Notes under the pieces: generated by a model
The model's input: the letters and a program-made list of their open reading frames with translations, nothing else
The model's database searches: none
What the model was told of the DNA's origin: nothing
Translations under genes and position numbers: made by a program
In this document: positions 1 to 64,000 of the stretch, piece after piece
How the letters are laid out: each line of letters opens with the position of its first letter
How positions within the stretch are numbered: the first letter of the stretch is position 1
NCBI GenBank assembly: GCA_016712865.1
Contig: JADJQH010000008.1
Span: 1,178,001 to 1,242,000, forward strand
Length of the DNA stretch: 64,000 nt
Direction of reading: 5' to 3'
Source of the DNA: Dokdonella sp.
Lineage (GTDB): Bacteria; Pseudomonadota; Gammaproteobacteria; Xanthomonadales; Rhodanobacteraceae

Positions 1-706
1 AGAGCTCCTCGGTGTCGATGAGGATCTCGCCGATGTCGTTGCGCAGGTAGTCGCGCAGGGCGCGGATGATGAGTTTCGATTCCTGGTAGATCAGGAAGGG
101 TGCAGGGCGCGAGGTGGCGGCTTCGGAAATCGCCTTCCACAGTTGCAGCAGGTAGTCGAGGTCCCATTGCAGTTCTTCGGCATCGCGACCCATGCCGGCG
201 GTGCGGATGATCATGCCCATGTCGTCGGGCAGTTTCAGTTCATCCATGGCGTCCTTGAGGTTCTGGCGATCCTCACCCTCGATGCGGCGGGATACGCCGC
301 CGGCGCGCGGGTTGTTCGGCATCAGAACCAGATAGCGTCCGGCCAGGCTGATGAAGGTGGTCAGCGCCGCACCCTTGTTGCCGCGCTCCTCCTTGTCGAC
401 CTGGACCACCAGGGTCTGGCCTTCCTTCAACAGTTCGCGCGTGCTCGCCTTGTTGGGGTCGAGTCCCGGCGTGAAGTATTGCCTGGAGATTTCCTTGAGC
501 GGCAGGAAGCCGTGGCGTTCGCCGCCGTAATCCACGAAACAGGCTTCCAGCGAAGGCTCGACGCGCGTGATGCGGCCGAGGTAGATGTTGGATTTTTTCT
601 GTTCGCGGGAGGGGATCTCGACGTCGAGATCGTAGAGGGTCTGGCCATCGACGATAGCCACGCGCAACTCTTCACGCTGAGTTGCGTTGATCAACATACG
701 CTTCAT
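1..706 (-). CDS. rne: Ribonuclease E, N-terminal part (3' end beyond window)
   Basis: This is the N-terminal part of the endoribonuclease that starts mRNA decay and processes rRNA and tRNA in the degradosome. The reverse complement starts with ATG at 706, and the protein opens [20 protein letters not shown], the characteristic RNase E start. The S1 RNA-binding region follows, with the segments [19 protein letters not shown] and [18 protein letters not shown]. About 235 residues are visible. The catalytic DNase I-like domain continues past base 1, so the Zn-link cysteines and the C-terminal scaffold cannot be judged. The gene is divergent from rluC, the usual rne-rluC arrangement in gammaproteobacteria. 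Confidence 0.96.
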
Positions 707-1103
707 TTTTATTGTTCCTTTGGCAGGCTCTCGAACCGCTGCCGCGCATGACCGCGCTGCCCGCAGGCTTCGCGTCGCGCGATCCGGCTGGACCGGAATT
801 CCGGCTGCGGGAGCGCCTGTACTTCTCAGTTTGCCGACGCTTTGCGGGCGTCGGCGCTCATTTGGTGCATGCGAATCCGGAGACCCATTGCCTCCGCAAG
901 GGTGGCAAGCAATCTTCGATCCGAGCCGTTAGGATGTCCGGGCTTGTCTTGCCTGCGGCCTCTCAACCTGAGTACGGGCAGCAGGGCACGAACAACGCTG
1001 ACGGTCGAATGCGCCTTGAAAATGTCTCGGGAATCCCGCAATTGCGGGCCGATGACGGCGCGAAACGCCCGCGCAGTGTATCAGTCCAGCCCGGATTTTT
1101 TCA
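707..1103. promoter_or_regulatory. rne-rluC divergent intergenic region with rne leader hairpin
   Basis: This 397-bp region separates two divergent genes. RNase E is known to autoregulate through stem-loops in a long 5' leader. A perfect 8-bp stem with a 7-nt loop, GCCGACGC/GCGTCGGC, lies at 833-855, about 130 nt upstream of the rne start codon. It is a candidate structured leader element. I could not identify a convincing -35/-10 pair for either gene, and I see no small gene here. Confidence 0.4.
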
Positions 1104-2096
1104 ATGAAGACACACACTTCGACCAACTTTGCAGATCCGGTCTCGAACGGCGTGCAAGTGGTCAAGGTCGAGCCGGATCGAGCCGGGCAGCGGGTCGACA
1201 ATTTCCTTGCCGGTCGCCTCAAGGGGGTGCCGCGCAGCCTGGTCTACCGTATTCTTCGTACTGGCCAGGTGCGCATCAATGGGCGCAGGGCGAAGCCAGA
1301 TACCCGCCTGGAGGCAGGGGACGAGGTGCGAATTCCGCCGGTGCGAACTGCGCAGCGGGATGATCCAGGAACGCCCGCCAGCGGACAATTGCGCAGGATC
1401 GAGCAGGCCATCCTGCATGAGGACCGCGAATTCCTCGTGCTCGACAAACCCAGCGGAATTGCCAGCCACGGCGGCAGTGGCATCAGTTTTGGCGCAATCG
1501 AACTGCTGCGCGCAGCGCGACCGAAGGACAGCCTCGAACTGGTGCATCGACTGGACCGGGACACCAGTGGCGTACTCGTGCTTGCCCGCAAGCGCTCGGC
1601 CCTGACGGCATTGCAGGAACAGATTCGCGAAGGGCGGGCAAGCAAGCATTACCTGACCCTGCTGCAGGGCGCTTTGCCCAAGCCGCGCATGACGGTGCGT
1701 GAGGCCTTGCGCAAATCGGTCCTGCAAGGCGGCGAGCGCATGGTGCGCGTGGACGCCGAGGGCAAACCTTCGGTCTCGCACTTGAGCCAGCTTGAGCGCT
1801 ATGCCGATGCGTGTCTGTGCGAGGTGGCCATCGAGACCGGACGCACCCATCAGATTCGCGTCCATTGCGCACACATCGGCCACCCGGTGGCTGGCGATGA
1901 AAAATACGGCGAACGCGCGTTCAACCAGCGCATGCGCGGGGCCGGGCTCAAACGACTGTTCCTGCATGCCGCCCGCTTTGAGTTCGAGATCGGTGAGCGG
2001 CGCTACGCCTTCAGCTCACCCTTGCCGCAGGACCTGCGCCAGGTGCTCGACCAGTTGCAATTGACGATGGGTCAGGATGGTCCGATCAGGAAATAG
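1104..2096 (+). CDS. rluC: 23S rRNA pseudouridine synthase RluC
   Basis: RluC family enzymes convert uridines 955, 2504 and 2580 of 23S rRNA (E. coli numbering) to pseudouridine. The 330-residue protein has an N-terminal S4 RNA-binding domain (about residues 25-85), then the RsuA/RluA catalytic domain. The catalytic motif HRLDRDTSG places the essential aspartate at residue 151, and LVLDKPSGIASHGG precedes it. Length matches the family. The start is the ATG at 1104; no good Shine-Dalgarno sequence is visible. The last 25 bp overlap the 3' end of the convergent downstream gene. Confidence 0.95.
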   Translation: MKTHTSTNFADPVSNGVQVVKVEPDRAGQRVDNFLAGRLKGVPRSLVYRILRTGQVRINGRRAKPDTRLEAGDEVRIPPVRTAQRDDPGTPASGQLRRIEQAILHEDREFLVLDKPSGIASHGGSGISFGAIELLRAARPKDSLELVHRLDRDTSGVLVLARKRSALTALQEQIREGRASKHYLTLLQGALPKPRMTVREALRKSVLQGGERMVRVDAEGKPSVSHLSQLERYADACLCEVAIETGRTHQIRVHCAHIGHPVAGDEKYGERAFNQRMRGAGLKRLFLHAARFEFEIGERRYAFSSPLPQDLRQVLDQLQLTMGQDGPIRK

Positions 2097-3634
2097 CGTG
2101 CGCTGACTTCGGCCGAATACAGCCAATGCGGTGGCAGGCTGAGGGTCAGCAAGATGCCGCACAGCGCATGCGCCACGATGTTTGCCGGCAATGCGCGATG
2201 GCGTTGCCAGTTCCATGTCCAGATCAGGCCGCCAACAAAGGTCAACTGCATCAGCATGGCGTTGGGCGCGTGCAACAGGGCAAACAGCACGGCGGCTCCG
2301 AGGATTGCTGCGCGCCGATTGCGGCACAGGATCTCGATGCGCCCGGCAACAATCACGCAGATCAGGAATTGCTGCGCGGTAGCCCACGCCAGGTATCGTG
2401 CGCCTTCCGCCGACGTGGGCAAGTCGAAATGGGTGATTCCATCACCGAGCAGCAGGCTGAGGGAACTGGCAATGGCAATGCTGAGCAGGGCAACGCTCCA
2501 GCCGCGCACCAGCAGGCGTGAACCTGGAAGCGCCGGAGCGGCGCCAAACAGCAGGCTCAGCGCAAATACGAAGGTGATGGCCGCGACAGCCAACAGTGGC
2601 GGACTGAGGTTGTCGCCAATCTGGTTGCCGAGGATGAGTCCGAGCGGTACGCCCATCACACCCGCCAGTTCCAGCGCCGCACGCAAGCGTGGATTGAAGG
2701 GAGGGCGCAAGCGCAGGAGCATCAACACCGCCGCCAGCAGTGTCACGCCGAGCCACGGCAACCAGGACGCTGGTGGGCTCGAGCTGGACCATGCGACAGC
2801 GCGCTCGCTGACGCTCGCAAGATCGCCCTTCGGCACGATGATGGTCTCCGGCATGGCCTCGAGAATGTGATCGCGCGCGACCAGCACCTGCTCGACGCGG
2901 GCATCCAGGGGCAATTGGAGCAGCGTCGGATGCGGGCGCGCAGGATCAGCGACGAGACGCTGCAATTCTCGTTCGAATGCCGGTTCGTCGCCCGGCGCCG
3001 GCAGCAGGGGTGCTGCGTGTCCGGCCAGGTCCGCAACGGCAAGCGTCGAGCGCAAATTCAACTGTGCGGAACGAAAGATATGCTCGGTGTTGGCTGCCCC
3101 CTCAAACTGCAGGCGCAGCATGGCAGCCTGCCGTGGCGCGGATCGCGCGGAATTCGCGCAACGCCACTGGATTCGGGAAATATCGAATTCGAGCTCGCTG
3201 GGCCCTGCGGGAACCGGGCGTGCCTCGCTTGCGCAGACCGGCTCATCGAGTGATTCGCGAACGAGAAGGCTGACGCGTGCAGGGCTGCTGGAGGCGATGT
3301 CGATCGTCAGTGTCGAATGCGAAAGCAGGTCGATGTTTCCGGAAATCACCAATCCGACAGCAGCAGGATCCTGGCCGACGCGAAAATGCAGCCCGTCGTC
3401 CTTGAACTCGAACGTGGCGGCGGAAAACACCCGCTTCGCCACGATGTCGGTCGGCACCTTGCCCGACCAACGATGCGGAGACGTCGACTGCAGGCGCATG
3501 CCAAGGCGTTCGCTGGCTACGCCATCAAGCTGCGCCCTCAGTTTTTGCCGGGCCAGCTGATCCAGCGCAAACATGCATGTGGCCGCCGCGAGCAGCCAGA
3601 GCAGCGCCTGCGAAATCGCGCGCGCGGCGACCAT
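2072..3634 (-). CDS. CPBP-like polytopic membrane protein with large periplasmic domain
   Basis: This is a protein of about 520 residues. One N-terminal transmembrane segment is followed by roughly 260 soluble residues that I do not recognise, then a bundle of about eight hydrophobic helices. The C-terminal part resembles the CPBP (CAAX protease and bacteriocin-processing) family: FALLHAPN fits motif 2 and ANIVAHALCG fits motif 3. The expected motif 1 (EExxxR) reads AQQFLICV, so the catalytic glutamates appear to be absent and proteolytic activity is doubtful. I chose ATG at 3634; a TTG at 3658 would overlap the upstream phhB. The 3' end overlaps rluC by 25 bp. Family assignment is moderately sure and function is unknown. 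Confidence 0.7.
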   Translation of the reverse strand: MVAARAISQALLWLLAAATCMFALDQLARQKLRAQLDGVASERLGMRLQSTSPHRWSGKVPTDIVAKRVFSAATFEFKDDGLHFRVGQDPAAVGLVISGNIDLLSHSTLTIDIASSSPARVSLLVRESLDEPVCASEARPVPAGPSELEFDISRIQWRCANSARSAPRQAAMLRLQFEGAANTEHIFRSAQLNLRSTLAVADLAGHAAPLLPAPGDEPAFERELQRLVADPARPHPTLLQLPLDARVEQVLVARDHILEAMPETIIVPKGDLASVSERAVAWSSSSPPASWLPWLGVTLLAAVLMLLRLRPPFNPRLRAALELAGVMGVPLGLILGNQIGDNLSPPLLAVAAITFVFALSLLFGAAPALPGSRLLVRGWSVALLSIAIASSLSLLLGDGITHFDLPTSAEGARYLAWATAQQFLICVIVAGRIEILCRNRRAAILGAAVLFALLHAPNAMLMQLTFVGGLIWTWNWQRHRALPANIVAHALCGILLTLSLPPHWLYSAEVSARYFLIGPS

Positions 3635-3644
3635 CAAACGGGAT

Positions 3645-3989
3645 TCAACCCTTGGCAACCAGGCGCTCCACCTTGGCCGCGCAGATGAAGTCGTTCAGGG
3701 AAATGCCTCCCACGTCATGCGTGGAGAAATGCAGCTCGCAACTCGGGTAGCTGACCTTGAAATCGGGGTGGTGGTCTTCGACGTGCGCTATCCACGCAAC
3801 GGCATTGACGAAGGCCATGGTGTGATGGAAATCGGGAAAACGGAATTGCTTGTGGATACCCAGTCCGTCGGCGGTCAGTTGCCAGCCCGACACGATGGCA
3901 AGTGCCGTGCGGATCTGCCTCTGGTCCAGCGCATGTTCCTTGCCCTTGCGAGGAACGCAGCGCGCGTTTTCGAGTTCGGTGGCTTGCAT
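3645..3989 (-). CDS. phhB: Pterin-4a-carbinolamine dehydratase
   Basis: This enzyme dehydrates 4a-hydroxytetrahydrobiopterin and so recycles the pterin cofactor of aromatic amino acid hydroxylases. The 114-residue protein carries the family signature, seen as EDHHPDFKVSYPSCELHFST followed by HDVGGIS, including the HHP and THxxGL-type catalytic histidines. Length is typical (95-115 residues). It starts at the ATG at 3989 and lies 10 bp upstream of the CPBP-like gene, probably in the same transcript. No phenylalanine hydroxylase gene is in the window. Confidence 0.92.
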   Translation of the reverse strand: MQATELENARCVPRKGKEHALDQRQIRTALAIVSGWQLTADGLGIHKQFRFPDFHHTMAFVNAVAWIAHVEDHHPDFKVSYPSCELHFSTHDVGGISLNDFICAAKVERLVAKG

Positions 3990-4073
3990 GGCGTGTCCAG
4001 CTGTAAGTCGTCTGGACAGTATAGACGCGGGCAGCGGGCTTGGCCGCGCAAGGGAGGCTCTGGCGCCGGCGGC

Positions 4074-4111
4074 TTGTCCCGCGTCAATAAAGGACTAAAA
4101 TGGTCCTGTTT
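4074..4111 (+). promoter_or_regulatory. nfuA promoter with IscR type-1-like operator
   Basis: A plausible sigma-70 promoter has -35 TTGTCC (4074-4079), a 16-bp spacer and -10 TAAAAT (4096-4101). The dyad GACTAAAATGGTC (4093-4105) overlaps the -10. It matches 12 of 13 positions of the core GACTRWWWYAGTC of the E. coli IscR type-1 site as I recall it, and the outer ATA on the left flank also matches. IscR repression of nfuA by an Fe-S-dependent site is known in E. coli. The regulation here is inferred. Confidence 0.5.
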
Positions 4112-4131
4112 TGATTCGGGCAGCATCAACA

Positions 4132-4725
4132 ATGATCGAACTGAGTGAGTCTGCGGCCAGCCATTTCCGCAACCTGATTGCTTCGCAGAACATTGCCGGC
4201 CTCGGTATCCGCATTCGCGCGGTCGGCGCGGGAACGCCGCAAGGTGATTGCCAACTGGAATTCTGCGAGCCGAACGAGTTGACCGGCAGCGAGTGGGAAA
4301 TCGAGTGCGAAGGTTTCTCGATCTACGTGCATGCCGACAGCGTGACCGCGCTGGACGGTGCCAGCATTGATTTCCAGCGCGATGCCACCGGTGGTCAATT
4401 GTCGATCAAGGCGCCGGCGCTGCGCGGCTCGGCTCCATCCGCGGACGCAAGCCTGATCGAACGGGTACGTTACCTCATCGACAGCGAGGTCAATCCGCAA
4501 CTGGCGTCACATGGTGGCCGCGTCAGCCTGCGCGAGGTGACGGCCGAAGGCATCGTCGTTCTGCAGTTTGGCGGTGGCTGCCACGGTTGCGGCATGGTGG
4601 ATGTCACCTTGCGCAACGGCATCGAGAAAACCCTGCGCGAACGCATTCCGGAAGTGACCGGCGTGCGCGATGTCACCGACCATGCCAGTGGCGCCAAGCC
4701 CTACTACGGTCGTCGCACGGGTTGA
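4132..4725 (+). CDS. nfuA: Fe/S biogenesis protein NfuA
   Basis: NfuA carries and delivers [4Fe-4S] clusters to apoproteins, especially under oxidative stress or iron limitation. The protein is 197 residues. An N-terminal A-type (IscA-like, degenerate) domain spans about 1-95, and a C-terminal Nfu domain carries the cluster-ligating CxxC in FGGGCHGCGMVDVTL (Cys150 and Cys153). I chose ATG at 4132 (MIELSESAASHF) because it matches the usual NfuA start; a TTG at 4111 in frame would extend into the promoter dyad. An IscR-like site lies just upstream. E. coli NfuA is 191 residues. Confidence 0.95.
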   Translation: MIELSESAASHFRNLIASQNIAGLGIRIRAVGAGTPQGDCQLEFCEPNELTGSEWEIECEGFSIYVHADSVTALDGASIDFQRDATGGQLSIKAPALRGSAPSADASLIERVRYLIDSEVNPQLASHGGRVSLREVTAEGIVVLQFGGGCHGCGMVDVTLRNGIEKTLRERIPEVTGVRDVTDHASGAKPYYGRRTG

Positions 4726-4732
4726 CGCGATT

Positions 4733-4753
4733 CGGCAGCACCAATGGCTGCCG
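4733..4753. terminator. Hairpin between convergent nfuA and cytochrome c genes
   Basis: A perfect 7-bp stem CGGCAGC/GCTGCCG with a 7-nt loop sits in the 47-bp gap between two convergent genes. There is no T tract on either strand. It may act as a weak bidirectional terminator or only as an mRNA 3' stabiliser. Confidence 0.4.
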
Positions 4754-4772
4754 ACTGTCAGGCGGACAGGAA

Positions 4773-5153
4773 TCAGTCGGCGTTCATGCGGTCGTACAGG
4801 TCATCGACCTGCGCCGGCATGCTGGAGAAGTAAGCGGCGAGTTCTGCAATGTCCTGGTCACTCAGCTTTTCCACATACACCGCCATGATGGGATTGTTGC
4901 GTCCGCCATCGCGGTACTCGTGCAGGGCGCGGGCAAGATAGTCGGCGTACTGCCCGGCCAGATGCGGATAGATGGGGGCGGTTGCCACGCCGTTGGCACC
5001 ATGGCAGGCCTGGCAGGGTTCGGCGAGCTTCTTGGCCGCTTCGGGATTCGCCGGGCCGCGAGCCTCGACGCTGGTCGATGAAATGGCGAATCCGCACAGG
5101 GCGAGCAGGGCAATCGGCTTGATCATGGAAAGTGTGTTCATGGCGGAATTCAC
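4773..5153 (-). CDS. Small class I cytochrome c (c553/c4-like)
   Basis: This is an exported electron carrier of 126 residues. The N-terminal signal peptide has its hydrophobic core at IKPIALLALCGFAISSTSVEA. One haem-binding motif CQACH follows, and a distal axial methionine is likely in NPIMAVYVEKLS. It resembles a single domain of cytochrome c4. Its ATG overlaps the stop of the upstream cytochrome gene by 4 bp (ATGA at 5150-5153), so the two are probably translationally coupled. An internal ATG at 5141 is an alternative start. The electron-transfer partner cannot be read from the sequence. Confidence 0.88.
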   Translation of the reverse strand: MNSAMNTLSMIKPIALLALCGFAISSTSVEARGPANPEAAKKLAEPCQACHGANGVATAPIYPHLAGQYADYLARALHEYRDGGRNNPIMAVYVEKLSDQDIAELAAYFSSMPAQVDDLYDRMNAD

Positions 5154-5476
5154 TCGGCGACCTTGAGGCTGGACAGGAACGCGGCAATGTCGCGGATATC
5201 CGCTTCGCTCAGGCTCTCGCCTTGTGCGCGCATGGTGGGGTGGTTGCGTTCACCGTTCTGGTAACCGGTCAGGGCGGCCACGAGATAGTCATAGGACTGC
5301 CCGGCAACGCGCGGCACGTGATAGCTCGGGTAGGCGTTCTTCCAACCGGTGATACCGTGGCAACCCATGCAGGTGTATGCCTTCAGGCGGCCTTCGTTGA
5401 CGTCGCCCTTGCCGTCTTGGGCAAGAGCCGGGGTGGCGAAAATCAGGGCAACAAGAAACAGCAGCGCTCGGGTCAT
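5150..5476 (-). CDS. Small class I cytochrome c
   Basis: This is an exported monohaem cytochrome of about 108 residues. The signal peptide MTRALLFLVALIFATPALAQ decides the start (ATG at 5476); an upstream in-frame start at 5545 would bury it. The haem motif is CMGCH, with a candidate axial methionine in NHPTMRAQGESLSE. It is the first gene of a two-cytochrome operon, coupled to the next by a 4-bp overlap. The two proteins share layout (CxxCH, YDYLVAALTGYQNGERN against YADYLARALHEYRDGGRN), which suggests tandem duplication or a cytochrome c4 split into two chains. Confidence 0.88.
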   Translation of the reverse strand: MTRALLFLVALIFATPALAQDGKGDVNEGRLKAYTCMGCHGITGWKNAYPSYHVPRVAGQSYDYLVAALTGYQNGERNHPTMRAQGESLSEADIRDIAAFLSSLKVAE

Positions 5477-5776
5477 CTCGAAGGTTCCGGATCCGGCTGG
5501 AGAAGTGGGATTTGCAGCAAGCGCCAGAGTATAGCGAGTAGCCATGCGAACGTCAGGGGTTGACTCGCGCGTTGCAAGTTGAATGACCTATGGCTCAATA
5601 CAATCAGGGTGCTTGCAGACTAATCTCATGCGGCGTGCCAAACCCAAGCAGAAGGACGGGGCAGAGGCCAAGTCGAGAGACGGGCCGTTCCGATGTTCCC
5701 GTCCATTGGAACCGTGCGTGCTGTCGTCGTATCCATTGGCTCCGACCCTGACCTGCACACCGCTTGCGGATGTGTA

Positions 5777-5798
5777 GTGTTATGGTCTACTATAACAC
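5777..5798. promoter_or_regulatory. Palindromic operator candidate upstream of RND efflux operon
   Basis: Perfect 7-bp arms GTGTTAT/ATAACAC flank an 8-bp spacer and end 22 bp before the adaptor start codon. Size and position fit the operator of a TetR/AcrR- or MarR-type efflux repressor, but no such regulator gene lies next to it. The rest of 5477-5776 shows no gene I can support. Confidence 0.4.
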
Positions 5799-5820
5799 CA
5801 TATCAATCAGAGGCTTTGCG

Positions 5821-7008
5821 ATGCGCCTTTTCCGCGACTTCCGCGCCTGCCGGTTGGCAGCCCGACTGTTCCTGTTGGCCCTGATGGCGGGATTGGCTGC
5901 CTGCCAGGGTGACAACAAGGATGCCAATGCCGAGGAGGCGGCCAACAATGCCGTTCCGGTGGAAGTTGCGCCCGTGGCTCGCCGTTCAATCAGCGCCAGC
6001 TACGAAGGAACGGCCACGCTGGAGCCGGAAAGCGAAGCCCAGGTGGCGGCCAAGGTCAATGGCGTGTTGCTCAAGCTGATGGTTGAGGAAGGTGACCGTG
6101 TCACCCAGGGGCAGGTATTGGCCAAGCTGGATGACGAGATTCCCCGCCTCAACCTGGCCAAGGCCGAAGCGGTCTTGCGCAAGCTCGAAAACGATTTCCG
6201 CCGCTCCCAGGAAATGTTCGAGCGCAAGCTCCTGAGCGTGGAACAGAACGACAAGATCCGTTACGACCTGGAAACCCAGCGTGCAACCTACGATCTTGCC
6301 AAGCTGGAACTTTCCTACACCGAAATCGTGGCTCCGATCAGCGGCGTGATCTCGCGACGCCTGGTGAAGGTTGGCAACTATATCCAGCTGAACCAGGCCT
6401 TGTTCCAGATCGACAACTTCGATCCGCTGCTGGCGGTGCTCAACGTGCCGGAGCGCGAATTGTCCACCTTGCGCGCGGGCCAGGCGGTGCAAATGCAGGT
6501 TGATTCCATGCCTGGCCAGAAATTCGAAGGTGCGATCCAGCGCATCAGCCCGGTGGTGGACGCGGCGACTGGCACGTTTCGGGTCACCTGCGAGTTCCGC
6601 GATGCCAGCGGACAACTCAAGTCCGGCATGTTTGGTCGCCTTGGCATCACCTTCGCCAAGCATGACGACACCCTGGCGATACCGCGCAGCGCGCTGATGG
6701 ATGAAGATGGTGAAACCGCTGTCTATGTCGTGGTCAGTGGAGCCAGCGTGGCCGCCGCGGAAAAGCCGGAATCGAACGGCAAACCCGATCCGAAAGCGAA
6801 ATCCGACAAGGGCAAGGCGGGCAAGGACAAGGCCGCGAACGCGACTCCGGCCTGGGTTGCCAAGCGCCGCCTGGTCAAGGTCGGCTACAGCGATGCCAAT
6901 TACGTGGAAGTGAATTCCGGTCTGGAAGAGGGTGATCGGGTCATCACCCTCGGCCGCTCGGCGGTGCGCGACGGGACCGCCATCCAGGTACTCGAGGCCG
7001 TGCAATGA
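5821..7008 (+). CDS. RND efflux periplasmic adaptor lipoprotein (MexA/AcrA type)
   Basis: This is the membrane fusion protein linking an inner-membrane RND pump to an outer-membrane channel. The protein is 395 residues. It has a lipoprotein signal with lipobox LAAC (Cys28), a biotinyl-lipoyl half motif (KVNGVLLKLMVEEGDRVTQG), an alpha-hairpin, the second lipoyl half (ELSYTEIVAPISGVISRRL), and beta-barrel and membrane-proximal domains. An unusual Lys/Pro-rich insertion lies at about residues 320-348, between the barrel and the C-terminal domain. I chose ATG at 5821, which has AGAGG upstream and begins the lipoprotein signal. The stop overlaps the pump start by 4 bp. No TolC-type gene is in the window. 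Confidence 0.93.
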   Translation: MRLFRDFRACRLAARLFLLALMAGLAACQGDNKDANAEEAANNAVPVEVAPVARRSISASYEGTATLEPESEAQVAAKVNGVLLKLMVEEGDRVTQGQVLAKLDDEIPRLNLAKAEAVLRKLENDFRRSQEMFERKLLSVEQNDKIRYDLETQRATYDLAKLELSYTEIVAPISGVISRRLVKVGNYIQLNQALFQIDNFDPLLAVLNVPERELSTLRAGQAVQMQVDSMPGQKFEGAIQRISPVVDAATGTFRVTCEFRDASGQLKSGMFGRLGITFAKHDDTLAIPRSALMDEDGETAVYVVVSGASVAAAEKPESNGKPDPKAKSDKGKAGKDKAANATPAWVAKRRLVKVGYSDANYVEVNSGLEEGDRVITLGRSAVRDGTAIQVLEAVQ

Positions 7009-10000
7009 ACATCGTCGAATTTGCCACGCGCCGACGCGTCACCATCGGCATGACGACGTTGACCATCGTGCTGTTCGGATTGATCGCGCTGTCCGGACTC
7101 AAGGTCAACCTGCTGCCTGATCTTTCCTATCCAACCCTGACCGTCCGCACTGAGTTCGAAGGCGCGGCGCCGATCGAGATCGAGAACCTCATCTCGCAGC
7201 CGGTCGAGGAAGCGCTCGGCGTGGTCAGGAACGTGCGCAAGATCCATTCGATCTCGCGCACCGGCCAATCCGATGTCGTGCTCGAGTTCGCCTGGGGCAC
7301 CGACATGGAGCAGGCCAGCCTCGAAACCCGCGACAAGCTCGACATCCTGAGCCTTCCGCTGGAGGCGGAGAAGCCGGTGCTGCTGCGCTTCAATCCTTCC
7401 ACGGATCCGATCATCCGGCTGGGACTCAGTGGCTCGGATGCGCAGGCGGGATACAGCGAGGCCCAGCTCAAGCAGCTGCGCCGGTTTGCCGATGACGATC
7501 TCAAGAAGCGCCTGGAACCCGTGGCTGGCGTGGCCGCGGTCAAGGTGGGCGGCGGTCTCGAAGACCAGATCAGTGTGGCCCTCGACCAGCAGAAACTGGC
7601 CCAACTCAACCTCAGCGTTGATGATATCGCCCAGCGCCTGCGCGCCGAGAACGTCAATGTTTCCGCCGGACGCATCGAGGAAGGCAGCCAGCGTTACCTC
7701 GTACGCACCATCAACCAGTTCGCCAACCTCGACCAGATGCGCGACATGCTGATCAAGGTCGACAACGGCGTGCCGATCCGGCTCAAGGACGTTGCCGATG
7801 TGTTCCAGGGTTACAAGGAGCGCGAGGGCGTTGTTCGCATCAATGGCCACGAAGCCATCGAGCTGGCGATCTACAAGGAAGGCGATGGCAACACGGTTGC
7901 CGTGGCCAATGCCGTCAACGCCAGGCTGGTGAAGCTCAAGGAGTCGTTGCCACCCGGGGCAACCTTGACCACCATCGATGACCAGTCGACTTTCATCCAG
8001 CATTCGCTGGACGAGGTGCGCAACGATGCGCTGATCGGCGGCACCCTGGCCGTGCTGATGATCTTCTTCTTCCTCGGCCACGGGCGCAGCACCTTCGTCA
8101 TCTCGCTGTCCTTGCCCATTTCGCTGATCGCCACCTTCTTCTTCATGGGGCAGGCGGATCTCAGCCTCAACGTGATGTCCTTGGGCGGCCTCGCCCTCGC
8201 CACCGGCATGGTGGTCGACGATTCCATCGTGGTGTTGGAAAACATCGCCCGACTGCGCGAGCAGGGCCTGTCGGTGATCGATGCCACGATCAAGGGAGCC
8301 AGTGAAGTGAGCATGGCGGTGACGGCATCGACGCTGACCACGGTTGCGGTGTTCTTTCCGCTGGTTTTCGTGGAAGGCGTTGCCGGGCAATTGTTCCGTG
8401 ACCAGTCGTTGACGATCACCTTTGCCATGCTGATCTCGCTGGTGGTGGCCATGACCCTGATCCCGATGATGGCTTCGCTGGAAGGCAGGTCACCGCTGGC
8501 GTTTCGCGACGAGCCAGAATCGATGCCCAGGTCCTTGCCGAAGAACCGCATCCTGCGTGCGCTGGTGCGTGGCGGACGTTTTGTTGGTGAACTGCTGTTC
8601 CACTGGATACCGCGATCGCTGGTGATCCTCGTGGGTTTTGTGGCGACGTGTCTGGACCGCAGCGTGGGCGCCGTGCTGCGCTGGCTGGGGCGCCGCGTTG
8701 TATCGGTCTACGACGCATCGGCGCGTGGCTATCACCGCATGTTGCCCGGTGCCATGGATCGACCCTGGTTGGTACTGGGTGCCGCGGCCCTCGCGTTTGC
8801 GATCAGCATCGCGCTCATCCCGACTCTGGGCATGAACCTGATTCCGAGTCTTGCCCAAGGGCAATTCGAGGCGACCATCAAGTTGCCGCCCGGCACGCCG
8901 TTGGCGGAAACCGATGCGCTGGTCGCGCAAATCGAGCTGCAACACGCCCGCGACCCCAATATCGCGTCCATCTATGGCGTGGCCGGTGTGGGAACCCGGC
9001 TTGATGCATCGCCCACCGAGTCCGGCGAGAACATTGCGCGCCTGCTGGTGACCCTCAAATCCGGTGCGGGTGATCGCGAGGAAGCGGAGGCCATGAAATC
9101 CTTGCGTGCATCGCTGGCCCAGCGGCCGGACCTCGAAGTGAAGTTCGCAAGGCCGGCCCTGTTCAGTTTTTCCACGCCGCTGGAGATCGAGATCCGTGGC
9201 TATGATCTGGATGCCTTGACCCGATCCGGCAAGAAGCTGGCCGAACAGATCTCCGCATCCGACCGTTTCGCCGACATCAAATCGACGGTCGAGGACGGTT
9301 ATCCGGAAGTGCAAATCCGCTTCGATCAGGATCGGGCGGCGGCACTCGGCCTGACCACGCGGCAGATCTCCGATGCGGTGGTTGGCAAGGTGCGTGGCGA
9401 AGTGGCCACGCGATACAACTTCCGTGATCGCAAGATCGACGTGTTGACGCGTTTGCGCGAGACCGATCGCGCCAGCGTGAACGACATCCGCAATCTGGTG
9501 GTGAATCCCGGCGCCGAGCGTCCGATCCGCCTGTCAGCCGTTGCCGAAGTCACCGCCACCGAAGGTCCCAGCGAAATCCATCGCGTCGACCAGGAGCGCG
9601 TCGCCATCATCTCGGCCAACCTCGCGCATGGCGATCTGGGCAGTGCGGTCGCCGAAGTCAATCGGATCCTCGCAAAGACCACGTTGGCGCCCGGAGTGTC
9701 CGTGCACATCGGCGGGCAGGGCGAGGAAATGGACGCATCCACGCGCTCGATGCTGTTTGCATTCGGACTGGCCATCTTCCTTGTCTATCTGGTGATGGCT
9801 TCGCAGTTCGAATCACTGGTGCACCCGTTCGTCATCATGTTCTCCATTCCATTGGCCCTCGTGGGTGCCGTGCTCGCGCTCAAGCTGACCGGCACGCCTA
9901 TTTCGGTTGTCGTGTTCATCGGCCTCATCATGCTGGCGGGAATCGTGGTCAAGAACGCCATCGTGCTCATCGACCGCGTCAACCAGTTGCGCGAGGAAGG

Positions 10001-10325
10001 TCACACCAAGCGCGAGGCGATCATCCTCGCCGCGGAATCACGCCTGCGACCGATCACCATGACCACACTGGCCACGCTGCTCGGCTTTCTTCCGCTTGCC
10101 ATCGGCCTCGGCGAAGGATCGGAAGTGCGCTCGCCCATGGCCATTACCGTGATTGGCGGACTTGCGGTATCGACCCTGCTGACCCTGGTAGTGATTCCGG
10201 TGGTCTACGAACTGGTGGACCGCAAGGCGGATGCCTATTACGTCGAACGCCGTGCGCGCAAGGACAATCGCGCTGAAGGTGAAGCGGATGTGCCGGCGCA
10301 TGATCTGGCGGAGTCGCACTCGTGA
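7005..10325 (+). CDS. RND efflux pump permease, first subunit (HAE1 type)
   Basis: This is a proton-driven multidrug exporter of 1106 residues in the inner membrane, with two homologous halves, 12 transmembrane helices and large periplasmic loops. The proton-relay residues of AcrB are conserved: Asp405-Asp406 in GMVVDDSIVVLENI (TM4) and Lys983 in GIVVKNAIVLIDRV (TM10). A loop of about 70 residues after TM6 (about 505-575) is longer than in AcrB. It is coupled to the adaptor by an ATGA overlap (7005-7008). With the second permease downstream it resembles two-permease systems such as MdtBC. Substrates cannot be read from the sequence. Confidence 0.93.
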   Translation: MNIVEFATRRRVTIGMTTLTIVLFGLIALSGLKVNLLPDLSYPTLTVRTEFEGAAPIEIENLISQPVEEALGVVRNVRKIHSISRTGQSDVVLEFAWGTDMEQASLETRDKLDILSLPLEAEKPVLLRFNPSTDPIIRLGLSGSDAQAGYSEAQLKQLRRFADDDLKKRLEPVAGVAAVKVGGGLEDQISVALDQQKLAQLNLSVDDIAQRLRAENVNVSAGRIEEGSQRYLVRTINQFANLDQMRDMLIKVDNGVPIRLKDVADVFQGYKEREGVVRINGHEAIELAIYKEGDGNTVAVANAVNARLVKLKESLPPGATLTTIDDQSTFIQHSLDEVRNDALIGGTLAVLMIFFFLGHGRSTFVISLSLPISLIATFFFMGQADLSLNVMSLGGLALATGMVVDDSIVVLENIARLREQGLSVIDATIKGASEVSMAVTASTLTTVAVFFPLVFVEGVAGQLFRDQSLTITFAMLISLVVAMTLIPMMASLEGRSPLAFRDEPESMPRSLPKNRILRALVRGGRFVGELLFHWIPRSLVILVGFVATCLDRSVGAVLRWLGRRVVSVYDASARGYHRMLPGAMDRPWLVLGAAALAFAISIALIPTLGMNLIPSLAQGQFEATIKLPPGTPLAETDALVAQIELQHARDPNIASIYGVAGVGTRLDASPTESGENIARLLVTLKSGAGDREEAEAMKSLRASLAQRPDLEVKFARPALFSFSTPLEIEIRGYDLDALTRSGKKLAEQISASDRFADIKSTVEDGYPEVQIRFDQDRAAALGLTTRQISDAVVGKVRGEVATRYNFRDRKIDVLTRLRETDRASVNDIRNLVVNPGAERPIRLSAVAEVTATEGPSEIHRVDQERVAIISANLAHGDLGSAVAEVNRILAKTTLAPGVSVHIGGQGEEMDASTRSMLFAFGLAIFLVYLVMASQFESLVHPFVIMFSIPLALVGAVLALKLTGTPISVVVFIGLIMLAGIVVKNAIVLIDRVNQLREEGHTKREAIILAAESRLRPITMTTLATLLGFLPLAIGLGEGSEVRSPMAITVIGGLAVSTLLTLVVIPVVYELVDRKADAYYVERRARKDNRAEGEADVPAHDLAESHS

Positions 10326-10342
10326 GCCGGAATTCCTTGTTT

Positions 10343-10366
10343 GTAGGAGCGCCTTCAGGCGCGATC
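10343..10366. repeat. REP palindrome (GTAGGAGC type)
   Basis: The palindrome GTAGGAGCGCCTTCAGGCGC plus GAT begins 18 bp after the first permease stop. The same core occurs near 20895 and 20970, and related forms occur in many intergenic regions of the window. It matches the general form of REP sequences moved by REP-associated tyrosine transposases; no such transposase is present here. Confidence 0.7.
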
Positions 10367-10407
10367 AGAGCCTGGGCACGCGCGCCGATTTCGGCTTCGA
10401 ACAGAAG

Positions 10408-10755
10408 CTTTCACTCGCCTGCGGCGAGCACAAGCCAGAGCTTTCATTCGCCTTCGGCGAGCACAAGCCAGAGCTTTCACTCGCCTGCGGCGAGCACAAG
10501 CCAGAGCTTTCACTCGCCTTCGGCGAGCACAAGCCAGAGCTTTCACTCGCCTGCGGCGAGCACAAGCCAGAGCTTTCACTCGCCTTCGGCGAGCACAAGC
10601 CAGAGCTTTCACTCGCCTGCGGCGAGCACAAGCCAGAGCTTTCACTCGCCTGCGGCGAGCACAAGCCAGAGCTTTCACTCGCCTGCGGCGAGCACAAGCC
10701 AGAGCTTTCACTCGCCTTCGGCGAGCACAAGCCAGAGCTTTCACTCGCCTGCGGC
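10408..10755. repeat. 33-bp tandem repeat array, 10.5 copies
   Basis: Ten complete 33-bp units begin with CTTTCACTCGCCTGCGGC and end CAAGCCAGAG, followed by a partial eleventh. Each contains an inverted repeat CTCGCC-tgc/ttc-GGCGAG. A single G/T position alternates between units in the order G,T,G,T,G,T,G,G,G,T,G. Because 33 is divisible by 3, long open frames run through it on both strands; I regard these as repeat translation, not genes. The unit also occurs once, inverted, at 11341-11360 beyond the other end of the neighbouring element. Confidence 0.9.
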
Positions 10756-10764
10756 GCGCGAGTC

Positions 10765-11335
10765 ACTTTCTCTTGATTGGTCAAGAGAAAGTAACCAAAG
10801 AGAAGACCACCCCGCGCTGGCGCCCTGCGCACAGTCCATGTGCTTCGGGTACGCGAGTCTGCTGCGGGGTTCGCTGACAGCACCTCCCTGTGCTGGCAGC
10901 GAACTGGCCCACATCGTGTGGGCCATCCTGCGGACAATTCCTGCGCAGCCTCGCCGCCAGCGAGGGGCCCCATTTGGCGCGCATCGTGCGCGCAGAAGCA
11001 ACAGCCAGCCAAAGCCAAAGCCAAAGCCAAAGCCAAAGCCAAAGCCAAAGCCAAAGCCAAAGCCAAAGCCAAAGCGATGCAGCTTTGATGCAACGTCGCG
11101 GATTCGAAGTGTCGAGTCACCACATTGTTCGTTCGCGCAAACTCCCGTGGTTCCAGCCAAGCAACGCAGCCGGACGAGGGAACAAGGCGCCGATGTCCGA
11201 GGCCAGGGATGGCCGAGTTGGCGCCGGCCCGTGGACGGCAAGTTGCGAAGGGAACATCGCTCGCTTGGCGAGCGATGCAGGAACCCCGGGTGGACTTCTC
11301 TTTGCCTACTTTCTCTTGTCCACCCAAGAGAAAGT
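10765..11335. mobile_element. 571-bp element with about 48-bp imperfect terminal inverted repeats
   Basis: The left end (10765-10813) reads ACTTTCTCTTG, 6-nt loop, CAAGAGAAAGT, then CCAAAGAGAAG and CCACCC. The right end (11288-11335) is its reverse complement with a few changes: GGGTGG, CTTCTCTTTG, then ACTTTCTCTTG, loop, AAGAGAAAGT. Homology continues outward (TCACTCGCCTxCGGCGAGC at about 10741 and 11341-11360). Inside are further perfect hairpins, for example CATCGCTCGC/GCGAGCGATG at 11256-11278, and a hexanucleotide run. No transposase or credible protein is encoded. It looks like a non-autonomous MITE-like or structured repetitive element inserted between the two pump genes. Whether it transposes is inference. 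Confidence 0.65.
11011..11070. repeat. (AAAGCC)10 hexanucleotide tract
   Basis: Ten perfect AAAGCC units lie inside the inverted-repeat element. Translated, they would give (Lys-Ala)n, (Ser-Gln)n or, on the other strand, (Gly-Phe)n, which is why open frames cross it. It is expected to vary in length between strains. Confidence 0.95.
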
Positions 11336-11401
11336 AGGGCGCTCGCCGAAGGCGAGTGAATGCTTTGTCGATTTCGCACCCACGACGCGAGAAAACATCA
11401 G

Positions 11402-11578
11402 CAGGTCGCCCCTCAAGAGGCTCCTACAGGAACAAGGAAGGTTGCTTGACAGGTCGCCCCTGAAGGGGCTCCTACAGGAACAAGGAAGGTTGCTTGACAG
11501 GTCGCCCCTGAAGGGGCACCTACAGGAACAAGGAAGGTTGCTTGACAGGTCGCCCCTGAAGGGGCTCCTACAAGAGCA
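11402..11578. repeat. 48-bp tandem repeat array built on a REP palindrome, 3.7 copies
   Basis: Units start at 11402, 11450, 11498 and 11546 (the last incomplete). Each contains the palindrome CAGGTCGCCCCTGAAGGGGC followed by TCCTACAGG and a conserved linker ending TTGCTTGA. The array ends about 55 bp before the start of the second pump gene, so it lies in the mRNA leader if the operon is read through. No gene is supported from 10326 to 11632. Confidence 0.9.
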
Positions 11579-11632
11579 AGGAGCGGGAGAGCAACAAGCC
11601 AAACTAAAGGTAACAATGGGCGGAGCGCACGC

Positions 11633-14600
11633 ATGACCCTCGCCGAAGTCAGCCTCAAGCGACCGGTGACGGCGGTGATGTTCTTCATCTCGCTGACCGT
11701 GATTGGCTTGCTGGCAGCGTTTCGCTTGCCGCTCGAGTTCCTGCCGGACATCGAAGCGCCGTTCCTGTTCGTGAACATCCCGTATCCCGGATCCACGCCG
11801 GCGGAAATCGAACGCACCATCACCCGTCCGGTCGAGGAGGTCCTTGCCACTTTGCCTGGTGTGCAGAACATGAACTCGCGGTCACGCGCCGATGGCGCGG
11901 AGATCTTCATGGAGTTCAAATGGGGCCAGAACGTGGCGACCAAGGCGGTGGAGGCGCGCGACAAGATCGACGCCATCCGTGCTGATCTTCCGGATGACCT
12001 GCAGCGCTTTTTCGTGCTCAAGTTTTCCACTTCGGATCAACCGGTCCTGCAGCTGCGCATTTCCAGTGATGGTGATCTTTCCAATTCCTGGGAGTTGCTG
12101 GATCGCCGCTTGAAGCGACCACTGGAACGCGTGCCCGGCGTGGCCAGGGTCGACATCCAGGGTGTTGCGCCGCCGGAGGTGGAGATTGAGCTGTCTTCGG
12201 ACCGCCTGACTGCGCACAACATTGGCCTGAATGAACTGGCGCGCCTGCTCAGGGACGCCAACTTTTCGACCTCTGCCGGCCTCATCCACGACGGAGGCAT
12301 GCGTTACCGCGTGCAACCGCAGGGCGAGTGGCGATCACTGGACGAAATCCGCAGTCTCGTGATCAACAATTCCGGTCTTCGCCTGGGCGACATTGCAAGC
12401 GTGAGCATGCGTCCGGCGCGCCTGGACTACCAGCGTCGCCTTGACCAGCGTCCTGCGGTTGCCGTTGACATCAGTCGCGAGCGCAGTGCCAACCTTGTTG
12501 ACGTTGCGCGGGGCGTCCTGGCTGAAGTGGCGCGTGCATCCACCCAGCCCGACATGAAGGGACTCAAGCTCTACTTCCTGCAGAACCAGGCCAAGGGAGT
12601 CACCGACTCCCTGCGCGAGTTGGCCAAGGCCGGCCTCGAAGGCACGCTGCTTTCGGTGCTGGTGTTGTTCTTCTTCCTGCGCGACTGGCGTTCAACCGCC
12701 ATGGTGTCCCTGGCCATTCCGATCTGCTTCGTGATGACCCTGGGTTGCATGTATTTCTTCGGCATCACCCTCAACATCCTGTCGATGATGGGCTTGCTGC
12801 TGGCGGTTGGCATGCTGGTCGACAATGCCGTGGTGGCAGTGGAGAGCATTTACCAGTATCGCGAACGCTATCCCGACAAACCGTGGTACTGCGCGGTCGA
12901 GGGCACACGAGCGGTGGGCACCGCGATCACCGCCGGAACCCTGACCAGCATCATCGTGTTCCTGCCGAACGTGTTTGGCGAGCGCACGCCGATTGCCATC
13001 TATCTGACCCAGGTCGCGGTTTCCATGGCTATCGCCCACATTGCCTCGTGGGTGGTTGCGGTCAGCCTGGTGCCGATGCTTTCCGCCAAACTCCCGCCGC
13101 CCCGCTTCATCGGGCGCGAGAACGCAATCACGCGCATGCAGCGGCGTTATGGCCGATGGGTCGAGTGGACCTTGCAGCACCGGCGCAAGTCGATGTTCGC
13201 CCTGCTGGCCCTGCTGTTGTTGAGCTTCGTGCCGATGACGCAGAGCAAGACCGACATGTTTCCGGCCGGCCAGACCCGTGAACTGCATATCGAGTACGAC
13301 CTCAATGGCACCTACCGCTTGCCCGAGCTTGAAGCGTCGATCGGCAAGGTCGAAGCCTACTTGCAGGCGCATCGCGAAGAATTCGAGATCCGCAACATCT
13401 ACAGCTATTTCGACGAACGTGGCAATGCGCAAACCAATATCCTGCTGACCGAGGATGCAAGCGCCAAGCGCACATCGGTCGAGATCATGGACGATGTACG
13501 CAAGGGCTTGCCAAAGCTGGCGATCGGCACGATCAATTTCGATCGGGGTGGGGATCAGGGAAGTGGCAACAGCGGCATCAAGATTTCCCTGATCGGCGAT
13601 TCCAGCGAAACCCTGCGCGAGCAATCCGATGCCGTGATTGCGCTGTTGAGCAAGGTCAAGGGCGTGCACGATGTGCGCCTGGCCGAAGGCTCGCAGGAGC
13701 GCGAAGTGGCCGTGCGCATCGATCGCGAGCGCGCACGCAACTACGGGTTCAGTGCGACCGACGTGGCGCAGTTTGTATCCATTGGTTTGCGTGGCGCCCA
13801 GCTCAAGGATTTCCGCAGTGGCGACCAGCAGATTCCGGTGTGGCTGCGTTTCCAGAATGCGGATGCGCAAAGCGTTGGCGATCTGTCCGACTACAAGCTG
13901 CGCGCCGCGGATGGAACCCAGGTGCCGTTGATGTCGATGGTGCAGTTGCAGACCCAGGATGCCGCATCCACCATCCAGCGCGAAGACCGGCAGACCTCGT
14001 TGCAGATCCAGACCAGCCTTGACAGCGAAACCACCTCGGATGATGCACGCAAGCGCATCGAGGCGGCAATGAAGTCGGTAAGCCTGCCTGCCGGATACCA
14101 CTGGACCTTCGGAACCTCGTTCCGCGAGTCCGATGAAACCGGCCAGCGCATGATGTTCAACATCCTCATCGCGCTGGTGCTGGTGTACGTGGTGATGTGT
14201 GCGATGTTCGAGTCGCTGATCTACCCGGCAGCGATCATGACCACCTTCGTGTTCTCGATCTTCGGCGTGTTCTGGTTGTTCTGGTTGACCGATACCACAT
14301 TCTCCTTCATGGCCATGATCGGCATCCTGATCCTGATGGGTGTGGTGGTGAACAACGGCATCGTCATGCTCATGCACATCAACCAATTGCGCCACGAGGG
14401 GCGACTGCGCTCGGATGCACTGGTCCAGGGAAGCAAGGACCGCCTGCGTCCGGTACTGATGACCATGGGTACGGCCATCCTCGCCATGATTCCGCTGTGT
14501 GTCGGCAATGTTCAGGTGGGTGGTGACGGGCCACCGTATTTCCCGATGGCGCGTGCGATTGTCGGCGGCTTGTTGTTCTCGACCATCGTCACCTTGCTGG

Positions 14601-14710
14601 CCTTGCCGGTGATTTACTCCCTGCTCGATGACGCCCGCGGCTGGCTGCGCAATGTGCTGCGTGATGGTCGCGCGCGGCAATGGAAGCGCGTGCGATTGGC
14701 GTCGCCCTGA
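11633..14710 (+). CDS. RND efflux pump permease, second subunit with altered proton relay
   Basis: This is an inner-membrane RND protein of 1025 residues with the usual two-half, 12-helix layout, homologous to the first permease. The relay residues differ from active pumps. TM4 reads GMLVDNAVVAVES (Asp397 kept, second Asp replaced by Asn398). TM10 reads GVVVNNGIVMLMH, where AcrB Lys940 becomes Asn907. The Arg and Thr of TM11 (RLRPVLMT) remain. It may work as the non-energised partner in a mixed trimer with the first permease. ATG at 11633 is chosen; an ATG at 11616 is possible. It is separated from the first permease by 1.3 kb of repeats. Confidence 0.9.
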   Translation: MTLAEVSLKRPVTAVMFFISLTVIGLLAAFRLPLEFLPDIEAPFLFVNIPYPGSTPAEIERTITRPVEEVLATLPGVQNMNSRSRADGAEIFMEFKWGQNVATKAVEARDKIDAIRADLPDDLQRFFVLKFSTSDQPVLQLRISSDGDLSNSWELLDRRLKRPLERVPGVARVDIQGVAPPEVEIELSSDRLTAHNIGLNELARLLRDANFSTSAGLIHDGGMRYRVQPQGEWRSLDEIRSLVINNSGLRLGDIASVSMRPARLDYQRRLDQRPAVAVDISRERSANLVDVARGVLAEVARASTQPDMKGLKLYFLQNQAKGVTDSLRELAKAGLEGTLLSVLVLFFFLRDWRSTAMVSLAIPICFVMTLGCMYFFGITLNILSMMGLLLAVGMLVDNAVVAVESIYQYRERYPDKPWYCAVEGTRAVGTAITAGTLTSIIVFLPNVFGERTPIAIYLTQVAVSMAIAHIASWVVAVSLVPMLSAKLPPPRFIGRENAITRMQRRYGRWVEWTLQHRRKSMFALLALLLLSFVPMTQSKTDMFPAGQTRELHIEYDLNGTYRLPELEASIGKVEAYLQAHREEFEIRNIYSYFDERGNAQTNILLTEDASAKRTSVEIMDDVRKGLPKLAIGTINFDRGGDQGSGNSGIKISLIGDSSETLREQSDAVIALLSKVKGVHDVRLAEGSQEREVAVRIDRERARNYGFSATDVAQFVSIGLRGAQLKDFRSGDQQIPVWLRFQNADAQSVGDLSDYKLRAADGTQVPLMSMVQLQTQDAASTIQREDRQTSLQIQTSLDSETTSDDARKRIEAAMKSVSLPAGYHWTFGTSFRESDETGQRMMFNILIALVLVYVVMCAMFESLIYPAAIMTTFVFSIFGVFWLFWLTDTTFSFMAMIGILILMGVVVNNGIVMLMHINQLRHEGRLRSDALVQGSKDRLRPVLMTMGTAILAMIPLCVGNVQVGGDGPPYFPMARAIVGGLLFSTIVTLLALPVIYSLLDDARGWLRNVLRDGRARQWKRVRLASP

Positions 14711-14837
14711 GCGGGTTGAAGTCGGAGGAATGCGAGTCGTCTGTTGGAGCGGCCTCTTAGTCGGTTACCCGCGCGCCGCCATGTGTGCTGCAGGAGTCCC
14801 TTCAGGGACGACCCATCGCCAGGTTGCAACGCATGAG

Positions 14838-15043
14838 TAGGAGTCCCGAATAGGGGATAAACCTCTTCAGGGAAACTCTGAACAAGTACGGAACTCATTC
14901 GTCGCGAGCAAGCTCGCTCCCACAAAATCAAGCAATGGTGGGAGCGAGCTTGCTCGCGACATTACTTGTTCAGACCTTCCTCAGGGGCGATGCTTCGTTT
15001 CGTTCGCGCCTGAAGGGGTTTATCCCCTCTTCGGGACTCCTGC
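14838..15043. repeat. Nested palindrome containing REPIN copy A
   Basis: The inner REP doublet has arms at 14901-14923 and 14938-14960 (GTCGCGAGCAAGCTCGCTCC plus its inverse), nested within CTGAACAAGTA/TACTTGTTCAG. Outer arms GGAGTCCCGAA-AGGGGATAAACC and GGTTTATCCCCT-TTCGGGACTCC close a palindrome of about 206 bp. The core (14871-14976) is the inverse of two other copies in the window (16631-16740 and 43115-43223). The rest of 14711-15204 holds single REP units and no gene. Confidence 0.85.
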
Positions 15044-15204
15044 AAAAGCTGTCTCTCCCGGCGCCAATCCTTTGCTGCAAAACCATTTTTCATGGGCGAT
15101 CAGGATTTGTGGCCCCTGTGGCCGCGCTTTTCCGTGTTGAGTCTCACGCGCGTCGATTTGGATGCGTGTCCGTCATTTCCGAAGCGTGGTTCGAAGGAGG
15201 TTCA

Positions 15205-15489
15205 ATGAGGCGCGCCACATTGTTTTGCATCGCCACCCTGTCATGCATGACCGTTTCCCTGGGCGCGGTGCAGGCCGGCGGTTTCCAGCTTACCGAGCAC
15301 AGCGTTTCCGCCGGCGGAGGCGACAGCGCCACGGTCGATGGCTGTCGACGCATGCAGGCCACATTCGGCGAGTCGGTGAACGGGCGCCTGGCCGGCGGTG
15401 ATTTCGTGGTGGTGGCCGGGTTTCAGGCACGTGTGGGTACCTACTCGCGTGATTCGATCTTCAATGATGGTTTCCAGGAGTGCCAGTGA
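15205..15489 (+). CDS. Small secreted protein of unknown function with IFxDGF tail
   Basis: I do not recognise this 94-residue protein. It has a clear signal peptide (RRATLFCIATLSCMTVSLGA then VQA), a glycine-rich middle (SVSAGGGDSATVDG), and the C-terminal tail RDSIFNDGFQECQ. Similar tails end the subtilase at 36238 and the DUF1501 protein at 48352. The start ATG at 15205 has a strong ribosome site AAGGAGG. Its stop overlaps the start of the next gene (TGATG), so the two exported proteins are translationally coupled. Confidence 0.75.
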   Translation: MRRATLFCIATLSCMTVSLGAVQAGGFQLTEHSVSAGGGDSATVDGCRRMQATFGESVNGRLAGGDFVVVAGFQARVGTYSRDSIFNDGFQECQ

Positions 15490-16370
15490 TGAGAGTGTTT
15501 TCCCGATTGATTGCCAGACTGCGAGCCATCGCTTGCGCCTGGCTGACTCTCGCGGCATTGACCGTGCAGGCCGCCCCGCAGATTCCCGACTTTGTTTACC
15601 AGGGGCGCCTTGAACAGAATGGTGGCCCGGCCAACGGCAACTTCGATCTCACGTTTGCCCTGTTCGATGCGCCCAGCGCAGGCAATGCGGTTGGCGCACC
15701 GATCACGCAGAACGACTTTCCAGTCACCGATGGCTTGTTCAGCGTTTCGCTGGCCTTCCCCGGGGCATTCAACGGCACGCAGTTGTATCTTGAAGTCAGC
15801 GTGGAGGGCACGCCGATGACACCGCGCCACGCCGTGGCTACTGCACCCGTATCGCAGTTTTCCCTGAGCGGCGGCATCAGCGGGCCGGCAGGAGGTGCGC
15901 TCAGTGGCAATTACCCGAATCCGTCGATTGCCTCCTTCGCGGTGACCAACTCGAAACTTGCCGCTGAGGCGGTGAGCACTTCCAAGATCTTCGACAGCGC
16001 TGTCAATGGCAGCAAGATTCTCGATGGATCCGTGGATACCGATGATCTTGCGAACGGTGCGGCCACAACCGCCAAGATCGCGAATGACAGCATCACGCGC
16101 GGCAAAATCGCCGGTGGCTACAGCAACGGTGCAATCAGCGTCACGGTCGGAGCGAATGACTGCAATGACTACAACATCAACATACCCGGCGCACAGGTGA
16201 ATGACCTCGTGTTCTTCAACCTGCAGTCCGGATCGTCGCTGCCCGCCAACATGCTGATCCAACCGCTCAAGGTTACCGCTGCGGATTCCGTGCAGATTCG
16301 TGCCTGCAATCTCGGCAACGTGTCGCAGAGCACTGGGTCAATCGCGATCTATGTCCTGACCATGCGCTGA
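15489..16370 (+). CDS. Secreted repeat protein, fibre-like, unknown function
   Basis: This 293-residue protein has a signal peptide ending near TVQAAP. Its N-terminal domain has the pattern IPDFVYQGRLEQNGGPANGN and FDLTFALFD, then GLFSVSL, which I know from exported proteins of many large-genome bacteria. A linker GGALSGNYPNPSIAS follows. The next region has short repeats of the form SKIxDxSVxxxxLxxGAxTxxKI (about residues 155-210), typical of phage-tail-fibre-like or trimeric stalks, and the C-terminal domain contains DCNDYNINIPGAQVNDLVFF. Start ATG at 15489 overlaps the previous stop. The role is unknown; a surface-exposed structural protein is the best guess. Confidence 0.75.
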   Translation: MRVFSRLIARLRAIACAWLTLAALTVQAAPQIPDFVYQGRLEQNGGPANGNFDLTFALFDAPSAGNAVGAPITQNDFPVTDGLFSVSLAFPGAFNGTQLYLEVSVEGTPMTPRHAVATAPVSQFSLSGGISGPAGGALSGNYPNPSIASFAVTNSKLAAEAVSTSKIFDSAVNGSKILDGSVDTDDLANGAATTAKIANDSITRGKIAGGYSNGAISVTVGANDCNDYNINIPGAQVNDLVFFNLQSGSSLPANMLIQPLKVTAADSVQIRACNLGNVSQSTGSIAIYVLTMR

Positions 16371-16397
16371 CAAGATCGAGGCTAGCCCGGACATTTT

Positions 16398-16574
16398 TGG
16401 GGGGGGGGCAAAGGGGGGCCCCCAACCCCCAAACCCCAGGCCCGCGCCGGAAAACGCCCCGCGGAAAAAAAGAAGGGGGCCCTTTTGGGGGGGGGGGGGG
16501 GGGGGGGGGGGGTGGGGGGGGGGGCGTTGGGTGGTGGTGGCCGGGAAGGGGGGGGGGGGGGGGGGGGGGGGGGG
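16398..16574. other. Poly-G low-complexity tract, possible sequence artefact
   Basis: This stretch is overwhelmingly G on the given strand, with runs of more than 20 G broken by isolated T, A or C. It is unlike anything else nearby and sits next to a REPIN. It may be a true structured G tract or an assembly or base-calling artefact. Long Gly-rich or Pro-rich frames through it are not genes. Together with the REPIN, it accounts for most of 16371-16900. Confidence 0.7.
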
Positions 16575-16630
16575 CTAATCCGGGCAAGTGCGATGGCGAC
16601 GCGCGGTGGACAAGGGGTGCTGCTTGGGGA

Positions 16631-16740
16631 AGGTCTGAACAAGTATTGTCGCGAGCAAGCTCGCTCCCACCATTGCTTGATCTTGTGGGAGCGAGCTTGC
16701 TCGCGACGAATGAGTTCCGTACTTGTTCGGAGTTTCCTCA
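16631..16740. repeat. REPIN copy B
   Basis: This is a doublet of inverted REP units at 16648-16670 and 16685-16707, separated by the 14-nt spacer CATTGCTTGATCTT and flanked by GGTCTGAACAAGTA and TACTTGTTCGGAGTTTCCTC. It is nearly identical to copy C at 43115-43223 in the same orientation and to copy A at 14871-14976 inverted. Confidence 0.9.
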
Positions 16741-16900
16741 GGGAATTCCTGATCAACCACAATTTGCGTCACCCCGGCATACGCCTGGGTCCATTTTGAC
16801 CTTGATTCCATTGGAACAAGATCAAGATGGGTTCCGGCTTGACCAGCCATTCGGCTGTTGTAAAGCGCCTCGCCGGAATGACGAGCAAATCAGATTTTCC

Positions 16901-18130
16901 TCAGTGCCCGGCTGCGGCCTCCACTTGCCGCATCAGGCGCAGCAGGTTGCCGCCCAGGATGCCGTCGATCTGTGCCTCGCTATAGCCCTCTTGCACGAGG
17001 CGCTCGGTGATTTTCGGCAGGCTGGCGATGTCTTCCATTCCCTTGACGCCGCCGCCGCCGTCCCAGTCGGCGCCGAGGCCGACATGCTCGGGTCCGGCCA
17101 CCTTGATGATGTGCAGCATGTGTTTCATGTAGTCGGCGAAGGTGGCCATCGGCAGCGGGTATTGCTTCTCGATTTCGTGGTAGCGGCGCATGGCTTCGCG
17201 CTGGCGTTCGGGCGTCAAGTCTGCGCTGTCCTCGATCAGTTCCCAGAACGAGTCCATGGCCTTGTCGCGCTCGGCGTTCGTTGGCGTCTTGATCAGGAAG
17301 GAACTGACCGAGTTGACCTGGATCACGCCGCCCTTGGCGGCCAACTTGCGGATTCGCGCATCGTCGATATTGCGTGGATGCGCATTCAGAGCATGCGAGG
17401 CGCTGTGCGAAAGGATCACCGGCGCCTTCGACAATTCCAGCACCTGGTCGAAGGTGTCATTGCTGGAGTGCGACAGGTCGATGATCAGGCCAAGGCGGTT
17501 GGCATCGGCAACCAAGGCGCGACCCTTGTCACTGAGTCCGCCGAACTCGGCGCCGTCCGGGTTCGTGGCCGAATCGGCAAAATCGTTGTTCGAGGAATGG
17601 ACCAGACCCAGCATGCGCAGGCCGAGTGCGTAATAGGTTTCCAGCAGGCTGGGATCGGTCGCCAGCGGCGATGCATTCTCCATGCTGATGTAGACCACGC
17701 GTTTGTCGGCGTTGACGATGCGCTGCGCGTCGTCGGCGCGCAGGGCAATTTCAAAGTGGTCGCGATGGGCTGCCACCATTTCGCGAATGTCCATCAGCCG
17801 TCGCAGGCCGGCATCACGCGCCTTGCGCTTGCCGGCCAGGTCCCGTTCACCCTGGGCGGTCCAGATTGCCCAGAATCCGCCATCCAGGCCGCCATCGATC
17901 ATGCGCGGGTAGTCTACATAGGAGAAATCGGCATCCGCGCTGTGCCGGTCCATGATGTCCCAACCGGGGCGTGCAAACAGCAGCGGAGTGTCCAGGTGTG
18001 TATCCAGCACCAACGCGCGCGCATGGATCGACTGTGCCTTGGCCTGCGCGGAAATCTGCTCGGACTGGCCGGCAAGCGCAGCCGGGCTCAGGCAGGCAAG
18101 CAGCACGGCAAGGGAAACGATCGATTTCAT
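16901..18130 (-). CDS. Membrane dipeptidase (peptidase M19, renal dipeptidase family)
   Basis: This is a zinc dipeptidase hydrolysing dipeptides, including some with D-amino acids. The 409-residue protein has a signal peptide (MKSIVSLAVLLACLSPAALA) that sets the start at ATG 18130. Metal ligands of the family are visible: HxD in LDTHLDTP, Glu in VYISMENA, and His in DLSHSSND and ILSHSASHAL. The DHVGLGADWDGG-type motif is present as EHVGLGADWDGGG. It is probably periplasmic or a secreted enzyme. It stands alone, flanked by repeats on its 3' side and divergent from phaE. It could act on murein-derived dipeptides, but that is inference. Confidence 0.93.
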   Translation of the reverse strand: MKSIVSLAVLLACLSPAALAGQSEQISAQAKAQSIHARALVLDTHLDTPLLFARPGWDIMDRHSADADFSYVDYPRMIDGGLDGGFWAIWTAQGERDLAGKRKARDAGLRRLMDIREMVAAHRDHFEIALRADDAQRIVNADKRVVYISMENASPLATDPSLLETYYALGLRMLGLVHSSNNDFADSATNPDGAEFGGLSDKGRALVADANRLGLIIDLSHSSNDTFDQVLELSKAPVILSHSASHALNAHPRNIDDARIRKLAAKGGVIQVNSVSSFLIKTPTNAERDKAMDSFWELIEDSADLTPERQREAMRRYHEIEKQYPLPMATFADYMKHMLHIIKVAGPEHVGLGADWDGGGGVKGMEDIASLPKITERLVQEGYSEAQIDGILGGNLLRLMRQVEAAAGH

Positions 18131-18318
18131 GGGCGTGGATTCCTGCACGGGGAAGGCCGGATCAGATCACAGAGGCAGGTTCAGGACAATGCGCGGCTGC
18201 CATGCGGCCGTTGCGTTTGCCCCTTGCGCAGGGGCAGAGGTCGCCCGGATGCAGGCGCACGGCTATCATGTGCATCTTTTGATGCGTCTTCGCGCGCGAA
18301 CCGAGGTTGGAGTCGATC

Positions 18319-19617
18319 ATGAATGAGTCTGTGGATGTCGCGCAGTGGGCAAAAGCCTGGGAAGCACTGGCGCGCCAGGCGCAATCGGTTTTTGGTGGCG
18401 GGCAGGCGGCAGCCGACTCCGCTTCGTCGATGCCACCGTGGTTGGACAAGATCGACCAGATCAATCCCTTCGCCAAGGGCAAGGTCCAGAACGAGGCCGT
18501 CGAACACCTGCTGGCCGGTGCCCAGGGGTATCTGGGCATGTTGCAGAGCCTGGCCAACGCCGCGGGGGGGCAAGCCGCCGCGATCAATCCAGCCCAGTGG
18601 GCAGGCGGGTTCATCCCCGGAGCGTTCGCGGGGCCTTCCAGCAACCCCTTTGCTCAGGCCATGCGGACATTCGGTGGCCACGGCGCGGCGGGCTTCGAGC
18701 AGATGTTCGATCGCTTTGCGCAAACCGTTGCGCCCATGCTGGAGAAGGGCAAGAGCGTCCTCAACATGCCCGCCTTCGGTCATCTACGCGAGAAGCAGGA
18801 AAACCTGCAAAAGATGGCTCGCGTGTTCATGGAGTACCAGGAACAGAGCGCGCGCTATGACCGCATGATGCTGAAAGTCGGTGAGCAGAGCTTCGCACGC
18901 TTCCAGCTCAAGCTGGCCGAACGCGAAGAGCCCGGCCGCCAGATCGAATCGGTGCGCGCACTCTACGACCTGTGGATCGATGCGGCCGAGGAGGCCTATG
19001 CGGAAATCGCGCTGTCCGAGGAATTCCGCGAGGTCTATGCCGGCGTGGTGGATGCGCAGATGCGCGTGCGCCAGCAGGTACAGGGCGAAGTCGAGAAACT
19101 CTGCAATGAATTCGGCATGCCCACGCGCAGTGAGGTCAACAGCATTGGCGAACGCTTGCAGGCCTTGCGACGGGAATTTCGCCAATTCCAGGAGTCGTGG
19201 GGCGCGGCATCGGTGGCGCCGGTCGCCGCCGAGCCGGAACCGACTGCCCGCGTCGATGCGCCGAACATCGCCGTGCCGGCGGTGGCCAAGGCGCGTGCCG
19301 GCAAGCGCAGTCGTCGCGGCAGGAAGGTGAGTGCCAAGGCAACTTCGAACAGCAGGACTGCGGATTCCAAGGTCGGCACGCGCAAACCCGATCCTGCGCC
19401 GGAGGCCACAAAGACGAGCAAGACTTCTGCGAAACCAAAGCATCGTGCAGACGCCGCATCCCGACGCAAAAACGCAGTCAAGACACCCGCCCGGCGCGCG
19501 GCGGCAAGCAGGGCCGCAGCGCCAGCCACACGTACCGCCAAGGGTAGTTTCGCCACCAGCATCGCGCGCTTCGCGCGCAAGACCAAAAGTGCCGCCAAGC
19601 GCGGCGGGAGCAAGTGA
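18319..19617 (+). CDS. phaE: Class III poly(R)-hydroxyalkanoate synthase subunit PhaE with basic tail
   Basis: This is the non-catalytic subunit that activates PhaC in class III PHA synthases. The protein is 432 residues. The PhaE domain occupies about 1-300, with a family-typical MQ(N)xWxxxF-like N-terminus and a helical segment LYDLWIDAAEEAYAEIALSE. From about residue 310 the protein is extremely rich in Lys, Ala, Arg and Ser, resembling histone H1-like tails; classical PhaE is about 360 residues and lacks this. Start ATG at 18319 with GGAG upstream. The TGA overlaps the phaC ATG (TGATG at 19615-19619), so the subunits are translationally coupled. Confidence 0.9.
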   Translation: MNESVDVAQWAKAWEALARQAQSVFGGGQAAADSASSMPPWLDKIDQINPFAKGKVQNEAVEHLLAGAQGYLGMLQSLANAAGGQAAAINPAQWAGGFIPGAFAGPSSNPFAQAMRTFGGHGAAGFEQMFDRFAQTVAPMLEKGKSVLNMPAFGHLREKQENLQKMARVFMEYQEQSARYDRMMLKVGEQSFARFQLKLAEREEPGRQIESVRALYDLWIDAAEEAYAEIALSEEFREVYAGVVDAQMRVRQQVQGEVEKLCNEFGMPTRSEVNSIGERLQALRREFRQFQESWGAASVAPVAAEPEPTARVDAPNIAVPAVAKARAGKRSRRGRKVSAKATSNSRTADSKVGTRKPDPAPEATKTSKTSAKPKHRADAASRRKNAVKTPARRAAASRAAAPATRTAKGSFATSIARFARKTKSAAKRGGSK

Positions 19618-20681
19618 TGGGACCTCTCAAGCTTGATGCAGCCGGAGTCTTCGCCGAAGCGCAGAAGTTCCAGAAAAAGCTCACCGCCGGCATGAAGGTG
19701 CTGGGCACGCTGGATGACGTGCAGTTCGGCGTGACGCCCAAGGAAGAGGTTTACCGCGAGGACAAGCTCGTGGTCTACCGTTTCCGTGGTGATCGCAAGC
19801 CCACGGCGAAGACGCCGACATTGATCGTCTATGCCTTGGTCAACCGGCCCTACATGGTCGATCTGCAGGAAGACAAATCGCTGGTGCGCAACCTGCTCGC
19901 CCAGGGTGAAGACATTTACCTGATCGATTGGGGTTACCCGGATCGGGCCGACCGCTGGTTGACCCTGGATGACTACATCAACGGTTACATCCGGCGCAGC
20001 GTGGATGCCGTGGCGCGTCATGCAGGCGTGAAGAAGATCAATGTGCTCGGCATCTGCCAGGGCGGCGCGTTCTCGCTGTGCTTCAGTGCCATCCATCCGC
20101 AAAAGGTGAAGAACCTCATCACCATGGTCACCCCGGTGGATTTCCACACGCCGGACAACATGCTGTCGAACTGGACCCGCAACATGGATGCGGACCTGTT
20201 CGTCGACACCATCGGCAACGTGCCGGCTGACCTGATGAACTGGTGCTATCTGACCCTGAAGCCGATGCGCCTGTTGCAGCAGAAGTACGTGGGCATGGTC
20301 GACATCCTCGACGACAAGGTCGAGCTGGAGAACTTCCTGCGCATGGAGAAATGGATCTTCGATTCACCCGACCAGGCCGGCGAGGCGTTTCGCCAGTTCA
20401 TGCGCGATTTCTACCAGGGCAACAAGCTGCTCAAGGGCGGTTTGCTCATCGGCAAGCATGAGGTGGATCTGGGGAACGTCACCATGCCCGTGCTCAACAT
20501 CTTTGCCGAGCAGGACCACCTGGTTCCACCCGATTCGTCGCGCGCACTGAAATCAGCGGTCGGCAGCCGGGACTACACCCAGATCGCGTTCAAGGGTGGG
20601 CACATCGGCATCTATGTGTCCGGCCGCGCGCAGCGTGAAGTGCCGCCCGCGATCCACGACTGGCTCAAGGCGCGCGCCTGA
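19617..20681 (+). CDS. phaC: Class III poly(R)-hydroxyalkanoate synthase subunit PhaC
   Basis: This is the catalytic subunit polymerising 3-hydroxyacyl-CoA into PHA granules. The 354-residue protein has an alpha/beta-hydrolase fold with the lipase-like box GICQGG (nucleophile Cys148), Asp300 in AEQDHLVPP and His329 in KGGHIGIYVSG, matching the Cys-Asp-His triad of the Allochromatium PhaC. Length fits class III (about 355 residues) and not class I or II (about 560-600). The start ATG at 19617 overlaps the phaE stop; the GTG at 19614 is less likely. No phaA, phaB or phasin gene is adjacent. Confidence 0.95.
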   Translation: MGPLKLDAAGVFAEAQKFQKKLTAGMKVLGTLDDVQFGVTPKEEVYREDKLVVYRFRGDRKPTAKTPTLIVYALVNRPYMVDLQEDKSLVRNLLAQGEDIYLIDWGYPDRADRWLTLDDYINGYIRRSVDAVARHAGVKKINVLGICQGGAFSLCFSAIHPQKVKNLITMVTPVDFHTPDNMLSNWTRNMDADLFVDTIGNVPADLMNWCYLTLKPMRLLQQKYVGMVDILDDKVELENFLRMEKWIFDSPDQAGEAFRQFMRDFYQGNKLLKGGLLIGKHEVDLGNVTMPVLNIFAEQDHLVPPDSSRALKSAVGSRDYTQIAFKGGHIGIYVSGRAQREVPPAIHDWLKARA

Positions 20682-20702
20682 CGGAAGAGTTTCCCGCAGG
20701 AA

Positions 20703-20802
20703 GTAGGGTGGATAAGCGTTGGCGCATCCACCGTTCTGACCGCAGCGATCATGCAAGGTCGAGTCAAATTGTGGCGGATGCGCTGTCGCTTATCCGCCCT
20801 AC
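20703..20802. repeat. 100-bp inverted-repeat hairpin element, copy 1
   Basis: The ends GTAGGGTGGATAAGCG and CGCTTATCCGCCCTAC are mutually inverted, with inner arms GCGCATCCACC and GTGGCGGATGCGC. The whole 100 bp recurs with a few changes at 21044-21143. It is a long imperfect hairpin of REP/MITE type downstream of phaC. Confidence 0.85.
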
Positions 20803-20889
20803 GAACTGATGGATGAGTTTCCCGCAGGGGCGGGAGGCATTTCGGCATTTTCGGTCGGCCTTGAAAGGCCTCCTACGTTGCGTGCGGCT

Positions 20890-21020
20890 TCTGTAGGAGC
20901 GCCTTCAGGCGCGATGCTTTTCGGCACTTCCGGTCGGCCTTGAAAGGCCTCCTACGTTGCGTGCGGCTTATGTAGGAGCGCCCCTTCGTCGAGATCAGGA
21001 CAGGCTTCAGGCGCGATGCT
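20890..21020. repeat. Cluster of REP units between the two hairpin elements
   Basis: Units GTAGGAGCGCCTTCAGGCGC and the inverse form GGCCTTGAAAGGCCTCCTAC alternate here. The segment CGGCCTTGAAAGGCCTCCTA then CGTTGCGTGCGGCTT is itself directly repeated (about 20857-20892 and 20936-20971). No gene is supported between 20682 and 21297. Confidence 0.7.
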
Positions 21021-21043
21021 GTCGTTCATTGTCATGAAAGAAA

Positions 21044-21143
21044 GTAGGGTGGATAAGCGTTAGCGCATCCACCGTTCTGAGCGCAGCGATCATGCAAGGT
21101 CGAGTCAAATCGTGGCGGATGCGCTAACGCTTATCCGCCCTAC
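21044..21143. repeat. 100-bp inverted-repeat hairpin element, copy 2
   Basis: This is a direct repeat of the element at 20703-20802, with only a handful of substitutions. The terminal GTAGGG/CCCTAC arms are retained. Confidence 0.85.
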
Positions 21144-21297
21144 GGGTGCTGAAATCGTGCGGTCCTCACTTCGCGGATTCCATTGCGCCGTCTTCGCGTA
21201 GTGGAATTGATGCGTGCCGGCTTGAACCTCGGGCCCGATGCGTTGCCTGCCGGACCGTCACGTAGAATGCACAATCAATTTCTTGCGGTGCAGCACG

Positions 21298-21606
21298 ATG
21301 AACGAAGTCCTGTTCCACATCCACCAGATCGGCGTCACGCCGTGGAAGCTGATCGGTTATCTCGGCGTGCTGCTTTTCACCAGCCGCTGGTTCGTGCAGA
21401 TGTACGCCACCCGCAAATTGCGCCGGGTGCACATGCCGCGCGCGTTCTGGTGGTTGTCGATTGCCGGCAGCCTGATGCTGGTGAGTTACTTCACCTTCGG
21501 CAAGAACGATTCGGTGGGCATCCTTTCCAATGCCTTTCCGGCCCTGGTGTCGGTTTACAACCTGGTCATCGACTTGCGCCACCGGAAAAAATGGGCCGAA
21601 CCCTGA
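21298..21606 (+). CDS. Lipid A biosynthesis N-terminal (LAB_N) domain membrane protein
   Basis: This 102-residue inner-membrane protein has three hydrophobic segments. The pattern WKLIGYLGVLLFTSRWFVQM, then RRVHMPRAFWWLSIAGSLML and YFTFGKNDSVGILSNAFPAL, is that of the LAB_N family, small proteins often encoded with lipid A or glycosyltransferase genes. Start ATG at 21298. Its neighbours here (PHA synthase and methionine synthase) do not indicate a pathway. Function in this organism is unknown. Confidence 0.8.
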   Translation: MNEVLFHIHQIGVTPWKLIGYLGVLLFTSRWFVQMYATRKLRRVHMPRAFWWLSIAGSLMLVSYFTFGKNDSVGILSNAFPALVSVYNLVIDLRHRKKWAEP

Positions 21607-21687
21607 ACGGATGCAGCCGGCGCGGCTTCATGCCAGAATCGGCCGGTCAGGCAGCCGCCTGGCCTTCAATCTCGGGGAGAGGAAAGC

Positions 21688-21942
21688 ATGGAAAATCGTA
21701 GCAGCGCACCGGTAATGTCGCTGGGTGACTGGATCATCACCATGATCGTCCTGGCAATTCCGCTGGTTAACATCATCATGTTGTTTGTGTGGGGTTTCTC
21801 CAGCAGCACCAATCCGAACAAGTCGAACTTCTGCAAGGCTTACCTGATCTTCATGCTGATCGCCATTGTCCTGTTCTTCATCATGGGCGGCGCGGCCATC
21901 ATGACTGCGATGAGCGGTGCAGGCGTCCCGGCAACCATGTAG
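21688..21942 (+). CDS. Small two-helix membrane protein, unknown function
   Basis: This is an 84-residue protein with two transmembrane segments (about 11-35 and 50-73) and a short polar link SSSTNPNKSNFCKAY. The layout MSLGDWIITMIVLAIPLVNI and FVWGFSSSTNPNKSNFCKAY recurs in small uncharacterised membrane proteins of many bacteria. The start ATG at 21688 follows a good ribosome site (GGAGAGGAAAGC). A strong terminator follows the stop. I cannot assign a role. Confidence 0.75.
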   Translation: MENRSSAPVMSLGDWIITMIVLAIPLVNIIMLFVWGFSSSTNPNKSNFCKAYLIFMLIAIVLFFIMGGAAIMTAMSGAGVPATM

Positions 21943-21948
21943 TTCCCG

Positions 21949-21982
21949 ACGCGCCTGCCGAGGGCGGCAGGCGCGTTTCCCC
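21949..21982. terminator. Rho-independent terminator between convergent genes
   Basis: A perfect 12-bp stem ACGCGCCTGCCG/CGGCAGGCGCGT with an AGGG loop is followed on the plus strand by TTTCCCC. It lies between the small membrane gene and the convergent metH, so it can end transcription from both sides, although the U tract is short. Confidence 0.8.
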
Positions 21983-21993
21983 GGTGACGCGGT

Positions 21994-24690
<2,697 letters not shown>

Positions 24691-25743
24691 TCAGGCGGCC
24701 ACGGCGTGGTCTTGCGGCAAGGCGCGCGGCGCAACGCCGTCGACCGCCGCCGCAATCGCCGCGATATGTGCAGGCGTGGTGCCGCAGCAGCCACCCACAA
24801 GATTGACCAGGCCGGAACGGGCAAATTCGCCGATCAGCGCGGCCATTTCTGCCGGTGTTTCGTCGTATTCGGCGAAGGCATTCGGCAAGCCCGCGTTGGG
24901 ATGGGCGCTGACATGGCAGTTGGCGACGCGCGCGAGGGTATCGACGTACTCGCGCAATTCCTTCGCCCCCAGCGCGCAGTTGAGGCCCACGGCCAGCGGT
25001 CGCGCGTGCGCGATCGAAATATAGAACGCCTCCGTGGTCTGGCCGGACAAGGTGCGGCCGGAGCGGTCGGTGATGGTGCCGGAGATCATCACCGGCAAGC
25101 GACTGCCGCGTGCACGGAACACTTCATCGATGGCGAACAATGCCGCCTTCGCGTTCAAGGTGTCGAAGATGGTTTCCACCATGAGGATGTCGGCGCCGCC
25201 GTCGATCAGGCCTTCCGCCGCTTCGCGGTAGTTGATGCGCAGTTCGTCGAAGCTGGTGTTGCGGAAGCCGGGGTCGTTGACGTTCGGGCTGATGGATGCC
25301 GTGCGGCTGGTCGGACCGAGTACGCCGATGACGAAGCGCGGCTTGTCCGGCGTGGCCGCTTCGGCGGCATCGCAGCAGGCACGGGCCAGGCGTGCGCCTT
25401 CGCGGTTCAGCTCACCGACCAGGCTTTCCAGTCGGTAGTCGGCCTGGCTGATTGCGGTCGAATTGAAGGTGTTGGTTTCCAGCAGGTCGGCACCGGCATC
25501 GAGGTAGGCGCGATGGATTTCTGCGATCACGTCGGGTCGGGTCAGGCTGAGCAGGTCGTTGTTGCCCTTGAGGTCATGCCCGTGCGTGGCGAAGCGCCCG
25601 CCACGGTAGTCGGCTTCTTCCAGCCTGTAGCCTTGCACCATCGTTCCCATCGCGCCGTCGATGACGAGAATGCGCCGCGCCAGTGCATTGGTCAGCATCT
25701 GCACGCGCGCCGGGTTGGACCATGGCAGGGCGTTGTGACTCAT
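24691..25743 (-). CDS. metH: Methionine synthase, N-terminal homocysteine-binding chain
   Basis: This is the homocysteine S-methyltransferase domain of B12-dependent methionine synthase as a free-standing 350-residue protein. Zinc-ligand cysteines are visible in [11 protein letters not shown] and [13 protein letters not shown]. The N-terminal motif [12 protein letters not shown] is typical. The ATG overlaps the upstream regulator's stop (ATGA at 25740-25743), and the stop abuts the start of the second chain, so all three genes form one operon. The reaction is homocysteine plus methylcobalamin to methionine, acting with the downstream chain. Confidence 0.95.
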
Positions 25744-26666
25744 GGCTTCCTCGCCAGCAGGCTCAGTACTTCGAAATGGGGCGCCTTGGCCTCGCGCGAG
25801 ATGCGTTCGCAGGAAAGCACTTCCAGCCCGGCATCCTCGGCAAATGCGCGCAGGTCGGCCGGCTTGAAGCCGAGGTTGCGATGATCGAACGGTTCGACCG
25901 CCGAGCGGTGGGCATGCTTGCCCAGCGTGGCGACCAGCAGGCGACCGCCCTTGGCCAGCACGCGCGCGGCTTCGGCCACGACCCGTGCCGGTTCTTCGCT
26001 GAAGGTGAGGGCGTGCATCAACAGCACCAGGTCGAAACGCCTGCGGCCCAGATCCAGCGCGTGCATGTCGCCGCTCACCACCTCCACGTTCTGATGGTTC
26101 TTGAGGCGCTCGCGGGCGGCGCTGACCACGCGCGCACTGGCGTCGAGACAGACAATGGAACGTGCACGCGGTGCGAGCAGCTCGGCCAGCACGCCGTCAC
26201 CGGAGGCGATGTCGAGTACGTCGCCGGCATCCACCAGTTGCGTCATCGCCCGTGCCAGCGTTTCCCAGGTGCGGCCCGGTGAGTAGTGGCGCTCCATGTC
26301 GCCGGCAACGGTGTCTGCCCAGCCTTCGGCACGCGCGCGCCTCGCCAGTATGCCGGGCAAGCGCCTTTCGTCGTCGGCGAGCAGGGCATCGCTCACCGCT
26401 TCCTTCAATGCGCGCAGCAAGGCGCCTTCGCGCGGCGGCAACTCACCGTTGTAGCGGTAGTAGGACGAAACCCCTGCGCGGCGGTCTCGCACCAGGTCGG
26501 CTTCCTTCAGCTTGGCCAGATGGGTGGACACGCGCGGCTGCGCCAGGCGCAGGATCGCCGCCAGTTCGGCCACGGTCAGTTCCTCGCGCTCAAGCAGGGC
26601 GAGCAGGCGCACCCGGGTCGGGTCGGAAAGCAGCCTGAGCAGTGAGGATGTGGCGGACAGGTCCAT
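25740..26666 (-). CDS. ArsR-family regulator fused to a SAM-dependent methyltransferase domain
   Basis: The 308-residue protein has an N-terminal winged-helix ArsR domain ([20 protein letters not shown] through [15 protein letters not shown]-like recognition helix, about 8-80). A class I methyltransferase domain follows, with SAM motif [15 protein letters not shown] and acidic post-strand-2 residue in [11 protein letters not shown]. No metal-binding cysteine motif is apparent, so a metabolite signal is more likely. Leading the methionine synthase operon, it fits a regulator of the SAM/SAH cycle such as SahR-type proteins. Start ATG at 26666 is supported by GGAAGGAT upstream. Ligand and targets are inferred. 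Confidence 0.85.
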
Positions 26667-26667
26667 G

Positions 26668-26732
26668 CAATATCCTTCCATCCGGATTGAAAGATGGACG
26701 CGCAGCGTAACCAGCCGGCTTGTGCTCGTCAA
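26668..26732 (-). promoter_or_regulatory. Promoter and operator candidate of the arsR-metH operon
   Basis: On the minus strand, -35 TTGACG (26732-26727), a 17-bp spacer and -10 TACGCT (26709-26704) precede the operon. An imperfect dyad bounded by CAATCC and GGATATTG lies at 26668-26689, overlapping the expected leader between start site and gene, and CCATC/GATGG at about 26678-26699 forms another. These are candidate autoregulatory sites for the ArsR-type protein. The -10 is weak. Confidence 0.4.
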
Positions 26733-26753
26733 CGTGAAGCGCGCACTTCCCCT

Positions 26754-26808
26754 GTAGGTCGGGCTTCAGCCCGACGTGCCCATCAAGTCGGGTTGAAACC
26801 CGACCTAC
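26754..26808. repeat. Double-hairpin REP element
   Basis: GTAGGTCGGGCTTCAGCCCG and its inverse partner ending CGGGTTGAAACCCGACCTAC form two small hairpins within one large palindrome. It sits between the divergent regulator and acyl-CoA dehydrogenase genes. Confidence 0.85.
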
Positions 26809-26882
26809 AAATGCGGTCAGGCGGGCACAGTGGCGCTTGAGGCGATAAAATCCCCGACCGCCTTCTGTTTTCAGGATCATTC

Positions 26883-28043
<1,161 letters not shown>

Positions 28044-28182
28044 TGCGCGAGTTCCCGCGATTCGAGTGCGCAGGAACGCGCGAGCCTTAGCGCAAGCTGT
28101 CCGGGGCGTTCGGTTTGGGTAGATTAAGTGTGGGTCGGGGCGTATCCTCCGCGCCCACCGACAGCACCCCGAAAAGGACGAA

Positions 28183-31100
28183 ATGAACGCTCAAAGTGCC
28201 GCCTCCGAATCGAAACGCCTGGAACCCATCTTGAGCCAGATTTCGGCCCAGGCAGGAGCCAGCAGACAACGCGAGGCGCAGGCATTTGCAGCGCATTTCT
28301 TCCGCCATGTGCCGGCCGATGACATCGCCACCCGTGATCCGGCCGAATGGGCGCGCATTGCCCAGTTCATGCTCGAATTCGCACGTCAGCGCAAGGCACA
28401 GGCGGCAAAGATCCGCGTGTTCAACCCGCACAAGGACAGCGAAGGATTCGAAAGCGGGCACACCCTGGTCGCAGTAGCCACCGACGACATGCCGTTCCTG
28501 GTCGATTCGGTGTCGATGGCCATCAACCAGGCGGGTCTTGCCGCGCATGCCGTGATCCATCCGATTTTCACCGTGGCGCGCGATCCGGGCGGTCACATCC
28601 TCAATTTCGGCGACGAGCAAGGCGGGCAGGGCGCTGCCGAGTCGATCATGCTGTTCGACATCGATCATGTCGGCGGTGCCGAGGAAATCGAGAACCTGCG
28701 CAAGAACATCTCGCTGGCGCTGGATGATGTGCGCGCGGCGGTGACGGATTGGCCGCAGATGAAGGCGAAGATGCAGGCCATTGCCGAGGCGCTGCCAACC
28801 CAGAACCTGCCGTTCGACAAGGCCACACTCAAGGAAGCGCAGAACTTCCTGAACTGGATTGCCAATGACCACTTCACCTTTTTCGGCTATCGCGAGTATC
28901 GCGTTGCCGAAGAGGCGGGCGATGAAGTGCTCAAGCCGGTAGGCGACTCCGGCCTCGGCATCATGCGCGGCAGTGGCTCCGGCATGGCGGTGCGTTCGCT
29001 CAAGACCCTCGCCGCCACCGATCTCGACAAATCCGGCTCGGTGGGCGCATTGATCCTGACCAAGACCAATGCGCGCTCGCGCGTGCATCGTCCCGGCCAC
29101 ATGGATTACCTCTCGGTGCTCGGCTTCGACGCAAAGGGCAAGCCGGTGGTCGAGCAGCGCTTCCTCGGCATGCTGACCTCGTCTGCCTACATGACGCCGC
29201 CGCGCGAAGTGCCGCTGCTGCGCAACAACTACGAGACCATCCTGCAGCGCTCCGGCCTAAAGCGGGATTCGCATTCGGGCAAGGCCCTGCGCCACATTCT
29301 CGACACCCTGCCGCGTGACGAGGTGTTCCAGTGCTCGACCGACGAGCTGTTCGACATTGCAATGGCCGTGCTGGACCTGCGCGAACGCGCGCGCACGCGG
29401 CTGTTCGTGCGCCAGGATCGCTATGGCCGCTTCTTCTCCGTGCTGGCCTACGTACCGCGTGACCGCTTCAACACCGAAGTGCGCGAGCGCATCGAGGCGA
29501 TGCTGACCGATCATTTCAATGCCGAGCGCATCGATTCCACGGTTCTGCTGGATGAATCGCCGCTGGCGCGCGTGCATTCGATCGTGCGGCCGAAGCGCGG
29601 TGCGAGTGCGGAATGGGATGCAGGCCAGCTCGATGTGCGCATTGCCCAGATCGTACGCAACTGGACCGACGACCTGCGCGAGGAACTGGTCGCGCGCAAT
29701 GGCGAGGAGCGTGGCAACAAGTTGGCTGCCCGTTACGGCAAGGCACTGCCCGCCGGTTACATTGAAAAGGTCAGTCCGCAGAACGCGGCGGAGGATGTCG
29801 AGCTGGCGGCGGCGCTGGAAGATGCCGACGACATCCGCCTCAACCTGTATCGCTCGCAGAAACACCCCGACGTGCTGCATTTCAAGGTATTCCGCCTGGG
29901 CGGCGACATCACCCTTTCCGAGGTGATTCCGCTGCTGGAGAACCTCGGCGTCAGCGTGCTCACCGAAAACCTGTACGAGATCCAGGGCGGCGGCAACGTG
30001 ATCACCATCCAGGACATCCTGGTCCGCCCAAGCCGGTTGGTTTTCGATCTGGACAACCTGCGCGAAGCCTTCCAGCAGGCATTCGAGCGCGTCTGGCGCG
30101 GCGATGCCGAAAACGATGGTTTCAACAAGTTGGTGTTGAGCGCGCAGTTGGACTGGCGCCAGGTCAGCATCCTGCGCGGCTACTGCAAGTACCTGTTGCA
30201 GACCGGCGTGCCGTTTTCGCAGGCCTACATGGAACAGACCCTGGCAAGTTATCCGGACATCGCCGGCTTGCTGGTCGAGCTGTTCGAAGCCAAGTTCGAT
30301 CCGCAGCGGCTGGATGCCGGTGCCGACGGGATCGGGATTGCGCGTACGCGCCTGCGCGAGGAATTGCAGATCCTGGTTCCGCAACAGGTGCAGGACGAAA
30401 ACCCGCAACTGATCGCGGACCTCGTGGCCTGCCGCGACCAGGACCGCGCCAGCCAGATCCAGTGCATCCTGCGCACCCTCCAGGTGCTGCTCGAGCGCGT
30501 GGCCAGCATTGACGAAGACCGCATCCTGCGCGGTTTCAGCGCGGTGATCCGCGCCACCTTGCGCACCAATTTTTACCAGCGCGTGGACGGCAAGCCGCAC
30601 GACTACACCAGCTTCAAGTTCGACCCGATGCAATTGAACGAATTGCCGAAGCCGCGGCCGTATCGTGAAATCTTCGTCTATTCACCGCGCATCGAGGGCG
30701 TGCACCTGCGCTTTGGCCCGGTGGCTCGCGGTGGCCTGCGCTGGTCGGATCGGCGCGAGGACTTCCGCACCGAAGTGCTGGGCCTGGTCAAGGCGCAGAT
30801 GGTGAAGAACACGGTCATCGTGCCGGTCGGCTCCAAGGGCGGATTCATCGTCAAGCGTCCGCCCGCCAGCGGCGAGCGCGATGCAGTGCTGGCCGAAGGC
30901 GTGGCCTGCTACCGCAGCTTCATCAACGGCCTGCTCGATGTCACCGACAACCTGGTGGATGGAAAGCTGGTGCATCCGCAGGACGTGGTGCGCCATGACG
31001 ATGCTGATCCGTACCTCGTGGTTGCCGCCGACAAGGGCACGGCCACGTTTTCGGACATCGCCAATGCAGTCAGTGCCGAACACGATTTCTGGCTCGGCGA

Positions 31101-33120
31101 TGCGTTTGCTTCGGGTGGATCGGTCGGCTACGACCACAAGGGCATGGGTATCACCGCCAAGGGTGGCTGGGAGTCGGTCAAGCGCCACTTCCGCGCACTC
31201 GGCCAGGACAGCCAGAGCCAGGACTTCACCTGCGTCGGCATCGGTGACATGTCCGGTGACGTGTTCGGCAATGGCATGCTGCTGTCCAGGCACATTCGCC
31301 TGGTGGCCGCCTTCGACCACCGCCACATCTTCATCGACCCGAATCCGGATGCGGCCAGCAGCTTTGTCGAGCGTGAACGCATGTTCAAGGTACCGCGCTC
31401 GTCCTGGGCCGATTACAACGCCAGCCTGATTTCGGCAGGCGGCGGCATCTATCCGCGCAGCGCCAAGACCATCGACATCTCCGAACAGGCCGCCACCGCG
31501 CTGGGCATCGATGGCGGTGCGCGCAAGATGTCGCCGAGCGAATTGCTCACCGCAATCCTCAAGGCTCCGGTCGACCTGATCTGGAACGGCGGCATCGGAA
31601 CCTACATCAAGGCCAGCGTGGAAACCCAGGCCGATGCCGGTGACCGCGCCAACAATGCCATCCGCATCAATGGCGCCGACGTGCGCGCGCGCATCATTGG
31701 CGAAGGCGGCAACCTCGGCATGACCCAGCGTGGCCGCATCGAGGCGGCGCTCAATGGCGTCCTGCTCAATACAGACTTCATTGACAACTCGGCTGGCGTC
31801 GACACCTCGGATCACGAAGTCAACATCAAGATCCTGCTCAACGACGCCGTGCAACGCGAGGAAATGACGGTGCAGCAGCGCAACGAGCTGTTGCGCGCGA
31901 TGACCGACGAGGTCGAGCGCCTCGTGCTGATCGACAACTATCGCCAGAACGAGGCGATCAGCATCATGGAGCGCATGTCGGTGGCCCGGCTGGGTTCCAA
32001 GCAGCACTTCATCCGCACCCTGGAATCGCAGGGGCTGCTCGACCGTCAGATCGAGTTTCTGCCGAGCGATGCCGAGTTTGCGGAACGCAAGTCGCGCGGC
32101 CTGGGTTTGACCCGCCCAGAACTGGCCATCCTGTTGTCGTACTCGAAGATCGTGCTGTTCCAGCAACTGCTCGACTCGGACGTGCCGGAAGATCCCTATT
32201 TGTCCAAGGAACTGCGCCGCTATTTCCCCGAGCCCTTGCGCGAACGCTTTGCCGAGCACATGGAGCGTCATCGCCTGAAGCGCGAGATCATTGCCACCGC
32301 GGTGACCAACTCCATGGTCAATCGCATGGGTGCGACCTTCGTTCTGCGCATGCAGGAAGACACCGGGCAGTCACCCGCTGCGGTGGCCAAGGCCTTCACC
32401 ATAGCGCGTGAAGTGCTCGATGCACGCTCGTTGTGGGCAGCCATCGAGGAAATGGATGGCAAGGTCGATGGCAATGCGCAGATCGACGCCAATCTCACCA
32501 TCTGGTCCCTGCTGCGCAGCATGACGCGCTGGCTGCTCAACCATCCCGCCGACGTGCAGGATATCGCCGCGGCCGTTGACCGTTATGCGCCGGCCATGGC
32601 CGAGCTGCGCGCAAAGATCGATACCGTCACCAGCGCCAGTGAGCACGCGGTGTTCGAGCGCGGGCGCGTGCGCTGGATCGAGCAGGAATTCCCGGCCGGG
32701 CTGGCCGATCAGCTGGCCTACCTGCCGGCATTGGGCGCGGCACTCGATATTGCCCTGGTCGCCACGGAAAGCGGTGCCTCGGTTGCCCAGGTTGCAACGA
32801 CCTACTACTCAATCGGCGAAGCGCTCAATCTGAAGTGGCTGATGGAAAAGGTCGAGGAGTTGCCGGTGGAGACGCGCTGGCACGCGCACGCACGCGGATC
32901 CCTGCGTGATGAACTGAATGCCCAGCAACGCTCGCTCACCCTGCAGGTGCTCGCGTGGAAATCAAAGGCCGAGGGTGCGGATCGCGTCGCGGCCTGGATG
33001 AGCCGCGACGATGTTGCGCTGAAGACAACCCTGGCCACGCTCAACGACATGCGCAGCCAGGTCGTCATCGACTATCCGATCGTATCGGTGGCCGTGCGCC
33101 GCGTTGCGCAGCTGGTTTGA
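28183..33120 (+). CDS. gdhB: NAD-specific glutamate dehydrogenase, 180-kDa class
   Basis: This enzyme oxidatively deaminates glutamate to 2-oxoglutarate with NAD, mainly for catabolism. The 1645-residue length matches the L_180 class (about 1600 in Pseudomonas). The long N-terminal regulatory part holds ACT-like segments (TDDMPFLVDSVSMAINQ at about 95-115). The catalytic domain begins near residue 820, with GPVARGGLRWSDRREDFRTE, VKNTVIVPVGSKGGFIVKRP and CVGIGDMSGDVFGNGML. The start ATG at 28183 has AAAAGGACG upstream. It is followed by 0.8 kb of repeats. It would connect glutamate released from amino acids or murein peptides to the TCA cycle. Confidence 0.96.
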   Translation: MNAQSAASESKRLEPILSQISAQAGASRQREAQAFAAHFFRHVPADDIATRDPAEWARIAQFMLEFARQRKAQAAKIRVFNPHKDSEGFESGHTLVAVATDDMPFLVDSVSMAINQAGLAAHAVIHPIFTVARDPGGHILNFGDEQGGQGAAESIMLFDIDHVGGAEEIENLRKNISLALDDVRAAVTDWPQMKAKMQAIAEALPTQNLPFDKATLKEAQNFLNWIANDHFTFFGYREYRVAEEAGDEVLKPVGDSGLGIMRGSGSGMAVRSLKTLAATDLDKSGSVGALILTKTNARSRVHRPGHMDYLSVLGFDAKGKPVVEQRFLGMLTSSAYMTPPREVPLLRNNYETILQRSGLKRDSHSGKALRHILDTLPRDEVFQCSTDELFDIAMAVLDLRERARTRLFVRQDRYGRFFSVLAYVPRDRFNTEVRERIEAMLTDHFNAERIDSTVLLDESPLARVHSIVRPKRGASAEWDAGQLDVRIAQIVRNWTDDLREELVARNGEERGNKLAARYGKALPAGYIEKVSPQNAAEDVELAAALEDADDIRLNLYRSQKHPDVLHFKVFRLGGDITLSEVIPLLENLGVSVLTENLYEIQGGGNVITIQDILVRPSRLVFDLDNLREAFQQAFERVWRGDAENDGFNKLVLSAQLDWRQVSILRGYCKYLLQTGVPFSQAYMEQTLASYPDIAGLLVELFEAKFDPQRLDAGADGIGIARTRLREELQILVPQQVQDENPQLIADLVACRDQDRASQIQCILRTLQVLLERVASIDEDRILRGFSAVIRATLRTNFYQRVDGKPHDYTSFKFDPMQLNELPKPRPYREIFVYSPRIEGVHLRFGPVARGGLRWSDRREDFRTEVLGLVKAQMVKNTVIVPVGSKGGFIVKRPPASGERDAVLAEGVACYRSFINGLLDVTDNLVDGKLVHPQDVVRHDDADPYLVVAADKGTATFSDIANAVSAEHDFWLGDAFASGGSVGYDHKGMGITAKGGWESVKRHFRALGQDSQSQDFTCVGIGDMSGDVFGNGMLLSRHIRLVAAFDHRHIFIDPNPDAASSFVERERMFKVPRSSWADYNASLISAGGGIYPRSAKTIDISEQAATALGIDGGARKMSPSELLTAILKAPVDLIWNGGIGTYIKASVETQADAGDRANNAIRINGADVRARIIGEGGNLGMTQRGRIEAALNGVLLNTDFIDNSAGVDTSDHEVNIKILLNDAVQREEMTVQQRNELLRAMTDEVERLVLIDNYRQNEAISIMERMSVARLGSKQHFIRTLESQGLLDRQIEFLPSDAEFAERKSRGLGLTRPELAILLSYSKIVLFQQLLDSDVPEDPYLSKELRRYFPEPLRERFAEHMERHRLKREIIATAVTNSMVNRMGATFVLRMQEDTGQSPAAVAKAFTIAREVLDARSLWAAIEEMDGKVDGNAQIDANLTIWSLLRSMTRWLLNHPADVQDIAAAVDRYAPAMAELRAKIDTVTSASEHAVFERGRVRWIEQEFPAGLADQLAYLPALGAALDIALVATESGASVAQVATTYYSIGEALNLKWLMEKVEELPVETRWHAHARGSLRDELNAQQRSLTLQVLAWKSKAEGADRVAAWMSRDDVALKTTLATLNDMRSQVVIDYPIVSVAVRRVAQLV

Positions 33121-33888
33121 ATTTCGGGGATCGGAGATCGGAGATCGGGGATCGGGGATCGGGGTGCTTTTTTCCACCCTATCCCGCTGGCGTACCCGGC
33201 GGGCATAAAGAAGAGGGCTGGGGTGAGGGTGGTGCGTCACGCAAATGCATAGCCCCGAGCAAGCCCAGGCCCCACCCTCACCCGCGCCCTTGGCGCGACC
33301 TCTCCCGCCAGCGGGAGAGGTGATTCAAGCCACTGAGCACAAGCTGATATTCGAATTCTCCCCTTGCGGAAGAAGAGCCTGCCCCGGACTTGATCCGGGG
33401 TGCCCGCAGGGCGGATGAGGGGCTGTTGTTCCTGCTCTGGGCTTCGAATTCATACTCCCCCCCCCCCGGGGGGGGGGGGGCCCCCCCCCCGCGCCGGGGG
33501 GGCCGCGGGGGGGGGGGGGGGGAGTTCCTGCTCTGGGCTTCGAATTCATTTTCCTTCTCCCCTTGCGGAAGAAGAGCCTGCCCCGGACCTGATCCGGGGT
33601 GCCCGCAGGGCGGATGAGGGGCTGTTGATCCTGCTTCGGGCTTCGAATTCATATTCCTTCTCCCGCTTGCGGGAGAAGGTGCCCGTAGGGCGGATGAGGG
33701 GCGCTTGATCGCGCCGTCATTCTGCGTTGCCAGGGAAGTCGCCGGATTGACTCACCGCCACTGCGGCTCACTCGTTGGGCCTTCGGCTCCGCAGGTACGA
33801 CGAGCTTTCGCCGCAGCAACAGGCAGTGCGCTGTCTGCTACAGTCAGTCCCTCCCGCCGCACACGGCGCATCCGCTGCGAGGTGAAGC
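33121..33888. repeat. Intergenic repeat block after glutamate dehydrogenase
   Basis: The block starts with five near-perfect 7-bp units (GATCGGR) at 33127-33163. A CTCTCCCGC/GCGGGAGAG-type element follows (about 33173-33322), related to that at 40966-41071. Then come three partial copies of a segment containing CCCCTTGCGGAAGAAGAGCC, CCGGACCTGATCCGGGG and GGCTTCGAATTCAT (about 33340-33453, 33523-33640 and 33641-33705). The tract at 33457-33522 is almost pure C then G. I see no gene here. Confidence 0.75.
33457..33522. other. Poly-C/poly-G tract, possible sequence artefact
   Basis: Alternating homopolymer runs of C and G, each about 10 or more bases long, are flanked by direct copies of TCCTGCTCTGGGCTTCGAAT. 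Like the poly-G region at 16398-16574, it is embedded in repeats and may be a gap-filling or base-calling artefact. Confidence 0.65.
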
Positions 33889-34653
33889 GTGAATCAGCGT
33901 ATCGCCCTGGTTGCCAGCCATGGACCCGAGGCCCAGGCCGAGCTTGCCCAGCTCAAGCAGCGCTATGGCGACCACGCGCCAGACCAGGCCGATGTGATCG
34001 TTGCCCTCGGCGGCGACGGGTTCATGCTGCGCACCCTGCATCGCCACCAGAATCTGGGCATTCCGGTGTACGGCATGAAGCTCGGCACGGTCGGCTTCCT
34101 GCTCAATCAGTATCACGCCGATGATCTTGAGGGGCGCATTGCCCGCGCCCAAGCCACGGTTCTGCGTCCGTTGCGCATGCAGGCACATTCCGAATCAGGC
34201 GCCACGGTTGAGGCGCTGGCCTTCAACGAAGTTTCCCTGTTGCGCCAGACCAAGCAGGCGGCGCATGTCCGGGTATCGCTCAACGGTGTGGTGCGCATCG
34301 AGGAATTGATGTGCGATGGCGTGCTGGTGGCGACGCCAGCCGGCTCCACTGCCTACAACCTGTCCGCGCATGGCCCGATCCTGCCGATCGGCTCGCAACT
34401 GCTGGCGATGACCCCGATCAGTCCGTTCCGCCCGCGCCGCTGGCGTGGGGCGGTGCTGCCGGCGACCACCGAAATCAAGTTCGAGATCCTTGATCCGTAT
34501 AAACGCCCGGTCAGCGCCACCGCCGATTCCAACGAAGTGCGCGACGTGATCGAAGTGCTGATCCGGGAATCCACCGAGCACACCACGACCCTGCTGTTCG
34601 ACCCGGAACACAATCTGGAAGAACGCATTCTGAACGAACAGTTTGTGGTCTAG
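33889..34653 (+). CDS. nadK: NAD kinase
   Basis: This enzyme phosphorylates NAD to NADP with ATP or polyphosphate. The 254-residue protein has the GGDG motif (residues 41-44, catalytic Asp43) in [15 protein letters not shown], the NE motif in AFNEVSLLR, and the GD-containing substrate loop [20 protein letters not shown]. It is somewhat shorter than E. coli NadK (292), as in several Xanthomonadales homologues. The start is GTG at 33889, preceded by GAGGTGAA. It lies upstream of the subtilase but with separate function. Confidence 0.93.
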
Positions 34654-34741
34654 GATTGCTGGCGCTCTTCGCATAGAGTGCGCGATTGAGCCGGGCGGGC
34701 CGCACCCGCCGGGATGCACTTCGCCTTTCTGGAGCCTGCCC

Positions 34742-36238
34742 ATGAAGTATTCGCTTCCGCGTGTTGCGCCTTTGGCCTTGGCTTGTGCTGCTGCGATGTC
34801 ACCTGTTTTTGCGGTGGAGGTCGAGCCGGGACTCCGCAGTGAGGCGGAAAGCAACGGATCCGTCGGCACCTTGATCGTGCTGCAGGCCAAGGCGCCAAAG
34901 CAATTGCTGAGCCCGGAAGGGAACTATCTGGAGCGTCGCCGCGAGCTGGTGAACATGCTGCGGGCCACGGCGGAAGTCAGCCAGGCGGAACTGCGCACAT
35001 GGCTCGATGCGCAAGGTATTGCCTATCGCCCGTTCTGGATCGTCAACATGATCGAGGCCGAATTGACTCCAGGCCAGATCGACGCGCTTGAGATGCACCG
35101 CGAAATTTCGGCAATCAAGGCAAACCGTGCCGTTGCGATGCAAGGTCCGGTACTGGGGCCGATTCCGGATGCAGCGGTGGGCAGCGGCATCCATGCGCCG
35201 CAGGCCACCGAGTGGGGCGTCAACAAGGTGCGCGCACCGCTGGTGTGGGCCGAAGGCTTCAATGGGCAAGGCGTGGTGGTGGCGGGACAGGACACCGGCA
35301 TCCGCTGGACCCACAACGCGATCAAGGCCAAGTACCGTGGCTGGAATGGTGTTTCCGCAGATCACAACTACAACTGGCACGATGCCATCCATGAGACGGG
35401 AAGCAGTTGCGGCGCCAATTCTCCGGTGCCTTGCGACGATCATAGTCACGGTAGCCACACGGTCGGCACCATGGTGGGCGACGACGGTGGCAGCAACCAG
35501 GTGGGTGTTGCGCCCGGAGCGAAATGGATCGGTTGCCGCAACATGAATGCAGGCGTCGGTACACCCGCGCGCTACAACGAGTGTGCGGAATGGTTCCTCG
35601 CACCAACCGATCTCAACGGCCAGAACCCTGATCCGGATCGCGCGCCGGATGTGATCAACAATTCTTGGGGCTGCCCTGCCGACGAGGGATGCACAGCCGG
35701 CAACGAGGTGAGGCAAGCCATCGAGAACCTGGTCGCCGGTGGCATCGTGTTTGTCGCCTCGGCAGGCAATGACGGTTCAAGTTGCCAGACGATCTTCAGT
35801 CAACCGGGGACCCTTGATGCCGCCTTCGTCGTGGGCTCGATGACTTCCAGCGACACGATGTCTGGATTCTCCTCGCGCGGACCCGTGCCAGGCTTGGGCG
35901 AGGTCAAGCCGGACGTGATTGCGCCGGGTTCCTCGGTGCGTTCGATCACCAATTCGGGCGACAACTCCTACACTTCGATGAGCGGCACCAGCATGGCCGG
36001 GCCGCATGTGGCGGGCGTGGTTGCGTTGATGATGTCTGTCGACCAATCGCTCAAGGGAGATCCGGCGCGGGTCGAGCAGATTCTCAGGGAAACCTCGGTG
36101 CCGATCAGCAATTCGCAGGTTTGTGGCGGCATTCCCGGAACCACCTTCCCGAACCCGGTGCAGGGCATGGGACGGGTCGATGCATATAACGCATATCTCG
36201 CCTTGGATGACATCTTTGCTGATGACTTCGATGATTGA
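34742..36238 (+). CDS. Secreted subtilisin-like serine protease (S8) with IFADDF tail
   Basis: This is an extracellular or periplasmic serine protease of 498 residues. The signal peptide MKYSLPRVAPLALACAAAMS plus PVFA fixes the start (ATG 34742, GGAG upstream). An I9-like propeptide region spans about 40-132 (LIVLQAKAPK to ISAIKANRAV). The catalytic domain contains Asp184 (VVAGQDTGIRWTH), His236 (DHSHGSHTVGTM), oxyanion Asn343 (ASAGNDG) and Ser417 (SMSGTSMAGPHVAG), so the triad is complete. Cysteines at 223/231 and 349/461 could form disulphides. The C-terminus LDDIFADDFDD resembles tails of two other exported proteins in the window. Confidence 0.93.
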   Translation: MKYSLPRVAPLALACAAAMSPVFAVEVEPGLRSEAESNGSVGTLIVLQAKAPKQLLSPEGNYLERRRELVNMLRATAEVSQAELRTWLDAQGIAYRPFWIVNMIEAELTPGQIDALEMHREISAIKANRAVAMQGPVLGPIPDAAVGSGIHAPQATEWGVNKVRAPLVWAEGFNGQGVVVAGQDTGIRWTHNAIKAKYRGWNGVSADHNYNWHDAIHETGSSCGANSPVPCDDHSHGSHTVGTMVGDDGGSNQVGVAPGAKWIGCRNMNAGVGTPARYNECAEWFLAPTDLNGQNPDPDRAPDVINNSWGCPADEGCTAGNEVRQAIENLVAGGIVFVASAGNDGSSCQTIFSQPGTLDAAFVVGSMTSSDTMSGFSSRGPVPGLGEVKPDVIAPGSSVRSITNSGDNSYTSMSGTSMAGPHVAGVVALMMSVDQSLKGDPARVEQILRETSVPISNSQVCGGIPGTTFPNPVQGMGRVDAYNAYLALDDIFADDFDD

Positions 36239-36256
36239 GGTTGGGCCTCCGGTAAG

Positions 36257-37207
36257 ATGCAGGGCATGGATACCGGAGCGGTAGATTCCGCTGATAGCAC
36301 CGCAACACCCATGCAGCGGTTGGTTGTCGCCATTTCCTCGCGCGCCTTGTTCGATCTCGGCGACAGCCACGAGCTGTTCGAGCGCGAAGGCCTGGATTCC
36401 TATGCGCGCTACCAGATGGCGCACGAGGATGAACTGCTGGCTCCGGGCATTGCGTTCCCGTTGGTGCAAAAGCTGTTGCGCCTCAATTCGCTGGCACCGG
36501 AAGCGCCGCGCGTGGAGGTGATCCTGCTTTCACGCAACTCCGCCGATACCGGCCTGCGCATCTTCAATTCCATCGAACATTACGGCCTCGATATCGTGCG
36601 CGCCGCATTCACCAATGGCGCGCCGACGGCGTCCTATGCACATCCCTTCGGTGCCAACCTGTTCCTGTCGGCCAATGTGGATGACGTGCGCCGCGCGCTG
36701 ACCGCGGGCGTCGCCGCTGCGACCATCCTGCCGTCCAAAGCGCCGGAATTGCCTTCCGAACAGCTGCGCATTGCCTTCGACGGTGACGCGGTGATCTTTG
36801 GCGATGATTCCGAACGCGTATCGCACCATGACGGCATCGAAGCCTTCCACAAGAACGAGATTGAGCGCGTCAACGAACCGCTGGCCGTGGGCCCATTCCG
36901 CAGCTTCCTCGAAGCCCTGCATCGCATCCAGGATGCGTTCCCTATCGAAAATTCGCCGATCCGCACCGCGCTGGTGACGGCACGCTCGGCACCGGCACAC
37001 AAGCGCGTGATCCTGACCCTGCGCAATTGGGGCGTGCGTCTGGATGAAGCCCTGTTTCTCGGCGGACGCTCCAAGGGCCCATTCCTCGAAGCATTTGGCG
37101 CCGATATCTTCTTCGACGATTCCATGCTCAACATAGAATCCGCGCGCCAGCACGTGGCAACCGGCCATGTGCCCCACGGCGTGCATAATGCCGTGGCGAA
37201 TGAATAG
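36257..37207 (+). CDS. Cytosolic 5'-nucleotidase (NT5C1-like family)
   Basis: This is a predicted nucleoside 5'-monophosphate phosphatase of about 316 residues. The conserved blocks LVVAISSRALFDLGDSHELF and LLSRNSADTGLRIFNSIEHY, plus the HAD-type aspartate motif AFDGDAVIFGDDSE and FLGGRSKGPFLEAFGADIFF, match the family that includes vertebrate cytosolic 5'-nucleotidase 1. ATG at 36257 is taken as start; ATGs at 36266 and 36311 are alternatives. The 3' two-thirds is duplicated at 38502-39110, and the last 136 bp differ from the second copy. The 3' end of this copy may therefore have come from the incoming DNA. Confidence 0.88.
   Translation: MQGMDTGAVDSADSTATPMQRLVVAISSRALFDLGDSHELFEREGLDSYARYQMAHEDELLAPGIAFPLVQKLLRLNSLAPEAPRVEVILLSRNSADTGLRIFNSIEHYGLDIVRAAFTNGAPTASYAHPFGANLFLSANVDDVRRALTAGVAAATILPSKAPELPSEQLRIAFDGDAVIFGDDSERVSHHDGIEAFHKNEIERVNEPLAVGPFRSFLEALHRIQDAFPIENSPIRTALVTARSAPAHKRVILTLRNWGVRLDEALFLGGRSKGPFLEAFGADIFFDDSMLNIESARQHVATGHVPHGVHNAVANE
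36599..37207 (+). repeat. Direct repeat, copy 1 (3' part of 5'-nucleotidase gene)
   Basis: This 609-bp stretch matches 38502-39110 without indels at a constant offset of 1903 bp. The first 473 bp (to 37071) are identical. The last 136 bp carry about two dozen substitutions, mostly at third codon positions. The pair flanks the island at 37208-38501. Confidence 0.95.
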
Positions 37208-37684
37208 CGCCTTCGACACCAGGGAACTCGAACATCACAACGGCACAATTCATTGGCAATGACATGGACTGGCAGAGCCAGTCTCTCAGCGAGTCTAATA
37301 CCAAGGCCGAATCTGGATGGGTCGTTTCTCCGCAGATTCAGATGAGGAATGTCAGGGGTCAAATGGGTTGTCCGAGGTCAAGTTTACCTTTGCCATTGGT
37401 TCGATAGGTCAGGTAGTATGATCGAATTGTTGCGTTTGTAGGTGTATGCAATGCTGCACTTACTCGCCCAGAAATTGCTTCGCGCCGATGTGTGTGCGAT
37501 CAGGAGCCGCACTACTCGTCACGGGTGTGGGTCGAGCCCGGAACGCTTGAATCTTGTTGTCAGTAGCGGCAATTGAAGTGCGTAGTTTTTGTTTGATCGA
37601 TAGCAATCAGGTGCGGAACGGATTCGGATCCTGGCATTCACCGAGGACAGCAATTGAGTCGTGGTATCCAAAGGGAGGTGAGAT
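37208..37684. other. AT-richer island segment upstream of the unknown gene
   Basis: This 477-bp stretch is clearly less GC-rich than its surroundings, and I see no recognisable gene. It contains GTCAGGGGTCAAATGGG and TCAAGTTTACCTTTGCC, short sequences of a kind seen beside insertion elements and REP-associated transposase genes, but no transposase is encoded. It ends in a strong ribosome site (GGGAGGTGA at 37671-37679) for the next gene. Confidence 0.5.
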
Positions 37685-38587
37685 ATGATCATTACAAGGT
37701 TTTGGAGATTGGTCACGCTACTGCTCCTTTTCACATCTGTAGTTTCGACGGACGCGTGGAGCAAGACCGGCGAAGAGCTTTTCAGGGAGTTGCGTCACCA
37801 AGTTGAAGTCCAGCGGCAGGGTATGAACTCGGAGGAACTTGAATCAGTCGGCAATAGCATTGGGCGAGCATTCTTTGCTCCATCGGGTAATCAGTTGACG
37901 GAGTGTTCGCAGGATGCTGTGTCGGCTCTCCTTGATGGTCGCCTTGTATCAACTAGCGGTGAACTGAGTTGGTATATCTACAATGCATTGTATGTGCCCG
38001 AGATACTCCCGGTGGGTAAGAACTACTGCATCTATCTGAAGAAGCCGATCGCGCGCGCGCTAACGGTTGAGGAAGCTCGAGATTTGTTGGTGGCGTGGAG
38101 ACTCCCTGCTTTTCCGCAGTACGTTCCGGGTCAAGAGGATAGACAGCGGGCAGAGGAGCAATTTGCGGCCTTGCGGGACGAAGCGAGAAGGTTTCGCAGC
38201 AATTGGAGTGCGGAGAGACTATCGAGGTTGGATGCCGTGGCGAATTCTTTTGTGGAGTGTATCGATGATGATCTAGAAAAAGAGAATGTGCTGAAAGAAC
38301 TCCCTAAACAAAAAGAGAATATAGAAGCAATAAATGGGGTGGAGTATGTATGGACTACCGCGCTGGTGCGATCAGCGCCAGGCGGGGCTGGAATATGCAT
38401 CTACATTCGAAGTCCTCTGCATCGTGGCCTTAGTCTTGACGAGGTGCGCGACTTCTTGACCCTCAGCCAGACGCAAGAATTTTCATCCGATGATTTCGTG
38501 CCGCGCCGCATTCACCAATGGCGCGCCGACGGCGTCCTATGCACATCCCTTCGGTGCCAACCTGTTCCTGTCGGCCAATGTGGATGA
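37685..38587 (+). CDS. Unknown exported protein with internal domain duplication, 3' end fused to duplicated DNA
   Basis: I do not recognise this 300-residue protein. It has a signal peptide (RFWRLVTLLLLFTSVVSTDA) and two homologous halves. The first ends YVPEILPVGKNYCIYLKKP then ARALTVEEARDLL; the second ends RSAPGGAGICIYIRSPLHRG then LSLDEVRDFL. Each half has the CIY core and a closing L-x-x-x-E-x-R-D-x-L motif. AT-rich codons (for example AAA, ATA and GAA runs near 38276-38330) set it apart from its neighbours and suggest transfer. From about 38502 the frame enters the duplicated 5'-nucleotidase sequence out of frame, so the last 28 residues are probably not native and the original end is lost. 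Confidence 0.7.
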   Translation: MIITRFWRLVTLLLLFTSVVSTDAWSKTGEELFRELRHQVEVQRQGMNSEELESVGNSIGRAFFAPSGNQLTECSQDAVSALLDGRLVSTSGELSWYIYNALYVPEILPVGKNYCIYLKKPIARALTVEEARDLLVAWRLPAFPQYVPGQEDRQRAEEQFAALRDEARRFRSNWSAERLSRLDAVANSFVECIDDDLEKENVLKELPKQKENIEAINGVEYVWTTALVRSAPGGAGICIYIRSPLHRGLSLDEVRDFLTLSQTQEFSSDDFVPRRIHQWRADGVLCTSLRCQPVPVGQCG

Positions 38588-39110
38588 CGTGCGCCGCGCG
38601 CTGACCGCGGGCGTCGCCGCTGCGACCATCCTGCCGTCCAAAGCGCCGGAATTGCCTTCCGAACAGCTGCGCATTGCCTTCGACGGTGACGCGGTGATCT
38701 TTGGCGATGATTCCGAACGCGTATCGCACCATGACGGCATCGAAGCCTTCCACAAGAACGAGATTGAGCGCGTCAACGAACCGCTGGCCGTGGGCCCATT
38801 CCGCAGCTTCCTCGAAGCCCTGCATCGCATCCAGGATGCGTTCCCTATCGAAAATTCGCCGATCCGCACCGCGCTGGTGACGGCACGCTCGGCACCGGCA
38901 CACAAGCGCGTGATCCTGACCCTGCGCAATTGGGGCGTGCGTCTGGATGAAGCCCTGTTTCTCGGCGGACGCTCGAAAGGCCCATTCCTCGAAGCATTTG
39001 GCGCCGACATCTTCTTTGACGACTCCATGCTCAACATTGAATCTGCACGTCAGCACGTGGCCAGCGGCCATGTACCCCACGGCGTGCACAACCCGGCCCC
39101 ACGGAATTGA
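38503..39110 (+). pseudogene. 5'-nucleotidase fragment (second copy, N-terminal 114 residues missing)
   Basis: This is an in-frame copy of residues 115-316 of the preceding 5'-nucleotidase. It retains the AFDGDAVIFGDDSE and LGGRSKGPF blocks but lacks the N-terminal conserved blocks. It could be translated from ATG 38490 as a truncated protein, but activity is unlikely. Its 3' end differs from copy 1 and overlaps the start of the next gene (TGATG at 39108-39112), so this copy carries what looks like the original chromosomal 3' end. Confidence 0.85.
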
Positions 39111-39604
39111 TGGGCATCGAGGATTTCATTTCGGTGCGACTGGTCGATGCCGGCAAGGCGCTGGCCGATCCGATCTTCCAGAGGCGATATCGCGCCGAGG
39201 CTCCGGATTTTCCGATCCATGTGCTTGCCTTTCATCGCGCGGAAGATGGCAGCGAAACGCCGGTTTGCTACATCCATTTCACCGAACAAGGTGACTTGCT
39301 GCTCGGTGGCGGAGCCTGCGTGGATGATCGCGTGCTGCGTCGCATGCCCGCCACGGCGCGTGCGGCGATACGCGCCGCCGGCGGGTTGTATCAGCATGCG
39401 CTGGCCTGGTCGGTCCGCAACCTCGGTCCGCAGACCAAGGCCATCTTCGGTTTCTGCGGAGATGCACTGGCTGAGCGCGCCGATATTGCGGTGGGCTTCA
39501 AGCACACCATGCATCCAAAATTGCTGGTGTATTTCACCCGGGATCTCGAACAGCACGAGCGTGATCGCCTGATCGCCGAAGCCCACGCGGTCGGGCCGTT
39601 TTAG
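39110..39604 (+). CDS. Conserved hypothetical protein, coupled to 5'-nucleotidase
   Basis: This 164-residue cytoplasmic protein has no signal peptide or membrane segment. Visible features are LLLGGGACVDDRVLRRMPAT, IRAAGGLYQHALAWSVRNLG and VGFKHTMHPKLLVYFTRDL. I do not recognise the family. The ATG at 39110 overlaps the stop of the 5'-nucleotidase fragment, so before the duplication the two were probably a translationally coupled pair, which hints at a nucleotide-related role. After the duplication it sits behind the truncated copy and may have lost its normal coupling. Confidence 0.7.
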   Translation: MGIEDFISVRLVDAGKALADPIFQRRYRAEAPDFPIHVLAFHRAEDGSETPVCYIHFTEQGDLLLGGGACVDDRVLRRMPATARAAIRAAGGLYQHALAWSVRNLGPQTKAIFGFCGDALAERADIAVGFKHTMHPKLLVYFTRDLEQHERDRLIAEAHAVGPF

Positions 39605-40014
39605 ACGATGGCAACGGTTCGGCCCTGAAGGGTCTCCTACAACAGCGGCTTCGGTAGGAGCCCCGAAACAGGGGCAAGTCCCAAAATGGGATAGACGCCC
39701 CTTCGTCGGGCTCACCACGAACGGTAGCCGCTTGATCAGCATTGCCCAAAAACCGTTCGTGGTGAGGAGGCGACGTCGAGACCGAAGGTCGAGCGCCGCC
39801 GTCTCGAACCACGCGTCAACCCGCTCTGTCGACCATCAAGGCAACGCTGATCAAGTCCTGCTTGTCCGAAGCCCATCTACAAATGAGCGCATGGCACCTT
39901 CGTTCCGTTCATGGTTCGACAGGCCTGTCCTGAGCACAGTCGAAGGACTCACCACGAACGGAATTTTCTTGCTCAGTGCTGGTTGACCGGCAACATAGAA
40001 TCTCAGGACAGGCT
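39605..40014. repeat. Mixed REP and GGTTCGAC-type repeat block
   Basis: Several dispersed repeats lie here. They include GGGTCTCCTACA-type REP units, GGGGCAAGTCCCAAAATGGG, CTCACCACGAACGG at about 39710, 39755 (inverse) and 39949, and GGTTCGACAGGCCTGTCCTG near 39910. The same CACCACGAACGG core builds the tandem array at 57708. No gene is supported. Confidence 0.7.
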
Positions 40015-40917
40015 TCAGGCGTTTATCCCCTTTTGGGGGCTTGCTCTCTTTTCAGGGCGATGCTTTTTAGCAGGACCCATCGGCCCTGAAGGGCCTCCTA
40101 CACAAGAATGGAGCGCAACGCGTCTGGCGATTTCCAGTGCCAGCCGCAGATGTAGCGGGGGCAGGTTCCAGCGATCGGATTGCTGGGTAACCGGGGTGGC
40201 ACCATCACCCATCGCTGCATGTATTCCGTGCCCGGCGGTAGCGTCGGGCAGGTACTCGCTGCGCAGGTACTCGGGCACGTGGCTGAACGGGTAGCAGAAG
40301 ATGCGCGTGCGCCGGGGTGCGATGCGATCGTTGATGTAGCGGGTGGCGGCAGCGATTTCGGCCTCGGCTCGGGTGCGGTTGTTGACATCGAGAAAGGAGC
40401 CACGCGCCAGGCCGTCGATACCGGGTGTGTCCAGGCAGGGATGGTTGTGGTCCCAACTGTGGTTTTCGATCGCCATCAGGCCCGACTCGTTGGCCTCGCG
40501 CCACCAGTCCTCGCCCATCCAGCCCAATCCAGCCAGGCAAGCCTGATCCATGCGCTCGCGGGCCTCGGGTGAGGCGATGACAAAACTCGTCAGGTGCAGA
40601 TCGGGTTGCGCCTGTGCGCCACGCTCGGCAATGAAGTCCTGCAGGCAATTGAACAGGCTGCGTTGCGGGCCGTGCGTCGGGTGGTCGAGATCATGGAAAT
40701 CGAAGGCCGAGCCGTCATCGCAGGTCAGGGCCACGCAGCCGGTCAGATCGCGGTCCGCCGCGCCGATCACCTGGTCCACCACCCAGTGCAGGGGCACGAT
40801 GCGCAGGCCGAGATCGTCGATTAGGCGCAGGTCGGCGGCAAAGGCGACATGATCGTTGGTCGCGTATTCGTTTCCGGCAATGTTGACCGCGTGGTAGGCA
40901 AGAACGGGGACGCGCAT
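40015..40917 (-). CDS. Polysaccharide deacetylase (NodB-like) family protein
   Basis: This is a predicted carbohydrate esterase-type or related deacetylase of about 300 residues. It opens MRVPVLAYHAVNIAGNEYAT, and ALTCDDGSAFDFHDLDHPTH is the DD motif region of the NodB domain. ENHSWDHNHPCL gives the HxxxxH-type metal-binding histidines, and IFCYPFSHV an R/YP motif. No signal peptide is present. I start it at ATG 40917; an extended frame to 41079 is repeat DNA. The last 35 residues (after about VALHS) are encoded by REP-type repeat sequence, so the native stop appears to have been lost or shifted. Confidence 0.85.
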   Translation of the reverse strand: MRVPVLAYHAVNIAGNEYATNDHVAFAADLRLIDDLGLRIVPLHWVVDQVIGAADRDLTGCVALTCDDGSAFDFHDLDHPTHGPQRSLFNCLQDFIAERGAQAQPDLHLTSFVIASPEARERMDQACLAGLGWMGEDWWREANESGLMAIENHSWDHNHPCLDTPGIDGLARGSFLDVNNRTRAEAEIAAATRYINDRIAPRRTRIFCYPFSHVPEYLRSEYLPDATAGHGIHAAMGDGATPVTQQSDRWNLPPLHLRLALEIARRVALHSCVGGPSGPMGPAKKHRPEKRASPQKGINA

Positions 40918-40965
40918 GAGAAGAACCAATGGAAAGGGGACAGGATACCCTGCAACATTGCGTTT

Positions 40966-41160
40966 CCCCTCTCCCGCTGGCGGGAGAGGGCAGGGTGAGG
41001 GTGGACGACATGGCGAAGCACCACCCTCACCCGCCGCTGCGCGTCGACCTCTCCCGCGAGCGGGAGAGGTGGTATCCATCTCCGGTTGGCCTGGCTCGCA
41101 TTTACCCTCTCCCGCTGGCGGGAGAGGGCAGGGTGAGGGTGGTCGGCATGGCCAAGCACC
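40966..41160. repeat. CTCTCCCGC/GCGGGAGAG dispersed repeat, one full and one partial copy
   Basis: The element has CCTCTCCCGCTGGCGGGAGA then GGGCAGGGTGAGGGTGG on the left and CCACCCTCACCCGC to CTCTCCCGCGAGCGGGAGAG on the right (40966-41071). Its left half is repeated at 41104-41160. Hairpins at both ends face inward. It fills most of the 311 bp before gcdH. Confidence 0.8.
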
Positions 41161-41228
41161 ACCGCGCGGTGTCGGTTTTGCGTCGCAGCATTTACAATGG
41201 AGCGCTTTGTCCTACCCGGAATCCCACC

Positions 41229-42401
41229 ATGGCTGCCACCCCGCTCAATCCCTTTGATCTTTACGATGTCCGCTCGCTGCTCAGCGAGGATGAGCGCGCG
41301 GTACAGGACGCCGTGGCGCGCTTCACCGATGAGCGCGTGATTCCCATCATTGGCGACTGTTTCGACAAGGGCGTGTTCCCGAAGGAATTGATCTCCGAAA
41401 TGGCCGAACTGGGCCTGCTCGGTGCAACCTTGCCGACCGAATACGGTTGCTCGGGACTCAACGGGGTCAGCTATGGCCTGATCTGCCAGGAACTGGAGCG
41501 CGGTGATTCCGGCATCCGCAGCTTTGCCTCGGTGCAGTCCTCGTTGTGCATGTATCCGATCTACGCCTATGGCAACGAAGAGCAGCGCAAGCGCTGGTTG
41601 CCCGACATGGCGGCAGGCAAGGTCATCGGCTGCTTCGGCTTGACCGAGCCGCAGGGCGGCTCCGATCCGGCCAGCATGAAGACCTACGCGAAGAAAGACG
41701 GCGCGGACTGGATCATCAACGGTTCCAAGATGTGGATCACCAACGGCAACCTGGCCGACATCGCCATCGTCTGGGCGCTGACCGATGACGGCATCCAGGG
41801 CTTTGTGGTGGAGAAGGACTTTGCCGGCTTCACCGCGCAGGAAATCCACAAGAAGATGAGCCTGCGTGCCTCGGTCACCTCGGCGCTGTTTTTCGACAAC
41901 GTGCGCGTGCCAGACGCCAACCGCTTGCCCAACGTGAAGGGCCTGAAGGGGCCGCTCGGCTGCCTGACCCAGGCCCGATACGGCATCACCTGGGGCCCGA
42001 TCGGCGCCGCCATCGCCTGCTTCAGCGAAGTACTGGAGTATTCCAAGAGCCGCATACTGTTCAAGCAGCCGATTGCCTCGCGCCAGGCGGTCCAGCTCAA
42101 GCTGGCGGACATGGCACGGCGCATCACCATGGCGCAGTTGCTCTCACTGCAATTGGGGCGCCTCAAGGATGCCGGCACGATGCAGCCCACCCAGGTCTCT
42201 CTGGCCAAGTGGAACAACTGCCGCATGGCCATCGACATCGCCCGCGAGGCACGCGACATCCTCGGCGGCGCTGGCATCACCACCGAACATTGTCCGATCC
42301 GGCATGCATTGAACCTGGAATCGGTGATCACCTACGAAGGCACGGAAACCGTGCATCAACTGGTGGTTGGTCGCGAAGTCACCGGCATCAACGCGTTCTG
42401 A
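41229..42401 (+). CDS. gcdH: Glutaryl-CoA dehydrogenase
   Basis: This enzyme oxidatively decarboxylates glutaryl-CoA to crotonyl-CoA in lysine and tryptophan catabolism. The 390-residue protein has the acyl-CoA dehydrogenase fold with GLTEPQGGSDPASMKTYAKK and the glutaryl-CoA-specific C-terminus ITYEGTETVHQLVVGREVTG. The catalytic Glu370 falls at the same number as in human GCDH. Start ATG at 41229. The aldehyde dehydrogenase at 54344-55876 would supply an upstream step of the same pathway. Confidence 0.95.
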   Translation: MAATPLNPFDLYDVRSLLSEDERAVQDAVARFTDERVIPIIGDCFDKGVFPKELISEMAELGLLGATLPTEYGCSGLNGVSYGLICQELERGDSGIRSFASVQSSLCMYPIYAYGNEEQRKRWLPDMAAGKVIGCFGLTEPQGGSDPASMKTYAKKDGADWIINGSKMWITNGNLADIAIVWALTDDGIQGFVVEKDFAGFTAQEIHKKMSLRASVTSALFFDNVRVPDANRLPNVKGLKGPLGCLTQARYGITWGPIGAAIACFSEVLEYSKSRILFKQPIASRQAVQLKLADMARRITMAQLLSLQLGRLKDAGTMQPTQVSLAKWNNCRMAIDIAREARDILGGAGITTEHCPIRHALNLESVITYEGTETVHQLVVGREVTGINAF

Positions 42402-42423
42402 TCGACACGGAATCAGGTCCGGC

Positions 42424-42963
42424 ATGCGTTCTGCCCTGATCACCTTTTTCGCCTGCTTCCTTGGCATGCTTGCCGCGCTGCTGGTGTATCACCAGTACCG
42501 CAAGCACGAGGAAGCGCAGGCCGAGGCTGCGCGCGATGTAGCCTTGCAGGCGCGCGTTGAGCAAGGTCGCAAGCTGGCGGAGAAAATGATCGCCGAATAT
42601 GCGACAGCGCAGGTCTTGCGCGAAGATCTCGTCGCGGCGTCCATGGCGAAGAATGCGGTCAGTGAAATGTACTTCAGTCGGGGACGCATGCCCGCCGGGA
42701 ATGCCGAGGCTGGCCTGGGCGAACCGCCAAGTTATCGCGGACAAAGTCTGACCAGCCTGACCGTTGTGGATGGTGGAACCATTCGCATGATCTTTGACGG
42801 TGCCTCCGGCGTCGAGGGTGGCATCGTGGAATGGGTTCCGCATCTGGGAGAAATCGAATCCATGGGCCTGCAATGGCAATGCCTCAGCGCGGACTATCCA
42901 CGAATCGCGCGTGCGCTGCCGGATTGCACGTATGTGGCAAGGCAAGCGGTTGAGGCTGAGTAG
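42424..42963 (+). CDS. Membrane-anchored protein with type IV pilin-like domain, no prepilin leader
   Basis: This 179-residue protein has one N-terminal transmembrane anchor (SALITFFACFLGMLAALLVY), a charged helix (about 25-60), then a region closely resembling the globular domain of PilA-type pilins. That region shows AKNAVSEMYFSRGRMPAGNA then EAGLGEPPSYRGQSLTSLTV, and LQWQCLSADYPR to ALPDC, with the two C-terminal cysteines of the pilin D-loop. The prepilin peptidase site (G-F/Y-T-L-I-E) is absent, so it should not enter a pilus in the usual way. It starts 22 bp after gcdH. The role is unknown. Confidence 0.65.
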   Translation: MRSALITFFACFLGMLAALLVYHQYRKHEEAQAEAARDVALQARVEQGRKLAEKMIAEYATAQVLREDLVAASMAKNAVSEMYFSRGRMPAGNAEAGLGEPPSYRGQSLTSLTVVDGGTIRMIFDGASGVEGGIVEWVPHLGEIESMGLQWQCLSADYPRIARALPDCTYVARQAVEAE

Positions 42964-43114
42964 TTTGGCGGAGAGCATCGCCCCGAAACAGGGGCAAGCC
43001 CCCAAAAGGGGATAAACGCCTGAAGCCTGTCCTGAGCCCGACGAAGGGACGTTTATCCCCTTCTGGGGGGCTCCTGCATTGCGAAGTTCGCTGCTGCAGG
43101 AGCCCCTTAAGGAG

Positions 43115-43223
43115 GGTCTGAACAGGTATTGTCGCGAGCAAGCTCGCTCCCACCATTGCTTGATCTTGTGGGAGCGAGCTTGCTCGCGACGAATGAGTTC
43201 CGTACTTGTTCAGAGTTTCCTCA
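43115..43223. repeat. REPIN copy C
   Basis: Inverted REP arms at 43131-43153 and 43168-43190 have the same 14-nt spacer as copy B and the same flanks GGTCTGAACA and TACTTGTTCAGAGTTTCCTC. The preceding 42964-43114 holds further REP units (GGGGCAAGCCCCCAAAAGGG and related). It lies directly upstream of the acetyltransferase gene. Confidence 0.9.
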
Positions 43224-43264
43224 AGCGGCGACAAGCTCGCAACAACCAGGTGAGAGTATTCGCG

Positions 43265-43822
43265 ATGGATCTGTCGAACATCCATATTGAAACCGAACGG
43301 CTGGTCCTGCGGGTTCCGCAGGTCGGCGACTTCGATCGTTTTGCCGAACTCTTCGCCGACGAAGAAGCCGCGCGCTACATCGGCGGCCAGCTGCTGCGCG
43401 CCGAAGCCTGGCGCAAGTTCCTGCAGCAGCCAGGTGCGTGGGCGGTGCAAGGCTTTGGCATGTTCTCGTTGATCGAGCGCGCCAGCGGCCGCTGGCTGGG
43501 CGAGGTCGGCCCCTGGCGCCCGGAAGGCTGGCCGGGCAACGAGGTGGGCTGGATCCTGCACCGCGATGCCTGGGGCAAGGGGTTCGCCAGTGAAGCTGCG
43601 GGCGTCGCGATCGATTGGGCATTCGAGAACCTGGGTTGGGAATCGGTAATCCATTGCATTGCGCCACAAAACACGCCTTCGCAGCATCTGGCTCAGCGCA
43701 TGGGCTCGCGCAACCAGGGGCCGGGCAAACTGCCGCCGCCGCACCAGGATGCGCCAATCGACATCTGGGGCCAGTCGCGCGAGGAATGGTTGCACCGACG
43801 TGCCGGGGGGAAGAACCCATGA
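43265..43822 (+). CDS. GNAT family N-acetyltransferase (RimJ/RimL type)
   Basis: This 185-residue acetyl-CoA-dependent acyltransferase opens IHIETERLVLRVPQVGDFDR, the usual start of the RimJ/RimL-like branch. The acetyl-CoA-binding region reads WILHRDAWGKGFASEAAGVA (R/Q-x-x-G-x-G/A) and is followed by HCIAPQNTPSQHLAQRMG. The substrate could be a protein N-terminus or a small amine. Start ATG at 43265, just after a REPIN. The stop overlaps the ATG of the GST gene by 4 bp, indicating a two-gene operon. Confidence 0.9.
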   Translation: MDLSNIHIETERLVLRVPQVGDFDRFAELFADEEAARYIGGQLLRAEAWRKFLQQPGAWAVQGFGMFSLIERASGRWLGEVGPWRPEGWPGNEVGWILHRDAWGKGFASEAAGVAIDWAFENLGWESVIHCIAPQNTPSQHLAQRMGSRNQGPGKLPPPHQDAPIDIWGQSREEWLHRRAGGKNP

Positions 43823-44460
43823 TCACGATCCACGGCTATTCGCCTTCGGGCAATTGCCACAAGTTGCGCATGCTGCTCGGCCACCTTGGCCGCGAGCATC
43901 GATGGGTCGAGACCGACAGCGCTCACGGCGCGACGCGCACGGCCGAGTATCTGGCCAAGAATCCCAACGGCAAGGTGCCGATGCTGGAAACCGAAGATGG
44001 CCGAATCCTCGTTGAGTCGAACGCCATTCTGGTCTGGCTGGCCGAAGGCACCCGCTATTTTGCTGGTGACGCCTGGCAACGCGCGCAGACCTTGAGCTGG
44101 ATGTTTTTCGAACAGTACAGCCACGAGCCTTACATCGCGGTGGCTCGCTTCATATGCGGCTGGACAGCTTTGGACAGCGAGCGCCGCAAGGATCTGCCGC
44201 GCTTGCGTGAGCGCGGCCATCAGGCGCTGGCCGTCATGCAGCGCCACTTGCAAGACAAGCATTGGTTCAGCGGTGTGTCCTACGGCATCGCCGACATTGC
44301 CTTGTTCGCCTACACACACTGCGCCGCGGATGGCGGATTCGATCTTTCCAGATACCCGGCAGTCCGCAATTGGCTTGATCGCGTGCGCGACGAACCCGGT
44401 TTCGTCGCCATGCCGCCCATCTCCGATGACAACAAGAACCTGATTGCGCAGTCTTCCTGA
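43819..44460 (+). CDS. Glutathione S-transferase family protein
   Basis: This 213-residue protein has an N-terminal thioredoxin-fold domain with YSPSGNCHKLRMLLGHLG at the active-site helix and NPNGKVPMLETEDGRILVES, giving the cis-proline (VP) and the Glu-Ser glutathione contacts. A helical C-terminal domain contains GISYGIADIALF-type N-capping sequence (GVSYGIADIALFAYTH). Ser11 is the likely catalytic residue. It is coupled to the GNAT gene. The reaction may be conjugation or thiol-dependent reduction; the substrate is unknown. Confidence 0.92.
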   Translation: MITIHGYSPSGNCHKLRMLLGHLGREHRWVETDSAHGATRTAEYLAKNPNGKVPMLETEDGRILVESNAILVWLAEGTRYFAGDAWQRAQTLSWMFFEQYSHEPYIAVARFICGWTALDSERRKDLPRLRERGHQALAVMQRHLQDKHWFSGVSYGIADIALFAYTHCAADGGFDLSRYPAVRNWLDRVRDEPGFVAMPPISDDNKNLIAQSS

Positions 44461-44522
44461 TCGGCCTCCCGAGCCGCTCGCCACCACGAACCCAACTTCC
44501 CGGATTCCGCTTTCCTCCCGCC

Positions 44523-46799
44523 ATGAATGCCATTCCCAATCCCATTCCTGCTCGTCATCGCGGCCTCAACCGCGCCGAGATCTGCGACCAGAACTTCATT
44601 GAGCATGTGCGCGAATGGAACGGAAACGTCCGCGCTGCACCGCTTCCCGATCAACCCGTGTTGCCGGGTAGCGGTTGCTCTGCTGCGGCGTTTTTCGATC
44701 TGTTCGAGTCGCAGCTGATCTCCCGGCACCTGGATCTGATGGCGCGCGTGCTGCGCGTGAAGAACAAGGTGTTCTACACGATTGGTTCGAGTGGCCATGA
44801 AGGCAATGCGCTGGTCGCGCGCCTGACCCGGCACACCGATCCGGCCTTCCTGCACTATCGATCCGGCGCCTTCATGGCCGAACGCTTCCGCAAACTTCCC
44901 GGCATGGACCCGGTGATGGACTCGGCGTTGTCGTTCGCCGCCAGCAAGGAAGATCCCGCCTCCGGCGGTCGCCACAAGGTGTGGGGTTCCAAGCCGCTTT
45001 GGGTATTGCCGCAGACCTCGACCATTGCCTCGCACCTGCCCAAGGCGCTGGGCACCGCGCTGGCCATCGAGCAGGCGCCGCGCATTGGCCACGAGTTGCC
45101 GGTTCCCGCCGATTCCATCGCCATCTGTTCGTTTGGCGATGCCTCGTCCAACCATGCCACCGCACAGACAGCGTTCAATGCGGCGGCCTGGACCGCCTAT
45201 CAAAAATTGCCGGCGCCGGTGTTGTTCGTATGCGAAGACAACGGCATCGGCATTTCCGTGAAAACACCCGGTGGCTGGATCGAGCGCAATTTCAGCGAAC
45301 GCCGCGACCTCGATTATTTCTACGCCGACGGACTGGATCTGGCCACGGGCTACGCCGATGTCGAGCGCGCGGCCGAACATTGCCGACGCACACGTCGTCC
45401 GACCTTCCTGCATCTGCGCACAACGCGCATCATGGGTCACGCCGGCACCGATTTTGAGATCGAGTGGCGCAGCATCGAGGAACTCGTGCAGGTCGAATCC
45501 GGCGATCCGCTGCTGCGCTCGGCGGCCATCGCGCTGGAGTCGGGCCTGTTCAGCAAGGAAACCCTGCTGGCCCATTACGAGGCCATCCGTGCACGTTGTT
45601 TCGCAGCTGCGGAGGAGGCGGACCGCAGGCCAAAGCTGGAAGCCCTGGACGAGATCATGCGGCCGCTGGCGCCGTATACGCCGGATTCGGTGGCGCGGGA
45701 AGCAACCCGGTCCGACTATGCGCAGCGCCGCCTCGAAGTCTTCGGAGGCGAGGCAAAACTGCCGGAAAACCAGCCGCCCAAGCACCTGGCGATCCAGATC
45801 AACCAGGCCCTGCACGACCTGTTCTGCAAGTACCCGCAGGCATTGTTGTTCGGCGAGGACGTGGCGCAGAAGGGCGGCGTGTACACGGTCACCAAGGGCC
45901 TGCACAAGGCGTTCCGCAACAAGCGCGTGTTCAACACCCTGCTCGATGAAACCATCATCCTCGGCCTGGCCCAGGGCTACGCCAACATGGGCATGCTGCC
46001 GATTCCGGAAATCCAGTATCTGGCCTATTTCCACAACGCCTGCGACCAGATCCGTGGCGAGGCCGCCTCCTTGCAGTTTTTCTCCAACAACCAGTATGCC
46101 AACCCGATGGTGGTGCGCATTGCCGGACTGGGGTACCAGAAGGGCTTTGGCGGCCATTTCCACAACGACAACTCGATGACGGCACTGCGCGACATCCCTG
46201 GGCTTGTGGTGGGCTGCCCGAGTCGTGGCGACGATGCCGCCCTGATGCTGCGCACGCTGGCGGCGTTGGCGCGGGTGGATGGCCGGGTCAGCGTGTTCCT
46301 GGAGCCGATTGCCCTGTACATGACCAAGGATCTCTTTGATGCCGGCGACAACCAGTGGTTGTTCCCGTACCCGGCACCCGACCAGGCCATGGTGCTGGGC
46401 GAGGGGCGGGTCTATGAACCGCAGGCCGACGATCTGGTGATCTTCACCTACGGCAACGGCGTGCCGATGAGCCTGCGTGCCGCACGCAGCATCGAGGCCC
46501 GGCACGGTTGGAAGGTGCGCGTGGTCGACCTGCGCTGGCTGGTGCCGTTGAATGAGGCCTTCATCGCCGAGCAGGCCCGCAGCGCCAAGCGCATCCTGGT
46601 GGTGGATGAGGGCCGCCACTCCGCAGGAGTCGGCGAGGGCATCATCACCGCCATCGTCGAGTCCGGCTCAGGCAGCAAACCCTTGCAGCGCGTGGTGGGG
46701 GCGGATACCTATACGCCGCTGGCCGGCGCGGCATTGGCGGTTCTCCCTGCCGATGCGGATATCGTGGCTGCTGCGGCCAATCTGGAGCGGGCGCGCTGA
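44523..46799 (+). CDS. 2-oxoacid dehydrogenase E1, fused alpha and beta subunits
   Basis: This is a thiamine-diphosphate-dependent E1 of a 2-oxoacid (probably branched-chain or pyruvate) dehydrogenase complex. The 758-residue chain joins an E1-alpha domain (about 55-400; ThDP motif from SFGDASSNHAT to CEDNGIGIS) to an E1-beta domain (about 420-755; LLFGEDVAQKGGVYTVTKGL, then FNTLLDETIILGLAQGYANM). In most bacteria these are two proteins. No E2 or E3 gene follows, so the partners lie elsewhere. Start ATG at 44523. Substrate identity is inferred from general resemblance to branched-chain E1. Confidence 0.9.
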   Translation: MNAIPNPIPARHRGLNRAEICDQNFIEHVREWNGNVRAAPLPDQPVLPGSGCSAAAFFDLFESQLISRHLDLMARVLRVKNKVFYTIGSSGHEGNALVARLTRHTDPAFLHYRSGAFMAERFRKLPGMDPVMDSALSFAASKEDPASGGRHKVWGSKPLWVLPQTSTIASHLPKALGTALAIEQAPRIGHELPVPADSIAICSFGDASSNHATAQTAFNAAAWTAYQKLPAPVLFVCEDNGIGISVKTPGGWIERNFSERRDLDYFYADGLDLATGYADVERAAEHCRRTRRPTFLHLRTTRIMGHAGTDFEIEWRSIEELVQVESGDPLLRSAAIALESGLFSKETLLAHYEAIRARCFAAAEEADRRPKLEALDEIMRPLAPYTPDSVAREATRSDYAQRRLEVFGGEAKLPENQPPKHLAIQINQALHDLFCKYPQALLFGEDVAQKGGVYTVTKGLHKAFRNKRVFNTLLDETIILGLAQGYANMGMLPIPEIQYLAYFHNACDQIRGEAASLQFFSNNQYANPMVVRIAGLGYQKGFGGHFHNDNSMTALRDIPGLVVGCPSRGDDAALMLRTLAALARVDGRVSVFLEPIALYMTKDLFDAGDNQWLFPYPAPDQAMVLGEGRVYEPQADDLVIFTYGNGVPMSLRAARSIEARHGWKVRVVDLRWLVPLNEAFIAEQARSAKRILVVDEGRHSAGVGEGIITAIVESGSGSKPLQRVVGADTYTPLAGAALAVLPADADIVAAAANLERAR

Positions 46800-46819
46800 A
46801 TGCCCTATCATCGCGCGCA

Positions 46820-47713
46820 ATGAGTGCAAGTCCTCCGCTGACCATCCTGTTTGCCGACGTCTCGGGCAGTACCAAACTGTTCGAGGTGCGCGGCAACGTG
46901 CAGGCGCGCGCGATCATCGCTGCAGTGCTCAATGCCCTGCACGAAGTCGCGCAGCGACACGGCGGCACCCTGGTCAAGACCATCGGTGATGAAATCATGT
47001 GCACCTTTCCCGGTGCCGTGCAGGGCCTGCTCGCGTCCACCGACATGCAACGCCGCATCAAGTCCGAACCTGCCTTCGTCGAAGACAACATCGGCATCCG
47101 CATCGGCCTGCATCACGGCGAGGCGCTGGTTGAGGAAAACGACGTGTACGGTGATGCCGTGAACGTGGCCGCACGCATGGCCGCGCTGGCCAAGCGCGAT
47201 CAGATCGTCGCCACCGCCACCACCGCAATGAACATCACCAGTGCAGCGGGGGTGCGGGTTCGCTCGGTCGGTACCGCGCGCGTGGCCGGCAAGTTGCTGC
47301 CCATCGAGATTGTCGATGTGATGTGGCAGGAGGATGTCTCCCACGTAACCACCGTGCAGCGCGTGGTGCAGTTCGCCAAGACCGAACGGGTCATGCTCAG
47401 CCTGCGTTATCTGGGACGCGAGTTTCGCCTGGACGAGCTCTCCGAGCCGTTCACGCTGGGGCGCGAGGAAGGCCACAGCCTGACCATCGACTCGGACTGG
47501 GTGTCACGCGATCACGCCATGATCGAGTGGAAACGTGGCCACTTCGTGCTTTCCGACCGTTCCACCAACGGTACCTGGGTCAAGATCGGCAACGAGGAAT
47601 TGCTGGTCCACCGCGATGCGTTTCACCTGCGCCGTTCGGGCACGATCAGCCTGGGCCAGGCCCATGCTGCCGAAGACGTGGCATTGCTGCATTTCGAGTG
47701 CGGTAGCGCCTGA
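46820..47713 (+). CDS. Class III nucleotide cyclase domain with C-terminal FHA domain
   Basis: This 297-residue soluble protein has a class III adenylate/guanylate cyclase domain at about 5-165. Metal-binding aspartates lie at 13 (LFADVSGSTKLF) and 57 (KTIGDEIMCTFPG), and the transition-state Asn/Arg are in YGDAVNVAARMAAL. The C-terminal FHA domain at about 210-290 (FTLGREEGHSLTIDSDWVSR, then DHAMIEW and DRSTNGTWV) binds phosphothreonine peptides. It links cyclic-nucleotide output to Ser/Thr phosphorylation. The substrate (ATP or GTP) cannot be fixed by eye. It starts 20 bp after the E1 gene. Confidence 0.9.
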   Translation: MSASPPLTILFADVSGSTKLFEVRGNVQARAIIAAVLNALHEVAQRHGGTLVKTIGDEIMCTFPGAVQGLLASTDMQRRIKSEPAFVEDNIGIRIGLHHGEALVEENDVYGDAVNVAARMAALAKRDQIVATATTAMNITSAAGVRVRSVGTARVAGKLLPIEIVDVMWQEDVSHVTTVQRVVQFAKTERVMLSLRYLGREFRLDELSEPFTLGREEGHSLTIDSDWVSRDHAMIEWKRGHFVLSDRSTNGTWVKIGNEELLVHRDAFHLRRSGTISLGQAHAAEDVALLHFECGSA

Positions 47714-47813
47714 AATCCCGCCACTGATTTCTTCTCCCGCGTGGTGAGGGAAGAGCCTGTCCCGGACCTGATCCGGGATGCCGAAGGCGGATGGGGGCGC
47801 TATAAGGAGTGCT

Positions 47814-48161
47814 CTATCCGGTTGGATCCTGAAGTGCCTTGAGGATTTTCTCCAGTACCTGGGATGTCCGTAACAGCACATCGTCGTTCCAGAATCGCAC
47901 CGTCCTGAATCCCGATGCTCGCATGACTGCTTCTCGATTCTCATCTTGATGCGAGTCAAGATGTTGGCTTCCGTCGAGTTCCACCACCAAGCGGGCTTCG
48001 AGGCAAGCGAAGTCGGCGACGAAGCGTCCAACGGGGTGCTGACGGCGAAATCTATAGCCATTCAGTTGCCGCTTCCGCAGATGAAACCAGAGACGGGTTT
48101 CGGCATCTGTCATAGAGCTGCGAAGCTTGCGCACGAATGCTGTGCTGGCTGTGTGGCGCAT
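47814..48161 (-). CDS. DUF559 family endonuclease-like protein
   Basis: This 115-residue protein is of the Vsr/restriction-endonuclease-like fold family DUF559. The family motif is clear: MTDAETRLWFHLRKRQLNGY, RFRRQHPVGRFVADFACLEA, LVVELDGSQH and RTVRFWNDDVL. The PD-ExK-like residues (Asp in VADF, Glu-x-Asp in VELDG) are present. Such genes are widespread, often single and of unknown role. ATG at 48161 is used. It is flanked by repeat-type DNA on both sides (47740-47800 and 48240-48350). Confidence 0.9.
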   Translation of the reverse strand: MRHTASTAFVRKLRSSMTDAETRLWFHLRKRQLNGYRFRRQHPVGRFVADFACLEARLVVELDGSQHLDSHQDENREAVMRASGFRTVRFWNDDVLLRTSQVLEKILKALQDPTG

Positions 48162-48351
48162 GCTCGGCGTGTGCGTTGGCTAGATTGCTGCAGAATGCCG
48201 ACTGAGTGGGCCAATTTGCAAATTGAAATCAGATGGAACGCCCCCTTCAGCCCTGCGGGCAGCTTCCCCCGTTGCAAGGGGGAAGCAACAACATGCCCTT
48301 CCCCTGCGAAGCGGGGGAAGGTGCCGAAGGCGGATGGGGGCGATCCCGGGG

Positions 48352-49776
48352 TTACCCCGGTCCCTCGAATCCGTGCGCGAAGATCTGGTCGTAGCCAACG
48401 GGCGGCAGGTCAGGGCCCTGGAAAACACCCATGGGCGTGTAGCCGGAATAGCCGGGGAACACGTAGTAGATGTTGGGATTGGCCATGCGCCGGATCAGCG
48501 CTTCGGAAATGATGCGTCGGTAGTCGGTGGTTACGGCGACATCGGTGCCCTGATACAACTGGGCAGTGCCCAGGCCGGGAATCGAGCCATAGACCTGGCC
48601 TCCGTTGACTGAACCACCCAGTGCCAGCATCACGTTTCCGTAGCCGTGGTCGGTGCCGCTGTCGGCGTTTTCCTGCACGCGGCGACCGAACTCGCTGACC
48701 ACGATCACGCTGGTCTTGTTCATCAGGTTGCCCGCCCCGCTGCTGGCAAGATCGGTGTAGAACGCGCTCAAACCATCGGACAGGCTGGAAACCATGTTGC
48801 CGAACCAGTCATACGACTGGGTAGGGTTGCCTTGGCCGACATGCGTGTCCCAACTGCCCAGATCGATGGTGGCAATGCGCATGCCAAGGTTGAGCTTGAT
48901 GATCTGCGCGATGTTGCGCAGTTGATCGCAAAATCCCTGGTTGTACTGATTGGTGTAATTGGCGCCACCGGTGGGCTGGTAGCCGCCCGGATTGTTGGTG
49001 GCGTGGTAAAGGCCGAAGTTGATCGGGCGCAACAGGTCGAGCGAGGCCAGCGTTTCCACTCCGGCACTCTCAAGCAAGGTGGCATTGCCGTTCCACAGCG
49101 AATTCATGCGACTGACGGCACCCACCAGTCCAGGCACATCCTGATCGACGTCGTCCCATGACCAGTGGAAACCATCCAGGCGATAGTCCGATGCGCTGGC
49201 CATGGTGATGGCATCCGAGCTGCCGAGCAGGCTGCTGGAGGTGATGCTGCCAAAGGAGGTGGCCGGCAGAGGAACCACGGCGGGCAAGCCGCCGCTGATC
49301 AGGTGGCGGGTGAGCCAGCCGACGTTGTTGCCGGTACCGCCACCGAACCCGAACTCGAGATTGGCCTGGGCGTCGAAATGGCTGCGGATGACCGGAATCG
49401 GCTGTGCCTGGCCCGCACCAACAATGAAGGCGAGGCGATTCTGGTTGTAGAGATCGCGCAACTTGCTGGCGCGCGGATGCAGGGCCCAGGTCGTGCCGTT
49501 CAAGGGCAGTGCGGCTCCGGTGCCGGAAACCGGGATGATGGTGTTGCTGCGCGCAGCCACATAATCTGCGCGGTAAGGACTGGAAGCCCCGGGAGGCAGC
49601 AGGCTGAGTCCATCCATGGCTCCGCGCAGGAACACGATGACCAAGGTGTCATTGGTGGCAGCCGCCGGGCCGATGTCCGGTGGTGCCACGTAAGCGAATG
49701 CGCGACTGCTGGAACCGGCGGCAATGGCGGCAACGCCGCAGCCCTTGAGGAAATCACGTCGATCGATCTTGCTCAT
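48352..49776 (-). CDS. Tat-exported DUF1501 protein with IFAHGF tail
   Basis: This 474-residue protein has a twin-arginine signal (KIDRRDFLKGCGVAAIAAGS). The DUF1501 (sulfatase/alkaline-phosphatase-like) body contains IVFLRGAMDGLSLLPP, IDLGSWDTHVGQG, VVSEFGRRVQENADSGTDHG and GNVMLALGG. The C-terminus reads YDQIFAHGFEGPG, like two other exported proteins here. It follows the DUF1800 gene by 11 bp; these families are nearly always paired in bacteria, and the function of the pair is not known. Start ATG at 49776. Confidence 0.9.
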   Translation of the reverse strand: MSKIDRRDFLKGCGVAAIAAGSSSRAFAYVAPPDIGPAAATNDTLVIVFLRGAMDGLSLLPPGASSPYRADYVAARSNTIIPVSGTGAALPLNGTTWALHPRASKLRDLYNQNRLAFIVGAGQAQPIPVIRSHFDAQANLEFGFGGGTGNNVGWLTRHLISGGLPAVVPLPATSFGSITSSSLLGSSDAITMASASDYRLDGFHWSWDDVDQDVPGLVGAVSRMNSLWNGNATLLESAGVETLASLDLLRPINFGLYHATNNPGGYQPTGGANYTNQYNQGFCDQLRNIAQIIKLNLGMRIATIDLGSWDTHVGQGNPTQSYDWFGNMVSSLSDGLSAFYTDLASSGAGNLMNKTSVIVVSEFGRRVQENADSGTDHGYGNVMLALGGSVNGGQVYGSIPGLGTAQLYQGTDVAVTTDYRRIISEALIRRMANPNIYYVFPGYSGYTPMGVFQGPDLPPVGYDQIFAHGFEGPG

Positions 49777-49787
49777 GTCGGTGGTCC

Positions 49788-51599
49788 TCAGCGGCGCAGG
49801 AATTCGGGACTGCACAGGATCAGGCTGATCGCCGTGCGCAGGCGTGCCTGCGTGTAGTGCATGGATAGATTGTTGGCATTCCAACTGTTCGTAGCCAGGT
49901 TGAGCACGTCACCGGCACTGGCGTTCTGCCGCAGCATGTCGACGGCGACGGTGTAGGTGGGCTCCGGTCGATAGCCGAGAATGCGGTCACACCAGTAGCC
50001 CATGACCGTGGCCGCCGTGCGCTGGTTGGCCGGGAACGCGGCAAGGGTCTGGCCTTGCACGTCAACCAGGAACGGATAGCCGTCGTTGTAGCTTTCGGTC
50101 TGGTGCATCTCGAGCAAGCGCGGCAGCATGCGCAATGTCATGCCCAGGGTACCGGTGCTGGACCAGGCCACTTGGTCGTCTGGATAACCATTCGGAGCAG
50201 GCCAGTAGAACAAGCGATGGCCGGCCGCTTGCAGGCGCCCGCGAAATTCCTCGGTCGGCGTGTAGATGCTGCCGTTGTTGTCCGGCTTCAGGGTGAAATC
50301 GGCGCCGGTGGCACGCAAGGCACTCACTGCGCTCAGGGCCGGTCGCTTCATGGCCGTGCCCCAACCGGTCTTGAACTCGGCCGATTGCAGGATCACCTGC
50401 ATGACTTGCTTGATCTGGTCGCTCGCCTGCCAGCTCTGCTGGAACACGCTGGCCACATTGTCGATCAGTGCATTGGATGGATTGGCGCCGACAAAGCGGC
50501 GACACAGCTTGCCAGCCATGTGTTTGGCGGTGCTCGGGTGACGCGCCAGCATGTCGAACAGAACTATGCCGTCGGTCTGTCCCTGCGATGCCTGGAAATA
50601 ACGGGCAAGGATGCGCTTGATGCCCTGGTCGTGCCGGCTCGAGTCGTAGACGAACTGGCCGAGGGGTACGCCATTGATCGGGTCATAAGGCCAGTTGGCG
50701 CCGGAAATGGTCCAGCCGGTCAGCGCGCGTGCGGTCTCGTAGACATCATCATCGACGTACTTGAGACGTTCTTCCTCGCCATCCGGGGCGGTGTAGTGCC
50801 CGAGCAATGTCATGTTGGCGAAACTGTCCGGGTTCTGCACGATGCCGCCGTAGTGTTCGGCGCCCATGGTGTGCAGTTCGAACAGCTCGCGTGCGTAGTT
50901 CTCGTTGGGGTGCGCGGCCTCGCTGGAATACAGGTCGAGCATGTACATCATCGAGGCGGATTCGCCGACCGCCTGCAGCATGCTGCGGAAGTTGCCGAAA
51001 ACATGCGGGCGAATGGCGTCGCGGTCGAATGCCGGAAACATCGGGCCGCCGTCGTAGTCCCAGCCGAACACGCTGAAGTGGTCATGCCAGAAATCCACCA
51101 TCACTTCGTACAGCTGGCGCTGGCTGTAGATCTGGCGGATCAAAGTCGCGCATTCGCACTCGGAGATCGGCAGCATGCGGACGTAGTAGTCATTGGTCAC
51201 CGCATGGTGCTGGGTCCACAACTGGTTGGCCGTCTTGTTCAATGTGGTGAAGCCCGCGCTGGCCAGGCGCGTGTTGCAGCCGCTGTCGTTGATGCTGGCC
51301 GGGTTGAGCTGCTGGGTGACCCAGGCGGTCCATCGCGCATCATCGTTGGCGCCCAATGCGGCGAAATCCAGGTAGGCCTGGGTGGTGTAGCCCATCGTGG
51401 CGCGAGTCAGCCAGCGCATCGGAGCGGGCGGAAAACTCAGTGCTGCGGGGCTTTGCGGCAAGTCCTTGTCGCGCAGGCCATCACGTCCTGGTCGGCGCAG
51501 CGCGAGTTCGTGGTCGGCAACCCCGACACTGCTGAACAGGGCGCTGAACAGCCGTCGGCGTGATTCGATGAAAGCGGCGCTGGCGGGTGCTGCGGCCAT
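49788..51599 (-). CDS. DUF1800 family protein
   Basis: This 603-residue protein of the DUF1800 family carries AALSFPPAPMRWLTRATMGY near the start, VDFWHDHFSVF, HPNENYARELFELHTMG and LCRRFVGANPSNALI, all standard blocks. No convincing signal peptide is present at the chosen ATG (51599, with GGGAGAC upstream), so export may depend on its DUF1501 partner. It is the first gene of the two-gene operon, and the 11-bp gap suggests coupling. The biochemical role is unknown. Confidence 0.88.
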   Translation of the reverse strand: MAAAPASAAFIESRRRLFSALFSSVGVADHELALRRPGRDGLRDKDLPQSPAALSFPPAPMRWLTRATMGYTTQAYLDFAALGANDDARWTAWVTQQLNPASINDSGCNTRLASAGFTTLNKTANQLWTQHHAVTNDYYVRMLPISECECATLIRQIYSQRQLYEVMVDFWHDHFSVFGWDYDGGPMFPAFDRDAIRPHVFGNFRSMLQAVGESASMMYMLDLYSSEAAHPNENYARELFELHTMGAEHYGGIVQNPDSFANMTLLGHYTAPDGEEERLKYVDDDVYETARALTGWTISGANWPYDPINGVPLGQFVYDSSRHDQGIKRILARYFQASQGQTDGIVLFDMLARHPSTAKHMAGKLCRRFVGANPSNALIDNVASVFQQSWQASDQIKQVMQVILQSAEFKTGWGTAMKRPALSAVSALRATGADFTLKPDNNGSIYTPTEEFRGRLQAAGHRLFYWPAPNGYPDDQVAWSSTGTLGMTLRMLPRLLEMHQTESYNDGYPFLVDVQGQTLAAFPANQRTAATVMGYWCDRILGYRPEPTYTVAVDMLRQNASAGDVLNLATNSWNANNLSMHYTQARLRTAISLILCSPEFLRR

Positions 51600-51772
51600 G
51601 GAATGTCTCCCGGGTTGCTTCGTTCAAAGCGCGACAATTCGTGGGGATGCTGCCACTTGCCAGCCGCGCATGTCTGTTGAGGAATTGAAGCAGTCCCGTG
51701 CAGGCGGGTCCGTGATCGGAGTCGCCGTTGATGGATTCGCGGGGAGCTGCGCGCGGCGTGAATTGTTGCGGG

Positions 51773-52829
51773 TTACAGGATCCTGGGCTCCGGTTCCAGC
51801 ATGACCTCGTAACGCGCATGGACCGTGTCGCGGATTTCCTCGGCGAGGCTCCAGATTTCCGCGCCGGTGGCTCCGCCGAGGTTGACCAGAACCAGTGCGT
51901 GATGCTCGGAAACCCCTGTAGATCCTCGTCGCAAGCCTTTGAATCCACAGGATTCGATCAGCCAGGCTGCGGAAAGTTTGAGCTGGCCGTCTGCGGTTGG
52001 CCAGCAGGGCAGATCGGGGTGACGCTGACGCAGTTCCTCCCCCTGTGCCGTGCTCACCAGCGGGTTCTTGAAGAAGCTGCCGGCGTTGCCGATCAGGGCG
52101 GGATTGGGCAGCTTGCGCGTACGCACCCTGCTGATGGCCTCGGCGAGTTGGGCGTGCGTGGGCTTGTTGAAGCCGAGCGCGTCCAGTTCTTCCGCGATTC
52201 CGGCATAGCCGATCTTCAGTTCGCGCGCGCGGCAGACGGAACACCACGGACGTGACGATGTAGCGGTCGGGCTCCTGCTTGAACACGGAATCGCGGTAGC
52301 CGAATCGGCAATCCGCAACGTCCAGTTCCACGGGCTTGCCGCCATGCCGATCCCAGGCGGCGACGGACTCGATGAACTCGCACACCTCAACGCCGTAGGC
52401 ACCGATGTTCTGGATCGGCGCGGCACCCACGCTTCCCGGAATCAGGACCAGGTTCTCCAGGCCCGCGAAACCGCGTGCCAATGACCAGTGCACGAAGCTG
52501 TTCCAGTTTTCACCGGCGGCGACGCGCACGCGGCAGGCATCGATTTCATCCCGTTCCACCGCAATGCCTTGTGAAGCCATTGAAAGCACCACGTGTGGCC
52601 AGTCGCGGGTGAACAGCACATTGCTGCCTTCACCCAGGACCAGCACCGGCGCGTTGTTCAGAAGTGGATAGGCAAGCACTTCGCCCAAAGCCTCGGGCTT
52701 CTTCACGTCAATCAAAAGATGTGTACGTGCCGGAACACGGAAGGAATTGCGCCCTTCCAGCGAGGCATTCTCGACGATGGTGTAGCCATTGCCTTCGGCG
52801 ATGGCTGAGCTGACAGGGTAGCTGCTCAT
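51773..52829 (-). CDS. murB: UDP-N-acetylmuramate dehydrogenase, frameshifted as given
   Basis: MurB reduces UDP-GlcNAc-enolpyruvate to UDP-MurNAc in the cytoplasm and is normally essential. The first frame (52829 to about 52225) has NSFRVPARTHLLIDV, VLGEGSNVLFT and GLENLVLIPGSVGAAPIQNI plus GAYGVE. The second frame (about 52235 to 51773) has IGNAGSFFKNPLVS (active-site Ser region) and SCGFKG, then NLGGATGAEI. They join at the CG run 52222-52235. Restoring one CG dinucleotide gives LPRARELKIGYAGI, the expected sequence of about 352 residues. Either a sequencing or assembly error or a slippage mutation explains the break. Confidence 0.88.
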
Positions 52830-52907
52830 GGTGCCATTCTCGGCGTCCCTACGCAGGTCCGGACATCGCTGCGCGTTTGCGGGATGACGACAGTTTTGCG
52901 CACGGAT

Positions 52908-53933
52908 TCAAGTCGCGGGGTGTTCACGCATCGCCTCCACGCATTCGCCGATCAGCGCCGGTCCGCGATAGACCATGCCGGTGTAGAACTGGACCAGGCT
53001 GGCACCCGCTTCGATTTTCGCCACCGCATCGGCACCGCTGGAGATGCCGCCGACGCCGACCAGGGGAATGACGCCGCCGAGTCGCTGCGCCATGCCACGC
53101 AGCACAGCCGTGGATTTCGCAAACACCGGCTTGCCGGATAAACCGCCGACTTCCCCGGCATGACGATGACCGGCAACGGCAGCGCGCTCGATAGTGGTAT
53201 TGGTGCAGATCACGCCGTCGATGCGGGCTGTGCGCAACACCTCGGCCATCGCATCCAGTTCAGTCTCCGAAAGATCGGGTGCGATCTTCAGCAGCATGGG
53301 CTTGCGTTGCCCATATTGTGCGCCGAGTCGTTCCTGGGCGTCGCGCAGGGTGCCAATGAAGCGCTTGAGGGTTTCTTCTTCCTGCAGGTCGCGCAGCCCT
53401 TGGGTGTTGGGCGATGAAATGTTGACGGTGATGTAGCTGGCGCGCGCGTACACCCGTTCCAGGCAGAACAGGTAGTCGTCGGTGGCCTTGTCGTTGGGTG
53501 TGTCCTTGTTCTTGCCGATGTTGATGCCCAGCACGCCATTGAATCGTGCGCGTTCGGCATTGCGCACCAGCGCATCTACACCCGCATTGTTGAAACCCAG
53601 GCGATTGATGACGGCCTCATGCTCGGGCAGGCGAAACATGCGCGGCTTCGGATTGCCTGCTTGCGCGCGCGGCGTGGTGGTGCCCACTTCAACGAAACCG
53701 AATCCGAGCGCGGCCAGCGCATCGACATGCGCGGCGTTCTTGTCCAGTCCGGCAGCCAACCCGACCGGGTTCGGAAATCGGATGCCAAAGGCTTCGCTCT
53801 CGAGATTCGCTGGCTTCGATGCCAGCAGCGGATTGAGTCCGCTGCGATACGCCGCTTCCATTGCCTTCAGCGATACATCGTGGGCGCGTTCGGCATCCAG
53901 GCAAAACAGGATGTTGCGGGCAAGTGTGTACAA
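52908..53933 (-). CDS. pyrD: Dihydroorotate dehydrogenase (quinone), class 2
   Basis: This enzyme oxidises dihydroorotate to orotate in pyrimidine synthesis, passing electrons to quinone at the inner membrane. The 341-residue protein has the class 2 N-terminal helix ([20 protein letters not shown]), [13 protein letters not shown], the catalytic Ser region [21 protein letters not shown] and [20 protein letters not shown]. The start appears to be TTG at 53933, three bases after the stop of the DUF4190 gene; no in-frame ATG fits the family N-terminus. Confidence 0.96.
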
Positions 53934-53936
53934 GGT

Positions 53937-54224
53937 TCAGCCCCAGGCCGACGCCAGCCAGGCCAGGCCGCCGAGGAAAAGCAGGATGGCCAGCACCAGC
54001 AATATCAGGAACACGATCTGCGACCAACCAAGGATCAGGCCGGCCAGGCACAGTCCATCGCCCTGAATGGACCCCGGCGGCGCGCGACGGATTTCCCGGC
54101 GACCGGCATGCCCGCATACCACCGCGACGACGGCACCGACGAAGGGCAGGGCAAACCAGCAGAGAATGCCGAACACCAGGCTGAAAACTGCAAGCGTGCT
54201 GGTATTGGCCGGTGCTGTGTTCAT
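53937..54224 (-). CDS. DUF4190 domain membrane protein
   Basis: This 95-residue protein has two long hydrophobic segments (STLAVFSLVFGILCWFALPF and WSQIVFLILLVLAILLFLGG). Between them lies GHAGRREIRRAPPGSIQGDG, the hallmark of DUF4190 small membrane proteins. ATG at 54224 is preferred to the upstream start at 54245. It lies three bases upstream of pyrD, so they are probably co-transcribed. Function is unknown. Confidence 0.8.
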   Translation of the reverse strand: MNTAPANTSTLAVFSLVFGILCWFALPFVGAVVAVVCGHAGRREIRRAPPGSIQGDGLCLAGLILGWSQIVFLILLVLAILLFLGGLAWLASAWG

Positions 54225-54309
54225 GGGTGCCGACTCCAATCGCAAGGCTCACGCCGCTGGGCGCGAGCGTAGTGAGCCAGGCGCAAGCAATCAATGCCGT
54301 GGGCGTGTC

Positions 54310-54331
54310 GGGCTGGAAGGAACTCCAGCCC
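54310..54331 (-). terminator. Hairpin downstream of the ALDH7 gene
   Basis: The stem GGGCTGGA/TCCAGCCC (8 bp, 6-nt loop) lies 12 bp after the aldehyde dehydrogenase stop codon. No T tract follows, so it is a weak or Rho-assisted terminator candidate. Confidence 0.45.
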
Positions 54332-54343
54332 GGCGGGCGCTTC

Positions 54344-55876
54344 TCAGAACTCGAACTTGATGCCCTGCGCCAGCGGCAGCGCGTCCGAATAGTTGATGGT
54401 GTTGGTTTGGCGGCGCATGTAGACCTTCCAGGCATCCGAGCCGGATTCGCGGCCACCGCCGGTTTCCTTCTCGCCACCAAACGCACCGCCGATTTCCGCA
54501 CCCGAGGTGCCGATGTTGACGTTGGCAATGCCGCAATCCGAACCGGCCGCCGACAGGTACTGCTCACCCGCCTTCAGGTTCTGCGTGAAGATGGCCGAGG
54601 ATAATCCTTGCGGCACTGCGTTCTGCAGTTCGATGGCCTGGTCCAGGGTCTTGAACGGCATCACGTAGAGGATGGGTGCAAAGGTTTCGGTCTGCACGAC
54701 CTCGTCGGAGTTTTTCAGGCCGGTGACGATGGTCGGCAGCACGAAGTTGCCCTTGCCCTCGATGGCTGCACCGCCGGTTTCAACCTTGCCGCCGCTGGCC
54801 TTGGCCCTTTCGATTGCAGCAAGATAGCCCTTCACCGCATCCTGGCTGTTGAGCGGACCCATCAGCGTGGTGGCGAGCGTCGGGTCGCCGATCTTCTTTT
54901 CGACCTGCTTGTAGGCCTTGACCAGGCTGGCAACCACGTCGTCATGGATTGCTTCGTGCACGAACACGCGACGCGTGGAGGTGCAGCGCTGGCCGCAGGT
55001 GCCGACCGCGCCGAACACGATGGCCGGAATGGCCAGCTTCAAGTCCGCACTTTCGTCAACGATGATGGCGTTGTTGCCGCCGAGTTCCAGCAGCGAGCGA
55101 CCCATGCGCTGCGCGATGCGCTCGCCGACCAGGCGACCGACCTTGGTCGATCCTGTGAAGCTGATCAGCGGAATGCGCTTGTCGTCAACGAAGGTCTGCG
55201 CTAGTTCCGTACCGGCATCGTTGAACAGGAAGAAAATGTCCGGGAAGCCAGCGGCACGCAAGGCCTCGTTGCAGATCTTCATGCTGGCGATGGCCGACAG
55301 CGGCGTCTTCGGCGAGGGCTTCCAGATGGTGATGTCGCCACAGATGGCGGCAAGGAAGGAGTTCCAGGCCCACACCGCAACCGGGAAGTTGAACGCGCTG
55401 ATCACGCCAACCAGTCCAACGGGATGCCATTGCTCGTACATGCGATGGCCGGGGCGCTCGGAATGCATGGTGTAGCCGTACAGCATGCGCGACTGACCGA
55501 CGGCGAAATCGGCGATGTCGATCATTTCCTGCACTTCGCCATCGCCTTCCGGCTTGATCTTGCCCATCTCCAGGGCAACCAGCGAACCCAGTGCATCCTT
55601 GTGCTTGCGCAAGGCCTCACCGCACAGGCGCACGGCCTCGCCGCGACGCGGAGCCGGCGTGGTGCGCCAGATCGCAAAGGCTTGCTGGGCACGGGTGATG
55701 ATGGTTTCGTAATCGCTCTCGCTGGAGGCATGCACCTCGGCGATCACTTCGTTGGTGCTGGGATTGATCGACTGCAACAGACCGGCGTCACTGGTCTTTG
55801 CCCACTCGCCCTTGCCGAGATAGGTGCCGGAATTGATGGCCGAAAGGCCCAGTGCGTTGAGGATTTGGGTAGTCAT
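54344..55876 (-). CDS. amaB: Aldehyde dehydrogenase, ALDH7 (aminoadipate-semialdehyde) type
   Basis: This NAD(P)-dependent enzyme probably oxidises alpha-aminoadipate semialdehyde in lysine catabolism. The 510-residue protein has [29 protein letters not shown], the Glu motif [11 protein letters not shown], and the catalytic Cys in [17 protein letters not shown], all diagnostic of the ALDH7/antiquitin branch. The C-terminal [20 protein letters not shown] is also typical. ATG 55876 is chosen; the longer frame to 56056 is intergenic. With gcdH in this window it points to the lysine to glutaryl-CoA route. Confidence 0.88.
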
Positions 55877-56367
55877 GGGAACTCCAGAATGAAAACAGGG
55901 CGGCGGCGTCAGGCGCCTGCACGAAATGGGGATGGACCAGTAACGCTCAAGCCAGGCACCGGCAGGGTTCCGCCAGGCTCTTGGGGATACTCTGATTTTG
56001 CTCGTCATCCCGGAATCGCAAAGCGATGTCCGGGATCCAGTGCCTTTGCACTTCAACGGGTTGGGACAAAGTCACTGGGTTCCCGCCTTCGCGGGAACGA
56101 CGAAAACCAAGGTTGATCAGGTTTTCCTGGGTCGATTGGCCGGGAAAAACCGCGAAAATCAGCCGCACAGGATAAATCAAAGCGCCCAAAACCGGAACTG
56201 CAAGCCTTTCATTCCTGCGCTCGCCCCCAGCTCAGACGAGAACGGCTTCTGCAGGAGTCCCTTCAGGGCCGATGCGCCTGTCGAAGCGGCTGTTGTAGGA
56301 GGCCCCCTTCGTCGAGCTCAGGACAGGTTTCAGGGCCGATGCTCTCGCGCGGAGTCACCGCCGTGCA
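55877..56367. repeat. REP-rich intergenic region
   Basis: The region contains an inverted pair TCATCCCGGAATCGCAAAGC and GATGTCCGGGAT, plus GGTTCCCGCCTTCGCGGGAA (hairpin). Also present are two REP-type units with CAGGAGTCCCTTCAGGGCCG and TAGGAGGCCCCCTTCGTCGA. I see no gene or clear promoter for the aldehyde dehydrogenase. Confidence 0.65.
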
Positions 56368-57678
56368 TCAGGCAGGTTTCCGCCGAAATGCATAGATCAC
56401 GCTGCCCACCAGCACGGCTGCGGCGCCCATGGCCAGGTTTTCGATGGTGGCACTGGCCAACAGGCCAAGCGAAAGCACGATGGCACTGAGCGGAATCAGC
56501 GGGCCGCCCGGCAAGCGCAGCACATCCGCGCGTTCGGGCTCGCGGCGCGCCAACACGAGCACCGAGCCGGCAGTCGCCAGATAGGCAAACAATCGCGCGA
56601 TCACCGACAGCAGGGCCAGTTGCACGAACGAACCGCTCAAGGCCATGGCCAGTGCCACGGCGGTCTGCACCAGGATCGCAGCTGCCGGTGTGCGCCACTG
56701 CGGATGCAAGCGTGCGAACACGGCAGGCAGGAAGCCGTCCACGGCCATCGCGTAGAGGTAGCGTGGGCCGAACAATGTGGAATTGAAGATGGTTCCGAGT
56801 ATCGATACTGCGGCACCCACGGTGAGCAACAGGGCCGCGCCTTGCCCGGCAAACACGGCCGCCGCTTCCGCCAACGGCGTTTTTGCCTGCGCAAGGCCGG
56901 GCAGGGTGCCCTGGGCGACAAACTGCACCAGCACATAAATCGTGGTGACGATGGCGATCATGCTGAGCAGCGCAAACGGCACATCACGCTTTGGGTTGCG
57001 ATACTCGCCCGCGGCGGCTGGGGTGTTCTCGAAGCCGGCATAGGCAAACAGCAGCAGTAGCGCAGCTTCGCCGAGTTTCTTCCCGTCGACATGCGGCAAG
57101 CCGCTTGGCTTGGCCATGGTCCAGTCGATGAAGCCGATGCCGTAGACGATGAAGAAAAGCAGCGGCAGCAGTTTGGCGATGGTCAGGATGGTGCCGGCGC
57201 GCGCTGCGCTGCGCACGCCAATCAGGTTGATCCAAGCCAGCAATGCCAGTGCACCGACGATGATCAGTGTGCGCGTCAGTCCGCTTGCGGCCTGCGGCCA
57301 GAAATGCGTTATCGCCAGCGCCAGACCATTGCTCAAGGCAGCCACCGAGGTGATGCGCGTCAACAGTGACATCCAGCCGGCCTGGAATCCGATGAAGGGC
57401 CCGAATGCCGTGCGTGCGTAGAGATAGGCCCCGCCGGGTTTGTCGAAATGGCTGGCGGCCGCGGCATAGCAGAGCACCAGCAAGGCTACGGCGAATCCGG
57501 CCAGCAGGATGGCCCAGATGCTGGCACCGGCCAACAACGCCGCAGCGGCAGCCGGAAGCAGGTAGATTCCGCTGCCGATCACGTCATTGATGGACAAGGC
57601 GACGATCTGCCAGCGACCCACCTCTCGGCGCATGCCGGTTTCAGCATTTACCTGCGAAGCGGGTTTGGATTCAGGCAT
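56368..57678 (-). CDS. APC family amino acid permease
   Basis: This inner-membrane amino acid transporter of 436 residues has about 12 hydrophobic helices. The first reads WQIVALSINDVIGSGIYLLP, the unwound TM1 substrate-binding motif (GSGIY) of the amino acid-polyamine-organocation family. FAYAGFENTPAAAGEYRNPK is the TM6 region with its conserved glutamate. The substrate is not evident. It is the last gene of the minus-strand cluster with the DAACS symporter and dipeptide epimerase and is separated from the former by a tandem repeat. Confidence 0.88.
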   Translation of the reverse strand: MPESKPASQVNAETGMRREVGRWQIVALSINDVIGSGIYLLPAAAAALLAGASIWAILLAGFAVALLVLCYAAAASHFDKPGGAYLYARTAFGPFIGFQAGWMSLLTRITSVAALSNGLALAITHFWPQAASGLTRTLIIVGALALLAWINLIGVRSAARAGTILTIAKLLPLLFFIVYGIGFIDWTMAKPSGLPHVDGKKLGEAALLLLFAYAGFENTPAAAGEYRNPKRDVPFALLSMIAIVTTIYVLVQFVAQGTLPGLAQAKTPLAEAAAVFAGQGAALLLTVGAAVSILGTIFNSTLFGPRYLYAMAVDGFLPAVFARLHPQWRTPAAAILVQTAVALAMALSGSFVQLALLSVIARLFAYLATAGSVLVLARREPERADVLRLPGGPLIPLSAIVLSLGLLASATIENLAMGAAAVLVGSVIYAFRRKPA

Positions 57679-57707
57679 GGTGCTTGAGGGAACCCGTTGT
57701 GATTCCG

Positions 57708-57930
57708 CTCATGGTTCGACTGGCTCACCACGAACGGAAGGGTTGGGAATCCGCTCATGGTTCGACTGGCTCACCACGAACGGAAGGGTTGGGAATCCGC
57801 TCATGGTTCGACTGGCTCACCACGAACGGAAGGGTTGGGAATCCGCTCATGGTTCGACTGGCTCACCACGAACGGATTCAGGCTCACCACGAACGGATTC
57901 AATTTCACCACGAGCGGATTCACGCTCGCC
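57708..57930. repeat. 46-bp tandem repeat array (CACCACGAACGG family)
   Basis: Units begin at 57708, 57754, 57800 and 57846 with CTCATGGTTCGACTGGCTCA, then CCACGAACGGAAGGGTTGGG and AATCCG. Two shorter degenerate units follow to about 57930. The array runs into the 3' end of the DAACS gene and supplies its stop codon. Read on the minus strand it encodes RGEPVEP-type peptides. Confidence 0.92.
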
Positions 57931-59145
57931 ATTGGCCACGATGCTGTTGGCGGTGAGGTCCGCACTCACGTTGCCGACCGTGGCAAACACATCCGGGATG
58001 GTATCGACGGCGAGCAACAATGCCAGTGGCTCCAGCGGCAGGCCCAATGCCGAAGCCACCGGCATGTTGGTGGCCATGAAGCTGACTTGGCCCGGCAAGC
58101 CTACCGAGCCGAGGCTGATGACCACGGCCAGCACGACGGCTATGCCCATCTGCATCACGCCGACATCGATGCCATACAACCAGGCGATGAATGCGGAAAC
58201 CACGATGTACTGGATGGGACTGGTGATGCGAAACAGAGAAACCGCCATGGGCAGCACCAATGCGGATGCAGCGCGCGGGTGATCGAGACGTTCGCGTGCG
58301 CTCTCCAGCATGGCCGGCAGGGTTGCCAGGGAGGACTGGGTGCTGGCAGCAACGATTTGGGCGGGCAGGATGGCCGGCACCCAGCGACGCAGGCGCTCGC
58401 CACCAACCAGCACCGCAATCGGGTACAGCAACAAGGTCACTGCCACGTAGATCGAACTGAGGATGACCACGTACCAGCCCAGCGCGCTGAGCACGCTGCT
58501 GCCGGCCTTGGCGCACACCGCGAGTACCAGTGCAAACACGCCGAGCGGTGCCGCCCACAGCACCCAATGCACGATCACGATCATCACATCGGCGATGGTC
58601 TGGAAGAATTCGAGCATGCGTTGATGGCGGGTGGCATCGATGCGGGTCAGGGCAAAGCCGAAGAACAGCGCGAACACGACCAGCGGCAACATGGCGCTCT
58701 GCGCGGCGGCGGCGATGGCGTTGCTGGGAATGACGGTTGCGAACCAGTCGGCGAGATTGGTCGGAGCACTCAGGCTGCTGGCGGCGGGAATCGAGGCACG
58801 CAGGTGGTCGAGCAGGTTGGCGTCGCGCGGCAGCCACGAAAAGGCCATGGGAGCCGAGAGTGCGGCAAACACGCCGCCTCCGGCGAGCAGCAGCGCAAAC
58901 GTGACCAGGGCGCGCCGCGCGATGCGTCCGGATGCGGCGGCATCACGGGTGGCGCTGACCCCGACGATGACCAATGCCAACACCAGCGGCACCACGGTCA
59001 TCTGCAGGGCATTCAGCCACAGTCGGCCGATGGGTTGGGCAATGTCGGCGGCGCGCGTGGCCAGTGCCGGATCAAGCCAAGCGAGCAGCAGGCCGACGAG
59101 TGCGCCGAGGATCAACCCAAGCAGTATGCGGGCGGTATTGCTCAT
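57847..59145 (-). CDS. Dicarboxylate/amino acid:cation symporter (DAACS, GltP/DctA-like)
   Basis: This sodium- or proton-coupled importer of glutamate, aspartate or C4-dicarboxylates has 432 residues. Family features are the hairpin serine stretch VAASTQSSLATLPAML (usually SSSATLP) and the TM7/TM8 region VSFMATNMPVASALGLPLEP to VDTIPDVFATVGNVSADLTA (usual NMDGT and TVxNVxGD equivalents). The last 25 or so residues (GERESARGEIESVRGEPESV and so on) are translated tandem repeat. In context it would import glutamate. Start ATG 59145. Confidence 0.9.
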   Translation of the reverse strand: MSNTARILLGLILGALVGLLLAWLDPALATRAADIAQPIGRLWLNALQMTVVPLVLALVIVGVSATRDAAASGRIARRALVTFALLLAGGGVFAALSAPMAFSWLPRDANLLDHLRASIPAASSLSAPTNLADWFATVIPSNAIAAAAQSAMLPLVVFALFFGFALTRIDATRHQRMLEFFQTIADVMIVIVHWVLWAAPLGVFALVLAVCAKAGSSVLSALGWYVVILSSIYVAVTLLLYPIAVLVGGERLRRWVPAILPAQIVAASTQSSLATLPAMLESARERLDHPRAASALVLPMAVSLFRITSPIQYIVVSAFIAWLYGIDVGVMQMGIAVVLAVVISLGSVGLPGQVSFMATNMPVASALGLPLEPLALLLAVDTIPDVFATVGNVSADLTANSIVANGERESARGEIESVRGEPESVRGEPVEP

Positions 59146-59200
59146 GTGGATTGCTCAGTGATTGACGGGGTGGTGCAGCGAACTCGCTTGCGCTTGCTCA

Positions 59201-60073
59201 TCATGGTTCGTGCAGGTTGCGCACGCGCTCGAGGTTTGCCTCCAGGCGACTGAGGCGATCCCCACCGTTTTCGCAAAGCAAGATGAACAGCATGTCCAGC
59301 AAGTGGCGCAGCGCAGTCTGGTAGAGCAGGGGTTCGATGTGGGCGCGCTCATCGTGCGCCGAGACAAGCAGGGAATGATCGGCCAGGTTGCGCAAGGGAT
59401 TGGCGGTGTGCCGGGTGACCGAGATGAGCTTGCCGCGACGCTCGCGAAACTGGCGACCGATCTTGGCCAGTGCCGGTTGCTGGCCGTGTTCCGAGAACAT
59501 CAGCAGCACGTCGCCGGCATCGGCGCAGGATATGGCGGTGGTCATCAGCACGGCATCGAAATGATGCACGGTGAGGAAGTCGAGCAGGGACAGGCGCATG
59601 GCGAAGGCGCGTGCCGGGATGCCATCCTCGCCGAGTCCAAACACGAACACCTTGCCGGCCTTGTGGATGGCGCTGGCGATCTGGTTCACCTTCGAGGACG
59701 GGTTGATCACCCGCGTTTCCTGCTCGGCCAGCGACTTGCTGTGCCAGAGGCTTTCCGCAAGGGCAGCATGCGCATCCTTGCGAGCCGGTTCGGCACTGGC
59801 GGCAGGCTCGTTGCCATCGCCACGGGCGATGGATTCACCGATCGAGAATTTGAGATCCGGGTATCCCTTGAAGCCCAGCTTCTGGCTGAACTTGACCACG
59901 CTCGACTGGCTGATCTTGAGCGCATTGGCCAGTTGCTGCGAGGAATAGTCGCGCAGGAAATGCGCTTCCTCCAGGATGAAGTCGGCAATACGTCGCTCGA
60001 TGGCCGACATCTGGTCACGCTCGGCGCGGATCTTCAGCAGCGGCGACATGTGAATCTCGCGGCCATCGGCCAT
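59201..60073 (-). CDS. RpiR/MurR family transcriptional regulator
   Basis: This 290-residue regulator has an N-terminal helix-turn-helix (about 8-85: SAIERRIADFILEEAHFLRD, SSQQLANALKISQSSVVKFS, QKLGFKGYPDLKFSI). A C-terminal SIS sugar-phosphate-binding domain (about 125-260) contains ASAIHKAGKVFVFGLGEDGI and LISVTRHTANPL. RpiR/MurR members commonly sense phosphosugars such as MurNAc-6-P. Lying between the epimerase and the glutamate symporter, it is the likely controller of this cluster. Start ATG 60073 has GAAAGGACAC upstream. Confidence 0.92.
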   Translation of the reverse strand: MADGREIHMSPLLKIRAERDQMSAIERRIADFILEEAHFLRDYSSQQLANALKISQSSVVKFSQKLGFKGYPDLKFSIGESIARGDGNEPAASAEPARKDAHAALAESLWHSKSLAEQETRVINPSSKVNQIASAIHKAGKVFVFGLGEDGIPARAFAMRLSLLDFLTVHHFDAVLMTTAISCADAGDVLLMFSEHGQQPALAKIGRQFRERRGKLISVTRHTANPLRNLADHSLLVSAHDERAHIEPLLYQTALRHLLDMLFILLCENGGDRLSRLEANLERVRNLHEP

Positions 60074-60175
60074 GGCATGTGTCCTTTCGATCCTGCTTCG
60101 GCTGGATGAAGCCGTGCTTGCAAATTGCGTATGGCTGGAGGGTGGAGGAGCATCGTATCGCTGTCCGGCACTGGC

Positions 60176-61270
60176 CTATGCCACCAGTTCCAGTCCGCGA
60201 ATTTCGCGGATGCCAAGTCCGGGGGCATCGGTCACGCTGATTTCCGAGTCGTTGAAGAGTACTCCGCCATCGACCGGATTGAACGCGCACAGGGAAGGTC
60301 CGTCGAGGTCGATCTTGGTGATGGCGTGGGATTTGGCCACCGCCAGATGCACGGCCGCCGCCACGCTGATGCTGCCTTCCAGCATGCAGCCGATCATGCA
60401 ATCCACGCCGTAGATGGCGGCGATGTCGGCAATGCGGATGGCATTGGACAGGCCGCCGGTTTTCATCAGCTTGATGTTGACGATGTCCGCCGCGCGCATG
60501 CGGATCAGTTCGATTACTTCCATCGGCCCGAACACGCTCTCATCGGCCATCACCGGCGTGTGCACGCGTTCGGTGATGTATTTCATGCCATCAAGGTCGT
60601 GTGCCTTGACCGGTTGTTCAACCAGTTCCAGGCGCACGCCGGCATCTTCCAGGGTTTGCAGCGCGTACACGGCTTGCTTTGCGGTCCAGCCCTGGTTGGC
60701 ATCCAGGCGCAGCAGGGCGCGGCCTTCCACGGCGGCATAGATGGCCTTGACCCGCTCGATGTCGACGCCGATGTCCTTGCCGACCTTGATCTTGAGTGAC
60801 TCGAAGCCGCGTTCCACCGCTGCCATGGAGTCGGCCACCATCTTGTCGATGTAATCCACGCTGATGGTGATGTCGGTGGTGATGACCGGGTCGCCACCGC
60901 CGAGCAGGCGGTACAATGGCGCGTTGTACAACTGTCCCCACAGGTCGTAGATGGCAATCTCGACGGCCGCCTTGGCGCTGGAGTTCTTTTCCATCGCGCC
61001 CTGGATCAGGTGGGTCAGATGGTTGAGGTCGGCGATTTCATGTCCAACCAGGCGTGGCGAAATGTAGTGGCGGATCGCCTCGATGATGGAACCGTGGGTG
61101 TCGCCGGTGATGACGGCAGTGGCCGGCGCCTCGCCATAACCGACATGGCCACTGTCGGTGTTGACCATGACCACGATGTCTTCGACCTGGTCAACGCTGC
61201 GCAGGGCAGTCTTGAACGGAGTCTTGAGCGGTACGCGCAACATGCCGAAACGGATGTCGGTGATCTTCAT
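60176..61270 (-). CDS. L-Ala-D/L-Glu (dipeptide) epimerase, enolase superfamily
   Basis: This enzyme epimerises murein-derived L-Ala-D-Glu to L-Ala-L-Glu so that it can be hydrolysed and catabolised. The 364-residue protein has the muconate-lactonising-type catalytic set: KxK at Lys160/Lys162 (SLKIKVGK), metal ligands Asp190 (LLRLDANQGW), Glu218 (LVEQP) and Asp243 (VMADESVFG), and Lys267 (NIKLMKTGG). These match the numbering of B. subtilis YkfB within one residue. Its ATG overlaps the NlpC/P60 stop by 4 bp. Substrate specificity is inferred from these residues and the neighbour. Confidence 0.9.
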   Translation of the reverse strand: MKITDIRFGMLRVPLKTPFKTALRSVDQVEDIVVMVNTDSGHVGYGEAPATAVITGDTHGSIIEAIRHYISPRLVGHEIADLNHLTHLIQGAMEKNSSAKAAVEIAIYDLWGQLYNAPLYRLLGGGDPVITTDITISVDYIDKMVADSMAAVERGFESLKIKVGKDIGVDIERVKAIYAAVEGRALLRLDANQGWTAKQAVYALQTLEDAGVRLELVEQPVKAHDLDGMKYITERVHTPVMADESVFGPMEVIELIRMRAADIVNIKLMKTGGLSNAIRIADIAAIYGVDCMIGCMLEGSISVAAAVHLAVAKSHAITKIDLDGPSLCAFNPVDGGVLFNDSEISVTDAPGLGIREIRGLELVA

Positions 61271-62697
61271 GGCTTGCCTGCTGTTTGCGTGGCTGGGGCG
61301 GGGCGCATGTGCACGATGCTGCGCATGCGCTCGGCATAGGTATGGGTGTCGTCGAATTGCAAGGGCATCAGCGGCGTCACCGAAACCGCGTTGAGTGGAA
61401 CCCGCGCCATGCTGCCGTCCGCACGGTGGTAGCTGATTCCGGTGGTGTCGTGGATCACCCAGGGATCACCATCGATCGAGCCGATGACCAGCATTACGTG
61501 GCCGGGAATGTAGACAAGATCGCCGACCCTGCTTTCGCGCGCGGCGCGGCTGCGCTCGGCGCTGTCGTCGGCTTCCTGGAATACCCGCTTGGCGAATGCG
61601 GGGCTCACGCCCTGGTCGCTGGTGTTGCGCGGCATCTGCACGCCCATGCTGCGATACACCTCGGCAACGAAACCGCTGCAATCGCGTCCCTCGTAGGCAT
61701 GCCCCCAGCCGTAGCGTTCACCAAGGAACTTGAAGGCTTGGCGGATGATGTTGGCGGGAGTCAGCGCCAGGTAATCGGCGCTGGAGTCGGCATGTTTTTG
61801 CAGCAGGGCGGGTGCGAAGGCGAGCGATCCATCCGGCAGGCGAACCGGCAACTCGATCACATGCGATGAATAGGGATGCTGGCCATTGACCGGTGTGTCC
61901 GCCGGCCAATCGGCCAGCACGGGCACGCGCACGCCCATGTCCAGTTTCAGTTGCGAAAGTGCCGGCTGCTCGCGGGTGAATACGGTATGCACGTCGGCGC
62001 CAGTGATGATGCGATAGGGCGCCTTGCCCGCGTAGCCGAGCACCTGGTCCCGGCTGCCGATGGCAACGAAGGCTTTCCGGATCCACGCGGCATAGCGGGG
62101 CGTGATCACGAACCACCATTGGTGATCACCGCTTTCGTGCGCAACGACCAGCGGCGTGCCGGGAAACACCGCGCTTTCCTGGAATCTGTCGATGTCGGTG
62201 TCATCGTTCGAGCGGAACACCCGCAGCGTGGTCGGGAAGGCGCGCAGGTCGGCGCGCCGGACCACCATGCCGAAGCGAGTCGCTTGCGAAGCGGCAATGC
62301 CATCGAGCCAGCGGTTGTCGGCAATGGCTTGCAGGCGGGCCGGGTCCACCGGTTTGCCTTCCTCGTCGTACACCGTGGACTGCGGCAACTGGGCGAAATT
62401 CTCGATCCAGTCGCGCACCTGGTTTCCGTCCAGCGTATCCGGCGTGGCGCCGAGGTCATGCATGGAGTCGTCCTCGCGCATCAGGCGGACGTTCTGCGCG
62501 TTGATGGCCTGTCGATCCATGATGGGTTGATCGGCCTGGGTTTGGCGGGCGATCCAGTAGTCGGCCGTCAGCTGACCTTCCGTGACTCCGGCCACGCCAA
62601 GCGCAGTCGACTCGCGCGCGGCCAGTGGTGTCAGCGGCAATGCCAGTGCAAGCGCCATCACGATTCGCATTGCAAGCAAGGGATGGCGGGTCTTCAT
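61267..62697 (-). CDS. Exported SH3-domain NlpC/P60 murein peptidase
   Basis: This is a predicted gamma-D-glutamyl-L-diamino acid endopeptidase acting on cell-wall peptides, like YkfC. The 476-residue protein has a signal peptide (RIVMALALALPLTPLAARES), bacterial SH3-like regions at about 140-300 and a C-terminal NlpC/P60 domain with Cys340 (YEGRDCSGFVAEVYRSMGVQ), His400 (LVYIPGHVMLVIG) and His416 (VIHDTTG). It overlaps the DUF819 gene upstream and the epimerase downstream by 4 bp each. The open frame extends on through the DUF819 region, but the signal peptide fixes the start at 62697. Confidence 0.92.
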   Translation of the reverse strand: MKTRHPLLAMRIVMALALALPLTPLAARESTALGVAGVTEGQLTADYWIARQTQADQPIMDRQAINAQNVRLMREDDSMHDLGATPDTLDGNQVRDWIENFAQLPQSTVYDEEGKPVDPARLQAIADNRWLDGIAASQATRFGMVVRRADLRAFPTTLRVFRSNDDTDIDRFQESAVFPGTPLVVAHESGDHQWWFVITPRYAAWIRKAFVAIGSRDQVLGYAGKAPYRIITGADVHTVFTREQPALSQLKLDMGVRVPVLADWPADTPVNGQHPYSSHVIELPVRLPDGSLAFAPALLQKHADSSADYLALTPANIIRQAFKFLGERYGWGHAYEGRDCSGFVAEVYRSMGVQMPRNTSDQGVSPAFAKRVFQEADDSAERSRAARESRVGDLVYIPGHVMLVIGSIDGDPWVIHDTTGISYHRADGSMARVPLNAVSVTPLMPLQFDDTHTYAERMRSIVHMRPAPATQTAGKP

Positions 62698-63845
62698 GGG
62701 AGTGCGAGCCTGGAAAGGATGGACGCCATCAGCAAACCGAAACCGGTGCCGAGTATGTAGCCGAGCAAGGCCAACAGGATGCCGACCGGCACCAGCGAGC
62801 GTGCGTAGCTGGCGGCGAGCAATGGTGTTGCCGCGACACCGCCGATATGTGCCAGGGAAGCAATGCCGCACAGGTAAAGATCGAAGTGGAACAGGCGTGC
62901 CGCGAGGACCAGCAGCACGGCATGCAGGACGATGATGGTCAGGCCGCACAAGAGATACAGCGGTGCATCGCCGATGCCTTCGAAGTTGCTCTGCGAGGCG
63001 AGCACCGCAACCACGGCAATCAGCAGCGCGCTGGAGATGGAGCCGGCGCCTGGATAGCGCGCAAGCGGTGTATGCGCGGCGACCAGGCCAAACCCGGTTG
63101 CCAACAGGATGGTCCAGGTGGTTGCCGAGATCATGCTGCTGGTTGGCAGCAGGCTTGCCAGGGAAGCGCTGCCGGCTGCGACGAACAGGGCCAGTCCAAG
63201 CCAGACCAGCACGCTGTCTCCGCTTGCAGGTGCCTGATCGCGCAACTCGCTCACGCTGAGCTCGGCACTGGATTGCGCGCCTGTCCAGCGATTGAAGGCG
63301 GTGGCCAGGGGCGCTGCCGAAAACAGCACGGCCACCCACAGCGAGTAACCCAGGGCATCGGTCAGCAAGGACATCGCCAGCAGCGAGTCCGACATGCCGA
63401 TGGCCTGCTTCACCGCAACCATGTTGGCCGAGCCGCCGACCCAACTGCCGCTGAGCGCCGCCAGCGGTTGCCAGGCATCGCCGGTCAGCCAGCCGCGATA
63501 CAGAAGGAAGCTGGCAATGAAGGCAATGAACAGGCACAGCGAGGTACAGAAGAACACGGCGAGCACGCGTGGTCCGAGCCGGTAGATGGCACGCAGGTCG
63601 CAATTGATCATGAGCAGGAACAGCAAAGCCGGTACCAGGCGGCTGATCAGGCTGGACTGCGCGGACTTGATCTCCTCGTTGACCTGCCAAAGCCCGGTTG
63701 CGGCCAGGCCGGTGACCAGCAGGTAGGTCAGCACGATGGGTGGCACCACCTTGAAGAACGGCCAGGCGAAGCGCCGTTCCAGCGCCGGGAAAATTCCCGC
63801 GCAGAGCAGCATCAGGGCAAGGTAGGGCGGTACCGTCTGGATCAT
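62694..63845 (-). CDS. DUF819 family membrane protein (YjcL-like)
   Basis: This 383-residue polytopic membrane protein has about ten hydrophobic helices. SGSWVGGSANMVAVKQAIGM and SLLTDALGYSLWVAVLFSAA, with C-terminal IASLAHIGGVAATPLLAASY, are typical of DUF819. Members have been suggested to transport peptides or amino acids; some sit next to murein-recycling enzymes. As first gene of an operon with NlpC/P60 and the epimerase, it may import the muropeptide fragment. It starts at ATG 63845 with AGGGA upstream. Confidence 0.88.
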   Translation of the reverse strand: MIQTVPPYLALMLLCAGIFPALERRFAWPFFKVVPPIVLTYLLVTGLAATGLWQVNEEIKSAQSSLISRLVPALLFLLMINCDLRAIYRLGPRVLAVFFCTSLCLFIAFIASFLLYRGWLTGDAWQPLAALSGSWVGGSANMVAVKQAIGMSDSLLAMSLLTDALGYSLWVAVLFSAAPLATAFNRWTGAQSSAELSVSELRDQAPASGDSVLVWLGLALFVAAGSASLASLLPTSSMISATTWTILLATGFGLVAAHTPLARYPGAGSISSALLIAVVAVLASQSNFEGIGDAPLYLLCGLTIIVLHAVLLVLAARLFHFDLYLCGIASLAHIGGVAATPLLAASYARSLVPVGILLALLGYILGTGFGLLMASILSRLALP

Positions 63846-63914
63846 GTGAATCCCTGTGCTTCCTGCGCCGAATGGTGCGCCGCGGAATAGATGATTCCTG
63901 TGCGAATGATGCGA

Positions 63915-63942
63915 AGCATAAATTATTGACCGTCGATTGCAA
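63915..63942 (-). promoter_or_regulatory. Promoter candidate for the DUF819-NlpC-epimerase operon
   Basis: On the minus strand -35 TTGCAA (63942-63937), a 16-bp spacer and -10 TATGCT (63920-63915) lie about 70 bp upstream of the DUF819 start. The interval is AT-rich compared with the surroundings. No obvious palindromic operator is visible nearby. The window ends 58 bp upstream, so other elements cannot be seen. Confidence 0.4.
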
Positions 63943-64000
63943 CCGTGTTACACAGCCGCCACGGATCCTTGCAGTTGGAATTCCCACGCGATGCGGCAAG

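Follow-up and report, generated by a model that had tools for sequence, protein, structure and literature searches.

Some integrative elements target protein-coding genes and restore the 3' end of the gene into which they insert. Site-specific integrases leave a short core, and CIME-like islands provide the model for an integrase-dependent relic that has restored the 3' end of its target. In homology-facilitated illegitimate recombination, the illegitimate join usually deletes recipient DNA, a feature that is not strictly defining, and the duplicating form of the process is the less usual one. The process is known in Acinetobacter, Pseudomonas stutzeri and Streptococcus pneumoniae, and is described as the joining of incoming DNA at one end by homology and at the other illegitimately, with little homology (PMC2884548, PMC3240628). 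During interchromatid integration in S. pneumoniae, a short donor fragment bridges two sites on sister chromatids and the DNA between them is duplicated; there, the second pairing proceeds via a chromosomal repeat and the duplications span ~100-900 kb (PMC3784515). For the orphan effector/immunity arrays of T6SS/Rhs loci, a mechanism akin to homology-facilitated illegitimate recombination has been proposed (PMC5361080).

The locus described here lies in a 64-kb stretch of DNA, referred to as the window (C8:1178001-1242000), of a 3.75-Mb, 8-contig genome of the Dokdonella group (G000); coordinates are given within the window, and the features of the locus all lie on its forward strand. A gene for a 5'-nucleotidase is followed by an island and by a second, 5'-truncated copy of the same gene, and the locus most probably represents a clear, naturally occurring case of recombination by a known process.

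The duplicated nucleotidase end

The island is flanked by a direct repeat of 609 bp (copy 1, 36599-37207; copy 2, 38502-39110; offset 1903), and near-identity over this length far exceeds chance. Between the copies lie 1,294 bp of AT-richer DNA (37208-38501), with a GC content of 51.1% vs 62.1% for the window, which confirms the 609-bp repeat around AT-richer DNA that had been noted in a preliminary description. The first 473 bp of the copies (36599-37071 and 38502-38974) show zero differences, and all 27 differences are confined to the final 136 bp (20%; 37072-37207 in copy 1). The preliminary description had reported 473 identical bp followed by ~18% divergence, mostly at synonymous sites; the identity and the abrupt change stand, but the figure for the tail, while close, hides an uneven spread, as the first 109 bp (37072-37180) hold 12 differences (11%), 11 of them synonymous, and the remaining 27 bp hold 15. 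At the codon level, 20 of the 46 codons of the tail differ, 14 synonymously (stop included), and five of the six non-synonymous codons fall within the last five sense codons.

The upstream gene (36257-37207) encodes a full-length, 316-aa 5'-nucleotidase of the PF06189 family (Pfam E 3.5e-126), whose relatives are found in Dokdonella and other Rhodanobacteraceae/Lysobacterales. In the downstream copy, codons 1-114 are missing; it runs from codon 115 to the stop, and its TGA overlaps the ATG of the following gene (TGATG; 39107-39604), for which searches of Pfam, NCBIfam and PADLOC returned no match. The nearest relative, G003, is island-free; its nucleotidase directly adjoins the same downstream gene, in the same order and with the same overlap. 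Beyond this gene, the window carries short intergenic repeats at 39619-40102 (families D2 and D3, two of each), and within the intergenic stretch 33278-33652 the same phrases recur in the six-frame translations, suggesting a small repeat array.

At the 27 diagnostic columns of the tail, G003 agrees with copy 2 at 19 and with copy 1 at 5. In an identity profile computed over 100-bp intervals against four relatives, G003 is the closest across the upstream S8 peptidase stretch, most of the nucleotidase and copy 2, and 36599 shows no break. The exceptions are 36400-36500, where G003 is the least close (81% vs 83-87%), and the interval at 39202 in the downstream gene, where G004 exceeds it (81% vs 76%). 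In the copy-1 tail (interval at 37100), the lead of G003 is gone and all four relatives stand at 87-89%. Because G003 has both the tail of copy 2 and the TGATG overlap, we read the tail of copy 2 as native and that of copy 1 as foreign. The comparison supports two earlier proposals: that the upstream gene, native up to ~37071, stays full length with a foreign 3' end, and that the 5'-truncated copy keeps the native 3' end overlapping the next gene. The site is empty in G003, and each of the nine genomes of the genus searched besides that of the window has a single nucleotidase match and no cargo relative (completeness being 85-90% in three of the ten genus genomes, G003 among them, and <90% in two of the nine others). 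When 37072-38498 was used as a query against 60 genomes, the nucleotidase tail was the only part represented among the matches listed outside the locus itself. Together with the GC content, this is consistent with an origin of the segment 37208-38501 as DNA downstream of the donor's nucleotidase.

A perfect repeat of 473 bp is a classic trap in short-read assembly, and the arrangement could be pictured as an artefact or as a chimera of two strains. However, the locus is embedded in a contig of 1.35 Mb, the assembly comprises 8 contigs and its estimated contamination is 0.13%, and a misjoin would need to have produced an intact-frame gene by accident; this explanation is given very little credence.

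Cargo of the island

The sole substantial gene of the island (37685-38587) starts behind GGGAGGTGAG, which we take to be Shine-Dalgarno-like, and its product has a presumably signal-peptide-like N-terminus and two C...CIY...EEARDL domains. This main ORF has no match in Pfam, NCBIfam, PADLOC or PHROGs, and Pfam likewise has none for five other ORFs, smaller or overlapping, that lie within the island or extend across it. The single-sequence AlphaFold model of the cargo ORF is unusable (mean pLDDT 39). Relatives of the cargo were found in two of the 397 other genomes of the order that were searched (three of 398 with its own genome), and a pattern scan of genome contigs for close relatives gave 94 stretches, none of which was confirmed. 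In one of the two genomes, G348, a 935-aa protein begins with the cargo domains, which make up approximately its first 260 residues. In the other, G376, they constitute a separate ORF, the end of which overlaps a 692-aa ORF; when the latter is aligned with the remainder of the G348 protein, 235 of 692 columns (34%) are identical. This second part carries the motifs TAAH...D...G(N/S)SG(G/A)P, and on account of these H, D and S motifs we take it to be a trypsin-like secreted protease; searches of Pfam (E up to 0.1) and of PDB sequences gave no match for it. By this comparison, the cargo ORF corresponds to the N-terminal portion of what is putatively the precursor of a secreted protease.

The alignment of the window ORF with the G376 ORF extends until ~20 residues short of the end of the latter, where the window ORF enters nucleotidase DNA in another frame. 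Because of this premature end, we infer that the island probably ends inside the donor gene, which the right junction would cut. We regard the island as a passenger fragment and not as a self-mobile element. A mobile-element origin of the cargo was considered and rejected: no relatives were found in plasmids or viral contigs, and no defence, phage or NCBI family matched. A reading of the cargo as an effector or immunity protein was likewise dropped, because its domains are fused to, or adjoin, a protease-like protein in G348 and G376.

Junctions and proposed mechanism

The two junctions appear to differ in kind. The left one lies inside homologous sequence, where the nucleotidase switches from native to foreign at or left of 37072. 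At the right one (38492-38501), GATTTCGTG plus one C stands against the native GATATCGTG just upstream of 36599, and 8 of 10 positions match with a one-base offset, a short microhomology, at this single junction, that was equalled by 550 of 200000 random breakpoint pairs, for a comparison length set after the junction had been seen. No longer homology is found at this junction, as read from the recipient side and with the donor side deduced. Since the 473 bp of the two copies are identical, they show that native sequence was duplicated.

The locus probably arose when donor DNA, anchored by homology on one side only, was captured and a short stretch of native DNA was duplicated backwards; the simplest scheme has one homologous join and, upstream of it, an illegitimate one. 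DNA of a congener, of which ~1.4 kb would have been acquired, would have entered the cell, perhaps by natural transformation, and the donor nucleotidase tail would have paired with the native gene and recombined with it at or left of 37072. The other donor end, presumably a break inside the protease-precursor gene, would have been joined to a native sister copy through ~8-9 bp of microhomology. To judge by the repeat, this illegitimate join would lie upstream of the crossover by no more than 473 bp. The process would correspond to homology-facilitated illegitimate recombination, or to an equivalent event in which the template was switched to donor DNA and back again, with the same product sequence. 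Owing to the position of the join upstream of the crossover, the outcome would be a duplication of native DNA and not a deletion, and the gene would have survived, as would its overlap with the following gene. We infer uptake of the donor DNA; genes for ComEC and DprA are present but say little about competence, because the same families match 10 and 11, respectively, of 14 control genomes, E. coli included.

The preliminary description had proposed that DNA of a different strain integrated by homologous recombination. Foreign DNA and a homologous entry in the nucleotidase are borne out, but only one end looks homologous, and a plain single crossover of a divergent circle is unsupported because the 473 bp left of the crossover should diverge too (~52 differences expected at 11%, 0 observed). 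A Campbell-type event can be reconciled with this identity if a circle (a plasmid or a ligated fragment) carrying a 609-bp nucleotidase fragment and the cargo was inserted by a single crossover and the 473 bp then underwent gene conversion. Such an event would give the right order (full gene, island, 5'-truncated copy) and the same product, and conversion up to the heterology boundary at 38502 would be mechanistically reasonable. Nevertheless, the cargo has no relatives in the plasmids and viral contigs searched and a cut cargo gene would be odd for a circle, and we regard this course of events as rather unlikely. The identical 473 bp would also be accounted for if a native partial tandem duplication had come first and a foreign segment had then been placed between the copies by homologous recombination. 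This scheme requires two events, still leaves the right end non-homologous and has no intermediate in the nine other genus genomes; its probability is judged to be low indeed.

Other 3'-end duplications and known systems

In a survey of the family, the nucleotidase was found in 228 of 233 genomes, with two matches in four of them: in G413 and G473 the gene is split over contigs, while G000 and G361 have a genuine extra copy. Within a set of 99 genomes, G093 has the gene split over contigs, G084 has a second match of 35% identity, and G074 has two partial matches on separate contigs with overlapping residues. A permissive search of the 233 genomes with the C-terminus of the nucleotidase (E up to 0.5) gave too much noise to be usable.

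G361 belongs to another genus (g18) and carries a full nucleotidase, a 906-bp island and, behind it, 107 bp that repeat the 3' end of the gene with 84% identity (L060, G361:C4:1202831-1204773). It is the one further island at this gene that a search of the kind suggested in the preliminary description brought to light, with a different boundary and an apparently opposite polarity. The island contains a 235-aa lipoprotein-like ORF on the opposite strand, for which the NCBIfam match is weak and below the cut-off, and it has no match in 20 other g18 loci. When the two tails were compared with 20 g18 relatives, that of the full gene was closer in 15, that of the fragment in 3, and two were ties. 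The tail of the full gene thus looks the more native, opposite to the situation in the window, unless the fragment has decayed. The two loci share their architecture, and not demonstrably their history.

This second island bears on whether the window holds the relic of an integrase-dependent island that restored the 3' end of its target gene. The overall topology is the same, with the gene restored, and a second island lies at the same gene. However, the boundaries differ, lying at codon 115 in the window and at ~codon 274 in G361, the repeat is a 473-bp perfect block and not a short core, and the cargo ORF is cut. The absence of an integrase claimed earlier holds, as there is no integrase-like ORF by Pfam among the main ORF and the five smaller ones of the island; there is also no tRNA in the window and no Rfam family within 33000-42000. 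An integrase-dependent relic is considered highly improbable, and the likeness to integrative elements noted in the preliminary description proves superficial.

A similar structure was found at a different gene. In G376, 135 bp from the 3' end of that gene are present twice (95% identical), and the cargo relative and the protease ORF are enclosed by the two copies (L061:5874-9346). This flanking gene runs off the contig and is without a usable family match; we take it to be GmrSD/DUF262-like from its motifs. G348 shows no flanking gene-end duplicate within the 10.7 kb examined. At L138:4855-8800 (PS02065), an extra, 67% identical copy of a two-gene module lies in tandem downstream of the nucleotidase, and the second module looks, by a weak resemblance, as if it were headed by the last 31 bp of the nucleotidase. 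These cases suggest recurrence. The nucleotidase end has been used in two genera (window and G361, with polarities that look opposite), L138 may be a third genome of this kind, two of the three members of the cargo family lie inside 3'-end-duplication islands (window and G376), and the cargo kinds comprise protease precursors and lipoprotein-like proteins. It is conceivable, if doubtful, that conserved gene 3' ends in this bacterial family may act as recurrent, integrase-free docking points for small accessory genes with secreted products, donor DNA being anchored by the gene end and added behind it, and each event leaving a 3'-end scar; the polarity seen in G361 makes this slightly less probable.

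As a control, direct repeats of at least 80 bp and at least 75% identity, 200-6000 bp apart, were sought in 1.207 Mb, made up of the 64-kb window and of 381 kb from each of three genomes (G000, G361 and G005). The scan gave 26 pairs, two of which are the nucleotidase loci that had prompted the choice of G000 and G361. Several of the other 24 touch the end of a mechanical ORF. Those inspected comprise an Rhs-like locus, a cluster of transposase repeats (presumably REP-transposase-like, from its motifs), tandem arrays, paralogous genes and dispersed intergenic repeats; none of the inspected pairs is a gene-3'-end duplicate around an island, a few of the 24 being left unclassified. Since a scan of 1.207 Mb fixes the base rate too poorly, a hot spot at the nucleotidase is not claimed. 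Repeats of other kinds occur in the same genome as the window. At G000:C8:942988-947849 (L121), which we take to be Rhs-like from its motifs, a 1.7-kb segment is present twice (98%); the tips of the two copies differ, and between them lies a small ORF that may be an immunity gene, much as in the classical orphan-tip arrangement. A cluster of repeated, partly truncated ORFs at G000:C8:846776-850261 (L116) presumably encodes REP-associated transposases, judging by motifs, and G000:C8:862685-863790 (L117) is a tandem array with a period of ~93 bp.

One-sided, homology-anchored captures are usually hard to recognise, as the anchor leaves little trace. Here the joins are recorded by the divergence of the tail, by the native duplication of 473 bp and by the cut cargo gene. 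The locus illustrates how a core gene can acquire a passenger along with a foreign 3' end and yet keep its full length, with the overlapping neighbour left intact. Its signature, a duplicate of a gene 3' end around a small island, can be counted across genomes.

Among known systems, the integrative elements that restore a protein-coding 3' end offer the same outcome, in which the gene is whole with a foreign 3' end and its old end is displaced, but no integrase and no short att core are seen here, and the repeat is perfect over 473 bp. Plain Campbell-type insertion differs in the 0 of 473 differences left of the switch, a discrepancy that gene conversion could rescue. As in the T6SS/Rhs arrays, foreign DNA displaces a native 3' part that is left downstream. 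Unlike those arrays, the target is a housekeeping PF06189 nucleotidase and not a variable-tip toxin, and no effector/immunity pair was identified at the island, the cargo of which has no family match. Interchromatid integration in S. pneumoniae pairs a second time through a chromosomal repeat, whereas the right junction of the window offers microhomology only, and 473 bp were duplicated. With homology-facilitated illegitimate recombination, the locus shares one homologous end, and its other end, as read from the recipient side, would be consistent with an illegitimate join; the locus departs from the usual outcome of that process in that the recipient DNA was duplicated and not deleted.
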